41,868 nt of DNA. Origin: Clostridia bacterium (GTDB taxonomy: Bacteria; Bacillota; Clostridia; Oscillospirales; Acutalibacteraceae). The translations under genes and the position numbers were made by a program. The DNA is taken from assembly GCA_017380575.1 (NCBI GenBank), contig JAFODS010000003.1, positions 1 through 41,868 of the forward strand, given 5' to 3'. This document shows, one piece after another, positions 1 to 41,868 of this stretch (positions are counted from its first letter, which is position 1; each line of letters begins with the position of its first letter). A model generated the notes under the pieces. That model did no database searches, was not told where the DNA came from, and saw nothing but the letters and a program-made list of their open reading frames with translations.

Positions 1-52
1 GAGGGATACTTTTAGAAAAAATATTTGAATTTCGTTGTTTTCTTTAAAAATA

Positions 53-101
53 TCCCCCAGTCACGACTTCGTCGTGCCAGCCCCCTTTAGGCAAGGGGGC
101 C
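53..101. repeat. Palindromic interspersed repeat, half module
   Basis: A run of C, then CAGTC, a perfect small stem (cacgac-ttc-gtcgtg), then GCCAGC and a second stem (gcccccttta/ggcaagggggc-like). The same order (C-run, CAGTC, variable stem, GCCAGC, CCCCT..AGGGG) occurs near 35030-35084, so this looks like one half of the element found there. It lies upstream of the promoter of the beta-helix gene. No coding potential is seen. Confidence 0.6.
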
Positions 102-175
102 TGAAAACTGCACCACTGAAAAGCCCTACAAACCCGAATTTAAAAGTCTTGCCTGAAGGGTGAAATTATATTAAT

Positions 176-204
176 TTGACATAGCATACCGTGTGTGATA
201 TTCT
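176..204 (+). promoter_or_regulatory. SigA-type promoter of the beta-helix gene
   Basis: TTGACA at 176-181 and TATTCT at 199-204 are separated by 17 bp. The start codon lies 28 bp downstream of the -10 box with a GGAGGG ribosome site between. Confidence 0.7.
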
Positions 205-231
205 TAAACCATAGATTTCGGGAGGGATTTT

Positions 232-1857
232 ATGAAAAAATTATTTTCGGTTTTTATGACGGTTATTATGGTTTTTTCTGTTTTTGCGTTCTGTGTTCCG
301 CACGTTATTGCAGCAGGAGCAAGAGAGTATTACATTGACTCTGTTGCAGGTGATGATTCAGGCGACGGAACGTTTGACGATCCGTGGAAAACAATCGATT
401 CGTTTGCAAATCACACGATTGATGTCGGAGATAAAATTCTCTTTAAATGCGGTGGTGTTTATGAATTTGCCGCAACTCTTTCAACATCGGGAACAAAAGA
501 AAATCCGATTGTGATTTCATCTTACGGTGAGGGTGAAAGGCCTCTTCTTACAACTAAAGAAAACAAAGAAGTTCTTCAGCTTATCGACTGTAGCTACATA
601 ACAATTTCAAACCTTGAAATAACTGCTCCGAATGGCGGAGGCATATGGATTGATACTCTTAACAAGACATCTTACGGTATCACAATTGATAATGTTGAAT
701 TTCATGACATTCAGAATTATCATCTTCCTGCACGTGACAATACATCTGCAGGCGCGGCTTTGGCAAGAACTTGTATTATGGTTAAGGGTCTTCCGGCACG
801 TTCAAGATATGCTGTAAACGATCTTACTATCACAAACTGTGAAATGTACGATTGCGGTAACGGTATCAACATCTGGGGTTCCTGGAACGATTCGCAGAAT
901 CCGTGGTGTGAAACAGAGGAAGAAATTGACCCTGTATACAACACGGGTGTACTCGTCAAGGGTTGCTATTTCCACGATATGGACAGCGAAGCTATAGTTG
1001 TCGGTATGTGTGATGGTGCACTTGTTACCGATTGCCGTGCAATTGATTGCTGTCAGGGCAGCGGTGTTGACGAAAACGGAGGCCCGACATACTTTACAGC
1101 TGCGATGTGGTTCTGGGGAAGTGAAAACAGTACAATCCAGTACTGTGAAATCGCAGGTCAGAAAAACTTCGGTGACGGTATGTCCATCGACTTTGACTCA
1201 CATACAAACAACTGCACTTATCAGTATATTTATTCACACGATAATATGCGTTTTATGTGCAACAATGCAAATTACAGCGGTCAGCACAATAATACTGTAA
1301 GATACTGTCTTTCAGTTAATGACGGTGGTGGCAGAAGTAAAACGAGCTCAGCGTCAGGCGAGTACGGGTTCAAGTTCTATAACAACACGATTATCGGTTG
1401 CGGAGAGTTTCAGATAACGAACGTTTATGACGGAGTTTTTGCAAATAATATCATTATTCCGAAGGATGGAGAAAAGATTTACTTCGAGCTTGATGATATA
1501 ATCGGTTCAGGTACAGTATTCTCGAACAACTGCTACTATAACTGTCCGTCTCCGATATTTGAAAAACTTTCTTCAATTAATACCGTTCCGGGATTTGTTG
1601 GCGGTGACAGTCTGACTGCCTACGAGCTTGTTACAAAATCACCACTTATCGGCAAGGGTATGGCAATTGAAGATGACCTTACAACGGACTTCTTCGGAAA
1701 TGAAATAACAAGCAACAATATCGGCTGTTACGGCGGTGACGGTGAAAACGGTGAATATGACCGTGAATGGCTTGCGGAAAAGATTTTCAGAGTTTTCCGT
1801 CAGTGGTTCAATATTCTCAAAAGAGAAATCAATTATATTATTAACGAGATCAGATAA
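232..1857 (+). CDS. Secreted right-handed parallel beta-helix protein
   Basis: The 541-residue product starts with a clear signal peptide (two Lys, a hydrophobic core, cleavage probably near residues 27-30 after an Ala-rich stretch). The mature N-terminus has the YYIDSVAGDD...GT..DPW pattern typical of pectate-lyase-like/PbH1 beta-helix proteins. The body is rich in short Asn/Gly turns (NCEMYDCGNG, NNTVRYC) that fit stacked helix coils. The last 35 residues are a charged, aromatic amphipathic helix. Such proteins are usually polysaccharide lyases, hydrolases or epimerases, but no catalytic set can be assigned here. GGAGGG sits 5 bp before the ATG. A terminator follows, so it is probably monocistronic. 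Its place next to an exopolysaccharide locus suggests it acts on that or a related glycan; this is inference. Confidence 0.8.
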   Translation: MKKLFSVFMTVIMVFSVFAFCVPHVIAAGAREYYIDSVAGDDSGDGTFDDPWKTIDSFANHTIDVGDKILFKCGGVYEFAATLSTSGTKENPIVISSYGEGERPLLTTKENKEVLQLIDCSYITISNLEITAPNGGGIWIDTLNKTSYGITIDNVEFHDIQNYHLPARDNTSAGAALARTCIMVKGLPARSRYAVNDLTITNCEMYDCGNGINIWGSWNDSQNPWCETEEEIDPVYNTGVLVKGCYFHDMDSEAIVVGMCDGALVTDCRAIDCCQGSGVDENGGPTYFTAAMWFWGSENSTIQYCEIAGQKNFGDGMSIDFDSHTNNCTYQYIYSHDNMRFMCNNANYSGQHNNTVRYCLSVNDGGGRSKTSSASGEYGFKFYNNTIIGCGEFQITNVYDGVFANNIIIPKDGEKIYFELDDIIGSGTVFSNNCYYNCPSPIFEKLSSINTVPGFVGGDSLTAYELVTKSPLIGKGMAIEDDLTTDFFGNEITSNNIGCYGGDGENGEYDREWLAEKIFRVFRQWFNILKREINYIINEIR

Positions 1858-1871
1858 ATATCGAAAAGCAA

Positions 1872-1907
1872 GACGGAGTTGCATCTGCAACTCCGTCAAT
1901 TTTTTTA
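1872..1907 (+). terminator. Rho-independent terminator after beta-helix gene
   Basis: A perfect 12-bp stem (1872-1883 with 1886-1897) is followed by AATTTTTTTAT. It ends directly at the stop codon of the convergent small gene. Confidence 0.9.
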
Positions 1908-2222
1908 TCAGTCTGAAATTTTATTACCGTTAAGCTTGATTTTTCCAACGAAAGGAAGTTTTACAACACAGAGGAATGTATCGTCATCGTTGAAAGTAAC
2001 AGAAACAGGAATTTCCTTTCCAGGAAAAGCTTCACATTCACCGACAGCTGTAAGTGTATCGCCGTCTTCTTCAACATCATTTACCGTGATTTTCGGAAGC
2101 TGTTCTCCGACAAGCTCGAATTTAAAATCATATTCTCCGTTAACGTCGCTGATTGTAACTCTGCCTGTTCCTCTGAAGAGCATCGTGTTAATCTGAGCTT
2201 CCCAAGTGCCAAGTCCTATCAT
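1908..2222 (-). CDS. Small conserved-looking hypothetical protein (104 aa)
   Basis: The product is a soluble, acidic, strand-rich protein without signal peptide or membrane segment (begins MIGLGTWEAQ, ends LNGNKISD). An upstream in-frame extension of 37 residues exists, but the ATG at 2222 is chosen because AAAAGGAG stands about 8 bp before it and the -10 box of a good promoter lies inside the longer version. The alternating hydrophobic/charged pattern (GRVTISDVNGEYDFKFEL, VSVTFNDDDTFLCVV) suggests a small beta-barrel or beta-sandwich. I do not recognise the family. It is monocistronic, divergent from the polysaccharide operon and convergent with the beta-helix gene. Confidence 0.75.
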   Translation of the reverse strand: MIGLGTWEAQINTMLFRGTGRVTISDVNGEYDFKFELVGEQLPKITVNDVEEDGDTLTAVGECEAFPGKEIPVSVTFNDDDTFLCVVKLPFVGKIKLNGNKISD

Positions 2223-2250
2223 ATCTGTATCTCCTTTTCGCTTTTTATTT

Positions 2251-2279
2251 AGATTATCATATGTGAAATTTTCTGTCAA
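2251..2279 (-). promoter_or_regulatory. SigA-type promoter of the 104-aa gene
   Basis: On the minus strand TTGACA (2279-2274) and TAATCT (2256-2251) are spaced by 17 bp, about 28 bp before the chosen ATG. Confidence 0.7.
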
Positions 2280-2321
2280 TATAAATACCTGATTTTGGAA
2301 GGAACAATTGGTTCGCTTTGC

Positions 2322-2350
2322 TTGACTTTTCACTTGCTGTGTATTAGAAT
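2322..2350 (+). promoter_or_regulatory. Promoter of the exopolysaccharide operon
   Basis: TTGACT at 2322-2327 and TAGAAT at 2345-2350 with a 17-bp spacer. The start codon of the first gene lies about 85 bp downstream, leaving a short untranslated leader. Confidence 0.65.
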
Positions 2351-2434
2351 ATACTTATATTATTATAGTTAATTTAGGGTAGTAGGACTTGAATCAGGAT
2401 ATAACTTAAAATGCCGTTCGGCGGAGGGTGTAAA

Positions 2435-4342
2435 ATGAAGCGTATAAATTGGAAGGATATGTTCACAAAACAGGTGTTAATGGTGCTCTACGATATCGTA
2501 GCTGTAAACCTGTCATATTTTCTTGCACAGTTATCTTTATCCACAGTTATTGGGGATAGTAACATCGATTTCTGGATGAAGGTATTTGCAGAAAGAGCGT
2601 TACCTGTAACTATTGTATTCTTTATGCTTCTTAATGCCTTCAGAGTTTATGCAAGTATGTGGGAGTATGCCGGCATACGGGAGCTTTCAAATATTTGTGC
2701 ATCCGTTTTCATTGGCGGTCTTTCCAGCGTGGCGATTGATATTGCGATGTCATCATTCGGTTTTTCAATATCAAAAGTGCCGAATGGCTGCTTTAATATG
2801 TATGTTTACGTTTTCGGAACTATTCTTGCCATAATTTTTGTTGGCGGTATGCGTCTTATGTATAGGCTTATAAGACGTCAGATGCGTATGAGGAGCATGC
2901 ACAGACAGAAGAAAGTTGACAAGGTTATGATCGTCGGCGCAGGTGATATGGGTATGATTATCATCAGCGAACTCGGAGCAAGTAATTATTCAAACGGTAA
3001 GCCTGTTGTTGCTGTTGACGACAATCCTGCCAAAATAGGAAAAAGACTCCGCGGCGTGCCGGTTAAGGGTAACTGCAATGAAATTCCGCAGCTTGCAGAA
3101 AAATATAATATTGACACGATTATTGTTTGTATTCCGACAGCCGGAACAGAGCGTCAGACAGAAATTGTTAAAATTGCGGTTTCAACAGGATGCAAAATCA
3201 AAACTGCACCGAGCATTCTTGAAATGGAAGAAGGTGTAAGTAAAAATAAAATTCGTGATGTAAATATTTCAGACCTTCTTGCCCGCCCTGAGGTTAAGCT
3301 TGATCCTCATGTCTGCAATTATATTACAGGACAGACTGTACTTGTAACGGGCGGTGGCGGTTCAATCGGAAGTGAGCTCTGTCGCCAGATTTCAAAGTAC
3401 AAGCCGGAAAAGATTGTTGTTTTCGATATTTATGAAAACAATGCATATATGCTTAAAAATCAGCTCGATTCGCACAATCAGGGTAAACCTGAAGTGCATA
3501 TCAGAATCGGTTCAATTCGTGATGAAGTAAGACTTCGTGAGGTTTTTGAAGAATTCAAACCGACTGTTGTTTTCCACGCTGCAGCACATAAGCACGTGCC
3601 TTTGATGGAGGACAGCCCGAAAGAAGCAGTAAAGAATAATATTTTCGGAACATATAACGTGGCGAAAACAGCAATTGACTTTAACGTAAAACGTTTTGTA
3701 AGCATTTCTACCGACAAGGCTGTTAATCCCGCCAATGTTATGGGTGCAACCAAGCGAGTTACGGAAATGGTTATCCAGTATTTCCAAAGAAAATGCGGCG
3801 GAAGTACATTGTTTGCGGCTGTACGATTCGGCAATGTTCTTGGTTCAAGCGGAAGTGTTATTCCGATTTTTGCGGAACAGATCAAGGCGGGCGGTCCCGT
3901 AACTGTTACACACCCTGATATAACAAGATACTTTATGACAATTCCGGAAGCATCTCAGCTTGTTGCACAGGCTGGAGGCCTTGCACACGGCGGTGAAATT
4001 TTTGTTCTTGATATGGGTGAGCCTGTTAAGATTCTTTCGCTTGCAGAAAATCTTATAAGACTTTCAGGTTATAAGCCGTATTCTGAAATTGCAATTGAAT
4101 TTTCAGGTTTACGTCCGGGTGAAAAGCTTTATGAAGAGCTTGCACTTGAGGAAGAATCAAATGAACGCAGAATGACTGCGAATAATAAAATTTTTGTCAC
4201 AAAGCCACTTGAAATGGATGACGAATTGTTTGAACAAAAGCTTGAAGAACTCAGGGTTGCAAAAGAAGGAGATATCAGAAGACTTCTCAAGGAAGTTGTC
4301 CCGAATTATGTTGAACAGAAGGATTACGATCACGCTCAATAA
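2435..4342 (+). CDS. Membrane nucleotide-sugar 4,6-dehydratase (CapD/PglF/WbpM type)
   Basis: The 635-residue enzyme has four N-terminal membrane segments (about residues 12-150), a first Rossmann-like domain (VGAGDMG near 166) and the short-chain dehydrogenase domain with TGGGGSIG near 305-312. The catalytic set looks like the S/T-M-K form of this family: S425-T426-D427-K428 followed by M436-x3-K440. The family converts UDP-GlcNAc to a 4-keto-6-deoxy sugar, the first step towards bacillosamine, FucNAc or QuiNAc type sugars. The ATG at 2435 is preferred over one at 2411 because GGAGGG lies 6-7 bp upstream of it. It is the first gene of the operon and fits with the PglC-like and PglA-like genes downstream. 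The exact sugar made is unknown. Confidence 0.93.
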   Translation: MKRINWKDMFTKQVLMVLYDIVAVNLSYFLAQLSLSTVIGDSNIDFWMKVFAERALPVTIVFFMLLNAFRVYASMWEYAGIRELSNICASVFIGGLSSVAIDIAMSSFGFSISKVPNGCFNMYVYVFGTILAIIFVGGMRLMYRLIRRQMRMRSMHRQKKVDKVMIVGAGDMGMIIISELGASNYSNGKPVVAVDDNPAKIGKRLRGVPVKGNCNEIPQLAEKYNIDTIIVCIPTAGTERQTEIVKIAVSTGCKIKTAPSILEMEEGVSKNKIRDVNISDLLARPEVKLDPHVCNYITGQTVLVTGGGGSIGSELCRQISKYKPEKIVVFDIYENNAYMLKNQLDSHNQGKPEVHIRIGSIRDEVRLREVFEEFKPTVVFHAAAHKHVPLMEDSPKEAVKNNIFGTYNVAKTAIDFNVKRFVSISTDKAVNPANVMGATKRVTEMVIQYFQRKCGGSTLFAAVRFGNVLGSSGSVIPIFAEQIKAGGPVTVTHPDITRYFMTIPEASQLVAQAGGLAHGGEIFVLDMGEPVKILSLAENLIRLSGYKPYSEIAIEFSGLRPGEKLYEELALEEESNERRMTANNKIFVTKPLEMDDELFEQKLEELRVAKEGDIRRLLKEVVPNYVEQKDYDHAQ

Positions 4343-4348
4343 TTGTTG

Positions 4349-4620
4349 GGGTGACGGTAGTAATCCGAACCTGCCCGAAAGCAAGTCTTTTCAGTGCTTT
4401 TCGGCGTTTCGGATTTGAAAGGCGTCAGCCTGTCGGCATCCTCAATATCCAAAAATCATCTGAAAATCCTCTGCTTTCGGGTCGAAGATTTTTTATCGAG
4501 AGGATTTTTGGCAATTCAAGGCAAAAACACAGCCAATCCTTGCGGATTGGCGAGTATTTTAACGAAGAAGTGGCGGAAATCATCCGATAAAAAACACGGT
4601 TTGGATTATTATCGTCACCC
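4349..4620. other. 272-bp structured intergenic element with terminal inverted repeats
   Basis: Ends 4349-4371 and 4598-4620 are 23-bp inverted repeats matching at 20 of 23 positions. Inside are three further perfect inverted repeats: cccgaaagca (4374-4383) with 4472-4481, aaaatcctct (4463-4472) with agaggatttt (4499-4508), and gccaatcc (4532-4539) with ggattggc (4544-4551) around a TTGC loop. The second overlaps the first by one base, so they may be alternative folds. No supported gene lies in it and no obvious target duplication flanks it. It fills the gap between the dehydratase stop and the ribosome site of the sugar transferase. It may be a MITE-like insertion or a transcribed structured RNA of the operon; the sequence alone does not decide. 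Confidence 0.7.
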
Positions 4621-4635
4621 TAAAGAGGGATTAGT

Positions 4636-5259
4636 ATGTATAAATACATCAAAAGGGGAATGGATTTTGCGGTGGCGTTTGTCGCACTTTTGTTTTTTTC
4701 TCCGTTGATGCTGATTGTTTCAATACTAATTAAAATCAACCGTGACGGCCCCGTGCTTTTCAAGCAGAAAAGACCGGGACTTAACGGAAAAATTTTTACT
4801 GTCTATAAATTCCGAACGATGTCAGTAAAAACTCACGATCCGAACGGCAGGGAGCTTTCGGATTTTGAAAGAATGTCAAAAATAGGAAGTTTGCTGCGCA
4901 AGACAAGTGTTGACGAGATACCTCAGTTTATAAACATTCTCAAAGGCGATATGAGCTTTATCGGACCGCGTCCGCTTCTTACAGAGTATCTTGAGCTTTA
5001 TACACCGGAACAGATGAGACGTCACGAAGTAAGACCGGGTATTTCAGGCTGGGCTCAGGTAAACGGCAGAAATACTATCACTTGGGAAGAAAAGTTCAGA
5101 TATGATGTGGAATACGTCGACAAGATGAGCCTTAAAATGGATATATATATACTTATTAAAACGGTTCTTAATGTACTTAAACAGGACGGCATAAACAGCG
5201 GTGAAGCAAATACTATGGAAAAATTCCGCGGTACTGAAAAAGAGGAAGTGAAGGAATGA
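4636..5259 (+). CDS. Undecaprenyl-phosphate sugar phosphotransferase, PglC-like
   Basis: The 207-residue protein is a small monotopic phosphoglycosyl transferase: one re-entrant membrane helix at about residues 10-32, then the bacterial sugar transferase core with KFRTM, the Asp-Glu dyad at D93-E94 (SVDEIPQ), GPRPLL and RPGISGWAQVNGRN. The dyad falls at the same residue numbers as in Campylobacter PglC (established knowledge of that family). It would move a sugar-1-phosphate from UDP-sugar onto undecaprenyl phosphate and so start repeat-unit synthesis on the inner face of the membrane. An AGAGGGA ribosome site precedes the ATG. The stop overlaps the next start by ATGA, so the two are translationally coupled. 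Confidence 0.93.
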   Translation: MYKYIKRGMDFAVAFVALLFFSPLMLIVSILIKINRDGPVLFKQKRPGLNGKIFTVYKFRTMSVKTHDPNGRELSDFERMSKIGSLLRKTSVDEIPQFINILKGDMSFIGPRPLLTEYLELYTPEQMRRHEVRPGISGWAQVNGRNTITWEEKFRYDVEYVDKMSLKMDIYILIKTVLNVLKQDGINSGEANTMEKFRGTEKEEVKE

Positions 5260-6371
5260 AGAAAATACTGTTTGTTGCAACGATAACGGAGCATTTTTAC
5301 TATTTTCATCTGCCATACCTTAAGATGTTTCATGACCTCGGCTGGCAGGTCGATGTTGCAAGTTATGGCGATATTGAGCTTCCGTTCTGCGACAACAGAT
5401 ATGAAATTCCGATAAAGCGTTCTCCTGCAGATAAAGATAATCTCAAAGCATATTTTATGCTTAAAAAAATTATAAAGAACAATCATTATGATATTGTTCA
5501 CTGTCATACACCGATGGGCGGTATACTTGCAAGGCTTGCTTCTTTTTTTCAACGGAAAAATGGTACGAAGGTTTTGTATACTGCTCACGGATTCCATTTT
5601 TATGAAGGTGCACCGAAGGCTAACTGGATGGTCTATTTTCCGATAGAGTATGTTATGTCGATGATTACAGACTGTCTTATTACAATCAACGATGAGGATT
5701 ATAAGTGTGCGAAAAAGAATCTTAAGGCAAAAAACGTTGCGAAGGTAAACGGTGTCGGTTACAACAGCGACCGCTATTTTTCCGTATCAAAAGAAGAAAA
5801 ATTTTCTCTGCGTGAGAAATTGGGATATAAGAAGAACGAAAAGCTTCTTATTTATGTTGCAGAGATGAATCTTAATAAAAATCAGGCAATGCTTATACGT
5901 GCATTGAATGAAGTTTTAAAAACACATAAAAATGTAAGACTGATTATTGCAGGTGCAGATAATTTCAACGGTGAATATCCGCGTCTTGCAAAAGAACTCG
6001 GTATTGAAGCAAATGTCGATTTTCTCGGACATCGCGAGGATATTGATGACCTGCTTCACGCGAGTGATATAGCTGTGGGTTCAAGCTACCGCGAAGGTCT
6101 GCCGGTAAATGTTATGGAAGCACTTGCCTGCGGTCTGCCTGTTGTACTTTCTGATAACAGAGGACACAGAGTGCTTGGAGTGAACGGCGAAAACGGTTAT
6201 ATCATAAATATTAATGATTATAAAGCGATGGCACAGAGAATATGCAAAATTCTTGAAGATGATGTGCTTTATGAAAGGCTTTCCGGTAATGCAATTAAGT
6301 TGATAAAGCCATTCTCAAAAGAAAGTGTTCTTTTGGAATTAAAGGAGATTTACAGTCAATACATAAATTGA
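5256..6371 (+). CDS. GT4 glycosyltransferase, PglA/EpsD-like
   Basis: The 371-residue protein has the GT-B fold pattern of family 4. The N-terminal half contains HCHTPMGGILARLA and TAHGFHFYEG, typical of enzymes adding the second sugar to a lipid-linked primer. The C-terminal half carries the EX7E motif in REGLPVNVMEALACG. It overlaps the PglC-like gene by 4 bp (ATGA). From family knowledge it should transfer a hexose or HexNAc from a nucleotide sugar to the undecaprenyl-diphospho-sugar made by the preceding enzyme. Donor and linkage cannot be read from sequence. Confidence 0.9.
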   Translation: MKKILFVATITEHFYYFHLPYLKMFHDLGWQVDVASYGDIELPFCDNRYEIPIKRSPADKDNLKAYFMLKKIIKNNHYDIVHCHTPMGGILARLASFFQRKNGTKVLYTAHGFHFYEGAPKANWMVYFPIEYVMSMITDCLITINDEDYKCAKKNLKAKNVAKVNGVGYNSDRYFSVSKEEKFSLREKLGYKKNEKLLIYVAEMNLNKNQAMLIRALNEVLKTHKNVRLIIAGADNFNGEYPRLAKELGIEANVDFLGHREDIDDLLHASDIAVGSSYREGLPVNVMEALACGLPVVLSDNRGHRVLGVNGENGYIININDYKAMAQRICKILEDDVLYERLSGNAIKLIKPFSKESVLLELKEIYSQYIN

Positions 6372-6378
6372 GGCATAT

Positions 6379-7524
6379 ATGGGATATTTTCATTTTGACT
6401 TTTATGAAATAGTTGTCTGGGTTATGACAATCATAATGTGTGCAATAGCGGCTGCCTGCCGGAGAGCACCTCTCCGAAGACCGGGCGGTCTCGGTCAACC
6501 GTTGCCTAATCCGATTGCAGTAATCCTGCCGATAGTTTTTTTTACGGTTTTTGTTGCCCTCAGAAAAACGGTTGGTGATACGTATTTCTATATGCACTCA
6601 TTTAATCTTATGCCTGATGAGAACCTGGTTTCACCAGAGCTTTTCTTTACGAGCATGTACAGTTTTTTTCAGAGTGCCATCAGGAATTTGACGGATGACC
6701 CTCAGTGGCTGATTGCTTTTACTGCAGTGTTTTCAATCCCGGTTCCGCTGATCATACTTTATAAATATTGTCCGCGTTTTGAAATGGCGATTTTTATGTT
6801 TGTTGCATTCAGTTACCTCGGCGGAGCAATGAACGGAATGCGACAGTATATGGCGACCGCGATCGTTTTGTTGGCGACAAGATATCTTTTTTCAGAAAAG
6901 AAAACGGATTTTATAAAATATGCTGTGATTATTATGCTTGCATACTGTATGCACAACAGTGCAATCATAATGCTGCCTCTGTATTTTGTTGTAAGACGTC
7001 GGGCGTGGCAGATGAGCTCGTATCTTATGGTTCTGGGCAGCGCAGTCGGAGTAGTCATTTTTGACACAATCCTTCCGTCTTTCCTTTCGGCACTTGAGCA
7101 GACTGATTATGCACATTATTCCCAAAACGGCTGGTTTACAAGCGGCCAGACAGGCGGCAGCAGTTTGATTCGAGTTATGTTCATTGCATATCCTCTTGTT
7201 ATTGCATACCTTAACAAAGAAAGGCTGAAGATGCTCGGACGGATAGGGGATATACTTGTAAATATTGTGTTTGTGGACGTTGCGATATACATGATTGCTA
7301 TGTACAACTGGATTTTTGCGCGTCTGGCAATTTATCTTGCAATTTATTTTATAATATTTGTTGTATGGGTAGTAAATTATGCTGTTCCGCCCAAAGATCG
7401 GTCTATCTTTGTGTTCGCAACGGTTGCGGTATATTTCCTGTATTCCCGGATGGATTCATTTATGATCGCTGCGTATCAGTCAGATTATTTCCTGCCGGGA
7501 CGAAAACTTTTCAGGAGTCAGTGA
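6379..7524 (+). CDS. EpsG-family membrane protein, likely repeat-unit polymerase
   Basis: The 381-residue product has about ten hydrophobic segments and the conserved RKTVGDTYFY stretch after the second one (about residues 55-65), which resembles the R-x-x-x-x-D-T/Y pattern of EpsG/Wzy-like proteins. Members are thought to polymerise lipid-linked repeat units outside the membrane. The start is 7 bp after the previous stop with a modest GAGG site. The run RRAPLRRPGGLGQP between the first two segments is an unusually basic, Gly/Pro-rich loop. No Wzx flippase is found in this operon, so either export uses a distant gene or the assignment needs a structure check. Confidence 0.75.
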   Translation: MGYFHFDFYEIVVWVMTIIMCAIAAACRRAPLRRPGGLGQPLPNPIAVILPIVFFTVFVALRKTVGDTYFYMHSFNLMPDENLVSPELFFTSMYSFFQSAIRNLTDDPQWLIAFTAVFSIPVPLIILYKYCPRFEMAIFMFVAFSYLGGAMNGMRQYMATAIVLLATRYLFSEKKTDFIKYAVIIMLAYCMHNSAIIMLPLYFVVRRRAWQMSSYLMVLGSAVGVVIFDTILPSFLSALEQTDYAHYSQNGWFTSGQTGGSSLIRVMFIAYPLVIAYLNKERLKMLGRIGDILVNIVFVDVAIYMIAMYNWIFARLAIYLAIYFIIFVVWVVNYAVPPKDRSIFVFATVAVYFLYSRMDSFMIAAYQSDYFLPGRKLFRSQ

Positions 7525-7525
7525 T

Positions 7526-8674
7526 ATGAAATATTTTTTGTTTAATCATGTCGGAAGCTTTAATCACGGCTGTGAAGCTATAGTGAGAGGTACTGTGAAT
7601 ATAATCAGTAATGCTGATCCGAAGGCGGAATTCGTTCTTTCTTCTTTTAACCCTGAAACGGATAACTGCATTAATGCAATTGAAAAAAGAACTTTTGCAA
7701 CAAGAACGCTTACTTTTTGTGAGAAAATTTTTTCTGCTTTCAGTATAAAACTGTGTCATTCTGAAGAGTATGCTCTGAAAAAGATGTACTCGGAAGTAGT
7801 GACTCAGGCACAGGATTGTGACATCTGTCTTTCTGTAGGAGGAGACACTTATTGTTACGGAGATAATCACGGTATTCAGGTGCTGACAAGAGAGCTGAAA
7901 AAAAGCGGAAAGAAAGTCGTTCTTTGGGGAGCTTCTATAGGTGAGGAAGATCTCAGCAAAGAAAAACTCAAAAGCCTTGAGGTTTTTGATGCGATTTTTA
8001 CAAGAGAATCCTTAACTTATGATCTTTTGAAAAATAAAAATGCAAACGAAAATATATTTCTGAATCCAGATCCGGCATTTTGTATGGAACGTGATAATGT
8101 CGAAGTTATTGAGGGGTTTACCAAAGAAAATACTCTCGGACTCAATGTCAGCCCGCTGGTTGAGGGGTATAATCCTCAGATCACACAGATTACTAAAGAT
8201 TTTATAAAATATATTTTTGAAAATACAACACTCAGAATACTGTTAATTCCTCATGTTATAGAGAATGGAAATAATGATTATGAATATATGATGAATTTTT
8301 ATGAGGAATTCAGGGACAGCGGACGTATAGAAATTCTTCCGCCAGATCTCAATGCAAAGCAGTACAAGGGATATATAGCCAATACCAGATTTTTTATCGG
8401 AGCACGTACGCATGCAACAATCGCTGCTTATTCAAGTGGAGTACCGACGGCAGTGCTTGGATACAGTGTCAAGTCAAGAGGGCTTGCAAAGGATCTTTTC
8501 AGAGAGGAAAAGTATGTTCTGAATTCAAGAGCATTGACAGATGCTCAACCGATTATTGATGAATTTAACGCTTTAATCGAAAATGAAGAAGAAATCAAAG
8601 AAACACTTATGAAAAAAATGCCTGTTTATCTGCGTAATGCAATGCAGATGGGTGATAAGCTTATCAAACTTTAA
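7526..8674 (+). CDS. Polysaccharide pyruvyl transferase family protein
   Basis: The 382-residue protein begins with FNHVGSFNHGCEAIVRGT and has SVGGDTYCYGD near residue 110 and GARTHATIAAYSSGVPT near 290-310, including the conserved His of this family. It belongs to the PF04230 group (EpsO, CsaB, WcaK), which adds a pyruvyl ketal to hexoses using phosphoenolpyruvate. Some members have other roles, so the reaction is a family-level call. AGGAG stands about 8 bp before the ATG and the start follows the previous stop directly. A ketal would put a negative charge on the polymer. Confidence 0.87.
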   Translation: MKYFLFNHVGSFNHGCEAIVRGTVNIISNADPKAEFVLSSFNPETDNCINAIEKRTFATRTLTFCEKIFSAFSIKLCHSEEYALKKMYSEVVTQAQDCDICLSVGGDTYCYGDNHGIQVLTRELKKSGKKVVLWGASIGEEDLSKEKLKSLEVFDAIFTRESLTYDLLKNKNANENIFLNPDPAFCMERDNVEVIEGFTKENTLGLNVSPLVEGYNPQITQITKDFIKYIFENTTLRILLIPHVIENGNNDYEYMMNFYEEFRDSGRIEILPPDLNAKQYKGYIANTRFFIGARTHATIAAYSSGVPTAVLGYSVKSRGLAKDLFREEKYVLNSRALTDAQPIIDEFNALIENEEEIKETLMKKMPVYLRNAMQMGDKLIKL

Positions 8675-8691
8675 TGAAAAGAGGTGACAGC

Positions 8692-9858
8692 ATGAAAGAA
8701 AAAATACTTTTTGTAATCCCATCGCTTCGCAGCGGAGGTGCAGAAAAAAGTCTTATTACGTTGCTGTCGCTTATGGATTATGAAAAATATGATGTCGATT
8801 TACTGTGTTTTAGGCGGGACGGACTTTTTTTCGACAAAATTCCTCAGGAAGTAAATGTTATAAAAGGAACTGAAGATTATGAGATGTTTGACGGCGATGC
8901 AAAGGTTGCAGTTAAGTATTTTATAAAAAAAGGTAAATTTTTATCTGCTTTTGATCGGGTAAAATATGCAAAAAGTTCTGCAACTGAAAACGAACGATGG
9001 AATATTCTGAAAAAGCAGTTGCCGAAACTGCACAAAGAGTATGACTGTGCAATTGGTTACCTTGAAGGAAATGCGAGTTATTTCGTAGCAGATGATGTTA
9101 AGGCAAAAAGAAAAATATGTTATGTACATAATGATTTCAAAAAGCTCGGACTCTGCAAAGAAAGAAATCGCGAAATCTTTGTAAAATGCGATAAAGTTGT
9201 TACGGTTTCGCAAGTTTGCCTGGATAGTCTTATGGATGAATTTCCGGAGCTTAGCGGAAAATTCACGGTGGTTGAAAATATAACGAGTCCGAAATTAATT
9301 AATAAATATGCGACAGAAGAAACACCGTATGATAGGGAACATAGTAAGTTTATTCTAACAACTGTCGGCCGATTGGCACCGCAGAAGGCAATCGATCTTG
9401 CCGTTAAAGCTGCTGCAGTTCTTAAAGAAAAAGATTATGCTTTTAAATGGTATCACATAGGTACGGGTGCCCTCAAAACAGAGATTGAAGGTTTGATTTC
9501 TTCACTCGGAGTTGAGGATGAATTCATTCTTCTTGGTGAAAGATCAAATCCGTATCCTTATATCGGTCAATGCGATATTTATGTTCAGCCTTCACGCTAC
9601 GAGGGAAAATCGATTGCAATTGACGAAGCGAAATGTCTTTGCAGACCGATCGTAACAACTAATTTTTCTACGGTTGCCGATCAGATTCAGGACGGCATAA
9701 ACGGACTGGTCTGTGAAATGAACGAGAGCGATATTGCCGCAAAAATAGAAACACTTTTAAATGATGCGGAGTTAAGGAATAAATTGACCCTGAATCTTTC
9801 AGAAGAAAAAACAGGAAACGAAGAAGAACTCGAAAAGTTTTACGCTATTTTAAGATGA
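8692..9858 (+). CDS. GT4 glycosyltransferase
   Basis: The 388-residue protein starts KEKILFVIPSLRSGGAEKSL, the usual nucleotide-sugar transferase opening with the GGAE turn. The C-terminal half has the TTVGRLAPQKA motif and an EX7E motif (YEGKSIAIDEAK). An in-frame ATG at 8674 overlaps the previous stop, but AGAGGTGA is placed 5-8 bp before the ATG at 8692, so that start is chosen. It would add another sugar to the lipid-linked oligosaccharide on the cytoplasmic face. Donor unknown. It is an internal gene of the operon, 13 bp from the next. Confidence 0.9.
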   Translation: MKEKILFVIPSLRSGGAEKSLITLLSLMDYEKYDVDLLCFRRDGLFFDKIPQEVNVIKGTEDYEMFDGDAKVAVKYFIKKGKFLSAFDRVKYAKSSATENERWNILKKQLPKLHKEYDCAIGYLEGNASYFVADDVKAKRKICYVHNDFKKLGLCKERNREIFVKCDKVVTVSQVCLDSLMDEFPELSGKFTVVENITSPKLINKYATEETPYDREHSKFILTTVGRLAPQKAIDLAVKAAAVLKEKDYAFKWYHIGTGALKTEIEGLISSLGVEDEFILLGERSNPYPYIGQCDIYVQPSRYEGKSIAIDEAKCLCRPIVTTNFSTVADQIQDGINGLVCEMNESDIAAKIETLLNDAELRNKLTLNLSEEKTGNEEELEKFYAILR

Positions 9859-9871
9859 AAGGAAAAGCCGT

Positions 9872-11032
9872 ATGTCGATTTTGATTATAATTCTGTTGCT
9901 GATTGTGCTGGTGATTCTTGGATTTGATTTTCTCGATACTGCACTCAACTGGTTCGGACGAATAAAAATCGGTACAATAACTGATGATAACGAGTGGAAG
10001 AAAACAACAGAAAAAGTAATTGAAAAATGGCTTGACTCCGGTACCCCGAAAGTACCGATCAATGAAAACAAGAGGCTTAAGCTTGTCAGCGGAATAAAAA
10101 ATATCGGCAAAGTTGAATCTACGGCATATTGGCAGGATGCAGCTGTACTCAAGGCAGCAGCGGCTGTTGGCAATATGGATGAAGGTGCGTTCGTTTTGCT
10201 TGACCGATACATAGACACCGATAACGGTGAATGGAAGATTAAACCCGAACGTATTGATTCCGCAATGCTTGCATATGAGCTTCTTTGTTGCGATTATATT
10301 GACAATGATCTGATTCGTCCTGCTATGGACTGTGTTGCATCTTTTCTTGAAGCTCTTTATAATGAGTACGGAACAGTACCGTATAATGTGAACGCGAGTG
10401 ATGTTCGTTTTGTTGATACGGTAGGAATGATTTGTCCGTTCCTTATGAAGTATGCAGTTGTTTACAATGAACCTCGTTTTGTGGACATTGCAATTGATCA
10501 GATAAAAGAATACCGCAAGTATGGTTTTGATAAAGAAACAAAAATCCCCTGCCATTGCTTCAATGTGCAGACGAAAGCTCCTCTCGGCATTTACGGCTGG
10601 GGAAGAGGCTGTGCCTGGTGGGCAATAGGTATTACAGACAGTCTGAAAACTCTTATGGAGAGTAAAACATATAACATTGAAAAGGTAATGCTTCTGAAAT
10701 ATTGCGTTGAGTTCATTACAGTGATGAAGAAATATCAGCGCGAGGACGGTGCATTCACCAGAATAATTTTTACTCAGTCACTTGAAGACAGTTCTGCAGG
10801 TGCTATGCTTGCGTATTGCTTTGCATATGTTTCAAAGCTTGCAGAAAGTGATGAGCTTGAAGATTGCTGCAAAAAAACACTCAGACATCTTAAAACCTGT
10901 ACCCGTCGCAACGGTGTGATCGATTATGCTCAGGGCGATACAATGGGAATCGGATTTTATTCGGATTCGTTGCGAGTTGTGCCTGCAGCACAGGGCTTTG
11001 CAGTAGCTGCAATAAAAGAAATAGATTTTTAA
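9872..11032 (+). CDS. Membrane-anchored GH88/GH105-like unsaturated uronyl hydrolase
   Basis: The 386-residue protein has one N-terminal membrane anchor (residues 2-20) without a signal cleavage site, then an alpha/alpha-barrel type domain. RFVDTVGMICPFL with D182 matches the catalytic-Asp motif of unsaturated rhamnogalacturonyl hydrolases, and YGWGRGCAWWAIG and DSSAGAMLAY match other conserved blocks of GH88/GH105. These enzymes remove 4,5-unsaturated uronic acids left by polysaccharide lyases. Finding one inside a biosynthesis operon is unusual; it may trim or turn over the polymer, or have a changed activity. AAAGGAAA precedes the ATG. The family call is from motifs only. Confidence 0.75.
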   Translation: MSILIIILLLIVLVILGFDFLDTALNWFGRIKIGTITDDNEWKKTTEKVIEKWLDSGTPKVPINENKRLKLVSGIKNIGKVESTAYWQDAAVLKAAAAVGNMDEGAFVLLDRYIDTDNGEWKIKPERIDSAMLAYELLCCDYIDNDLIRPAMDCVASFLEALYNEYGTVPYNVNASDVRFVDTVGMICPFLMKYAVVYNEPRFVDIAIDQIKEYRKYGFDKETKIPCHCFNVQTKAPLGIYGWGRGCAWWAIGITDSLKTLMESKTYNIEKVMLLKYCVEFITVMKKYQREDGAFTRIIFTQSLEDSSAGAMLAYCFAYVSKLAESDELEDCCKKTLRHLKTCTRRNGVIDYAQGDTMGIGFYSDSLRVVPAAQGFAVAAIKEIDF

Positions 11033-11046
11033 GGAGTTGATAAAAT

Positions 11047-11808
11047 ATGATTGATATTCACTGTCACATTCTTCCTGATATTGATGATGGAGCCCGTGAC
11101 CTTGAAACAGCAATAAGAATGTGTCATCTTGCACAGGCGAACGGAATCAAGCATATTGTTGCAACTCCGCACACAAACACGGTGGACAACATTGATCACT
11201 TCATTAAAACAAGAGATGAAAGATTACAACTTTTGCGTAAACACATCGCAGACAGGGGAATAGACATAAAGCTTTATCCCGGAGCAGAGGTTTTTGTTGA
11301 TGACGATATCTTTTTTGCAAACGATCTGAAGTGTCTTACAATAAACGGAAGCCGGTATATACTTATAGAATTCAATTTCAGAAATGTGCATCTGAGAAAA
11401 ATTTACGATTATCTTAATGAAATAATCGATATGGGTCTTGTGCCGATAATCGCACATCCTGAAAGGTATGAGTTCTTTCAGTTCGATTATGATGCTGTCA
11501 ATTCGCTCGCAAAAAACGGTGTAATTTTTCAGATTAATGCAACGAGTCTTGCAAGTCTTGACGGCTTACAGGAGTTTGAACTTGCTTATTCAATGGCATA
11601 CAACGGACTGGCATCCTTGATCGGTACGGATGCACACTCGCTGAGTCACAGAGCTACCAATCTTTCTGAAATGATGCGCTATTTCCCGCCTGACATCAGT
11701 CAGTATAATATGCAGATGATGGTGCATGATTCTGCAAAAGCGGTTCTGACAGATAATCCGATACCGATGGCGGAAAGAAGAGAAATACATAAGCGCGGAA
11801 GCTTTTAA
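11047..11808 (+). CDS. CpsB/YwqE-type PHP-domain tyrosine phosphatase
   Basis: The 253-residue protein shows the PHP metal motifs in order: IHCHILPDIDDG (H5, H7), ATPHTN (H42), PGAEVF, AHPERY and GTDAHS. It is the manganese-dependent phosphatase that removes phosphate from the tyrosine cluster of CpsD-type kinases and thus controls polymer length and amount. Its partner kinase is the next gene. AAGGAGTTGA lies before the ATG. It is the last gene before a new promoter, so phosphatase and kinase can be expressed at different levels. Confidence 0.92.
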   Translation: MIDIHCHILPDIDDGARDLETAIRMCHLAQANGIKHIVATPHTNTVDNIDHFIKTRDERLQLLRKHIADRGIDIKLYPGAEVFVDDDIFFANDLKCLTINGSRYILIEFNFRNVHLRKIYDYLNEIIDMGLVPIIAHPERYEFFQFDYDAVNSLAKNGVIFQINATSLASLDGLQEFELAYSMAYNGLASLIGTDAHSLSHRATNLSEMMRYFPPDISQYNMQMMVHDSAKAVLTDNPIPMAERREIHKRGSF

Positions 11809-11811
11809 CAG

Positions 11812-11840
11812 TTGACACGGATATTACGATATTTTATAAT
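11812..11840 (+). promoter_or_regulatory. Perfect consensus promoter of the CpsCD gene
   Basis: TTGACA (11812-11817), exactly 17 bp, TATAAT (11835-11840). It starts 4 bp after the phosphatase stop codon, giving the kinase its own strong transcription start. Confidence 0.85.
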
Positions 11841-11854
11841 AAGCCTGTTGTTTC

Positions 11855-11887
11855 AGGTGTACACCTCGCCGCAAGAAAAATGCGGCG
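11855..11887 (+). promoter_or_regulatory. Two-hairpin leader next to the CpsCD ribosome site
   Basis: The palindrome aggtgtacacct (11855-11866) is followed directly by cgccgca (11867-11873) pairing with tgcggcg (11881-11887) around an A-rich loop. The second stem ends 1-2 bp before the GGAAAGG ribosome site, so it could affect translation. No U-tract follows, so it is not a terminator. Confidence 0.5.
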
Positions 11888-11902
11888 GAAAGGATGGTAA
11901 AT

Positions 11903-13609
11903 ATGCAGGAATTGGATACCAATAAAAATATTTATTATAACGAGGAAGGTTCCGGCTTTGATGTAAGCCGTTTTGTGAAAAATCTTCTTAATAAAATATG
12001 GGCTATTTTGCTTGTCGGTGCAATTTTTGCCGCAGGCGGTCTTGCAATTGCAAAGGCTACATATGTCGAAGTTTATTCTGCCCAGATGACCCTTAGCTTT
12101 ATGCAGACAAAGATGGTCATTGTAAAGGATTATTCGGGAAGAAAGGACGCTCCTGTCGAGTATGAGGAGGAAACAGCGTTCTATGGTGCTAACGGTGTGC
12201 GGATATATCAGTTTCTTCTTAAGAGTGATGAGATGGTAGGAAGAATCCAGTCAAAGCTTAAAGAAAAAAATCCCGACAGCAATTACAGTAAGGGTGCAAT
12301 TGAAAGCAGTCTTAATATTGCAACAGTAGAAGAAGGTATTAACGGTTTCTTTAAAATAAGTGTTACAAGTACCGATAAGGCATATTGCGAACGTGCACTC
12401 AGGGTTGTTCTTGAAGAGTTCCCGGGATATGTCAGTGAGTTTGATGATTCAATTTCAATCAAGGTTATTAAAAATCCGTCAGCACCTGTTGTCACAAACA
12501 GCGATCAGGCTACGACAAATGCACTTTATGGCTTTATGATTGGTGCGGCTATCGTTGCTTTGATTATCTTTGTAATCACTCTTTCAACAAGCACTGTTAC
12601 AAGTCTTGAATATCTTCGCCGTGAGGTCAATGTCAAGGTGCTCGGTTCAGTGCCGTTGCTTGAAAAACAGGTCGGACTTTTCGGCAGAAAATCCAAAACT
12701 CCGCAGGGATCATTGCTTATTACAGACTCTTCAAAGGTCAGCTTTGCCTTCGTAGAAAGCTTCAAATCAATCAGAACAAAGCTTGAAAATGTTAAGAGCG
12801 AAAAAGGATACAAGGCATTCGTTGTTACAAGTACATATGAAGATGAAGGTAAAACAACGGTTGCGGTTAATATCGCCTGTTCTCTTGCACAGAAGGGCAA
12901 GTCGGTTCTTCTTATTGACAGTGACTTGAGAAAGCCTGCTGTTCTTCATGCTGTAGGTGTTAAGAGCGATACAACATACGGTCTTATTCCGATTATCAAA
13001 GGAACATCAACATATGTTGATTCAATCAAGTTTATCAAATCTCTCGGTATTTTTGTTTTGCCGACGGGCGGTATTTCACTTAAGTCAACCGAAGTTCTTG
13101 ATACTGAGAAAGTACGCAACGTTATTGAACAGGCTCGCCGTGAGTTTGACTATATTATCATCGACTCACCGCCGTCAAATGTTGTTACGGACAGCTTGGT
13201 TATTGCTCCTCTTGCTGACGGTATTATTTACAGCATCAGACGTGACTACGCTAAGGTTGCGGATATCAACCGTACGTTGGAGGAAATCCGCAGTGCGGAT
13301 ATCGACGTTGTCGGTGCAATCTTCACAATGAGCGGTAACGAAGAAAACAGCAGATACTACAAGCGTAAGGGCTATCTCCGTTACGGTGGATACTACGGCA
13401 GACGTAAGAGGAGAAACAGCGGTTACGGCAGTGGCTACGGTTACGGTAACGGCAACGGCTATGGTTACGGTTACGGCAATGAATATGGCTACGGCTACGG
13501 TGGCTATGGTTACGGCTACGGCGGATATGGCTACGGTTATGGCGGATACGGCTACGGACCGGGACCGGGTTCACAGAACAGCGAAGACAAACAGATAGAT
13601 AAAAAATAA
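11903..13609 (+). CDS. Fused CpsC-CpsD: chain-length regulator with BY-kinase and Tyr/Gly tail
   Basis: The 568-residue protein joins a Wzz/CpsC part (membrane segments at about 35-55 and 205-228 enclosing an external domain) to a bacterial tyrosine kinase. Kinase motifs are Walker A GKTT at 316-319, Walker A' LLIDSDLRKP with D339, and Walker B YIIIDSPPS with D421. The C-terminus carries the tyrosine cluster, then a GYGYG repeat region ending about 12 residues before the stop; about 23 tyrosines lie in the last 110 residues. Firmicutes usually split this into two proteins; the fusion resembles the proteobacterial Wzc form. Start 11903 is chosen over 11894 because GGAAAGG is correctly spaced only for it. 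It controls polymer length through cyclic phosphorylation with the preceding phosphatase. Confidence 0.93.
   Translation: MQELDTNKNIYYNEEGSGFDVSRFVKNLLNKIWAILLVGAIFAAGGLAIAKATYVEVYSAQMTLSFMQTKMVIVKDYSGRKDAPVEYEEETAFYGANGVRIYQFLLKSDEMVGRIQSKLKEKNPDSNYSKGAIESSLNIATVEEGINGFFKISVTSTDKAYCERALRVVLEEFPGYVSEFDDSISIKVIKNPSAPVVTNSDQATTNALYGFMIGAAIVALIIFVITLSTSTVTSLEYLRREVNVKVLGSVPLLEKQVGLFGRKSKTPQGSLLITDSSKVSFAFVESFKSIRTKLENVKSEKGYKAFVVTSTYEDEGKTTVAVNIACSLAQKGKSVLLIDSDLRKPAVLHAVGVKSDTTYGLIPIIKGTSTYVDSIKFIKSLGIFVLPTGGISLKSTEVLDTEKVRNVIEQARREFDYIIIDSPPSNVVTDSLVIAPLADGIIYSIRRDYAKVADINRTLEEIRSADIDVVGAIFTMSGNEENSRYYKRKGYLRYGGYYGRRKRRNSGYGSGYGYGNGNGYGYGYGNEYGYGYGGYGYGYGGYGYGYGGYGYGPGPGSQNSEDKQIDKK
13421..13558 (+). 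repeat. Coding repeat for the Gly-Tyr tail
   Basis: Near-tandem units of ggctacggttac/ggcggatatggc type encode repeated GYGYGG. Such DNA can gain or lose units by slippage in frame, changing the number of phosphorylatable tyrosines. Confidence 0.8.
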
Positions 13610-13620
13610 CAAAAAGAAAA

Positions 13621-13647
13621 ATCACCGATTCACTGAGAATCGGTGAT
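13621..13647. terminator. Bidirectional terminator between CpsCD and tcdA
   Basis: A perfect 11-bp stem (13621-13631 with 13637-13647), loop ACTGA. On the minus strand it is followed by ATTTTTCTTTTTG, a strong U-tract for tcdA; on the plus strand the tail is weak. The stem encodes the last residues of TcdA. Confidence 0.8.
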
Positions 13648-14343
13648 TTCGCTCTTTATAAGATCTTTGATAACTTCTCCTGCAATAATCAATCCTGCAA
13701 CACTCGGAACGAACGAAACGCTGCCCGGTAACGGCTTGCCGTTTTCTGTCAGTCCGTGCCTGATAGGCTCTTCTTTTGAGTACACAACCTTTACTTTTGA
13801 AATGCCGCGTTTTTTTAATTCATATCGCATAACCTTCGCGAGGGGACAGACACTTGTCTTGCTGATGTCCGCAACTTCAAAACGGGTCGGGTCAAGCTTG
13901 TTGCCCGCACCCATACAGCTTATTACGGGAACGTTTGCCTCTTTTGCTTTTTCAATCAACAGAAGCTTGGAGGAAACTGTGTCTATTGCATCAACGACGT
14001 AATCAAACTGACAGAAATCGATATCGTTTGCATTTTCGCTGTTGAAGAAAATTTTTTCAGCGTGAACCTCTGCATCGGGATTGACTTCAAGGCAATGCTC
14101 TGCGGCGACTGAAACTTTGTCCATACCGATAGTTTTGGTTGTTGCGACAAGCTGACGGTTAATATTTGTCTGTGAAACGACATCTCCGTCAAAAAGAAAC
14201 AGCTTGCCGATACCTCCGCGAACAAGAGCTTCAACTGTATATGAGCCGACTCCGCCGACTCCGAAAACTGCTACTGAGGAAGCCTTCAGTTTTTCAATAG
14301 CGTCTTTACCTAACAATACTTCACTTCTGTCAAAAATGTTCAT
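13630..14343 (-). CDS. tcdA: tRNA threonylcarbamoyladenosine dehydratase TcdA
   Basis: The 237-residue protein is a ThiF/E1-like adenylating enzyme. The nucleotide-binding loop FGVGGVGS is at 27-34, followed by the DxD and N-x-N-R-Q stretch (DGDVVSQTNINRQ) that contacts ATP. The overall pattern, with CMGAGNKLDPTRF and the C-terminal GSVSFVPSVAGL, matches TcdA/CsdL (YgdL) rather than MoeB or ThiF. It cyclises t6A37 in tRNA to ct6A. It is a monocistronic housekeeping gene. The ATG has a GGGGG-type ribosome site about 6-8 bp upstream and its own promoter. Confidence 0.9.
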   Translation of the reverse strand: MNIFDRSEVLLGKDAIEKLKASSVAVFGVGGVGSYTVEALVRGGIGKLFLFDGDVVSQTNINRQLVATTKTIGMDKVSVAAEHCLEVNPDAEVHAEKIFFNSENANDIDFCQFDYVVDAIDTVSSKLLLIEKAKEANVPVISCMGAGNKLDPTRFEVADISKTSVCPLAKVMRYELKKRGISKVKVVYSKEEPIRHGLTENGKPLPGSVSFVPSVAGLIIAGEVIKDLIKSEITDSQ

Positions 14344-14365
14344 AACAATCCCCCTGATTTTCTAA

Positions 14366-14394
14366 ATTATACCAATAAAATATTTCCTTTTCAA
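14366..14394 (-). promoter_or_regulatory. Promoter of tcdA
   Basis: Minus strand TTGAAA (14394-14389), 17 bp, TATAAT (14371-14366), about 22 bp before the ATG. Confidence 0.75.
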
Positions 14395-14395
14395 G

Positions 14396-14424
14396 TATAC
14401 ATGCAGTTAATTTTATGGTATAAT
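14396..14424 (+). promoter_or_regulatory. Promoter of the lysozyme gene
   Basis: TATACA (14396-14401), 17 bp, TATAAT (14419-14424). Its -35 box is one base away from the -35 box of the divergent tcdA promoter. Confidence 0.6.
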
Positions 14425-14456
14425 TGAACATAGTAAAAAATGGAGGAAAAACAAAA

Positions 14457-16286
14457 ATGTTGATGAAGAAAATCGGATGTGCGGTGATAGCCGTAATAAT
14501 GGTAATTCTTTGTCTGACGGTGCCTGCGTTAGCTGAAACTGACATTAAGCTCACAGACGAAGTTTATCCTGTCGAAATAATTGAAGGGAATACATTTTCT
14601 GTTTACGGAATAGTTAGCTCTGAAAATAATATTCTCGCTGTTACCATAGGCGTATATAATGCCAACGGTGAAGCTGAGTTTGAATATACGGGAAAACCCG
14701 GTGAAAAAGAATATAATATACATAACATTGACTACCTTCTTACGTTTTCAAAGCTAAAAGCAGGTGACTACGTTTACAAGATAGTTGTTTCGGATACAAA
14801 GGAAAGTAATGTTGAAATGCTCAAAAAAGAGTTTACGGTTGTTTCAAAGGACCATTACAATACGTTCCGGCTGACCGATGCGAACTATCCGACGGAAATG
14901 ACGGAAGGTCAGACATTCTCAATCAAAGGAACAGTTACATCAGATTATGTAATAACATCCGTCACATGTTCGGTAAAAAGTGCGGGCGGTACGGTTCAGT
15001 TTACAAAAACAACTAATCCTGCCTCTGAGTCATATTCTGTTGCGGGACTTGACAGATATATGACTTTCTCAAAGCTTAAGCCGGGTGAATATGTTTACAG
15101 AATTACTGCGAGTGATAAGTATAACACAAATGTTGTGCTTCTTGAAAAAAGCTTTGTTGTCAATGCTCTTGACAGACCTGAAGATGATTATGACGGAATC
15201 AAGTGGGATGTAATTGATATCTCAGTCTGGAACGAAATAACCTCATGGAGTAAAATTGCGGACAGCGTTGATGCCATTATTCTGCGAATCGGCTCAAGCT
15301 CAACTGCAAACAAGGCAATGAGAGAAGACAAGAAGTTTGCATCAAATTATGAAAATGCAAAGGCAAACGGACTGCCGGTCGGATGCTATTACTTCAGTGC
15401 AGCAACAACGGTTCAGGAGTCTGTCAAAGAAGCAGAGCTTGTTCTTGAAATTCTTAAAAAGTATGACTGTAAAATGGAAATGCCTGTTTACTATGATATG
15501 GAAACTGATGCACAGGTAAATCTTTCACAGTCTGCTGCAACAGCTGTTGCAAGAGCATTTTGTGAAACGATTGAAGAAGGCGGTTATTACACAGGAATTT
15601 ATTGCAACAAATTCTTTGCCCGCGATGAGCTTTATGCACACCAGTTGGCTGATTACCATTTCTGGATTGCACAGTATGCAAATAAATGTACATATGACGG
15701 ACCTTACGGAATGTGGCAGTATAGCGAAACAGGGTCGGTTCCCGGGCTAAAGGGAGACGTCGACCTTGACTACTGTTATTATGACTATCCGCAGATAATT
15801 AAAAACCTCGGTATGAGCGGTTATGACAAGGGTGAGGACAAGCCGATAGCAAAACCTTCGTTTGAATTTAAAGAGATTGATGGCTTTACTTTCAATGATG
15901 ATAGTTCAATCATCTACGGTATTGAATCACAGATGACAACACAGGATTTTACCGAAAAATATATTGAACTCAAGGACGGAGCAACCGTGAATTACACAAC
16001 GACAGTTGGCGGTTGCATAGCGACGGGAACGAAGGTGCAGATTGTCGGCGGTGACAAGATTCTTGCGGAATATGTAATTTCTGTTAACCGCGATACAGAT
16101 ATGAACTCTGTAATAAATTCAAGTGATGCACTGCTTGTTTTACAGTATTCAGTTGGTTCCAAGAGTCTTGGCCCTGCAAGAAGACTTAGTGCAGACAGCA
16201 CGAGGGACGGAAAAATCAATTCGTCTGATGCACTTGAAATTCTTACTTATGTTGTAAGCGGTGCAAAAGCGATACAGGTTGATTGA
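14457..16286 (+). CDS. Secreted GH25 lysozyme with two N-terminal repeats and a dockerin
   Basis: The 609-residue protein has a signal peptide (residues 1-28, ending PALA-E), then two homologous beta-rich modules of about 90 residues (each with DEVYPVE/DANYPTE, EG.TFS and LTFSKLK/MTFSKLK.G.YVY). A GH25 muramidase domain follows (about 245-450) starting DVIDISVWN, with the DxE pair at D347-E349 and WQYSETG near its end. A short linker region leads to a C-terminal type I dockerin (546-609) with two calcium-loop copies, DTDMNSVINSSDALL and DSTRDGKINSSDAL. It would cleave peptidoglycan. The dockerin implies docking to a cohesin protein. The ATG at 14457 follows GGAGG by 10 bp; the longer TTG start overlaps the -10 box. 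Confidence 0.92.
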   Translation: MLMKKIGCAVIAVIMVILCLTVPALAETDIKLTDEVYPVEIIEGNTFSVYGIVSSENNILAVTIGVYNANGEAEFEYTGKPGEKEYNIHNIDYLLTFSKLKAGDYVYKIVVSDTKESNVEMLKKEFTVVSKDHYNTFRLTDANYPTEMTEGQTFSIKGTVTSDYVITSVTCSVKSAGGTVQFTKTTNPASESYSVAGLDRYMTFSKLKPGEYVYRITASDKYNTNVVLLEKSFVVNALDRPEDDYDGIKWDVIDISVWNEITSWSKIADSVDAIILRIGSSSTANKAMREDKKFASNYENAKANGLPVGCYYFSAATTVQESVKEAELVLEILKKYDCKMEMPVYYDMETDAQVNLSQSAATAVARAFCETIEEGGYYTGIYCNKFFARDELYAHQLADYHFWIAQYANKCTYDGPYGMWQYSETGSVPGLKGDVDLDYCYYDYPQIIKNLGMSGYDKGEDKPIAKPSFEFKEIDGFTFNDDSSIIYGIESQMTTQDFTEKYIELKDGATVNYTTTVGGCIATGTKVQIVGGDKILAEYVISVNRDTDMNSVINSSDALLVLQYSVGSKSLGPARRLSADSTRDGKINSSDALEILTYVVSGAKAIQVD

Positions 16287-16294
16287 GGTTTAAA

Positions 16295-16963
16295 ATGGAA
16301 ATTGAAGAACTGATATATTTTATAGTTGAGATGATGGGTACCGTTGCGTTTGCAACGTCTGGTGCAATGGTCGCAATTAACAAAAGAGTGGACATATTCG
16401 GCGTTCTTGTTTTAAGTTCAATTACAGCACTTGGCGGAGGATGTATAAGAGATATTCTTATCGGTACTCTTCCTCCGAGAATGTTTTCGGACTACAGATA
16501 TGTTACTCTTGCCGTTGCGGTGGCACTGTTTGTTTTTCTCGTTGCCTACATTTTCCGTAACCATTATCAGAAAAGTCAGAAGATTGTTGACAGCGTGAAC
16601 AATGTTTTCGATGCTGTCGGGCTTGGAATTTTTACCGTTACGGGTGTTCAGGTGGCTATTGAATCAGGCTTTAAAATGAACGGTATTCTCGCTGTATGCC
16701 TTGGTGTTATAACGGGAATCGGTGGCGGTATTCTTCGTGATGTTATGCTAAGGGAAATTCCGTTTGTGCTCAAAAAACGTATTTATGCACTTGCTTCAAT
16801 TGCAGGCGGAATTGTTTATTACAATATGTTCCTTGCTAATATGGACAGGACGTTGTCAATTGTTGTTGCAGTTGCGGTTACTTTTGTAATAAGATTGTTA
16901 GCGACAATATTTAAACTCGACCTGCCGAGAGTTAAATTAAAAGAACCACAACAGGATAAATAA
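16295..16963 (+). CDS. TRIC-family (UPF0126/YicG-like) membrane channel protein
   Basis: The 222-residue protein has seven membrane segments made of two homologous halves. Each half has the glycine-rich signature: TSGAMVAINKR...GGGCIRDILIG in the first and TGVQVAIESG...GIGGGILRDVM in the second. This is the prokaryotic TRIC fold (PF03458), shown in some bacteria and archaea to conduct cations; transport of glycine or other solutes has been proposed for other members. ATG at 16295 has TGAGG about 7 bp upstream, overlapping the lysozyme stop, so the two genes are cotranscribed and probably coupled. No functional link to the lysozyme is obvious. Confidence 0.88.
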   Translation: MEIEELIYFIVEMMGTVAFATSGAMVAINKRVDIFGVLVLSSITALGGGCIRDILIGTLPPRMFSDYRYVTLAVAVALFVFLVAYIFRNHYQKSQKIVDSVNNVFDAVGLGIFTVTGVQVAIESGFKMNGILAVCLGVITGIGGGILRDVMLREIPFVLKKRIYALASIAGGIVYYNMFLANMDRTLSIVVAVAVTFVIRLLATIFKLDLPRVKLKEPQQDK

Positions 16964-16967
16964 AGAA

Positions 16968-17006
16968 AAGCTGTATCAGACCGAAATCTGATACAGCTTA
17001 ATTTTT
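16968..17006. terminator. Bidirectional terminator
   Basis: A perfect 13-bp stem (16968-16980 with 16987-16999) with a CCGAAA loop. T-rich tracts follow on both strands (AATTTTTATC on plus, TTCTTTATTT on minus), serving the converging TRIC and PP-loop genes. Confidence 0.88.
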
Positions 17007-17772
17007 ATCTGTGAAGAATTTTTTTAGCAAGTTTGAAAACCGGAGTTGATTTGAACTTTTCAATCTTTTTGGCCTTGCGATATCTTTCAAGTGCCTCTTC
17101 GTCAAGCCTTTCAGCCATACCTTCCTCAACAACCCCTTTGCAGGGATTGCATTTTCCGCAAGGCTTGCCGTTGATTGGCGAGTGGCAGAACCACGTTGTT
17201 TTCATAATGTCAACATAATTGTGTCGGACGAAAAAGTCTTTCATATCAAGCTTTGAAACTTCAAGTAAGGGAATACTGAATTTTCCGAAAAGAGCAAAAT
17301 AGTCAGGGTGCGTTTTTTTGTCAACGACGAATGTATCGCCAATACCTTCAACAGTTTCTTTTCTGAAACCGCCATTCTTTTCGATAAGCTTAACGGGATT
17401 GGTACCTTTCTCGATTGAAAGCTCAATTCCTTTGTGCTGTTTTGCGAAGTTTGCCAACCATACATATTGATTGCCAAGCCAATTTTCGCTGAAAATGCGG
17501 TTGTATGCATTTTCAATTTCAGAATCGGTTTCGGGTCTTTCTGCAACGGATACGTAAACAATATCAAGAAGCTCCGCTTTTGTGTCGGGATGATTTCTTA
17601 TAAGTTCCGTAATTTTTTTGATTGCAGAAATTTCATAATTTTCAGCAATACGGTTGTCTGAAAGATAGTACGGACGGATAACAACATCCATTCGGGAAAG
17701 CTGTACGACTCTGAAAGTAGAGTCGTAACCGCCCGTCCAGAAAATTTCAACTTCTTTTTTTGTTTGGTTCAT
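17005..17772 (-). CDS. QueC-like PP-loop ATPase with Cys4 zinc site
   Basis: The 255-residue protein has a PP-loop near the N-terminus, WTGGYDS (residues 12-18), in place of the usual SGGxDS. Near the C-terminus are four cysteines spaced C196-x8-C205-x2-C208-x2-C211, the zinc pattern of 7-cyano-7-deazaguanine synthase (QueC). The rest is divergent from QueC and no queD, queE or queF lies nearby, so it is better called a QueC-like enzyme that may form a nitrile or amide on another carboxylic acid. It starts 2 bp after the upstream gene's stop with a GAGG site inside that gene's end, so the two form an operon. Substrate unknown. Confidence 0.75.
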   Translation of the reverse strand: MNQTKKEVEIFWTGGYDSTFRVVQLSRMDVVIRPYYLSDNRIAENYEISAIKKITELIRNHPDTKAELLDIVYVSVAERPETDSEIENAYNRIFSENWLGNQYVWLANFAKQHKGIELSIEKGTNPVKLIEKNGGFRKETVEGIGDTFVVDKKTHPDYFALFGKFSIPLLEVSKLDMKDFFVRHNYVDIMKTTWFCHSPINGKPCGKCNPCKGVVEEGMAERLDEEALERYRKAKKIEKFKSTPVFKLAKKILHR

Positions 17773-17774
17773 TT

Positions 17775-19526
17775 TTATTTAACCTCAAGAGCAGAGGCAG
17801 GAATAATGCTGCCTTCGTCTGTTGTGATTGTAAATGTAACCTCGTCGCCTTTGTTAACAAGAACAATGTTTTCAGCGTCAGCTGCCTTTACTGAATAGTA
17901 GCAGTCAGCTGAGTCAAGCTTGATGTAGTAAACGCTGTTGCCGTTAACAACTGCAGTTCTGATGTCTGTGATAACGCCTGTTGCTGTAAGCTTTTCTTCA
18001 GCGTTGCCCGCAGAACCCATATTCTCGTCAATGCCGTCTGTGTTAACAGAAACCTTGATGTTGTTGTCAGAAAGAACCTTGACATAATTGTTGATACACT
18101 CTTCAAGTGTTGAACCTGTTGTACCGAGTGTGTACTGACCAACGTTAATCATTGCATAACCCTTAACAAGGCTGCTTGCGTCCTTGAGTGACATAAAGTA
18201 TGTCGGAACACCGTCGATGTTGAGAAGAAGCGGGAAAGATGCAGTGTATTCATACTGCTGAACAAGACCCTGTGCAGAAGCCTGAGCTGAAGCTTCCTTA
18301 GCACCTGACATCACGTAATACTTAGCTTCCTTTGTACGCTGATTAATAAGGATAAAGCCTGTGATTGATTCGTCGTTTGTAAGTGATGTAACACCTGTGT
18401 ACATATAAACGTCATCGTTCATTGCAAGGTAAGAATAATCCTCTGTTGTTGAGTAAGTGTTCTTCTGGCTGAGGATTGAGTTCCAGAAACCGCCCTGATA
18501 TCTTCCGAAGAAGTTATACTGTTCGTTAAGAAGCTCTGCAGAATAAATTCTGTCAATCCACTGAAGCTCTGCCTTTGTACGGATTTCTTCAATTGAATAT
18601 TCGTTACATTCGCCTGTAACGCTGTCGCAGATGATAGCACCTGTAACATCTCTACCGCCGAAAAGACCGATTGTCATATCGAGCTTTGCAAAAATCCAGT
18701 AAGGATGACCTTCTTCGTCAATTTCAAATGTCGGAGTGTCAAAAAGGTATGTCGGATAATTGAAACGCACGTGACGGATAACATTGTCGTTGAAGTGGTC
18801 AGCAGTTGAATATTTCATACCGCCCTTAACTTCCATAAGCTCAGCTTCCTGAGTTCTTGCGTCAACGATAACGTAAGCGGGAAGACCGTTCTTTGCGTTA
18901 GTGAGCCATTTGATGATGTTTGAGTACTGAAGGGGAACAACTCGAACGGGAGAATCCTTGTAGTTGATCTGGAAATAGTTCGGCTGAATGTCAAACTGTG
19001 AAACGTAACCGAGCTTGTCAAGGTCAGAAACAGCACGCTGTGCAAGAACAGCTGTTGTAGCTTCGTCGATTACGGGAACGCTTGAGAAATCAGCTTCGTC
19101 AACTTCCTGTACAAAATCGCCTGTCTGAACATCAATGATTTCAGCGTAGCTTGATGCTCTGAAAACAACTGAAGAAACAACGAATCCGACTGCGACAACG
19201 GCAAGAAGTACGCCGATAAGGATTTTGGGAACAAGAGATGATTTTCTTGCATACGGTGCATAGTCAGGAGTTTTTAAGGCACCGCTTGTGACGTAGTTTG
19301 CGACACAGTAGAAAACACACAATGCGCCAAGAAAAGCGTACATTAAAATTGATTTGAAATTGAATGCGGGAAGAAGGAAGTAATAAAGCACCGCACCGAA
19401 AACTGCTGTGAGAAGCAAGTTGATAACGATCTTAAGTCCCTTTTTCTCCGGGGGAATAACAACACCTGTTTTTTTATCCGGTCCCTGATCGGATTTTTTG
19501 GTGAAGTCAACCTTAATTGGGTCCAT
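17775..19526 (-). CDS. Three-helix membrane protein with large extracytoplasmic domain, unknown function
   Basis: The 583-residue protein has a short charged cytoplasmic start (DPIKVDFTKKSDQGP), membrane segments at about residues 31-50, 54-75 and 98-120, then a soluble domain of about 460 residues that is probably outside. The soluble part is beta-rich with repeated Y/F..N..YPTYLFD-like stretches and no Cys pairs or catalytic motif that I recognise. The C-terminal 70 residues look like a small OB/beta-barrel domain (EKLTATGVITDIRTAVVNG). AAAGGAG lies before the ATG. It is the first gene of a two-gene operon with the QueC-like protein. No family is assigned. Confidence 0.75.
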   Translation of the reverse strand: MDPIKVDFTKKSDQGPDKKTGVVIPPEKKGLKIVINLLLTAVFGAVLYYFLLPAFNFKSILMYAFLGALCVFYCVANYVTSGALKTPDYAPYARKSSLVPKILIGVLLAVVAVGFVVSSVVFRASSYAEIIDVQTGDFVQEVDEADFSSVPVIDEATTAVLAQRAVSDLDKLGYVSQFDIQPNYFQINYKDSPVRVVPLQYSNIIKWLTNAKNGLPAYVIVDARTQEAELMEVKGGMKYSTADHFNDNVIRHVRFNYPTYLFDTPTFEIDEEGHPYWIFAKLDMTIGLFGGRDVTGAIICDSVTGECNEYSIEEIRTKAELQWIDRIYSAELLNEQYNFFGRYQGGFWNSILSQKNTYSTTEDYSYLAMNDDVYMYTGVTSLTNDESITGFILINQRTKEAKYYVMSGAKEASAQASAQGLVQQYEYTASFPLLLNIDGVPTYFMSLKDASSLVKGYAMINVGQYTLGTTGSTLEECINNYVKVLSDNNIKVSVNTDGIDENMGSAGNAEEKLTATGVITDIRTAVVNGNSVYYIKLDSADCYYSVKAADAENIVLVNKGDEVTFTITTDEGSIIPASALEVK

Positions 19527-19559
19527 AGACTCAGCTCCTTTTTAATTATATACTCCATA

Positions 19560-19588
19560 AGTATACATTATTATTGAACAAAAAACAA
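19560..19588 (-). promoter_or_regulatory. Possible promoter of the 583-aa membrane protein operon
   Basis: Minus strand TTGTTT (19588-19583), 17 bp, TATACT (19565-19560). A TATAAT at 19550-19545 is an alternative -10 without a good -35. Confidence 0.4.
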
Positions 19589-19628
19589 GTATATTTTCAT
19601 GTTCTTAAAAAGTTAACATTTGATAATC

Positions 19629-19657
19629 TTGATTATAGTGCGTATTTAGGATATAAT
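19629..19657 (+). promoter_or_regulatory. Promoter of the CPBP-tadA-transglutaminase operon
   Basis: TTGATT (19629-19634), 17 bp, TATAAT (19652-19657), 41 bp before the ATG. Confidence 0.7.
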
Positions 19658-19698
19658 AAATTATCCGAATGTTTTTGTCGGATAAGAGAGGCGATAAA

Positions 19699-21027
19699 AT
19701 GGACAATAACTCTAATTATTACAATAACAATACAGGGAACGGCAGTTACGGCACTCAGTACAACAATCAGTACTCGTCACCGAACGGTCAGGGATATTAC
19801 TATCCGCCGATTTACAGCCACACACCTCAGGAAAATAATCCCGGTGGATACAGCTATTATCAGAATCTCTATAATATGTTCGGCGGATATAATCCGATCG
19901 TTGATAAAGAAGCTGTACAGCTGAGCAGATACGGATTGATAACAGGTGCACTGATTCTCTGTGTGTTTGCGTTGCAGTTCATTGTTGGTCTGATGATTTC
20001 GAACGGAACAATAGCTGAACTTTGTAACGAAAATGTCAATTTTTCTATGGCAGTTTCAGCACTTGCACAGATTTTTTATATGTTTGTGCCGTTTTTTGCT
20101 TTTTACCTGTTCAGCGGTTCGGAATATAAAAACAAAATGAATATTTTTAATGTACCAAAATCGGGAATTCTGTATGTGCTCGGTGTTTTTGCAGGACTTG
20201 GTTTGTGTCTTGCAGGAAATTCAGTTACAACGCTGTTTTCGGTTACACTTGAAGTTTTTGGTGTAACATTCTTTTCAGGCAGCGAGGATATGGCAATACC
20301 GACTTCTTTTGTCGGAGCTCTTATATATATTTTCAGCACAGCTGTTATGCCTGCTCTGTTTGAGGAATTTGCTTTCAGAGGAGTTGTTATGCAACCGCTC
20401 AGAAAGTATGGCGACTGGTTTGCAATTTTAATGTCCGCATTTTGCTTTGCAATTGTGCACGCAAATATGGTGCAGATTCCATTTGCATTTATTGCGGGTG
20501 TGTCGCTTGGCTATTTCTGCATCAAGACAAAGAGTATCTGGACGAGCGTTACAATCCATTTTCTGAACAACCTTATCTCGGTTTTGTTCAGCGTGTATTT
20601 TGAAAATTATCCGGATGCAAGCATACTGATTTATTATGTTGCAACGTCAGCACTTGTTCTTATCGGTGTTGTGGCTATGATTGTGTTCAGAAAAAATTGC
20701 ACGGTAAAGACAAAGAAAGATCCGACGGCAATGAATAAGCACAAAAGGTTGAAAAAAGCAGCTTTCGTTACAACTCCTACCTTAATTATTGCAATCAATT
20801 CTGTTATTATAACAACGCTCGGACTTACCCAGACAAAAAATATGCTTGGATTGCTTTTGGTTCTTGCAGGTCTGTTTTTCATTATGTTAAATTTATTCAG
20901 GTGGGTTAACGTAATAAGAACAGAGAAGATGATTAAATATCAGAAGATGTATACGGCTTCAAAGGTGCTTCTTATAATTGCAAGTATTGTGTTTCCGATA
21001 GCTTCTTTGTTTACGTTGGTAGGATGA
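19699..21027 (+). CDS. CPBP-family intramembrane metalloprotease
   Basis: The 442-residue protein begins with a 75-residue Asn/Tyr/Gly/Pro-rich low-complexity tail, then about ten membrane segments. The protease motifs are present in order: EExxxR (E222, E223 in FEEFAFRG), FxxxH (H254 in FAIVHAN) and HxxxN (H287 to N290/N291 in HFLNN). Members include the CAAX-processing Rce1 type and bacterial proteins of unclear substrate. The C-terminal 120 residues add further membrane helices beyond the usual CPBP domain. The start at 19699 follows AGAGAGGCGA; a longer frame start at 19669 has no ribosome site. It is the first gene of a three-gene operon and ends 4 bp before tadA. Confidence 0.88.
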   Translation: MDNNSNYYNNNTGNGSYGTQYNNQYSSPNGQGYYYPPIYSHTPQENNPGGYSYYQNLYNMFGGYNPIVDKEAVQLSRYGLITGALILCVFALQFIVGLMISNGTIAELCNENVNFSMAVSALAQIFYMFVPFFAFYLFSGSEYKNKMNIFNVPKSGILYVLGVFAGLGLCLAGNSVTTLFSVTLEVFGVTFFSGSEDMAIPTSFVGALIYIFSTAVMPALFEEFAFRGVVMQPLRKYGDWFAILMSAFCFAIVHANMVQIPFAFIAGVSLGYFCIKTKSIWTSVTIHFLNNLISVLFSVYFENYPDASILIYYVATSALVLIGVVAMIVFRKNCTVKTKKDPTAMNKHKRLKKAAFVTTPTLIIAINSVIITTLGLTQTKNMLGLLLVLAGLFFIMLNLFRWVNVIRTEKMIKYQKMYTASKVLLIIASIVFPIASLFTLVG

Positions 21028-21031
21028 TTGT

Positions 21032-21490
21032 ATGAATGATTCGTTTTTTATGAATGAAGCTCTGAAGCTCGCACGTGAGGCAGCTGACGAGGGTGAAGTG
21101 CCTGTCGGTGCGGTTGTTGTTCTTGGTGATGAAATCGTAGGCAGGGGACGTAACAGACGCGAAAAGGGTAAGAATGCCCTTGCACACGCTGAGCTTGAGG
21201 CGATTGACGAAGCTTGTAAAAAGCTTGGCGGCTGGCGGCTCTGGCAATGTGATATGTACGTAACGCTTGAGCCTTGTCCGATGTGTACGGGTGCGATTAT
21301 AAACAGCAGAATAAAACGTCTTGTTTACGGAGCGTCTGATTATAAGGCGGGGTCTTGCGGAAGTGTTGTAAATCTTTTCGATTTACCGTACAACCATAAG
21401 CCCGAAATGGTGTCGGGATTTATGCAGGAGGAATGCGCGGAAATTCTGACAGAGTTTTTCAAACAGCTTCGAAACAAGAAAAAAGATTAA
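21032..21490 (+). CDS. tadA: tRNA adenosine(34) deaminase TadA
   Basis: The 152-residue enzyme has the cytidine/deoxycytidylate deaminase zinc site: HAE at H52-E54 and PCPMC with C82 and C85. The order and the RIKRLVYGASD and GSCGSVVNLF segments match TadA, which makes inosine at position 34 of tRNA-Arg(ACG). Length is normal. It follows the CPBP gene by 4 bp and has only a weak ribosome site (GGTAGGATGATTGT), which suggests translational coupling. Confidence 0.95.
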   Translation: MNDSFFMNEALKLAREAADEGEVPVGAVVVLGDEIVGRGRNRREKGKNALAHAELEAIDEACKKLGGWRLWQCDMYVTLEPCPMCTGAIINSRIKRLVYGASDYKAGSCGSVVNLFDLPYNHKPEMVSGFMQEECAEILTEFFKQLRNKKKD

Positions 21491-21510
21491 AAATATCAGG
21501 GGTGAGCACG

Positions 21511-22695
21511 GTGAAAAAATGGTTAATGCTTTTTGTGCTGATACCCCTGACTTTTTATTGTGTTTTTACAATCAGAACTTCGTTGGAAGAAGATGCGATA
21601 CCCGAGCCGACCCAGACACAGATAGATATTGAAGCGAAGCTTGAAAGCAATCCTGAAATTTATCCGTTTTATACTTCTCTTGCCGAAAGTTATCAGGATT
21701 ATTACGTGAAGCTTTGTGCGGCGTTTGAGGATTATGAATCAACCGCTTTTTTAGAGCGATTTGAAACCGAAAGCGAAATGGAGCTTGCTGAAGACTGGGT
21801 TAACGAAAACTACAGGGAAATAGTATATGAACAGCCCGATTATTTCTGGGTTGACCCGAACTCTTTCACTTTTAAGGAGATTCAGAAAGGGGATAAGTAC
21901 ACCCTGAACGTTGACCCGAATTTCACAATTTCTGAAGTTGAAGCGATACAAAGAAAAAGGCTTTACGATGAACGCGTGAATGATATCGTCAACGGAGCAA
22001 AAGAAAAAGGTTATCTTTTTGATGCGGTACTTTATGTTTATGATGAAATACTCAGAAAAACAGATTATGACCACAGCCTTGCGGAAACCGACGAAACCGC
22101 ATTGCTCGGATTTTCGGCATACGGTTGCCTTGTTGAGGGAAAAACAGTATGCAGCGGATATACACTCGCATTCACTTCGATAATGCAGAAGTTGGGTCTG
22201 ACCTGCGGAGCGGAGTTTGATGAAATGAGCCACAACGAAACTTCGGAAGGACACGTCTGGAATTACTGTAAGCTTGGCAAAGATTATTACTATTTCGACC
22301 TCACTTGGGACGATACGAGCTTCGATTCGGACGAGCTGAAGCAGTATCTTGATTACACTCACGATTTCTTTGCCGTAACAAAAAAGGAGCTTTCTGCTTC
22401 ACAACACTTCCTGAAAGAAAATCCGACAGCTCCCGGATGTACGTCAGAAACATATAATTATTATACATACAAAAATCTTTACTGCGGAGATTACAGCTTT
22501 TCAAGGTTCAGAGAAATTGCAAAACGTCAGCAACAGGAAAAGTATATCGTTGTAAAGTTCAGTTCTGTAAACCAGAGAAAACGTGCTGAAAAAAGCCTGT
22601 TTGACAAAGGAAGATTTTTTGAAATTTATCCCGACCTCGATGGTGTAAAATACCTTGCAAGTTCATCAGGTCTGCAACTGTATATATTCTTTTAA
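21511..22695 (+). CDS. Membrane-anchored transglutaminase-like protein
   Basis: The 394-residue protein has an N-terminal signal anchor (about residues 4-20) and an external region. A transglutaminase-like cysteine protease fold is shown by C214 (KTVCSGYTLAF), H248 (GHVWNY) and D263 (YYYFDLTWDD), which form the catalytic triad. Such domains in Gram-positives are cell-wall associated proteases or crosslinkers; the substrate is not known. GTG at 21511 is chosen because AGGGGTGAG precedes it; the longer frame overlaps tadA. It is the last gene of the operon, before a strong terminator. The lineup HVWN then D is intact, so activity is expected. Confidence 0.85.
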   Translation: MKKWLMLFVLIPLTFYCVFTIRTSLEEDAIPEPTQTQIDIEAKLESNPEIYPFYTSLAESYQDYYVKLCAAFEDYESTAFLERFETESEMELAEDWVNENYREIVYEQPDYFWVDPNSFTFKEIQKGDKYTLNVDPNFTISEVEAIQRKRLYDERVNDIVNGAKEKGYLFDAVLYVYDEILRKTDYDHSLAETDETALLGFSAYGCLVEGKTVCSGYTLAFTSIMQKLGLTCGAEFDEMSHNETSEGHVWNYCKLGKDYYYFDLTWDDTSFDSDELKQYLDYTHDFFAVTKKELSASQHFLKENPTAPGCTSETYNYYTYKNLYCGDYSFSRFREIAKRQQQEKYIVVKFSSVNQRKRAEKSLFDKGRFFEIYPDLDGVKYLASSSGLQLYIFF

Positions 22696-22706
22696 TACGC
22701 AAACAA

Positions 22707-22743
22707 AAAATCCCGGAACAGCGTTCAACTGTTCCGGGATTTT
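22707..22743. terminator. Bidirectional terminator
   Basis: An 11-bp GC-rich stem (22711-22721 with 22729-22739), extended by A4/T4, lies between the converging transglutaminase-like and aldolase genes. Confidence 0.92.
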
Positions 22744-22753
22744 GTTGTTTGAA

Positions 22754-23971
22754 TTATTCAGCTTTTTTGGAGTATTTTGTCTGATAGATAATTCTCATTA
22801 TGTTTGCATCAATCGGGCTGAGTGTATCACCTGAGCCGAAGAATGTTGAACCGATAATCGTCTGACATTCTCTTGACATAATGAGTTCAACCGCATCAAG
22901 GTCGCCAAGCTTTGTGCCTGTGCAAAGAGCACCTGCGCCTGCACCTGAAACAAGAACTGCATTGTTGCCCTTAAGAGCCTTTGCTGCAGCCTTGCCTGAA
23001 GCTTTTGAACCGTCCCACTTGAAGCTGCCGATCTTTGTACCTGCAATCTGCGCAAAGTCATCAAGACGGGGAGCGATTGATTTCTGAGCAATACTTACTG
23101 CAATAATCTCGTTTGCTGTAAGGTGCTTGATGTAATCAACGTCTGAATTCTTGTAAATCTCGCTGTGAACAAGAACTGCAGCGGGAAGCTTTTCTTCTGT
23201 TGCAGATTTGCCTGTCTTGATGTCTACAGTGAAGGTCTTACCGTTTTTGAAATAAATCTCAAACTTTGAACCGATTCTTGCACTTTCACCAAGGTCAGCA
23301 ATTGTCTTGGGCATCTTGCCGTTGCCTACTGCTTTGATGTAGCTGTTGAGCATAGCTGTACGTGAATAGTAAGCTGTGCCTTCATACATCTTGTAAGCCT
23401 GCTGAATCTTTTCTTCGCAAAGGTTTTCAAGCTCAGAAACAACCTCGAAAGCCTCTTCAAAGCTTCTTCCTGTAACAACAGCACCGTGCTGTTTCATAAG
23501 AATTGCCTTGCTCTTCGGATAATCTTCATAAGCCTTTGCAACAGCGTTGCGGAGTTTTGAAGTTGACGGCATACCGTAATCTGCGACGGGTACGCAGTCA
23601 CCGAAAAGTGCAGCGTATTTCTCAGGGATTGCTTCAATGTTTTTGCCTGCGGCACCAACAACAGAAGCCTTGATCTGATGAGTATGTATAACAAAATTCT
23701 CTTCGGGACGAAGTCTGTAAGCGTCAGCGTGAACACCCTTTTCGCTTGAAGGCTTAATATCACCTTCATAGCTGCAGTCAGCAATATTCACAACAACAAT
23801 ATCGTCGGGAGTGAGTGTTTCGTAAGCTCTTCCGCTCGGAGTGATAACAAACTGAGTGTCGGAAATTCTTGCACTTACGTTGCCCCATGTACGAGCAATG
23901 AGCCCAGTTTCCAAAAGCTTTTTACCGGCTTCAACAACCAGCTCTTTTGCTTCTTGAATGCTATAAGCCAT
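22754..23971 (-). CDS. Class II aldolase/adducin protein with a duplicated, decayed second domain
   Basis: The 405-residue protein is twice the usual length. The first domain (1-205) has intact metal ligands: Glu in PSSEKGVH, the HTH pair in VIHTHQ and the His of MKQHGAVV, as in fuculose-phosphate aldolase. The second half (about 210-395) aligns by pattern: AAVLVHSEIYKN sits where the HTH block is and AVLVSGAGAGALCTG where KQHGAVVTG is, with the metal ligands lost. It is the second gene of an operon after the aminotransferase, 21 bp apart, with a TAGGAG site. Together with the divergent sugar kinase it suggests kinase then aldol cleavage of a phosphorylated sugar. Substrate not known. Confidence 0.88.
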   Translation of the reverse strand: MAYSIQEAKELVVEAGKKLLETGLIARTWGNVSARISDTQFVITPSGRAYETLTPDDIVVVNIADCSYEGDIKPSSEKGVHADAYRLRPEENFVIHTHQIKASVVGAAGKNIEAIPEKYAALFGDCVPVADYGMPSTSKLRNAVAKAYEDYPKSKAILMKQHGAVVTGRSFEEAFEVVSELENLCEEKIQQAYKMYEGTAYYSRTAMLNSYIKAVGNGKMPKTIADLGESARIGSKFEIYFKNGKTFTVDIKTGKSATEEKLPAAVLVHSEIYKNSDVDYIKHLTANEIIAVSIAQKSIAPRLDDFAQIAGTKIGSFKWDGSKASGKAAAKALKGNNAVLVSGAGAGALCTGTKLGDLDAVELIMSRECQTIIGSTFFGSGDTLSPIDANIMRIIYQTKYSKKAE

Positions 23972-23992
23972 AATTTTTCTCCTAATTTATGA

Positions 23993-25471
23993 TCAGCCGA
24001 TTCTGCCGCAGTTGTCGAATACTCTGTCGAAACGTGCGATTGCATCGTCGATATCTTCTTCTGTGTAAGCAGCACTTGTGTAAAGACGGCTGCCTGCAAG
24101 AGTAACCATACCTTCTGCCATGTAAGCAGCACCCATGTGCTCCATTTCCTTCTTTCGAGCACTTGTCTCTTTAAGAACTTCAGGAATAAGCCACGGCTTT
24201 GACCAGTCGATTGAATAGTGCATTGTACCAACTGTGTCAAGGTGACAGATTGAACCCTGGTTGAATGCTACGAAGGGAAGGTTGTGCTTCTCGATTGACT
24301 TCTGGAGACCCTTAACAAGTCTGTCACCCATAGCGCCTGCCTTTTCACAAGCCTTTGATTCTTCGATTTCGCAGAGTGTGTAGTAACCTGCAACGCAAGA
24401 AAGGGGAGTAGCAGCCATTGTACCGCCGCACATTGCCTTCTTAACCTTCTTGCCTGAACCGTCAAGACCTGCACCGAGGTGAGCCATAACGTCCTTATGA
24501 CCGCCGATACCGCCTGCACCCGGATAACCGCCGGCGATGATCTTACCGAAGATTGTAAGGTCAGGATCTACGCCGAAGTAACCCTGAGCACCTGAAACGC
24601 CGATACGGAAGCCTGTAACAACCTCATCGAAAACAAGGAGTGAACCGTACTTGCGGCAAAGCTTTTCAACGCCCTTAACAAATGCCTTGCTGAGAGGACG
24701 AGTACCGCTTTCAGGACCAACGGGCTCAAGGAATACAGCAGCTGTACCGCCGATGAGCTGGTTCTTCTTAAGCTTCTTCTCAAGGTCTTCAAGATCGTTC
24801 GGGAAGAATTCGTCTGTATGCTTGAATACGAACATCGGAACACCGGGAGACTGAAGGTTCTTTGTTCCGGGAACTCTCATACCGTAAGCCATCTGATCTG
24901 ACCAACCGTGGTATGCACCACCCATTTTAAGAATGTTCTTTTTACCTGTAGCAAGACGTGCAACACGAACAGCACACATACAAGCTTCTGTACCTGAACC
25001 GAGCATACGGAACATTTCAACTGAAGGAACGCACTCAGCAATTTTGTTTGCGAGCTTGTACTCATATTCATGGAAAAGACCTGTTGAAGGACCGCAATCG
25101 TTAAGAAGCTCGATTACCTTGTTACGAACCTTTTCAGGGTTGCTGCCGACGATTGTCGGACCGCCTGCCTGAAGGAAGTCGTAATATTCGTTGCCGTCGA
25201 TGTCATAAAGCTTGTTGCCTGAAGCTTTTGTGAAAACGAGAGGGAACGGATAGTTAAAAGCAAGGTTGTGCTGAACGCCACCGGGAATACGTCCCTTAGC
25301 AACGTCAATCATTTCCTTTGATTTAACACACTTCTTTGCGAAGTATTCTTCTTCATACTTTTTCAATGCCTCGGGTTTGACACTGTAGATTGGCTTCTTA
25401 ATAAGCTCATCAAGCTGTTTTGTTACAGCATCAGCATCAAGATACTTGGTGATACCAAAAGTGTTAGCCAT
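23993..25471 (-). CDS. Class III PLP aminotransferase, glutamate-1-semialdehyde aminomutase-like
   Basis: The 492-residue enzyme carries the class III signature LVFDEVVTGFRIG, with the PLP lysine K310 in TIFGKIIAGGYP, and GSGTEACMCAVRVAR for phosphate binding. These are closest to HemL-type aminomutases, but the protein is about 60 residues longer than HemL and no other haem genes are nearby. Its place with an aldolase and a sugar kinase suggests an aminotransferase or 1,2-aminomutase acting on a sugar or polyol derivative. ATG at 25471 is chosen because GGAGG stands 8 bp upstream; the 15-residue extension has no ribosome site. It is the first gene of the operon with the aldolase. Confidence 0.88.
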   Translation of the reverse strand: MANTFGITKYLDADAVTKQLDELIKKPIYSVKPEALKKYEEEYFAKKCVKSKEMIDVAKGRIPGGVQHNLAFNYPFPLVFTKASGNKLYDIDGNEYYDFLQAGGPTIVGSNPEKVRNKVIELLNDCGPSTGLFHEYEYKLANKIAECVPSVEMFRMLGSGTEACMCAVRVARLATGKKNILKMGGAYHGWSDQMAYGMRVPGTKNLQSPGVPMFVFKHTDEFFPNDLEDLEKKLKKNQLIGGTAAVFLEPVGPESGTRPLSKAFVKGVEKLCRKYGSLLVFDEVVTGFRIGVSGAQGYFGVDPDLTIFGKIIAGGYPGAGGIGGHKDVMAHLGAGLDGSGKKVKKAMCGGTMAATPLSCVAGYYTLCEIEESKACEKAGAMGDRLVKGLQKSIEKHNLPFVAFNQGSICHLDTVGTMHYSIDWSKPWLIPEVLKETSARKKEMEHMGAAYMAEGMVTLAGSRLYTSAAYTEEDIDDAIARFDRVFDNCGRIG

Positions 25472-25653
25472 TTCATTTTCCTCCGATGTATGTAATTTTT
25501 TTGCAATATAATGCATTTTGCTTTATACCCAAGATAGAGTATAACACAAATGAAATAAAAATAAAATATTTTTTTACATTTTTTTAAAAATTTTTTGCAA
25601 TTTTATATGTTTTTATGTTAGAATATACTCAATATAGTTTGGGGGTTATTAAA

Positions 25654-27249
25654 ATGGCAATTTATGTTATCGCTTATGACGTCGGAACAACCGGCATGAA
25701 GACTTGTCTTTTCGAAATTGACAAGACGATTAAACCTATCGCAAACGCATACGGCGCATATAACCTTTATATGGTCGGCAACGGTGGAGCAGAGCAGGAT
25801 CCCGAAGAATGGTGGGGTGCAATGTGTTCCACAACAAAGGAGCTTTTCGGCAAAACCGATATCAAACCTTCACAGATTGCGGGTATCTCTTTCTGTTCAC
25901 AGGCTCAGGGTCTTGTTCTTGTTGACAAGGACGGCAACCCTGTCCGCAGAGCGATGAGCTATATGGACCAGCGTGCTAAGGAAGAGCTTAAAAAATATAT
26001 GGCATACGGTATTCAAATTGCGGGTGCAAATATCGTTCCTCTTCTCAAGTCACTTGTTGCAACAGGTGCGGTTGCTTGTAGCGTCAAGGATCCTGTTTAT
26101 AAATATAAGTGGGTTGAAGCTAACGAACCCGAAAATTACAAGAAAACACATAAATGGCTCGATGTTAAGGATTTCCTCATCTGCCGTTGTACTGATGTTT
26201 TCGCAATGACAAAGGACTCAGCTTTCGCAACTCTTCTTTACGATACAAGAAAGGGCAAGGAATGCTGGAGCAAGAGCGTTGCAGGCATTTTTGATGTTAA
26301 TATGAATCACTTGCCCGATATCGTTAAGTCAACAGATATTGTAGGTAAGGTTACAGCTAAGGCAGCTGAACAGCTCGGACTTGCAGAAGGTACTCCAGTA
26401 TTCGGCGGTGGCGGTGACGCTTCGCTTATCGGTGTCGGTGCAGGCAGCGGTGCTGTCGGTGACACTCACGTTTATCAGGGTACATCAGGTTGGGTCGGCA
26501 CAGTTGTTGAAAAACAGCTTGTTGATACATCGGCTATGATTGCGGCAATCGTCGGTGCAGACCCCGATACATTCAACTATTTCGCAGAGCTTGAAACAGC
26601 AGGTAAGTGCCTTGAATGGGTACGTGACCATCTTTGCCTTGATGAAATCGGTATTTTCAAGCAGAAGACAGACGTTGCGGAAGACCCCGAAACAGAGTAC
26701 ACAAGCCTTTACGACTATATGACAAAGGTTATCAGCGAGGTTCCTGCAGGCTCAGGCGGAGTTATCTTTACCCCCTGGCTTCACGGTAACCGTTGCCCGT
26801 TCGAAGATCCGAATGCCGCAGGTATGTTCTTTAACATCAGCATTGACACAGGTAAGTCGCAGATGCTCCGTGCAGTTATTGAGGGTGTTTGCTTCCACCT
26901 TAACTGGATGCTTGAGGCACAGGATAAGAAGATAAAAACTTCTGACACAATCCGTTTTGTCGGCGGTGGTGCACTTTCTGACGTTACAAGCCAGATTCTT
27001 GCTGACATCACAGGCAAGACTGTTGAAACAGTAAACCGTCCGCAGGATATCGGTGCTGTCGGTGCGGCTGCAATGGTAGCTATCGGTCTCGGTGTTATTG
27101 AGAATGTTGCAAAGGTTAAGGATTTTGTCCCTGCAGTTAAGACATTCAAGCCCAATAAGGCTAACAAAGCTGTTTACGATAAGAACTTCGAAGTGTTCAA
27201 AAAGCTTTACAAGAGCAACAAGGAAAACTTCAAGCTTCTCAACGGCTGA
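25654..27249 (+). CDS. FGGY-family carbohydrate kinase, xylulokinase-like
   Basis: The 531-residue protein starts with the ATPase fold phosphate-1 loop YDVGTTGMKT, has FCSQAQGLVLVD and YMDQRA sugar-side motifs, and GGGGDASLIGVGAGS and FVGGGALSDVTSQILADITG in the C-terminal domain, all typical of FGGY kinases nearest to xylulokinase. It phosphorylates a ketose or polyol using ATP. It is divergent from the aminotransferase-aldolase pair with a 182-bp, very AT-rich intergenic region where a regulator could bind. The start follows a GGGGG-rich site; a longer frame to 25615 has no ribosome site and covers the probable promoter. The true sugar is unknown. Confidence 0.9.
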   Translation: MAIYVIAYDVGTTGMKTCLFEIDKTIKPIANAYGAYNLYMVGNGGAEQDPEEWWGAMCSTTKELFGKTDIKPSQIAGISFCSQAQGLVLVDKDGNPVRRAMSYMDQRAKEELKKYMAYGIQIAGANIVPLLKSLVATGAVACSVKDPVYKYKWVEANEPENYKKTHKWLDVKDFLICRCTDVFAMTKDSAFATLLYDTRKGKECWSKSVAGIFDVNMNHLPDIVKSTDIVGKVTAKAAEQLGLAEGTPVFGGGGDASLIGVGAGSGAVGDTHVYQGTSGWVGTVVEKQLVDTSAMIAAIVGADPDTFNYFAELETAGKCLEWVRDHLCLDEIGIFKQKTDVAEDPETEYTSLYDYMTKVISEVPAGSGGVIFTPWLHGNRCPFEDPNAAGMFFNISIDTGKSQMLRAVIEGVCFHLNWMLEAQDKKIKTSDTIRFVGGGALSDVTSQILADITGKTVETVNRPQDIGAVGAAAMVAIGLGVIENVAKVKDFVPAVKTFKPNKANKAVYDKNFEVFKKLYKSNKENFKLLNG

Positions 27250-27260
27250 TATACATAAAC

Positions 27261-27293
27261 AAATTGCCTTGTGTCATCGGCACAAGGCAATTT
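27261..27293 (+). terminator. Probable terminator/hairpin after the kinase
   Basis: A perfect 13-bp stem (27261-27273 with 27281-27293) ends in AATTT without a further T-run. It may terminate weakly and allow some read-through into the GDPD gene. Confidence 0.6.
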
Positions 27294-27312
27294 CTGAAAT
27301 TGGCGGTGTATT

Positions 27313-28215
27313 ATGAACAAAGAAAGCATCAAACGCAAGCTGAGAATTATCAAAAGAAAAAAATGGCCGATTGCCTTAATTGCTGTTATTCTGGTTGTAG
27401 CTATCGCTTTACCGGTGACGATATCATTAGTAAGCTCACAAAAGAGATTCAATGCCAAAACTCCGCTTCCGTTGACGGATATTCTGACACAGGAAAAAGA
27501 CAGAGAACGAATTACGCTTGTCGCACATCGCGGATATTCGGCACAGGCACCTGAAAACACAATTCCCGCAATTCAGAAAGCTGCCGAGTACGGATTCGAT
27601 TACGTTGAAATCGATATCCGTCAGACAAAGGACGGCGTATGGGTTGTAATTCACGACGAGGATATTAAAAGCGTGTGCGATAAAAAAGGCAAGGTTTCCT
27701 CGTATACATATTACGACCTTGTAACCTGTAACGTTATACGCGGTGCGAATGCGAAGGAATATCCCGACCTCAAGGTGCCGACACTTGAACAGGCTCTCAA
27801 AGCGTGTATGGAATACAACATTGTTCCGATGATTGAAATTAAGGATTACGCTCCCGAAGGAATTCCGAAGCTTCTTGAGCTTGTTGAAAAATACGGATTT
27901 GAAAAGAGCTGTTCAATCATCTCCTTCAAACGAAGTGCCCTTGAACTTGTCAGAGAGCATAACAAAGAAGTCAGAATTCTGAAACTGGTTTCAAAGCTTG
28001 ATGATGAAGAAATGCAGAAGTGTCTTGATGCAGAAAATATGGGTGTCAGCTTTAACGGAAACGAAAAGAAGAATACTCCCGAAAAGATTGACAAATTGCG
28101 TGAAGCAGGGCTTGAAATTGCCTGCTGGACAATTGATTCTCCCGAAACAATGCTTCATTGGGTAAGCGAAGGCGTTACTACCTTTGTTACAAACAAGATT
28201 TATTATCACAACTAA
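27313..28215 (+). CDS. Membrane-anchored glycerophosphodiester phosphodiesterase
   Basis: The 300-residue protein has a basic start (seven Lys/Arg before residue 18), one membrane helix at about 18-40 and an external GDPD TIM barrel. The catalytic set is intact: H72-R73 (AHRGYS), ENT at 81-83, E99 and D101 (EIDIRQTKDG) and H114 (VIHDED). It cleaves glycerophosphodiesters to glycerol 3-phosphate and an alcohol; anchored forms may act on teichoic acid or lipid head groups. The ribosome site is weak (GGCGG). It lies after the kinase hairpin, so partial cotranscription is possible. Confidence 0.92.
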   Translation: MNKESIKRKLRIIKRKKWPIALIAVILVVAIALPVTISLVSSQKRFNAKTPLPLTDILTQEKDRERITLVAHRGYSAQAPENTIPAIQKAAEYGFDYVEIDIRQTKDGVWVVIHDEDIKSVCDKKGKVSSYTYYDLVTCNVIRGANAKEYPDLKVPTLEQALKACMEYNIVPMIEIKDYAPEGIPKLLELVEKYGFEKSCSIISFKRSALELVREHNKEVRILKLVSKLDDEEMQKCLDAENMGVSFNGNEKKNTPEKIDKLREAGLEIACWTIDSPETMLHWVSEGVTTFVTNKIYYHN

Positions 28216-28220
28216 AGCAA

Positions 28221-28248
28221 AAAGCTGCTCGATGAGCAGCTTTTTTTA
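28221..28248 (+). terminator. Rho-independent terminator after GDPD
   Basis: A 10-bp stem AAAGCTGCTC/GAGCAGCTTT (28221-28230 with 28234-28243) is followed by TTTT(A). It touches the 3' end of the converging coiled-coil gene. Confidence 0.9.
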
Positions 28249-28851
28249 AATCATTTTTTCGTATTTTTTCTTTGCTTTACGAAGAAGCCTGATTGCTTCG
28301 GTTTCGTCCGTTTTTTTCACAGAAGGAACATCTTCAGCTTCTTCAACGGGAGCGTCATTTTTAACTTCAGGATTAACGGGATAAGCATCGTCAAAAGCGT
28401 CGTATTCGCTTTTAAGCTCTGCAAGGTTTCCGTAAAGCTTAAGTATATCGTCGGAAAGACCTGTCACTTCAGAAAGAATGGAGTCGATTTTCTCTTTTGC
28501 CTCCTTTACTTTAAGGGAGGTTTTTTCCGTTATGTCCTGTGCAAGAATCTTTGCACTTTCAACGTAACGGTCCGCATAATCAACAGATTCCTTCATAAGC
28601 TGTGCAGAGGTTTTTGAAACACGCAGTCTGCTTTCAGCCTCAGCAATGTCTGCAGAAAGATTTTCAATTTCAGCGTCCTTTTTTTCAAGAGTTTTTTCAA
28701 GCTCCTGAAGAGTTGCCTGAAGAGTTTCCAACTCCTCAGCATCGCTTTTTGCGTTTTGTGCTTCTTCCTGCAGGGAAGCGATGCAGTTCATAACCTGAAC
28801 ACGGTCAAAACCGCCGACGATTGCTTTTTTTAATATAACTTCTTTTTCCAA
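28246..28851 (-). CDS. DivIVA-like coiled-coil protein
   Basis: The 201-residue protein starts with a short conserved-looking motif (AIVGGFDRVQVMNCI) like the G-Y/F-D-x-x-x-V head of DivIVA proteins, followed by a long acidic/basic coiled coil (about 27-150) and a Pro/Glu linker with a basic tail (LLRKAKKKYEKMI). The start is a TTG, with AAGGTGA about 6 bp upstream; there is no ATG in a suitable place. No membrane segments. A role in cell-pole or septum organisation is suggested by the head motif only. It is downstream of mscL on the same strand with 28 bp between, so the two may be cotranscribed. Confidence 0.65.
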   Translation of the reverse strand: MEKEVILKKAIVGGFDRVQVMNCIASLQEEAQNAKSDAEELETLQATLQELEKTLEKKDAEIENLSADIAEAESRLRVSKTSAQLMKESVDYADRYVESAKILAQDITEKTSLKVKEAKEKIDSILSEVTGLSDDILKLYGNLAELKSEYDAFDDAYPVNPEVKNDAPVEEAEDVPSVKKTDETEAIRLLRKAKKKYEKMI

Positions 28852-28879
28852 GGTGTATCACCTTAATCAGTAATTAATA

Positions 28880-29317
28880 TTATTCAACGTCAGATGTACA
28901 GTTCGGGCACTTAACAGCCTTGATGTCAATTTCTGAACAGCAGTACGGGCACTTCTTTGTTGTGGGTTCTGCTTCGGGCTCGTCCTTTTTCTTTGTAGCC
29001 TTTTCAGTAATCTTGTTGATAAGCTTGATAAAGCAGAAGATTACGAATGACATGATAAGGAAGTTAAGAACTGCTGTTACAAAGTTACCCCATGTAACTG
29101 TTGCTGCAAATTCGCCTTCGCCGATTTTCCATACGCGCTGTGAAAAATCGATGTTGCCTGTAACCATACCTACGAGCGGCATTACGATATCGTCAACCAA
29201 TGACTTAACGATAGCCTGGAAAGCACCACCGATGATAACGCCGACTGCAAGGTCGATTACGTTGCCTCTGAGAACAAACTTCTTAAATTCGTTAAAAAAT
29301 CCTTTACCTTTTTTCAT
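28880..29317 (-). CDS. mscL: Large-conductance mechanosensitive channel MscL with zinc-ribbon tail
   Basis: The 145-residue protein has the MscL N-terminal amphipathic helix (FFNEFKKFVLRGN), TM1 with VIDLAVGVIIGGAF, an external loop and TM2 (about 70-92). After the normal C-terminal charged helix, the last 25 residues are CPYC-x10-CPNC, a zinc-ribbon pattern not present in classical MscL, which ends in a helical bundle. MscL forms a pentameric pore that opens under membrane tension. The ATG at 29317 follows AGAGGTG by 8 bp; the 6-residue longer start is less well placed. Its promoter lies at 29348-29376. Confidence 0.93.
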   Translation of the reverse strand: MKKGKGFFNEFKKFVLRGNVIDLAVGVIIGGAFQAIVKSLVDDIVMPLVGMVTGNIDFSQRVWKIGEGEFAATVTWGNFVTAVLNFLIMSFVIFCFIKLINKITEKATKKKDEPEAEPTTKKCPYCCSEIDIKAVKCPNCTSDVE

Positions 29318-29347
29318 CCGAGAACACCTCTTCAATAATTTTTTAAA

Positions 29348-29376
29348 ATTGTATCATATATGAATTTTAATTTCAA
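29348..29376 (-). promoter_or_regulatory. Promoter of mscL
   Basis: Minus strand TTGAAA (29376-29371), 17 bp, TACAAT (29353-29348). Confidence 0.7.
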
Positions 29377-29433
29377 TATTTAAATAAAAAATGTTGCGGT
29401 TGAATATAAGAATGCGCCCCGGAAACTTTATTG

Positions 29434-29462
29434 TTGAATGTTTTCTTTATACGTGATATAAT
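29434..29462 (+). promoter_or_regulatory. Promoter of the AI-2E transporter gene
   Basis: TTGAAT (29434-29439), 17 bp, TATAAT (29457-29462). It overlaps the longest open frame of the gene, which argues for the internal TTG start. Confidence 0.7.
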
Positions 29463-29505
29463 TATTGTCTATTATATATGTATCCCTGCAAAAGGAGTTG
29501 TTCTT

Positions 29506-30675
29506 TTGAAAAAAATAGATTTAAAAATTGTTGCGAGTGTTGCTGCGGCAATTATTATTGTTTATCTTACAACACGCTATTGGCCGAATATCGCAGGTGT
29601 TCTCAGCTCCGTTATGTCTGCCGCAACACCTATCATTTTTGGCTTCGTTGTAGCGTATCCGATCAATATTCTTCTCAGCTTCTACGAACGTCACTTTTTC
29701 CCGAAGAGCGAGAAAGGTATTGTCCTGAAACTCCGTAAGCCCGTCTGCCTTTTGGCGGCTGTTGTTTCAATTATCGGTGTTGTAGCACTGGTTGTTGTGC
29801 TTGTTGCACCGCAGTTTGTTGCCTGTATCAAAATGCTTGTTGCAAAGATTCCGCCTGCAGTAGACTGGGTTATACAGAAATTCAACGAAAACGAATTCCT
29901 TTCCAAAAATGTTGTCGGTGCTATAACGCAGTTTGATTGGCAGGCAAAGCTTGCCGATATGACAGAAAAAATTGCTGCAGGTGTCGGAAGCACGGTCGGT
30001 GCTGCATTTACTGCAATTTCTTCCGTTTTTACAACGGTTGCAAATGTTGTTATCACCATTATAATTTCTCTTTACGTTCTTTTTGAAAGAGATAAGCTTT
30101 TAAGTCAGGTTAAAAAGGTCGGTTCGCACTATGTGCCGGAACGTGTGTTTGCAAAGATTTGTCACGTTTTATCCGTGCTTAACGAATCTTTCCATAAATT
30201 TATCGTCGGACAGTGCCTTGAAGCTGTTATCCTTGGTACTCTTTGCACAATCGGTATGTTTATTCTTCGTATACCGTACGCTCCGATGATCGGTGCCCTT
30301 ATGGGATTCACCGCACTTATTCCGATTTTCGGCGGACTTATCGGTGCAGGTGTTGGTGCATTCCTTATCCTTATGGATTCACCGATCAAGGCTTTGATTT
30401 TTATTATTTTCGTTATTTTGCTTCAGCAGATTGAAGGCAACTTTATCTATCCGAAGGTTGTCGGTAGTTCAACAGGTTTGCCCGGTCTCTGGGTGCTTGC
30501 TGCTGTTACAATCGGCGGTTCGGTTTCGGGAATCATCGGTATGCTTATCGCTGTGCCGATTGCCGCAACAATTTACAAGCTCGTCCGTGACGATATGAAA
30601 ACAGAGAAAAAAACACCGTGGGACGTTCTTGCTGTCCCTGAAAGTTTTAATAATAAAGAAAAAGAGGGCGAATAA
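29506..30675 (+). CDS. AI-2E family (UPF0118/PerM-like) membrane transporter
   Basis: The 389-residue protein has about eight membrane segments: two N-terminal, a long amphipathic domain (about 130-210), then a cluster with PYAPMIGALMGFTALIPIFGG and the C-terminal GNFIYPKVVGSSTGLPGLWVL block typical of PF01594. Members include TqsA, YdiK and sodium/proton-type exporters; the substrate here is unknown. TTG at 29506 is chosen because AAAGGAG lies about 9 bp before it and transcription likely starts near 29469, after the other possible start. It is the first gene of a probable operon with the two chromate-transporter genes, 5 bp apart. Confidence 0.88.
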   Translation: MKKIDLKIVASVAAAIIIVYLTTRYWPNIAGVLSSVMSAATPIIFGFVVAYPINILLSFYERHFFPKSEKGIVLKLRKPVCLLAAVVSIIGVVALVVVLVAPQFVACIKMLVAKIPPAVDWVIQKFNENEFLSKNVVGAITQFDWQAKLADMTEKIAAGVGSTVGAAFTAISSVFTTVANVVITIIISLYVLFERDKLLSQVKKVGSHYVPERVFAKICHVLSVLNESFHKFIVGQCLEAVILGTLCTIGMFILRIPYAPMIGALMGFTALIPIFGGLIGAGVGAFLILMDSPIKALIFIIFVILLQQIEGNFIYPKVVGSSTGLPGLWVLAAVTIGGSVSGIIGMLIAVPIAATIYKLVRDDMKTEKKTPWDVLAVPESFNNKEKEGE

Positions 30676-30680
30676 ACATA

Positions 30681-31241
30681 ATGAGTAAATTTTCGAAAGT
30701 CTTACAGCTTTTCGTCACCTTTCTTAAAATAGGTGCGTTCACCTTTGGCGGTGGATATGCGATGATTCCTATTATTCAGAAAGAAATCGTTGAAAAGAAA
30801 AAATGGATAACAGACGACGATATTCTTGAAATTATCGCGATTGCCGAATCAACACCGGGACCGATTGCAATCAACTCAGCGACTTTTGTCGGCTACCGTG
30901 TTGCAGGCTTCTGGGGTGCTTTCTTTGCAACATTCGGAGTGGTTCTTCCTTCGTTTGTTATCATTCTTTTAATTTCATTTGTGTTAAGAGAATTCCAGTC
31001 AATCAAGGCTGTTCAGTATGCATTCAACGGAATCCGTGCAGGTGTTCTTGCCCTTCTTATCAAGGCACTTGTGGGAATGTACAAGAAGGCACCGAAAAAT
31101 ATTGTTTCATACATCGTTATCGCAGCATCGTTTATCATTACAGCTTTCTTTGACATTAACGTGCTTTTCGTTATTATCGGCTGTGCAGTGTTCGGACTTG
31201 TGACCTCCGTAATCATTAAGAAGAAGGAGGCACAAAAATGA
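30681..31241 (+). CDS. Chromate transporter, short-chain subunit 1
   Basis: The 186-residue protein is one half of a CHR-family transporter (PF02417) with the FGGGYAMIP motif near residue 20 and ESTPGPIAINSATFVGY near 60-75, plus about six membrane segments. Short-chain CHR proteins work as pairs with opposite membrane orientation. Despite the name, many are not chromate specific and may move other anions. AGAGGGCG stands before the ATG. It overlaps the second half gene by ATGA. Confidence 0.9.
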   Translation: MSKFSKVLQLFVTFLKIGAFTFGGGYAMIPIIQKEIVEKKKWITDDDILEIIAIAESTPGPIAINSATFVGYRVAGFWGAFFATFGVVLPSFVIILLISFVLREFQSIKAVQYAFNGIRAGVLALLIKALVGMYKKAPKNIVSYIVIAASFIITAFFDINVLFVIIGCAVFGLVTSVIIKKKEAQK

Positions 31242-31834
31242 ACATTTTCCTTGATCTTTTCCTTACCTTCTTTAAAATAGGTGCATTTACCTTTGGCGGT
31301 GGTTACGCGATGCTTCCGCTTATGCAGGAAGAGGTTCTTGCCCACAAGTGGATGGAGCTTTCTTCTGTTGTCAACTTCATCGCTGTCAGCGAAAGTACAC
31401 CCGGTCCGTTCGCGATCAATATGGCAACATACGTCGGTTCAGAGGTCGGCGGTGTATACGGAGTTATGGGTTCAGTTTTTGGCTCATTCTGTGCAACACT
31501 CGGCGTTGTACTTCCGTCTTTTATAATTATTCTTATTGTTGCAAAGTGCTTTGAAAAATTCAAAAACAGCTTTGTTGTTAAAGGCTGTATGACAGGGCTT
31601 AAGCCTGCGGTTGTCGGTCTTATCGGCTCGGCAATTATTTCCGTTGCATTGACGGTGTTCCTGCCGTCAGGAGTTTCAATGGCAGGACTTATGGCTTCAA
31701 TTAAGGATATCGCATTCTACTGTTATATTGCAATTTTTGTATTGTGTACAGTTCTTGCTTTCAAAAAAGTTCACCCGATTATCATAATTGTTCTTGCTGC
31801 CGTGCTTGGTATTGTGACGGGATATGTACTGTAA
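31238..31834 (+). CDS. Chromate transporter, short-chain subunit 2
   Basis: The 198-residue partner repeats the same plan: FGGGYAMLPLMQEE near residue 20 and ESTPGPFAINMATYVGSEVGG near 60-80, again with about six membrane segments. The ATGA overlap with the first subunit implies equal expression. The two proteins together correspond to one full-length ChrA. It is followed by an AT-rich weak hairpin (about 31843-31875) and then a new promoter. Confidence 0.9.
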   Translation: MNIFLDLFLTFFKIGAFTFGGGYAMLPLMQEEVLAHKWMELSSVVNFIAVSESTPGPFAINMATYVGSEVGGVYGVMGSVFGSFCATLGVVLPSFIIILIVAKCFEKFKNSFVVKGCMTGLKPAVVGLIGSAIISVALTVFLPSGVSMAGLMASIKDIAFYCYIAIFVLCTVLAFKKVHPIIIIVLAAVLGIVTGYVL

Positions 31835-31879
31835 GATTGTAATAGTTATTTAAAACTTTAAATAATTATAAAAAAACAC

Positions 31880-31908
31880 TTGCATTTGTAATAATCAGGT
31901 GTTATAAT
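31880..31908 (+). promoter_or_regulatory. Promoter of the riboswitch-symporter unit
   Basis: TTGCAT (31880-31885), 17 bp, TATAAT (31903-31908), about 30 bp before the first aptamer. Confidence 0.75.
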
Positions 31909-31937
31909 TCTGAAAAATTAAATATATTATGGATGAT

Positions 31938-32097
31938 GTTTGCTGAAGAAGCTATTGCTGCCGAAGGAGTAACGCTCTCAGGCTTCCCGAAAGGGAAAAG
32001 GACTGCAAACGGACATAACTTTGGAGAATCTCATTAAATTGAGTGCCGAAGGGGCAAAGTGTTTTCGCACTAATCTCTCAGGCAAAAGGACAAAGTT
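31938..32097 (+). promoter_or_regulatory. Tandem glycine riboswitch (two aptamers)
   Basis: Aptamer 1 spans 31938-32010 with P1 GTTTGC/GCAAAC and the hallmark GCCGAAGGAGTAA and CTCTCAGGC...AAAAGGAC. Aptamer 2 spans 32017-32097 with P1 AACTTT/AAAGTT, GCCGAAGGGGCAA and CTCTCAGGCAAAAGGAC. A 6-nt linker joins them. This is the well-known glycine-binding tandem arrangement. The expression platform is the terminator at 32133, before an AGCS symporter gene. Whether glycine turns the gene on or off cannot be read with certainty; transporter-linked versions can be off switches. Confidence 0.93.
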
Positions 32098-32132
32098 TTA
32101 TTACCCGATTCTGTCGGGAAAACTGTGCTTTT

Positions 32133-32166
32133 GTCGGATTACGCCCTGTAATCCGACTTTTTTATT
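32133..32166 (+). terminator. Riboswitch expression-platform terminator
   Basis: A perfect 10-bp stem GTCGGATTAC/GTAATCCGAC (32133-32142 with 32148-32157) is followed by TTTTTTATTTTTA. A smaller hairpin (cccga/tcggg, 32104-32118) lies between aptamer 2 and the terminator. Confidence 0.9.
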
Positions 32167-32189
32167 TTTATTTTTTCGGAGGATTTAAT

Positions 32190-33725
32190 ATGGAAGCTTT
32201 TTTTGAAAAAGTTGCAGAGATAAACGGCTCTGTCAACGGCGTTGTGTGGGGCACATTCGGTCTTGCACTGCTTATCGGCACAGGCATACTTATGACCGTT
32301 GTTACAAAGGTGTTTCAGGTAACACACATCAAGCTCTGGTGGAAAAACACAATCGGTAGCCTTTTTGCCAAAAACGTAATCGGACATTCAAAGGAGAAGG
32401 GTTCAATTTCTCCTTTCCAGGCACTTTGTACTGCACTTGCTGCAACAGTCGGTACAGGTAACATCGCAGGTGTTGCCGCTGCAATTTGTATTGGCGGTGC
32501 AGGTGCTGTTTTCTGGATGTGGGTTGCTGCATTTTTCGGAATGATGACAAACTATTCGGAAAACGTGCTTGGAATTTATTACCGTCGCCGTAACATCAAC
32601 AATGAATGGTCAGGCGGTGCAATGTATTATCTTCGTGACGGTCTTGGAAGTAAGAAGGGCTGCAAAACAATAGGTAAAATTCTTGCTGTCCTTTTCTGCA
32701 TTTTCACAATGCTTGCTTCTTTCGGTATCGGAAGTATGGGTCAGGTTAACAAAATTGTTGCCAATATAGCAACGGCTTTTGATGTAGAAGCTATTTCGTC
32801 AATTGAAGTTTTGGGCGGAGTTTCACTTTACAATGTTCTTCTCGGTGTAATAATTATGATTCTTGTTGCACTTATAACTCTTGGCGGACTTAAAAGAATC
32901 GCAAGTGTGGCAGAAAAAGTTGTTCCGTTTATGATTATTCTCTTTATCGCAGGCAGTCTTATTATTATAGGTGTTAACTACGACCAGATTATCCCTGCAT
33001 TTAAAACAATTTTCGTTAATGCTTTCAAACCTGAAGCTTTTGTCGGCGGTACGCTCGGTGCTGCAATCAGTGCCGCTGTTACTCAGGGTTTCAAACGCGG
33101 TGTTTTCTCTAACGAAGCAGGTCTCGGTTCTTCCGTTATGGTTCATTCTAACTCAAACATCAAAGAGCCTGTAAAACAGGGTATGTGGGGTATATTTGAG
33201 GTTTTTGCCGACACAATGATTGTCTGCACAATGACTGCTCTTGTTGTTCTTACTTCAGGTGTATTCGACGCAAAAACAGGTGCTCTCGCCGAAGGACTTA
33301 CAGATGCAACACTTGTTGCAGGTGCATTTAACTCTGTATTCTCCTGGGGAGACATCGGTGAAAAATTCATTGCTGTTGCAATGTTCCTTTTTGCGTTCAC
33401 AACTGTACTCGGTTGGTCACACTACGGTTCAAAAGCGTGGGAATACCTGTTCGGTACAAAGACCACAATCGTATTCAAAATTATTCACGTTATCACCGTT
33501 ATCTTCGGTGCTGTGATGACATCTTCACTTGCATGGGATATTTCAGACACCTTCAACGGCCTTATGATGATCCCGAACCTGATTGGTGTTGTTGTGCTGT
33601 TCCCGATTGTTATGAAAATCACACAGAACTATATTAACCGTAAGGTTAAAAATAAGAACGAAAAACCCGTTCTTTCCTATGATCCCAAAATTCAGGCTGA
33701 AGCAGAAGCTTCACTTGAGGATTAA
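32190..33725 (+). CDS. AGCS-family sodium:alanine/glycine symporter
   Basis: The 511-residue protein has about eleven membrane segments and the AGCS signature GTGNIAGVAAAICIGGAGAV near residues 85-105, then MTNYSENVLGIYYR and VFSNEAGLGSS, all conserved in AlsT/DagA/AgcS. It imports alanine or glycine with sodium. The glycine riboswitch directly upstream points to glycine as a relevant substrate. ATG at 32190 has a GGAGG site 7 bp before it; the much longer open frame would read through the riboswitch and is rejected. It is monocistronic, closed by a terminator. Confidence 0.95.
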   Translation: MEAFFEKVAEINGSVNGVVWGTFGLALLIGTGILMTVVTKVFQVTHIKLWWKNTIGSLFAKNVIGHSKEKGSISPFQALCTALAATVGTGNIAGVAAAICIGGAGAVFWMWVAAFFGMMTNYSENVLGIYYRRRNINNEWSGGAMYYLRDGLGSKKGCKTIGKILAVLFCIFTMLASFGIGSMGQVNKIVANIATAFDVEAISSIEVLGGVSLYNVLLGVIIMILVALITLGGLKRIASVAEKVVPFMIILFIAGSLIIIGVNYDQIIPAFKTIFVNAFKPEAFVGGTLGAAISAAVTQGFKRGVFSNEAGLGSSVMVHSNSNIKEPVKQGMWGIFEVFADTMIVCTMTALVVLTSGVFDAKTGALAEGLTDATLVAGAFNSVFSWGDIGEKFIAVAMFLFAFTTVLGWSHYGSKAWEYLFGTKTTIVFKIIHVITVIFGAVMTSSLAWDISDTFNGLMMIPNLIGVVVLFPIVMKITQNYINRKVKNKNEKPVLSYDPKIQAEAEASLED

Positions 33726-33733
33726 TCAAAGCA

Positions 33734-33767
33734 AAAGACCTTCCACAGCGGAAGGTCTTTCTTTTTT
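33734..33767. terminator. Terminator after the AGCS gene
   Basis: An 11-bp stem AAAGACCTTCC/GGAAGGTCTTT (33734-33744 with 33750-33760) followed by CTTTTTT. It may also serve the converging cotJ operon. Confidence 0.92.
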
Positions 33768-34362
33768 ACTTATCAAAGCTTGGGTTGAAGGCGTAGAAGT
33801 TTTTGCAGTCCATTTTATCGGTAGCAAGTCGTAAACCTTCACCGAAACGCTGGAAGTGAACGATTTCTCTTTCACGAAGGAATTTAATCGGTTCACGCAC
33901 GTCGGGATCGTCAACAAGGCGAAGAATATTGTCGTAAGTAACTCTTGCCTTCTGTTCAGCCGCCATATCCTCTGTGAGGTCAGCAATAAGATCGCCCTTC
34001 GATTGCATACCTGCAGCACTCCACGGGAAACCGCTTGCCGCTGTCGGATAAACTCCTGTTGTATGGTCAACAAAGTAGGTGTCAAAACCGCTTCGTTTAA
34101 TTTCGTCGGGAGTAAGATTTCTTGTCAGCTGGTAAACGATAGCACCGATCATTTCAAGGTGACCGAGCTCCTCGGTTCCTATATCTGTAAGAAGACCTTT
34201 GAGTTCAGGGAACGGCATTGAATAACGCTGACTCAGGTAACGGAGTGATGCACCCAACTCACCGTCAGGACCGCCGTATTGTGAAATTATGATCTGTGCA
34301 TATTTAGGATTAGGATTTGTAATTTTTACGGGATATTGCAGCTTTTTCTCATAGACAAACAT
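33766..34362 (-). CDS. cotJC: Spore coat protein CotJC, manganese-catalase type
   Basis: The 198-residue protein is a ferritin-like four-helix protein of the Mn-catalase family. Metal ligands are visible in ELKGLLTDIGTEELGHLEM (E and H) and near the C-terminus in REREIVHFQRFGEG, with further Glu in DMAAEQKARVTYDNI. It is the third gene of cotJABC, part of the spore coat in Bacillus and Clostridium. ATG at 34362 follows GGAGG; its first base is shared with the TGA of cotJB (TGATG overlap). Confidence 0.93.
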   Translation of the reverse strand: MFVYEKKLQYPVKITNPNPKYAQIIISQYGGPDGELGASLRYLSQRYSMPFPELKGLLTDIGTEELGHLEMIGAIVYQLTRNLTPDEIKRSGFDTYFVDHTTGVYPTAASGFPWSAAGMQSKGDLIADLTEDMAAEQKARVTYDNILRLVDDPDVREPIKFLREREIVHFQRFGEGLRLATDKMDCKNFYAFNPSFDK

Positions 34363-34607
34363 CAGCAACTACCTCCTATGTCCCACGGCCACGGATTTTT
34401 CAGCCAAGAAGCTCCGGGATCGGAATTTCCGTAAAGCGGGCCAAACTGTTCTTCGTATTCACAAACGAGCTTTTCGTTCATTTCTTCGTATTTTTTATAA
34501 AGTGAAAGTGCTGCAAGATCGTCGGGATGAGTATCCATATAAAGATGCAATTCCCACATTGCAAACTGCACGGCATCAAGCCGCTGAAGAATAATTCCTC
34601 TTGTCAT
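34362..34607 (-). CDS. cotJB: Spore coat protein CotJB
   Basis: The 81-residue protein has the CotJB pattern: an LQRLDAVQFAMWELHLYMDTHP helix pair and a C-terminal YGNSDPGASWLKNPWPWD motif. It works with CotJA and CotJC, which need each other for coat assembly. It overlaps cotJA by ATGA and cotJC by TGATG, so the three are tightly coupled. Confidence 0.93.
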   Translation of the reverse strand: MTRGIILQRLDAVQFAMWELHLYMDTHPDDLAALSLYKKYEEMNEKLVCEYEEQFGPLYGNSDPGASWLKNPWPWDIGGSC

Positions 34608-34837
34608 CTGTTACCACTTCCGAGAAACGGCTTGCTCAGAACAGGGAAAAGTGTTCCGCAGCGAAGAGCCGTCATTTCGTCAAAGGTGGTAAAATCTGTC
34701 TGAAAAGGAACGTATAACATTGTGACTTGCGGATTTTCGGGAAGTTCCGTCATTCGGCAGCCACAATCATCAGCAAAACGAGGTCTGTTGTAACCCGTCG
34801 GCTTGACGTGATGATGAATATACTGTGGATTATTCAA
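34604..34837 (-). CDS. cotJA: Spore coat protein CotJA
   Basis: The 77-residue protein has the CotJA features VTMLYVPFQ, FDEMTALRCGTLFPVLSKPFLG. The start is a TTG (MNNPQY) with AAAGGAG about 9 bp upstream. It is the first gene of the operon. In Bacillus the operon is read by the mother-cell factor SigE; I could not identify a convincing SigE promoter upstream. Presence of the complete operon suggests a spore-former or a recent descendant of one. Confidence 0.88.
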   Translation of the reverse strand: MNNPQYIHHHVKPTGYNRPRFADDCGCRMTELPENPQVTMLYVPFQTDFTTFDEMTALRCGTLFPVLSKPFLGSGNR

Positions 34838-34959
34838 CTTGATTAGCTCCTTTTATTTACTCGGCATATGTGTGCCTATTACATTCTATGTTCAAAAATC
34901 CCACACGCCACAGTAAAATTCGGGGTTTGTCGGGTCTTTGAATTTTGCAGAATCCGATA

Positions 34960-35084
34960 CCTCCATCTGATGAGGGAGGTGGATTTTGCGAAGCAAAAGA
35001 CGGAGGGAGAGATATTACAAATCTTGACTACCCCTCAGTCTTGCCTACGGCAAGCCAGCTCCCCTGACAAGTGGAGCTACGCCC
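34960..35084 (+). repeat. Palindromic interspersed element, copy 1
   Basis: Left module ctccatctgatgagggagg...ttgcgaagcaa...gagggaga; right module in reverse sense, cccctcagtc-ttgcctacggcaa-gccagctcccctgacaagtggag (split here for reading). Each module holds a small stem, and the two modules can pair with each other. No open frame. Confidence 0.75.
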
Positions 35085-35319
35085 TTTTTTAGCTTAAAAA
35101 AAGAAGAACTCCACAACCCCGAATTTGTTGGTTTGGTGAGGGTGGGAGGAGGGGCGGTTTTGCCAAATTTTGTTAAAATAAAGGTGAATTGTGGTGTTGT
35201 GGTGGGCTATAAAAACTGCGGTTATGTATAAATATATAGAAAAGGTTTTGGGAAAAGCTATAAATTTGAAAGAAATACTGAAAATTATTTAAAAAATCAA
35301 AAATTAACAACAAAAGCTC

Positions 35320-35348
35320 TTGAAATATTGTGATTGTTATGCTATTAT
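35320..35348 (+). promoter_or_regulatory. Putative promoter of the giant surface protein gene
   Basis: TTGAAA (35320-35325), 17 bp, TATTAT (35343-35348). The only gene downstream on this strand starts at 36229, so the leader would be about 870 nt. Confidence 0.5.
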
Positions 35349-35643
35349 GGCAATAAGTATAGGTGTAACTATAGGGTAATGGTGCAAGTCCGAAAGGAAC
35401 GCTTATGCGAAGGGTTTTGCAAGAAAAAAGAAAGATTTTCTGTGCGTAGTAAAACCAACAAAGAACCTTCGTTTCTGCAAGGTTATGTCCCTGACAGGGG
35501 AAAAGAAACAGGCAAGTTGTTTCCGAAAAATCACAATGTATCCCTCCAACACTCCGTGGTCCCCCTCCCTTTAGGGTAAGGTAGGCATTGTGGTTAAAAA
35601 ACGCAACAAAAACGGCGGCAGCAAGCCACCGCCCTACGAGCGG

Positions 35644-35664
35644 TTTCGGAACATCGTTCCGAAA
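35644..35664. repeat. Perfect 9-bp hairpin
   Basis: tttcggaac-atc-gttccgaaa; one of several small palindromes in the repeat cluster. Confidence 0.8.
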
Positions 35665-35727
35665 TCGGCTTGATTTGTCGGACGCGCAATGCACACCCCC
35701 ATGAACCCGGTTCAATCAACGGTGTAG

Positions 35728-35749
35728 GGGACGACGTCCTCGACGTCCC
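35728..35749. repeat. Small palindrome with double GACGTC
   Basis: gggacg/cgtccc arms around acgtcctcga; followed at 35774-35788 by gaagata-a-tatcttc. Confidence 0.7.
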
Positions 35750-35819
35750 GTTAAAAATGCACAAGATTAACGGGAAGATAATATCTTCTCCTACGGACAC
35801 GCCTGAATCTGTTTAGTGG

Positions 35820-35841
35820 GGCACGACGTTTACGACGTGCC
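35820..35841. repeat. Imperfect 10-bp hairpin
   Basis: ggcacgacgt-tt-acgacgtgcc, with one mismatch. A related hairpin, ggtgtg-tcgcaag-cacacc, follows near 35862-35880. Confidence 0.75.
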
Positions 35842-35956
35842 GATATCCTTCAGAATTAACGGTGTGTCGCAAGCACACCCTACAAAAGGATTTAAAAAAC
35901 AGGTGAATCCGGGTTTGTTGAGATGTTTGGCTTGCGTTTTTGATTGAATTGTGCGA

Positions 35957-36094
35957 ACCTCCACTTGTCAGGGGAGGTGGGTTTTGCGAAAGCAAAACTC
36001 GGAGGGGTAGTTTGGTAGGGTGTAATAACAAAACCGGTTTTCTCTCCCTCAGTCTCGCTGACGCTCGAAGCTCCCTCATCAGAGGGCGCTACGC
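35957..36094 (-). repeat. Palindromic interspersed element, copy 2 (opposite orientation)
   Basis: Left side ctccacttgtcaggggagg...ttgcgaaagcaa...ggaggggtag corresponds to the reverse complement of the right module of copy 1. Its right side (ctctccctcagtc...ctccctcatcagaggg) corresponds to the reverse complement of copy 1's left module. Both copies end in gctacgc on the plus strand. Confidence 0.75.
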
Positions 36095-36228
36095 ACAAAT
36101 CAATCTCGGCAAATAATGATTAAACACAGGCGAATCCGAGTTTCCGTCCCGAAAACAACCGCGCACTGTTCGGGTTTGCACCATTACCCCGCAAATTCTA
36201 TACAAAAATTTTTAACGAGGTGGTAAAA

Positions 36229-39200
36229 ATGAAGTCAATCAAACGCTTTGCAAAGAGCTCATTGAGCATTGTCCTTTGCCTTGCTATGGTTATGACTACG
36301 ATGATCTTCTTCGACATCGGTATCACGAAACCCGAGGCTAAGGTGACGAACACAGCAACAACGCTCCAGGATGTGCTGTTCTATGTACCCGAGGCAATCT
36401 ACTTACGCCCCGTAAGTAATTCATGGGGTACTTCGACCAAGTCGAAATTCCATTTCTTTGTTGAAAACAAGGTGTTGGATGGCAGCGGCAATCTGATGTC
36501 TCAGCCGGAGGCTCAGTCTGCCGTAACAACGGGCAACGGTAAGGTTTACTTTAAATACGCTAACGGTACATATAAAAATCTTGAAATCCGTTGGCTTTCA
36601 ACTGATCTTCTGTCAGTTTATAATGACGGCGGCGCCCTTCTTTTCGGCAATTCGGGCGGTGACTGCACACAGCCGGGCGGTGTGTGGAAAGAAATCAGCC
36701 GTGATATGGAAAGCCCGACTTTGGCTTCAGGGCAGAGTTGTGTCCTTGAATGGAAACTTACTTATCACGACAATGTAGACGATCTTGACAAATCCGTTGT
36801 CGCATATTCTTATGTCTATCAGCCGTATGTAGTTCCTGTTGCTACTGGTACGCTTGCTTTCAACCAGCATGGCGGAGGAGACAAAGACAACAGAATAGGA
36901 CAGATTGCATGGATAACAGGTTTCCATAAGTTTGCCCGTACAGGTCCTGTTTCGGGCGAATACGATGACTATCGCCATTCCAGATACGGTGCTTCAGGTG
37001 CAACTGGTCAGAAGGGCTTTTTACCTTTCCTTACCCCGGGTAATCTTGACGGTATCAACGGCAGCGGCGCAACGGGTTCGTATTTTGCTACAAAGGACAG
37101 CGGAGGAGGAACTCCTCTTAATGCATATTTCGCATCAACCAATACATCCTATGACTTCTTCTATGCTTCGCAGCACGGTTATAACAACCAGCAAGCATAT
37201 GACTGGCACGTTGAGCCGGACGCAGCCGATATGTCAACAAATCAAAACGATCACTCCGCTTTGAATCAGAAGGCGCATCAGTATTCAGGTATTGAACGTG
37301 ACCCCGGTGGTACAAATGATACTAGTGTATGGAAGTCAAGAGTTAACAGTTCTGTAGGTGAAATTTATATAGATACAAGTCGATACACAAACCTTAGTCA
37401 GGTTCCGAATCTTGGTGTCGGTATGATGATTACCCACGGTGATGGTTCAAAAGATGGTGCTTGGTATGTTGCCGATTTCACGGACTGGACGCAGAAGGAT
37501 ATCAACGGTAATGTCAACCTTGACTTGCTCGGCGGTTCTCAAGACACAAACTACAGCTCTGAAATGTCAAAAGCCTGGGACGATAAGGGCCCTGTAATCG
37601 CCGGCTACGGTTCTATGGACAAACGAAGTACAGAAGCAAAAAACTGTGAGGTTAAATATGCTGGCGTATGGAACAGAGCTGTGATTTCAGCCGATCAGAC
37701 ATCATCAACGCAGATGTATAAGATCAAGTCGGCAGCCTACTCAAATCGTGATAAAGATGGTGCTCTTGCTTGTTCAATTATGAATATGCAGGCTCAGCAG
37801 TACAATAAGAAAAACCTCCGTACTGCAGTTTATAATGCAACAAGAGAGTTTGCAAGACTCGGTGTATCTGACAATAGCTATAACAGCCATTATTATTATA
37901 AAGACGGGGATGAAAAGCCTGACGGAACAACAGTCAGTGGAAGCAAGTACACAGCGTTTATCAATGCTTATAAAGCAGCATACTCATCATTGATTTATGT
38001 TAATATGGCTCCCTCAAAGAATCCTGATACACTTGCAAATGAACTTAATACTGCACTTGCTAACCTTAAGGCTGACGTGGGCGGTACAGGCACCACATGT
38101 CACAAAACAGGTACAGCAGTACAGTACAATGTCGGCATTATCAAAAACACAAACGACACAGAAAACGGATACAGAATCGTTAAAATCGCAGAGGCAAAAG
38201 TAGGAAATAAAGAGACGCTGAAGACAACCTATAATTATGGTGATCAGATTAAATTCGAAGATGAAAAATTCGAAGGCTACTCCTACCTCGGATTTGTTAA
38301 TCTCGGAGACACAACTATTGGTGTTGAATCAATGGTACAGGAACGACTGTTGGCGGCACTACCGTCATTCAGTGATTCGGACGCACAATACGCACACGGA
38401 ATTGTTACTGACCCGAACACTTGTCAGACAACAATCACAAAAGATACTAATAATGTAACAGAATCCTCAAAAAGAGCTGAATTCAAAATGGTCGAAGGCA
38501 CAGCGACATTCAAGACCGCGTTGAATTCAAACATATCTCTCGTGTATTTCTATGAAATTACACATACCGATGTTCTTCTTGGCAATGAGTTCGACTTTGA
38601 CAGTTATTATTGGACGAGGCCTAACGCGGGAAGTCTTGAGGTAGACCACCTTGCAAATTCTGTTATCTTTACTGCAGGTAGCGGTGCTGACAACTACACG
38701 CAAACATATGCTCCGGGCGGATCACAGCCGGGTTATCTTGAACTTATTCCGGGCAGAACATATAAGCTTTCATTTGATTATGAAAATCTTTCCGGTTCGA
38801 AAGCTCCGATAAGAGTTATGTCCTTTGATTACCCGATTGTTCCTTCTACAAAATGGACAACTGCCAGGGATCATTACCATATTGCGGAAGCTAATGGCTC
38901 AGGTACATATACCGATACATTTGTTATGACCGAGGGATGTGAATATTTTACCCTTCGTCTTGGTATTGCTGACTACAAAGATGTTGCAGCAGCGAATAAA
39001 AAAGTCAAATTCTCAAACATCAGAATCTATGACGTTACTGATCTCAGTGAAAAAAAGGAAGAAAGAGACACAGCTCTTCCGACCCCGCCAGTTATAACTG
39101 CGGCTCAGGGAGCTTCAATCGCCTCCTTGGCTCCAATGACAAAGGACGGATATCAGTTTGTAGGCTGGTCAACAGATAAGTTGGATAACGGTAACGGCGA

Positions 39201-41868
39201 TGCAAATGCAAAGGTTATATTGCCTTTCACAGTTCCTTCATCAGGCGAAAACGAAATACTTTATCCGATATGGCGTGCTACCGATGTACTTTTCGGTAAT
39301 GAACTTGATTTTGACGGCTATGTTTGGGAAGCTAGAGAAGACGGTTCGTCGTTAGATGTAAACTATACTTCCAATACACTTGTTTTAAAAGCTGGAAGTA
39401 ATGATAGTTATACAGCACTTTATGAAAACACGTCTGACCAGAAGGGTGTTATGACTCTCGTTCCGGGCAGAGTTTATGAATTCTCATGTAAAGCTGAAAA
39501 TCTTTCTTCGATGTCGGTTACTGCCAGCATGCATCTGTTTACATTTGATAATGAAGAATTGCTGGGAGGGGTCGTTGAACACAATAAAGACTTTACTTCC
39601 ACTGAGGTGCCTATCAATGGAAATGATTCTTTAATGTTGAAGGGCTCGTTTAAAATTCCCGAAGGAAGACAGTTTGCCACAATTCGTGTCGGAACGATAA
39701 CACAGGGGGCAAAAATCAGATTCTCTGAAATCTATATCCGTGATGTTTCAACGTTTGTTGCGCCACACCATGATTTGGATAGTAGCATCACAAGACCTGA
39801 TCAGATATATAAGAGTGCATCTGAAAGCGGTATCGTTAACGATTTCCCGACCATAAAAAGAGACGGTTACGATTTCATCGGTTGGTATGATAAAAACGAT
39901 CCGGACACTATTATAAAAGAAGTAACGCTGGAAGAAGAGAACATTCAGTTGTTCCCGAAGTGGGGCGATGCTTACAGCTACACAATTAAGTTTGAAGCTA
40001 ACGGCGGTACAGGTTCAATGGCAGATATGCCAATGGAATATGATAAGCCCAAGAAACTTAATAAAAACACATTTACAAAAACCAGTTGGGCATTCAGAGG
40101 ATGGAATACGAAAGCTGACGGTACCGGTCAGGCATATGTTGATGAAGATGAGATTAATATTGCTCCGGAAAATAATGGTGGAGAGGTAAAACTCTATGCA
40201 CAGTGGAGCCTGAATGAGGTTGTTTTCGGCAATCTGTTTGACTTTGATGAGTTTACCTGGAGAAGATTCAGCTATTCTACAGGTATCGCTGACTACACAA
40301 ATAATACCGTAAAGTTGGTTTCGGAAGGGGATTATGCCGACGGAGAGATTAACGGCAGAACCGATGCATACTCCAATGATTATAATACTGAATATCAGAA
40401 TGGTGTTATGACTCTTATTCCGGGCAGAACCTATGAATTCTCTTGTACGGTTGAAAATCTTTCTGCAAAAAAGGCTAATGCAAGCTTATATTTCTTTACG
40501 TTTACAACTGAAGGTTTGACAGATGAAATTACAGAGGATGGTTACAATAAAGATTTTATTTCCGTTGAGGAAGATATCAATGCAAATAGTTCGGGAGAGG
40601 TGAAAGGTTCGTTTAAAATCCCTGAAGGAAGATCTTTTGCTACAATCCGAGTTGGTACACATACACCGGAAGCAACGGTAGTATTTTCTGAAATCTGCGT
40701 ACGTGATATTACAGATTTCACGAAAGATCTGAATCCGGATAGTTCTGTTACAAAGGCTAACCCGCTTTCAAAATATGATGAATTAAGCGGATTGGTAACC
40801 GATTTCCCGCAACTTGAGAGAAATTATTACACCTTCGCAGGTTGGGGAACCGATATGAAGGAAGACGGTAACGGTACAAATAAGGTAGAACAGTGGGAGT
40901 TCAAACCCGAGGACATCGGAAACAAGCATCTTTATCCGATCTGGGTGCCTAATGTAGTTGTTGTACGTATGCACTTGGGTGCTTTTGATGTTGATCAGGA
41001 ATTCTTGTATGGAGAAGAGCAGGCTCTTGAAAAAGCACAGGATACCTCGAGCCGTACAGTTGATTTCTATGACGGTGACACTTTAAGAAAAACTGATTTT
41101 ATCGGAACAAAGTTTGATTTCTGGAGCGAATCTGCAAGTAACATAGAAAAACTTTACAGCGATGCTCAGCTCGTAACTAATCCCGGCGGAGCCGATCGTT
41201 ACAAAACAGCAAGCGAAAAAATATATGATCTTTATGCAATCTGGGCTGTTGCAGAGAACAGTGATATAACTGCACCGTTCATTGAAAAGGAAAATGCTTC
41301 CGGAGAGTACGTTCTCAAAGGATGGGCAGAAACAAACGGCAGCACAACAGTTAAATACAAAGTTAATGATAAGTTTGTTCCTGAAGACAATATGAGTCTC
41401 TACGCAGTATGGCATAAGCTTGAGGATACGGACAATAAGGTTGCCGATTTCGTAAAGGATTACAAGGGCGAACAGGAAGTTGTATCGGGTATTGTAATCG
41501 GAGCAGACGGAGTAGCTAAAGCTGAGAAAATTGTTGAAGTTTTAGGAGTATACGATACAAAAGATTTTGATAATGCAAAATCAGAGTATGATGCAGCGAA
41601 GAATGCATATGAGAGCAATAAGAATGCAGCAACAAACAACGCGCTTCTTGGTGCTATCGGAAATGTAGAATCAAGTGCTGCTAAAGTACCTTCATCAAAT
41701 GGCTCAGAAACAAAGTACCTTGACAATTTTGAAATTAAGTATGCAGAAGGTGTTGAAGGAGCAGTTCCGGCAGGAAAATATTCAGTTGCAGATATGAACC
41801 TTAACCACTACACAAAAGAGGAACTTGATAAGGTTAGCACTGAGTGGGGAACAGCACGAACCTATACA
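36229..41868 (+). CDS. Giant secreted repeat protein with Flg_new/InlB-B-like domains (3' partial)
   Basis: The frame is open from ATG 36229 to the window end (1880 codons, no stop). It has a signal peptide (MKSIKRFAKSSLSIVLCLAM..., about 30-35 residues) and ACGAGGTGG 4-6 bp before the ATG. The first 700 residues are a Gly/Asn/Tyr-rich region with no family that I recognise. From residue about 781 three long modules follow (near 781, 1019 and 1329), each starting F-G-N-x-F/L-D-F-D and containing LIPGRTY.(F/L)S...ENLS and an F..IRIYDVT/IYIRDVS strand. They end in Listeria-Bacteroides (Flg_new) type units such as YDFIGWYDK, FEANGGTGS...FRGWNTKADGTG and LYAQWS. More GW-type units occur to about 1730, then a coiled, Ala/Asn/Lys-rich part. 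It is likely a surface adhesin or matrix protein; the anchor would lie beyond the window. Confidence 0.88.
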   Translation, partial: MKSIKRFAKSSLSIVLCLAMVMTTMIFFDIGITKPEAKVTNTATTLQDVLFYVPEAIYLRPVSNSWGTSTKSKFHFFVENKVLDGSGNLMSQPEAQSAVTTGNGKVYFKYANGTYKNLEIRWLSTDLLSVYNDGGALLFGNSGGDCTQPGGVWKEISRDMESPTLASGQSCVLEWKLTYHDNVDDLDKSVVAYSYVYQPYVVPVATGTLAFNQHGGGDKDNRIGQIAWITGFHKFARTGPVSGEYDDYRHSRYGASGATGQKGFLPFLTPGNLDGINGSGATGSYFATKDSGGGTPLNAYFASTNTSYDFFYASQHGYNNQQAYDWHVEPDAADMSTNQNDHSALNQKAHQYSGIERDPGGTNDTSVWKSRVNSSVGEIYIDTSRYTNLSQVPNLGVGMMITHGDGSKDGAWYVADFTDWTQKDINGNVNLDLLGGSQDTNYSSEMSKAWDDKGPVIAGYGSMDKRSTEAKNCEVKYAGVWNRAVISADQTSSTQMYKIKSAAYSNRDKDGALACSIMNMQAQQYNKKNLRTAVYNATREFARLGVSDNSYNSHYYYKDGDEKPDGTTVSGSKYTAFINAYKAAYSSLIYVNMAPSKNPDTLANELNTALANLKADVGGTGTTCHKTGTAVQYNVGIIKNTNDTENGYRIVKIAEAKVGNKETLKTTYNYGDQIKFEDEKFEGYSYLGFVNLGDTTIGVESMVQERLLAALPSFSDSDAQYAHGIVTDPNTCQTTITKDTNNVTESSKRAEFKMVEGTATFKTALNSNISLVYFYEITHTDVLLGNEFDFDSYYWTRPNAGSLEVDHLANSVIFTAGSGADNYTQTYAPGGSQPGYLELIPGRTYKLSFDYENLSGSKAPIRVMSFDYPIVPSTKWTTARDHYHIAEANGSGTYTDTFVMTEGCEYFTLRLGIADYKDVAAANKKVKFSNIRIYDVTDLSEKKEERDTALPTPPVITAAQGASIASLAPMTKDGYQFVGWSTDKLDNGNGDANAKVILPFTVPSSGENEILYPIWRATDVLFGNELDFDGYVWEAREDGSSLDVNYTSNTLVLKAGSNDSYTALYENTSDQKGVMTLVPGRVYEFSCKAENLSSMSVTASMHLFTFDNEELLGGVVEHNKDFTSTEVPINGNDSLMLKGSFKIPEGRQFATIRVGTITQGAKIRFSEIYIRDVSTFVAPHHDLDSSITRPDQIYKSASESGIVNDFPTIKRDGYDFIGWYDKNDPDTIIKEVTLEEENIQLFPKWGDAYSYTIKFEANGGTGSMADMPMEYDKPKKLNKNTFTKTSWAFRGWNTKADGTGQAYVDEDEINIAPENNGGEVKLYAQWSLNEVVFGNLFDFDEFTWRRFSYSTGIADYTNNTVKLVSEGDYADGEINGRTDAYSNDYNTEYQNGVMTLIPGRTYEFSCTVENLSAKKANASLYFFTFTTEGLTDEITEDGYNKDFISVEEDINANSSGEVKGSFKIPEGRSFATIRVGTHTPEATVVFSEICVRDITDFTKDLNPDSSVTKANPLSKYDELSGLVTDFPQLERNYYTFAGWGTDMKEDGNGTNKVEQWEFKPEDIGNKHLYPIWVPNVVVVRMHLGAFDVDQEFLYGEEQALEKAQDTSSRTVDFYDGDTLRKTDFIGTKFDFWSESASNIEKLYSDAQLVTNPGGADRYKTASEKIYDLYAIWAVAENSDITAPFIEKENASGEYVLKGWAETNGSTTVKYKVNDKFVPEDNMSLYAVWHKLEDTDNKVADFVKDYKGEQEVVSGIVIGADGVAKAEKIVEVLGVYDTKDFDNAKSEYDAAKNAYESNKNAATNNALLGAIGNVESSAAKVPSSNGSETKYLDNFEIKYAEGVEGAVPAGKYSVADMNLNHYTKEELDKVSTEWGTARTYT
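38569..40950 (+). repeat. Three homologous modules inside the giant protein
   Basis: Module starts are near 38569, 39283 and 40213, giving lengths of about 714, 930 and 740 bp. Modules 2 and 3 are the closest pair (both have GVMTL.PGR.YEFSC..ENLS and KGSFKIPEGR.FATIRVGT). Module 2 contains an extra Flg_new unit, which explains its length. DNA identity is low enough that the copies are old. Confidence 0.8.

Follow-up and report, generated by a model that had tools for sequence, protein, structure and literature searches.

A palindromic, very probably mobile element of the MITE type between two genes of a Clostridia polysaccharide operon

The element and the genes around it

The window analysed here is the whole stretch of 41,868 nucleotides from a Clostridia bacterium. 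It holds a polysaccharide operon in which a gene resembling those for nucleotide-sugar dehydratases (Pfam Polysacc_synt_2) is followed by one for a PglC-like sugar transferase (Bac_transf) and then by glycosyltransferase, EpsG, pyruvyl-transferase and CpsB/CapC genes. Between the first two lies a 272-base imperfect, near-complete palindrome (4349-4620), and since the stop codon of the dehydratase gene ends at 4342 and the transferase gene starts at 4636, this element occupies the whole gap, as a first-pass annotation of the letters had said. Read directly, the left end at 4349-4371 (GGGTGACGGTAGTAATCCGAACC) is identical to the reverse complement of 4598-4620 (GGGTGACGATAATAATCCAAACC) at 20 of 23 positions, which is the match given in that annotation; its coordinates proved exact except for two bases per end that correspond to TA. 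With these TA positions, the left one of which reads TG in the window copy, the element extends from 4347 to 4622. The lists of open reading frames for the window contain one 104-codon frame starting at 4394 and continuing into the next gene. The features are as follows:

4340..4342, + strand: TAA stop of the upstream dehydratase gene, 4 nt ahead of the element (gene calls)
4347..4622, + strand: whole element with its terminal TA positions (37 aligned copies; genomes G003 and G005 are 274 bp shorter)
4349..4371, + strand: left terminal inverted repeat, with a variable tip and the conserved CCGAACC (read directly and in aligned copies)
4373..4482, + strand: left arm of the fold, helices 2-6 of alignment A1, approximate ends (covarying helices)
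4484..4597, + strand: right arm, conserved core CAAGGCA-AAAAC.CAG / CGAGTATTTTAACG, basis of covariance model R1 (covariation, R1)
4532..4551, + strand: apical hairpin GCCAATCC-TTGC-GGATTGGC, with strong covariation (fold and alignments)
4598..4620, + strand: right terminal inverted repeat (read directly and in aligned copies)
4621..4622, no strand: right-end TA (aligned copies; empty-site alignments)
4636..5259, + strand: PglC-like sugar transferase gene, start 13 nt past the element (gene calls, Pfam)

Dispersed copies and empty sites

A BLAST search with the window copy returned seven near-full copies and one fragment from its own genome, where more diverged copies also exist (e.g., C46:22185-22451), together with dispersed matches in relatives, 18 of 60 genomes in all (own included), among them 9 of the 18 genus genomes. 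Among named genomes, 36 stretches carry the exact tip pattern, and 35 of these stretches come from ruminant Clostridia MAGs; the lone match in an unrelated bacterium, Herminiimonas contaminans (L117 1866-1887), is possibly due to chance. Searches of phages and plasmids returned no match to the element, and none of the viral contigs carried the exact tip pattern, so the idea that it is phage or plasmid cargo was rejected. A literature search of titles and the beginnings of abstracts, with subscription papers and preprints outside its scope, returned no description of the element.

The ends of the 37 unique copies of the window's family (family 1) mostly read TA/GGG..CCC/TA, with some decayed, and beyond the TA we could see by eye no fixed sequence in them except frequent Shine-Dalgarno-like right flanks. 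Other family-1 copies stand before quite different genes: the start codon lies within 30 nt for 20 copies (a list that includes the window copy), and the ten such downstream genes that we typed belong to ten different families, including MinD-like, TatD, aldose epimerase, formate-THF ligase and ABC transporter proteins.

Both flanks of the window's site were found together in 12 of 17 congeners (the remaining five had one flank, no flank, or flanks on separate contigs), and the element is absent from all 12. Relative to the window, 269-293 bp are missing in these genomes, with several of the alignments ending away from the junction. The cleanest empty sites are those of G003 and G005, in which the operon is 274 bp shorter, that is, 272 plus a TA; neither genome has a TA at the insertion point now, which counts against our best explanation. 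Overall, empty sites were seen at four loci, and at two of them (L006 and L116) insertion took place in the TA of the TAA that ends the upstream gene, turning this stop into TAG; the same probably happened at a third (L054). One gap at a minD-like gene is filled by a different subfamily in each of two genomes (L206, L218). Beside the minD copy lies a 40-bp repeat (L007 1448-1487) that recurs in G009, in G008 and elsewhere in the window's genome.

The element is thus short, dispersed and present in several copies per genome, and it has terminal inverted repeats with a target-site duplication, to which a TA carried at one end without duplication is formally equivalent. Dispersed copies, TA flanks and empty sites support the option of a MITE, which the first-pass annotation had offered beside that of an operon RNA. 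That this is a mobile element is very likely, and we hold with high confidence that it is a copy of a non-autonomous palindromic one (MITE-type, ERIC-like) of about 276 bp, which was inserted behind the dehydratase stop and now lies inside the operon.

Several further observations concern repeats of this kind. Many contigs of RGIG3036 (JAFSDF) among L096-L127 end about 270 nt or less from the end of a copy, which suggests that copies are numerous and that the assembly breaks off at the palindrome. The window's genome contains a second family with TACTTTAATTGCC-type ends and the same core, and several of its contigs (C19, C27, C59, C60, C5, C54) start or stop inside or beside a palindrome of that family. 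A full copy at L067 (G013:C68) contains, at about 2278-2546, a second element with TTAGGGTATAGGAAG ends; since R1 also matches this nested element (2412-2525), one superfamily member has been inserted in another. In G014 there are solo palindromes of 22-24 bp, TA-GGGTTACGATAGTAATCC-TA, that resemble a lone element end (L087 2042-2063, L089 at about 1994-2018, L090 at about 1821-1845). Finally, the window holds another dispersed, palindromic-looking repeat with the motif AAATTCGGGTTTGT (34907-35128 and 35679-36012); it has further copies in 442 kb of the same genome and gave no R1 match in the window.

A conserved core with variable tips

The covariance model of the right arm, R1, gave matches in 58 of the order's 245 genomes, counting the window's own, and these represent 35 of 127 genera and 16 bacterial families, while in a sample of the phylum only 3 of 299 genomes were hit, namely the window's own and two of the same order. 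We examined 75 matches from 117 listed, many of which were reverse-strand shadows or repeats of one place, and the ends could be fixed for 44 of the 75: most of these elements are 276-280 bp long with TA ends, and their tips are quite different. The other 31 lacked a TA-ended inverted repeat under our rule (at most 5 mismatches in 20) and were set aside. We compared 19 representatives, which cover 8 of the 16 bacterial families: identity is 0.35-0.39 in the outer tips and 0.62 in the right arm, although within each element the tips are 0.93 complementary. Column entropy in alignment A3, which comprises copies with divergent ends, shows the same pattern: the outer tips stand at about 1.3 bits, the subterminal CCGAAC (columns 19-25) at 0.46, and the core flanks at 0.4-0.7. 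In some relatives (L285, L344, L351, L352), back-to-back inverted copies of the core are present, which suggests an ancestral inverted dimer.

Conservation in an ordinary MITE is concentrated in the ends, whereas here the outer tips are the least conserved. Our leading guess is that a trans-acting enzyme reads the fold, the core or the subterminal part and needs only paired, TA-anchored tips, so that movement would depend on the folded core and the subterminal sequence and not on the outer tips; that the core drives mobility is suggested by its conservation. The alternative is an ordinary MITE that goes back to a transposon of the IS630 or a similar type, whose transposase reads the terminal repeats and perhaps the subterminal CCGAAC; the tips would then differ between families because each family follows its own transposase, and the core would reflect only shared ancestry. 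We regard this as a serious possibility, somewhat short of an even chance. It fits the TA target and the TA/GGG..CCC/TA ends, and the inner part of the terminal repeat equals the core in conservation; CCGAAC could be a transposase binding site. Moreover, in the parts of the literature drawn on here, IS630-Spn1 has been proposed for RUP, and CCC-type IS630 ends resemble those of MITEPlu5, a relative of ERIC (PMC2229807, PMC6267812, PMC3049150). The outer tips, which vary most, speak against it.

The search for an enzyme bears on the same alternative. A match to DDE_3, the IS630-type domain, is present in 29 of 300 genomes of the bacterial family (30 loci), which speaks for an ordinary MITE, but DDE_3 is absent in 8 of 8 genus genomes that carry copies, and the 30 loci gave, in a simple count, 24 tip-like matches at up to 4 mismatches in 18, none with fewer than 3. 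A REPIN-like partner of the Y1 type was rejected, as it showed no correlation with the element: Y1_Tnp occurs in 12 of 22 genomes, but in none of the copy-rich G013, G482, G398, G370 and G458, while it is present in G005, G007 and G015, which have no BLAST match to the element, and the 12 Y1 loci show no similarity to it. Thus, within the DDE_3 and Y1 families, we found no mobilising enzyme or autonomous partner with shared ends. As far as the cited part of a 2007 review goes, the partners of MITEs other than RUP had not been found or not been looked for (PMC2229807).

Operon junctions, orientation and stop codons

Copies of the element favour operon junctions and do so in one orientation. Taking the element's strand as the reference, the flanking genes of the 37 copies are ++ in 25 cases, -- in 5, -+ in 5, +- in 1 and ?+ in 1, so that 25 of 30 co-directional cases share one orientation (P = 1.6e-4). 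One copy, L207, which has the same site as L097, was dropped before the remaining tests; its neighbours are -+, and the orientation count is unaffected. The right end lies within 30 nt of a following start codon in 19 of 36 copies, and the left end in 0 of 36. Co-directional gaps of up to 60 nt hold 15 of the 36 copies, against 319 of 3474 TA sites (P = 2e-7), and an upstream stop codon is formed at the left end in 8 of the 36, against 277 of the 3474 (P = 0.007); the background was drawn from 442 kb of the window's genome and counts TA sites that are non-coding or part of a stop codon, while the copies come from several genomes. Our gene caller was home-made, crude and trained on that one genome, and the gene contexts of R1 matches were not used for this reason. 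Gene calls on virtual empty sites with one TA, in which 9 of 37 sites were called intragenic (at least some of them insertions at stop codons, e.g., L206), were discarded because stops disappeared where a different base followed the retained TA; they were replaced by calls on each side of the filled site and by a test that needs no gene caller.

This caller-free test comprised 77 copies of all families, three R1 matches with doubtful ends having been dropped beforehand. A Shine-Dalgarno sequence with a start codon within 34 nt was found at the right end of 34 of 77 copies and at the left end of 5 of 77 (P = 1e-6). A weaker difference was seen for stops, with the stop of a 100-codon frame within 12 nt at 29 of 77 left ends and 14 of 77 right ends (P = 0.016). 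At 25 ends (19 left, 6 right), belonging to 21 of the 77 copies, the stop consists exactly of TA plus the element's first base, although away from the few sites with an empty relative, the insertion may instead have truncated a longer gene. Directly after the TA, 63 of the 77 copies have G and 12 have A, which means that insertion into the TA of a stop codon almost always yields a stop again.

We consider it possible, if somewhat doubtful, that this bias arises from the insertion mechanism itself, for instance from lagging-strand or single-stranded targets co-oriented with genes, and not from selection after insertion. Genes in such bacteria mostly follow the direction of replication, and the orientation of the copies is strongly one-way, with 25 of 30 co-directional cases alike; several copies are nevertheless reversed or lie in divergent gaps (five --, five -+ and one +-). 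A terminator acting in the reverse orientation was not a convincing cause: in 4300-4700 there are 5 terminator-like sites against 0.5 in shuffles, three of them inside the element, but the hairpins occur on both strands and have short T runs. No outward promoter was found in 4300-4700.

A fold that covaries

The strong folding claimed in the first-pass annotation was borne out, as positions 4343-4636 have a folding energy of -123 kcal/mol, whereas 200 dinucleotide shuffles gave -75.3 +/- 5.2 (z -9.1), and none of the 200 folded as well. Its nested inverted repeats are real as helices of the consensus fold, for example GCCAATCC/GGATTGGC at 4532-4551, but a repeat search with a 12-base minimum gave only one pair, 83% complementary. 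In the 37 family-1 copies, 95.4% of cells pair and 43 of 77 pairs show double changes, with 0 of 500 shuffles reaching any of five measures; when the alignment is slid by one base, pairing falls to 52-54%. Alignment A3, with 23 copies (it omits five of 28 listed representatives, one shorter and four most divergent), gave 92.8% of cells paired and double changes in 57 of 80 pairs, and again 0 of 500 shuffles were as high. Alignment A2 omits 4 of the 37 copies, which are truncated. When changes are traced on a minimum spanning tree, pairing is retained in 73 of 87 double changes, with 27 doubles expected under independence, although the single changes run counter to covariation: 146 of them disrupt or restore a pair, and 85 leave pairing as it was. 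By the criterion of the first-pass annotation, a plain MITE would be recognised by scattered hits that have target duplications but lack covariation; the hits are indeed scattered and TA-flanked, but covariation is strong.

Covariation of this kind might also be mutational, with template switching in quasi-palindromes or conversion between copies keeping the arms complementary in the absence of selection on the fold. The near-complete palindrome would lend itself to such a process, and at two shared insertion sites there are three compensated doubles in place (one further pair is broken, and two are mismatched in one copy), which could come from template switching or inter-copy conversion. Moreover, G-U and A-C are balanced in the outer pairs of family 1 (39 and 38) and nearly so in A3 by pair columns (32 vs 27). 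Nevertheless, internal helices outside the terminal repeat covary equally, with up to four Watson-Crick types, and among the non-constitutive pairs of A3, counted by cells on the + strand, G-U exceeds A-C (78 vs 39), an RNA-like excess in pairs chosen by RNAalifold, which favours G-U. We thus view the mutational account as unlikely.

Role in the operon and a possible way of life

A dedicated cis-acting RNA of the polysaccharide operon, acting by EAR-like antitermination or by control of read-through, is highly improbable: the position in a long polysaccharide operon, the strong fold and the excess of terminator-like sites, through which some read-through effect is possible, speak for it, but the element is absent from all 12 orthologous operons with both flanks, other copies precede ten unrelated gene families, and it has no Rfam match at the gathering threshold. 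The empty operons refute an ancestral operon element, an operon-specific RNA was rejected on these and on the ten downstream families, and the EAR analogue of the first-pass annotation, which had itself seen no EAR sequence match, is not supported; for EAR/epsC RNA there was no Rfam family match at the gathering threshold and no conservation in the orthologous operon (0 of 12). At the gathering threshold, Rfam matched only a glycine riboswitch in the window, outside the element (RF00504, 32011-32103, 66.8 bits), and at a relaxed threshold it added only a snoRNA at E 2.7, which is chance level.

The element is found in many related gut bacteria and is no dedicated switch of the polysaccharide operon, in which it most likely does nothing dedicated and is a tolerated passenger in the mRNA. 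We infer that it is co-transcribed with the operon. When a stop-codon TA is the target, the first base, G or A, would restore TAG or TAA, and the right-hand TA would leave the Shine-Dalgarno sequence intact, and thus the operon could tolerate the insert. Disturbance of translation by the insert would be prevented by its tight fold, which RNase III may cut; by analogy with other elements, the fold may invite RNase III or shift the balance of the two genes.

Beyond the window, we tentatively propose, as a rather doubtful idea in this full form, that these elements make up an order-wide non-autonomous superfamily whose mobility is set by a conserved folded core and by paired, TA-anchored ends with free outer sequence. 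The enzyme would possibly read structure on single-stranded DNA or RNA, and the elements would be adapted to stop codons in operons, in the sense orientation.

Comparison with known systems

EAR/epsC RNA lies inside a polysaccharide operon, as the element does in the window, but the element is mobile, not bound to one operon, and without an Rfam match. REPIN/RAYT systems consist of an inverted pair of structured units, and the relatives with inverted dimers of the core are similar in this respect, but the element has a TA target and no link to a Y1 transposase. In Correia/NEMIS elements, the terminal inverted repeat is the conserved part; these are found in Neisseria and measure about 107 or 155 bp, unlike our element. 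BOX differs in being modular.

Correia/NEMIS elements share TA termini and terminal inverted repeats with our element and are a proposed substrate of RNase III (PMC2229807). Cutting by RNase III, with an altered balance of two genes, has been reported for NEMIS, and for ERIC by another cut (PMC2229807). BOX and RUP of pneumococcus are likewise small interspersed repeats, and RUP has a TA target and IS630-like terminal repeats. RUP is 107 bp long, and the passages of the literature cited here mention no order-wide covarying core for either. BOX encodes the stop codon of the upstream gene in 36 of 58 overlapping genes, so the supply of a stop is already known for MITEs (PMC3049150).

The closest likeness is to ERIC (MITEEc1/MITEPlu5), compared here by description only: an imperfect palindrome with TA termini and target duplication, a strong fold and an intergenic position (PMC2229807, PMC6267812). 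ERIC lies in transcribed intergenic regions and has orientation-dependent effects (PMC2229807, PMC6267812). TA insertion, a palindromic fold and a position between genes are all found in our element as well, but it measures 276 bp against 123-127, occurs in Clostridia, and has two covarying arms with a conserved core and tips that differ by family. In the cited part of the 2007 review, the mode of ERIC-type movement was still open (PMC2229807), and a 2018 paper pointed to IS630-type ends for one ERIC-type element (PMC6267812). The superfamily comprises numerous copies and clean empty sites, a covariance model is available for it, and its core is better conserved than the outer tips, so whether an enzyme reads the fold or only the ends can now be asked directly. 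The element also shows a way of life inside operons, in which the insert itself restores, at some sites, the stop codon that its insertion has broken.
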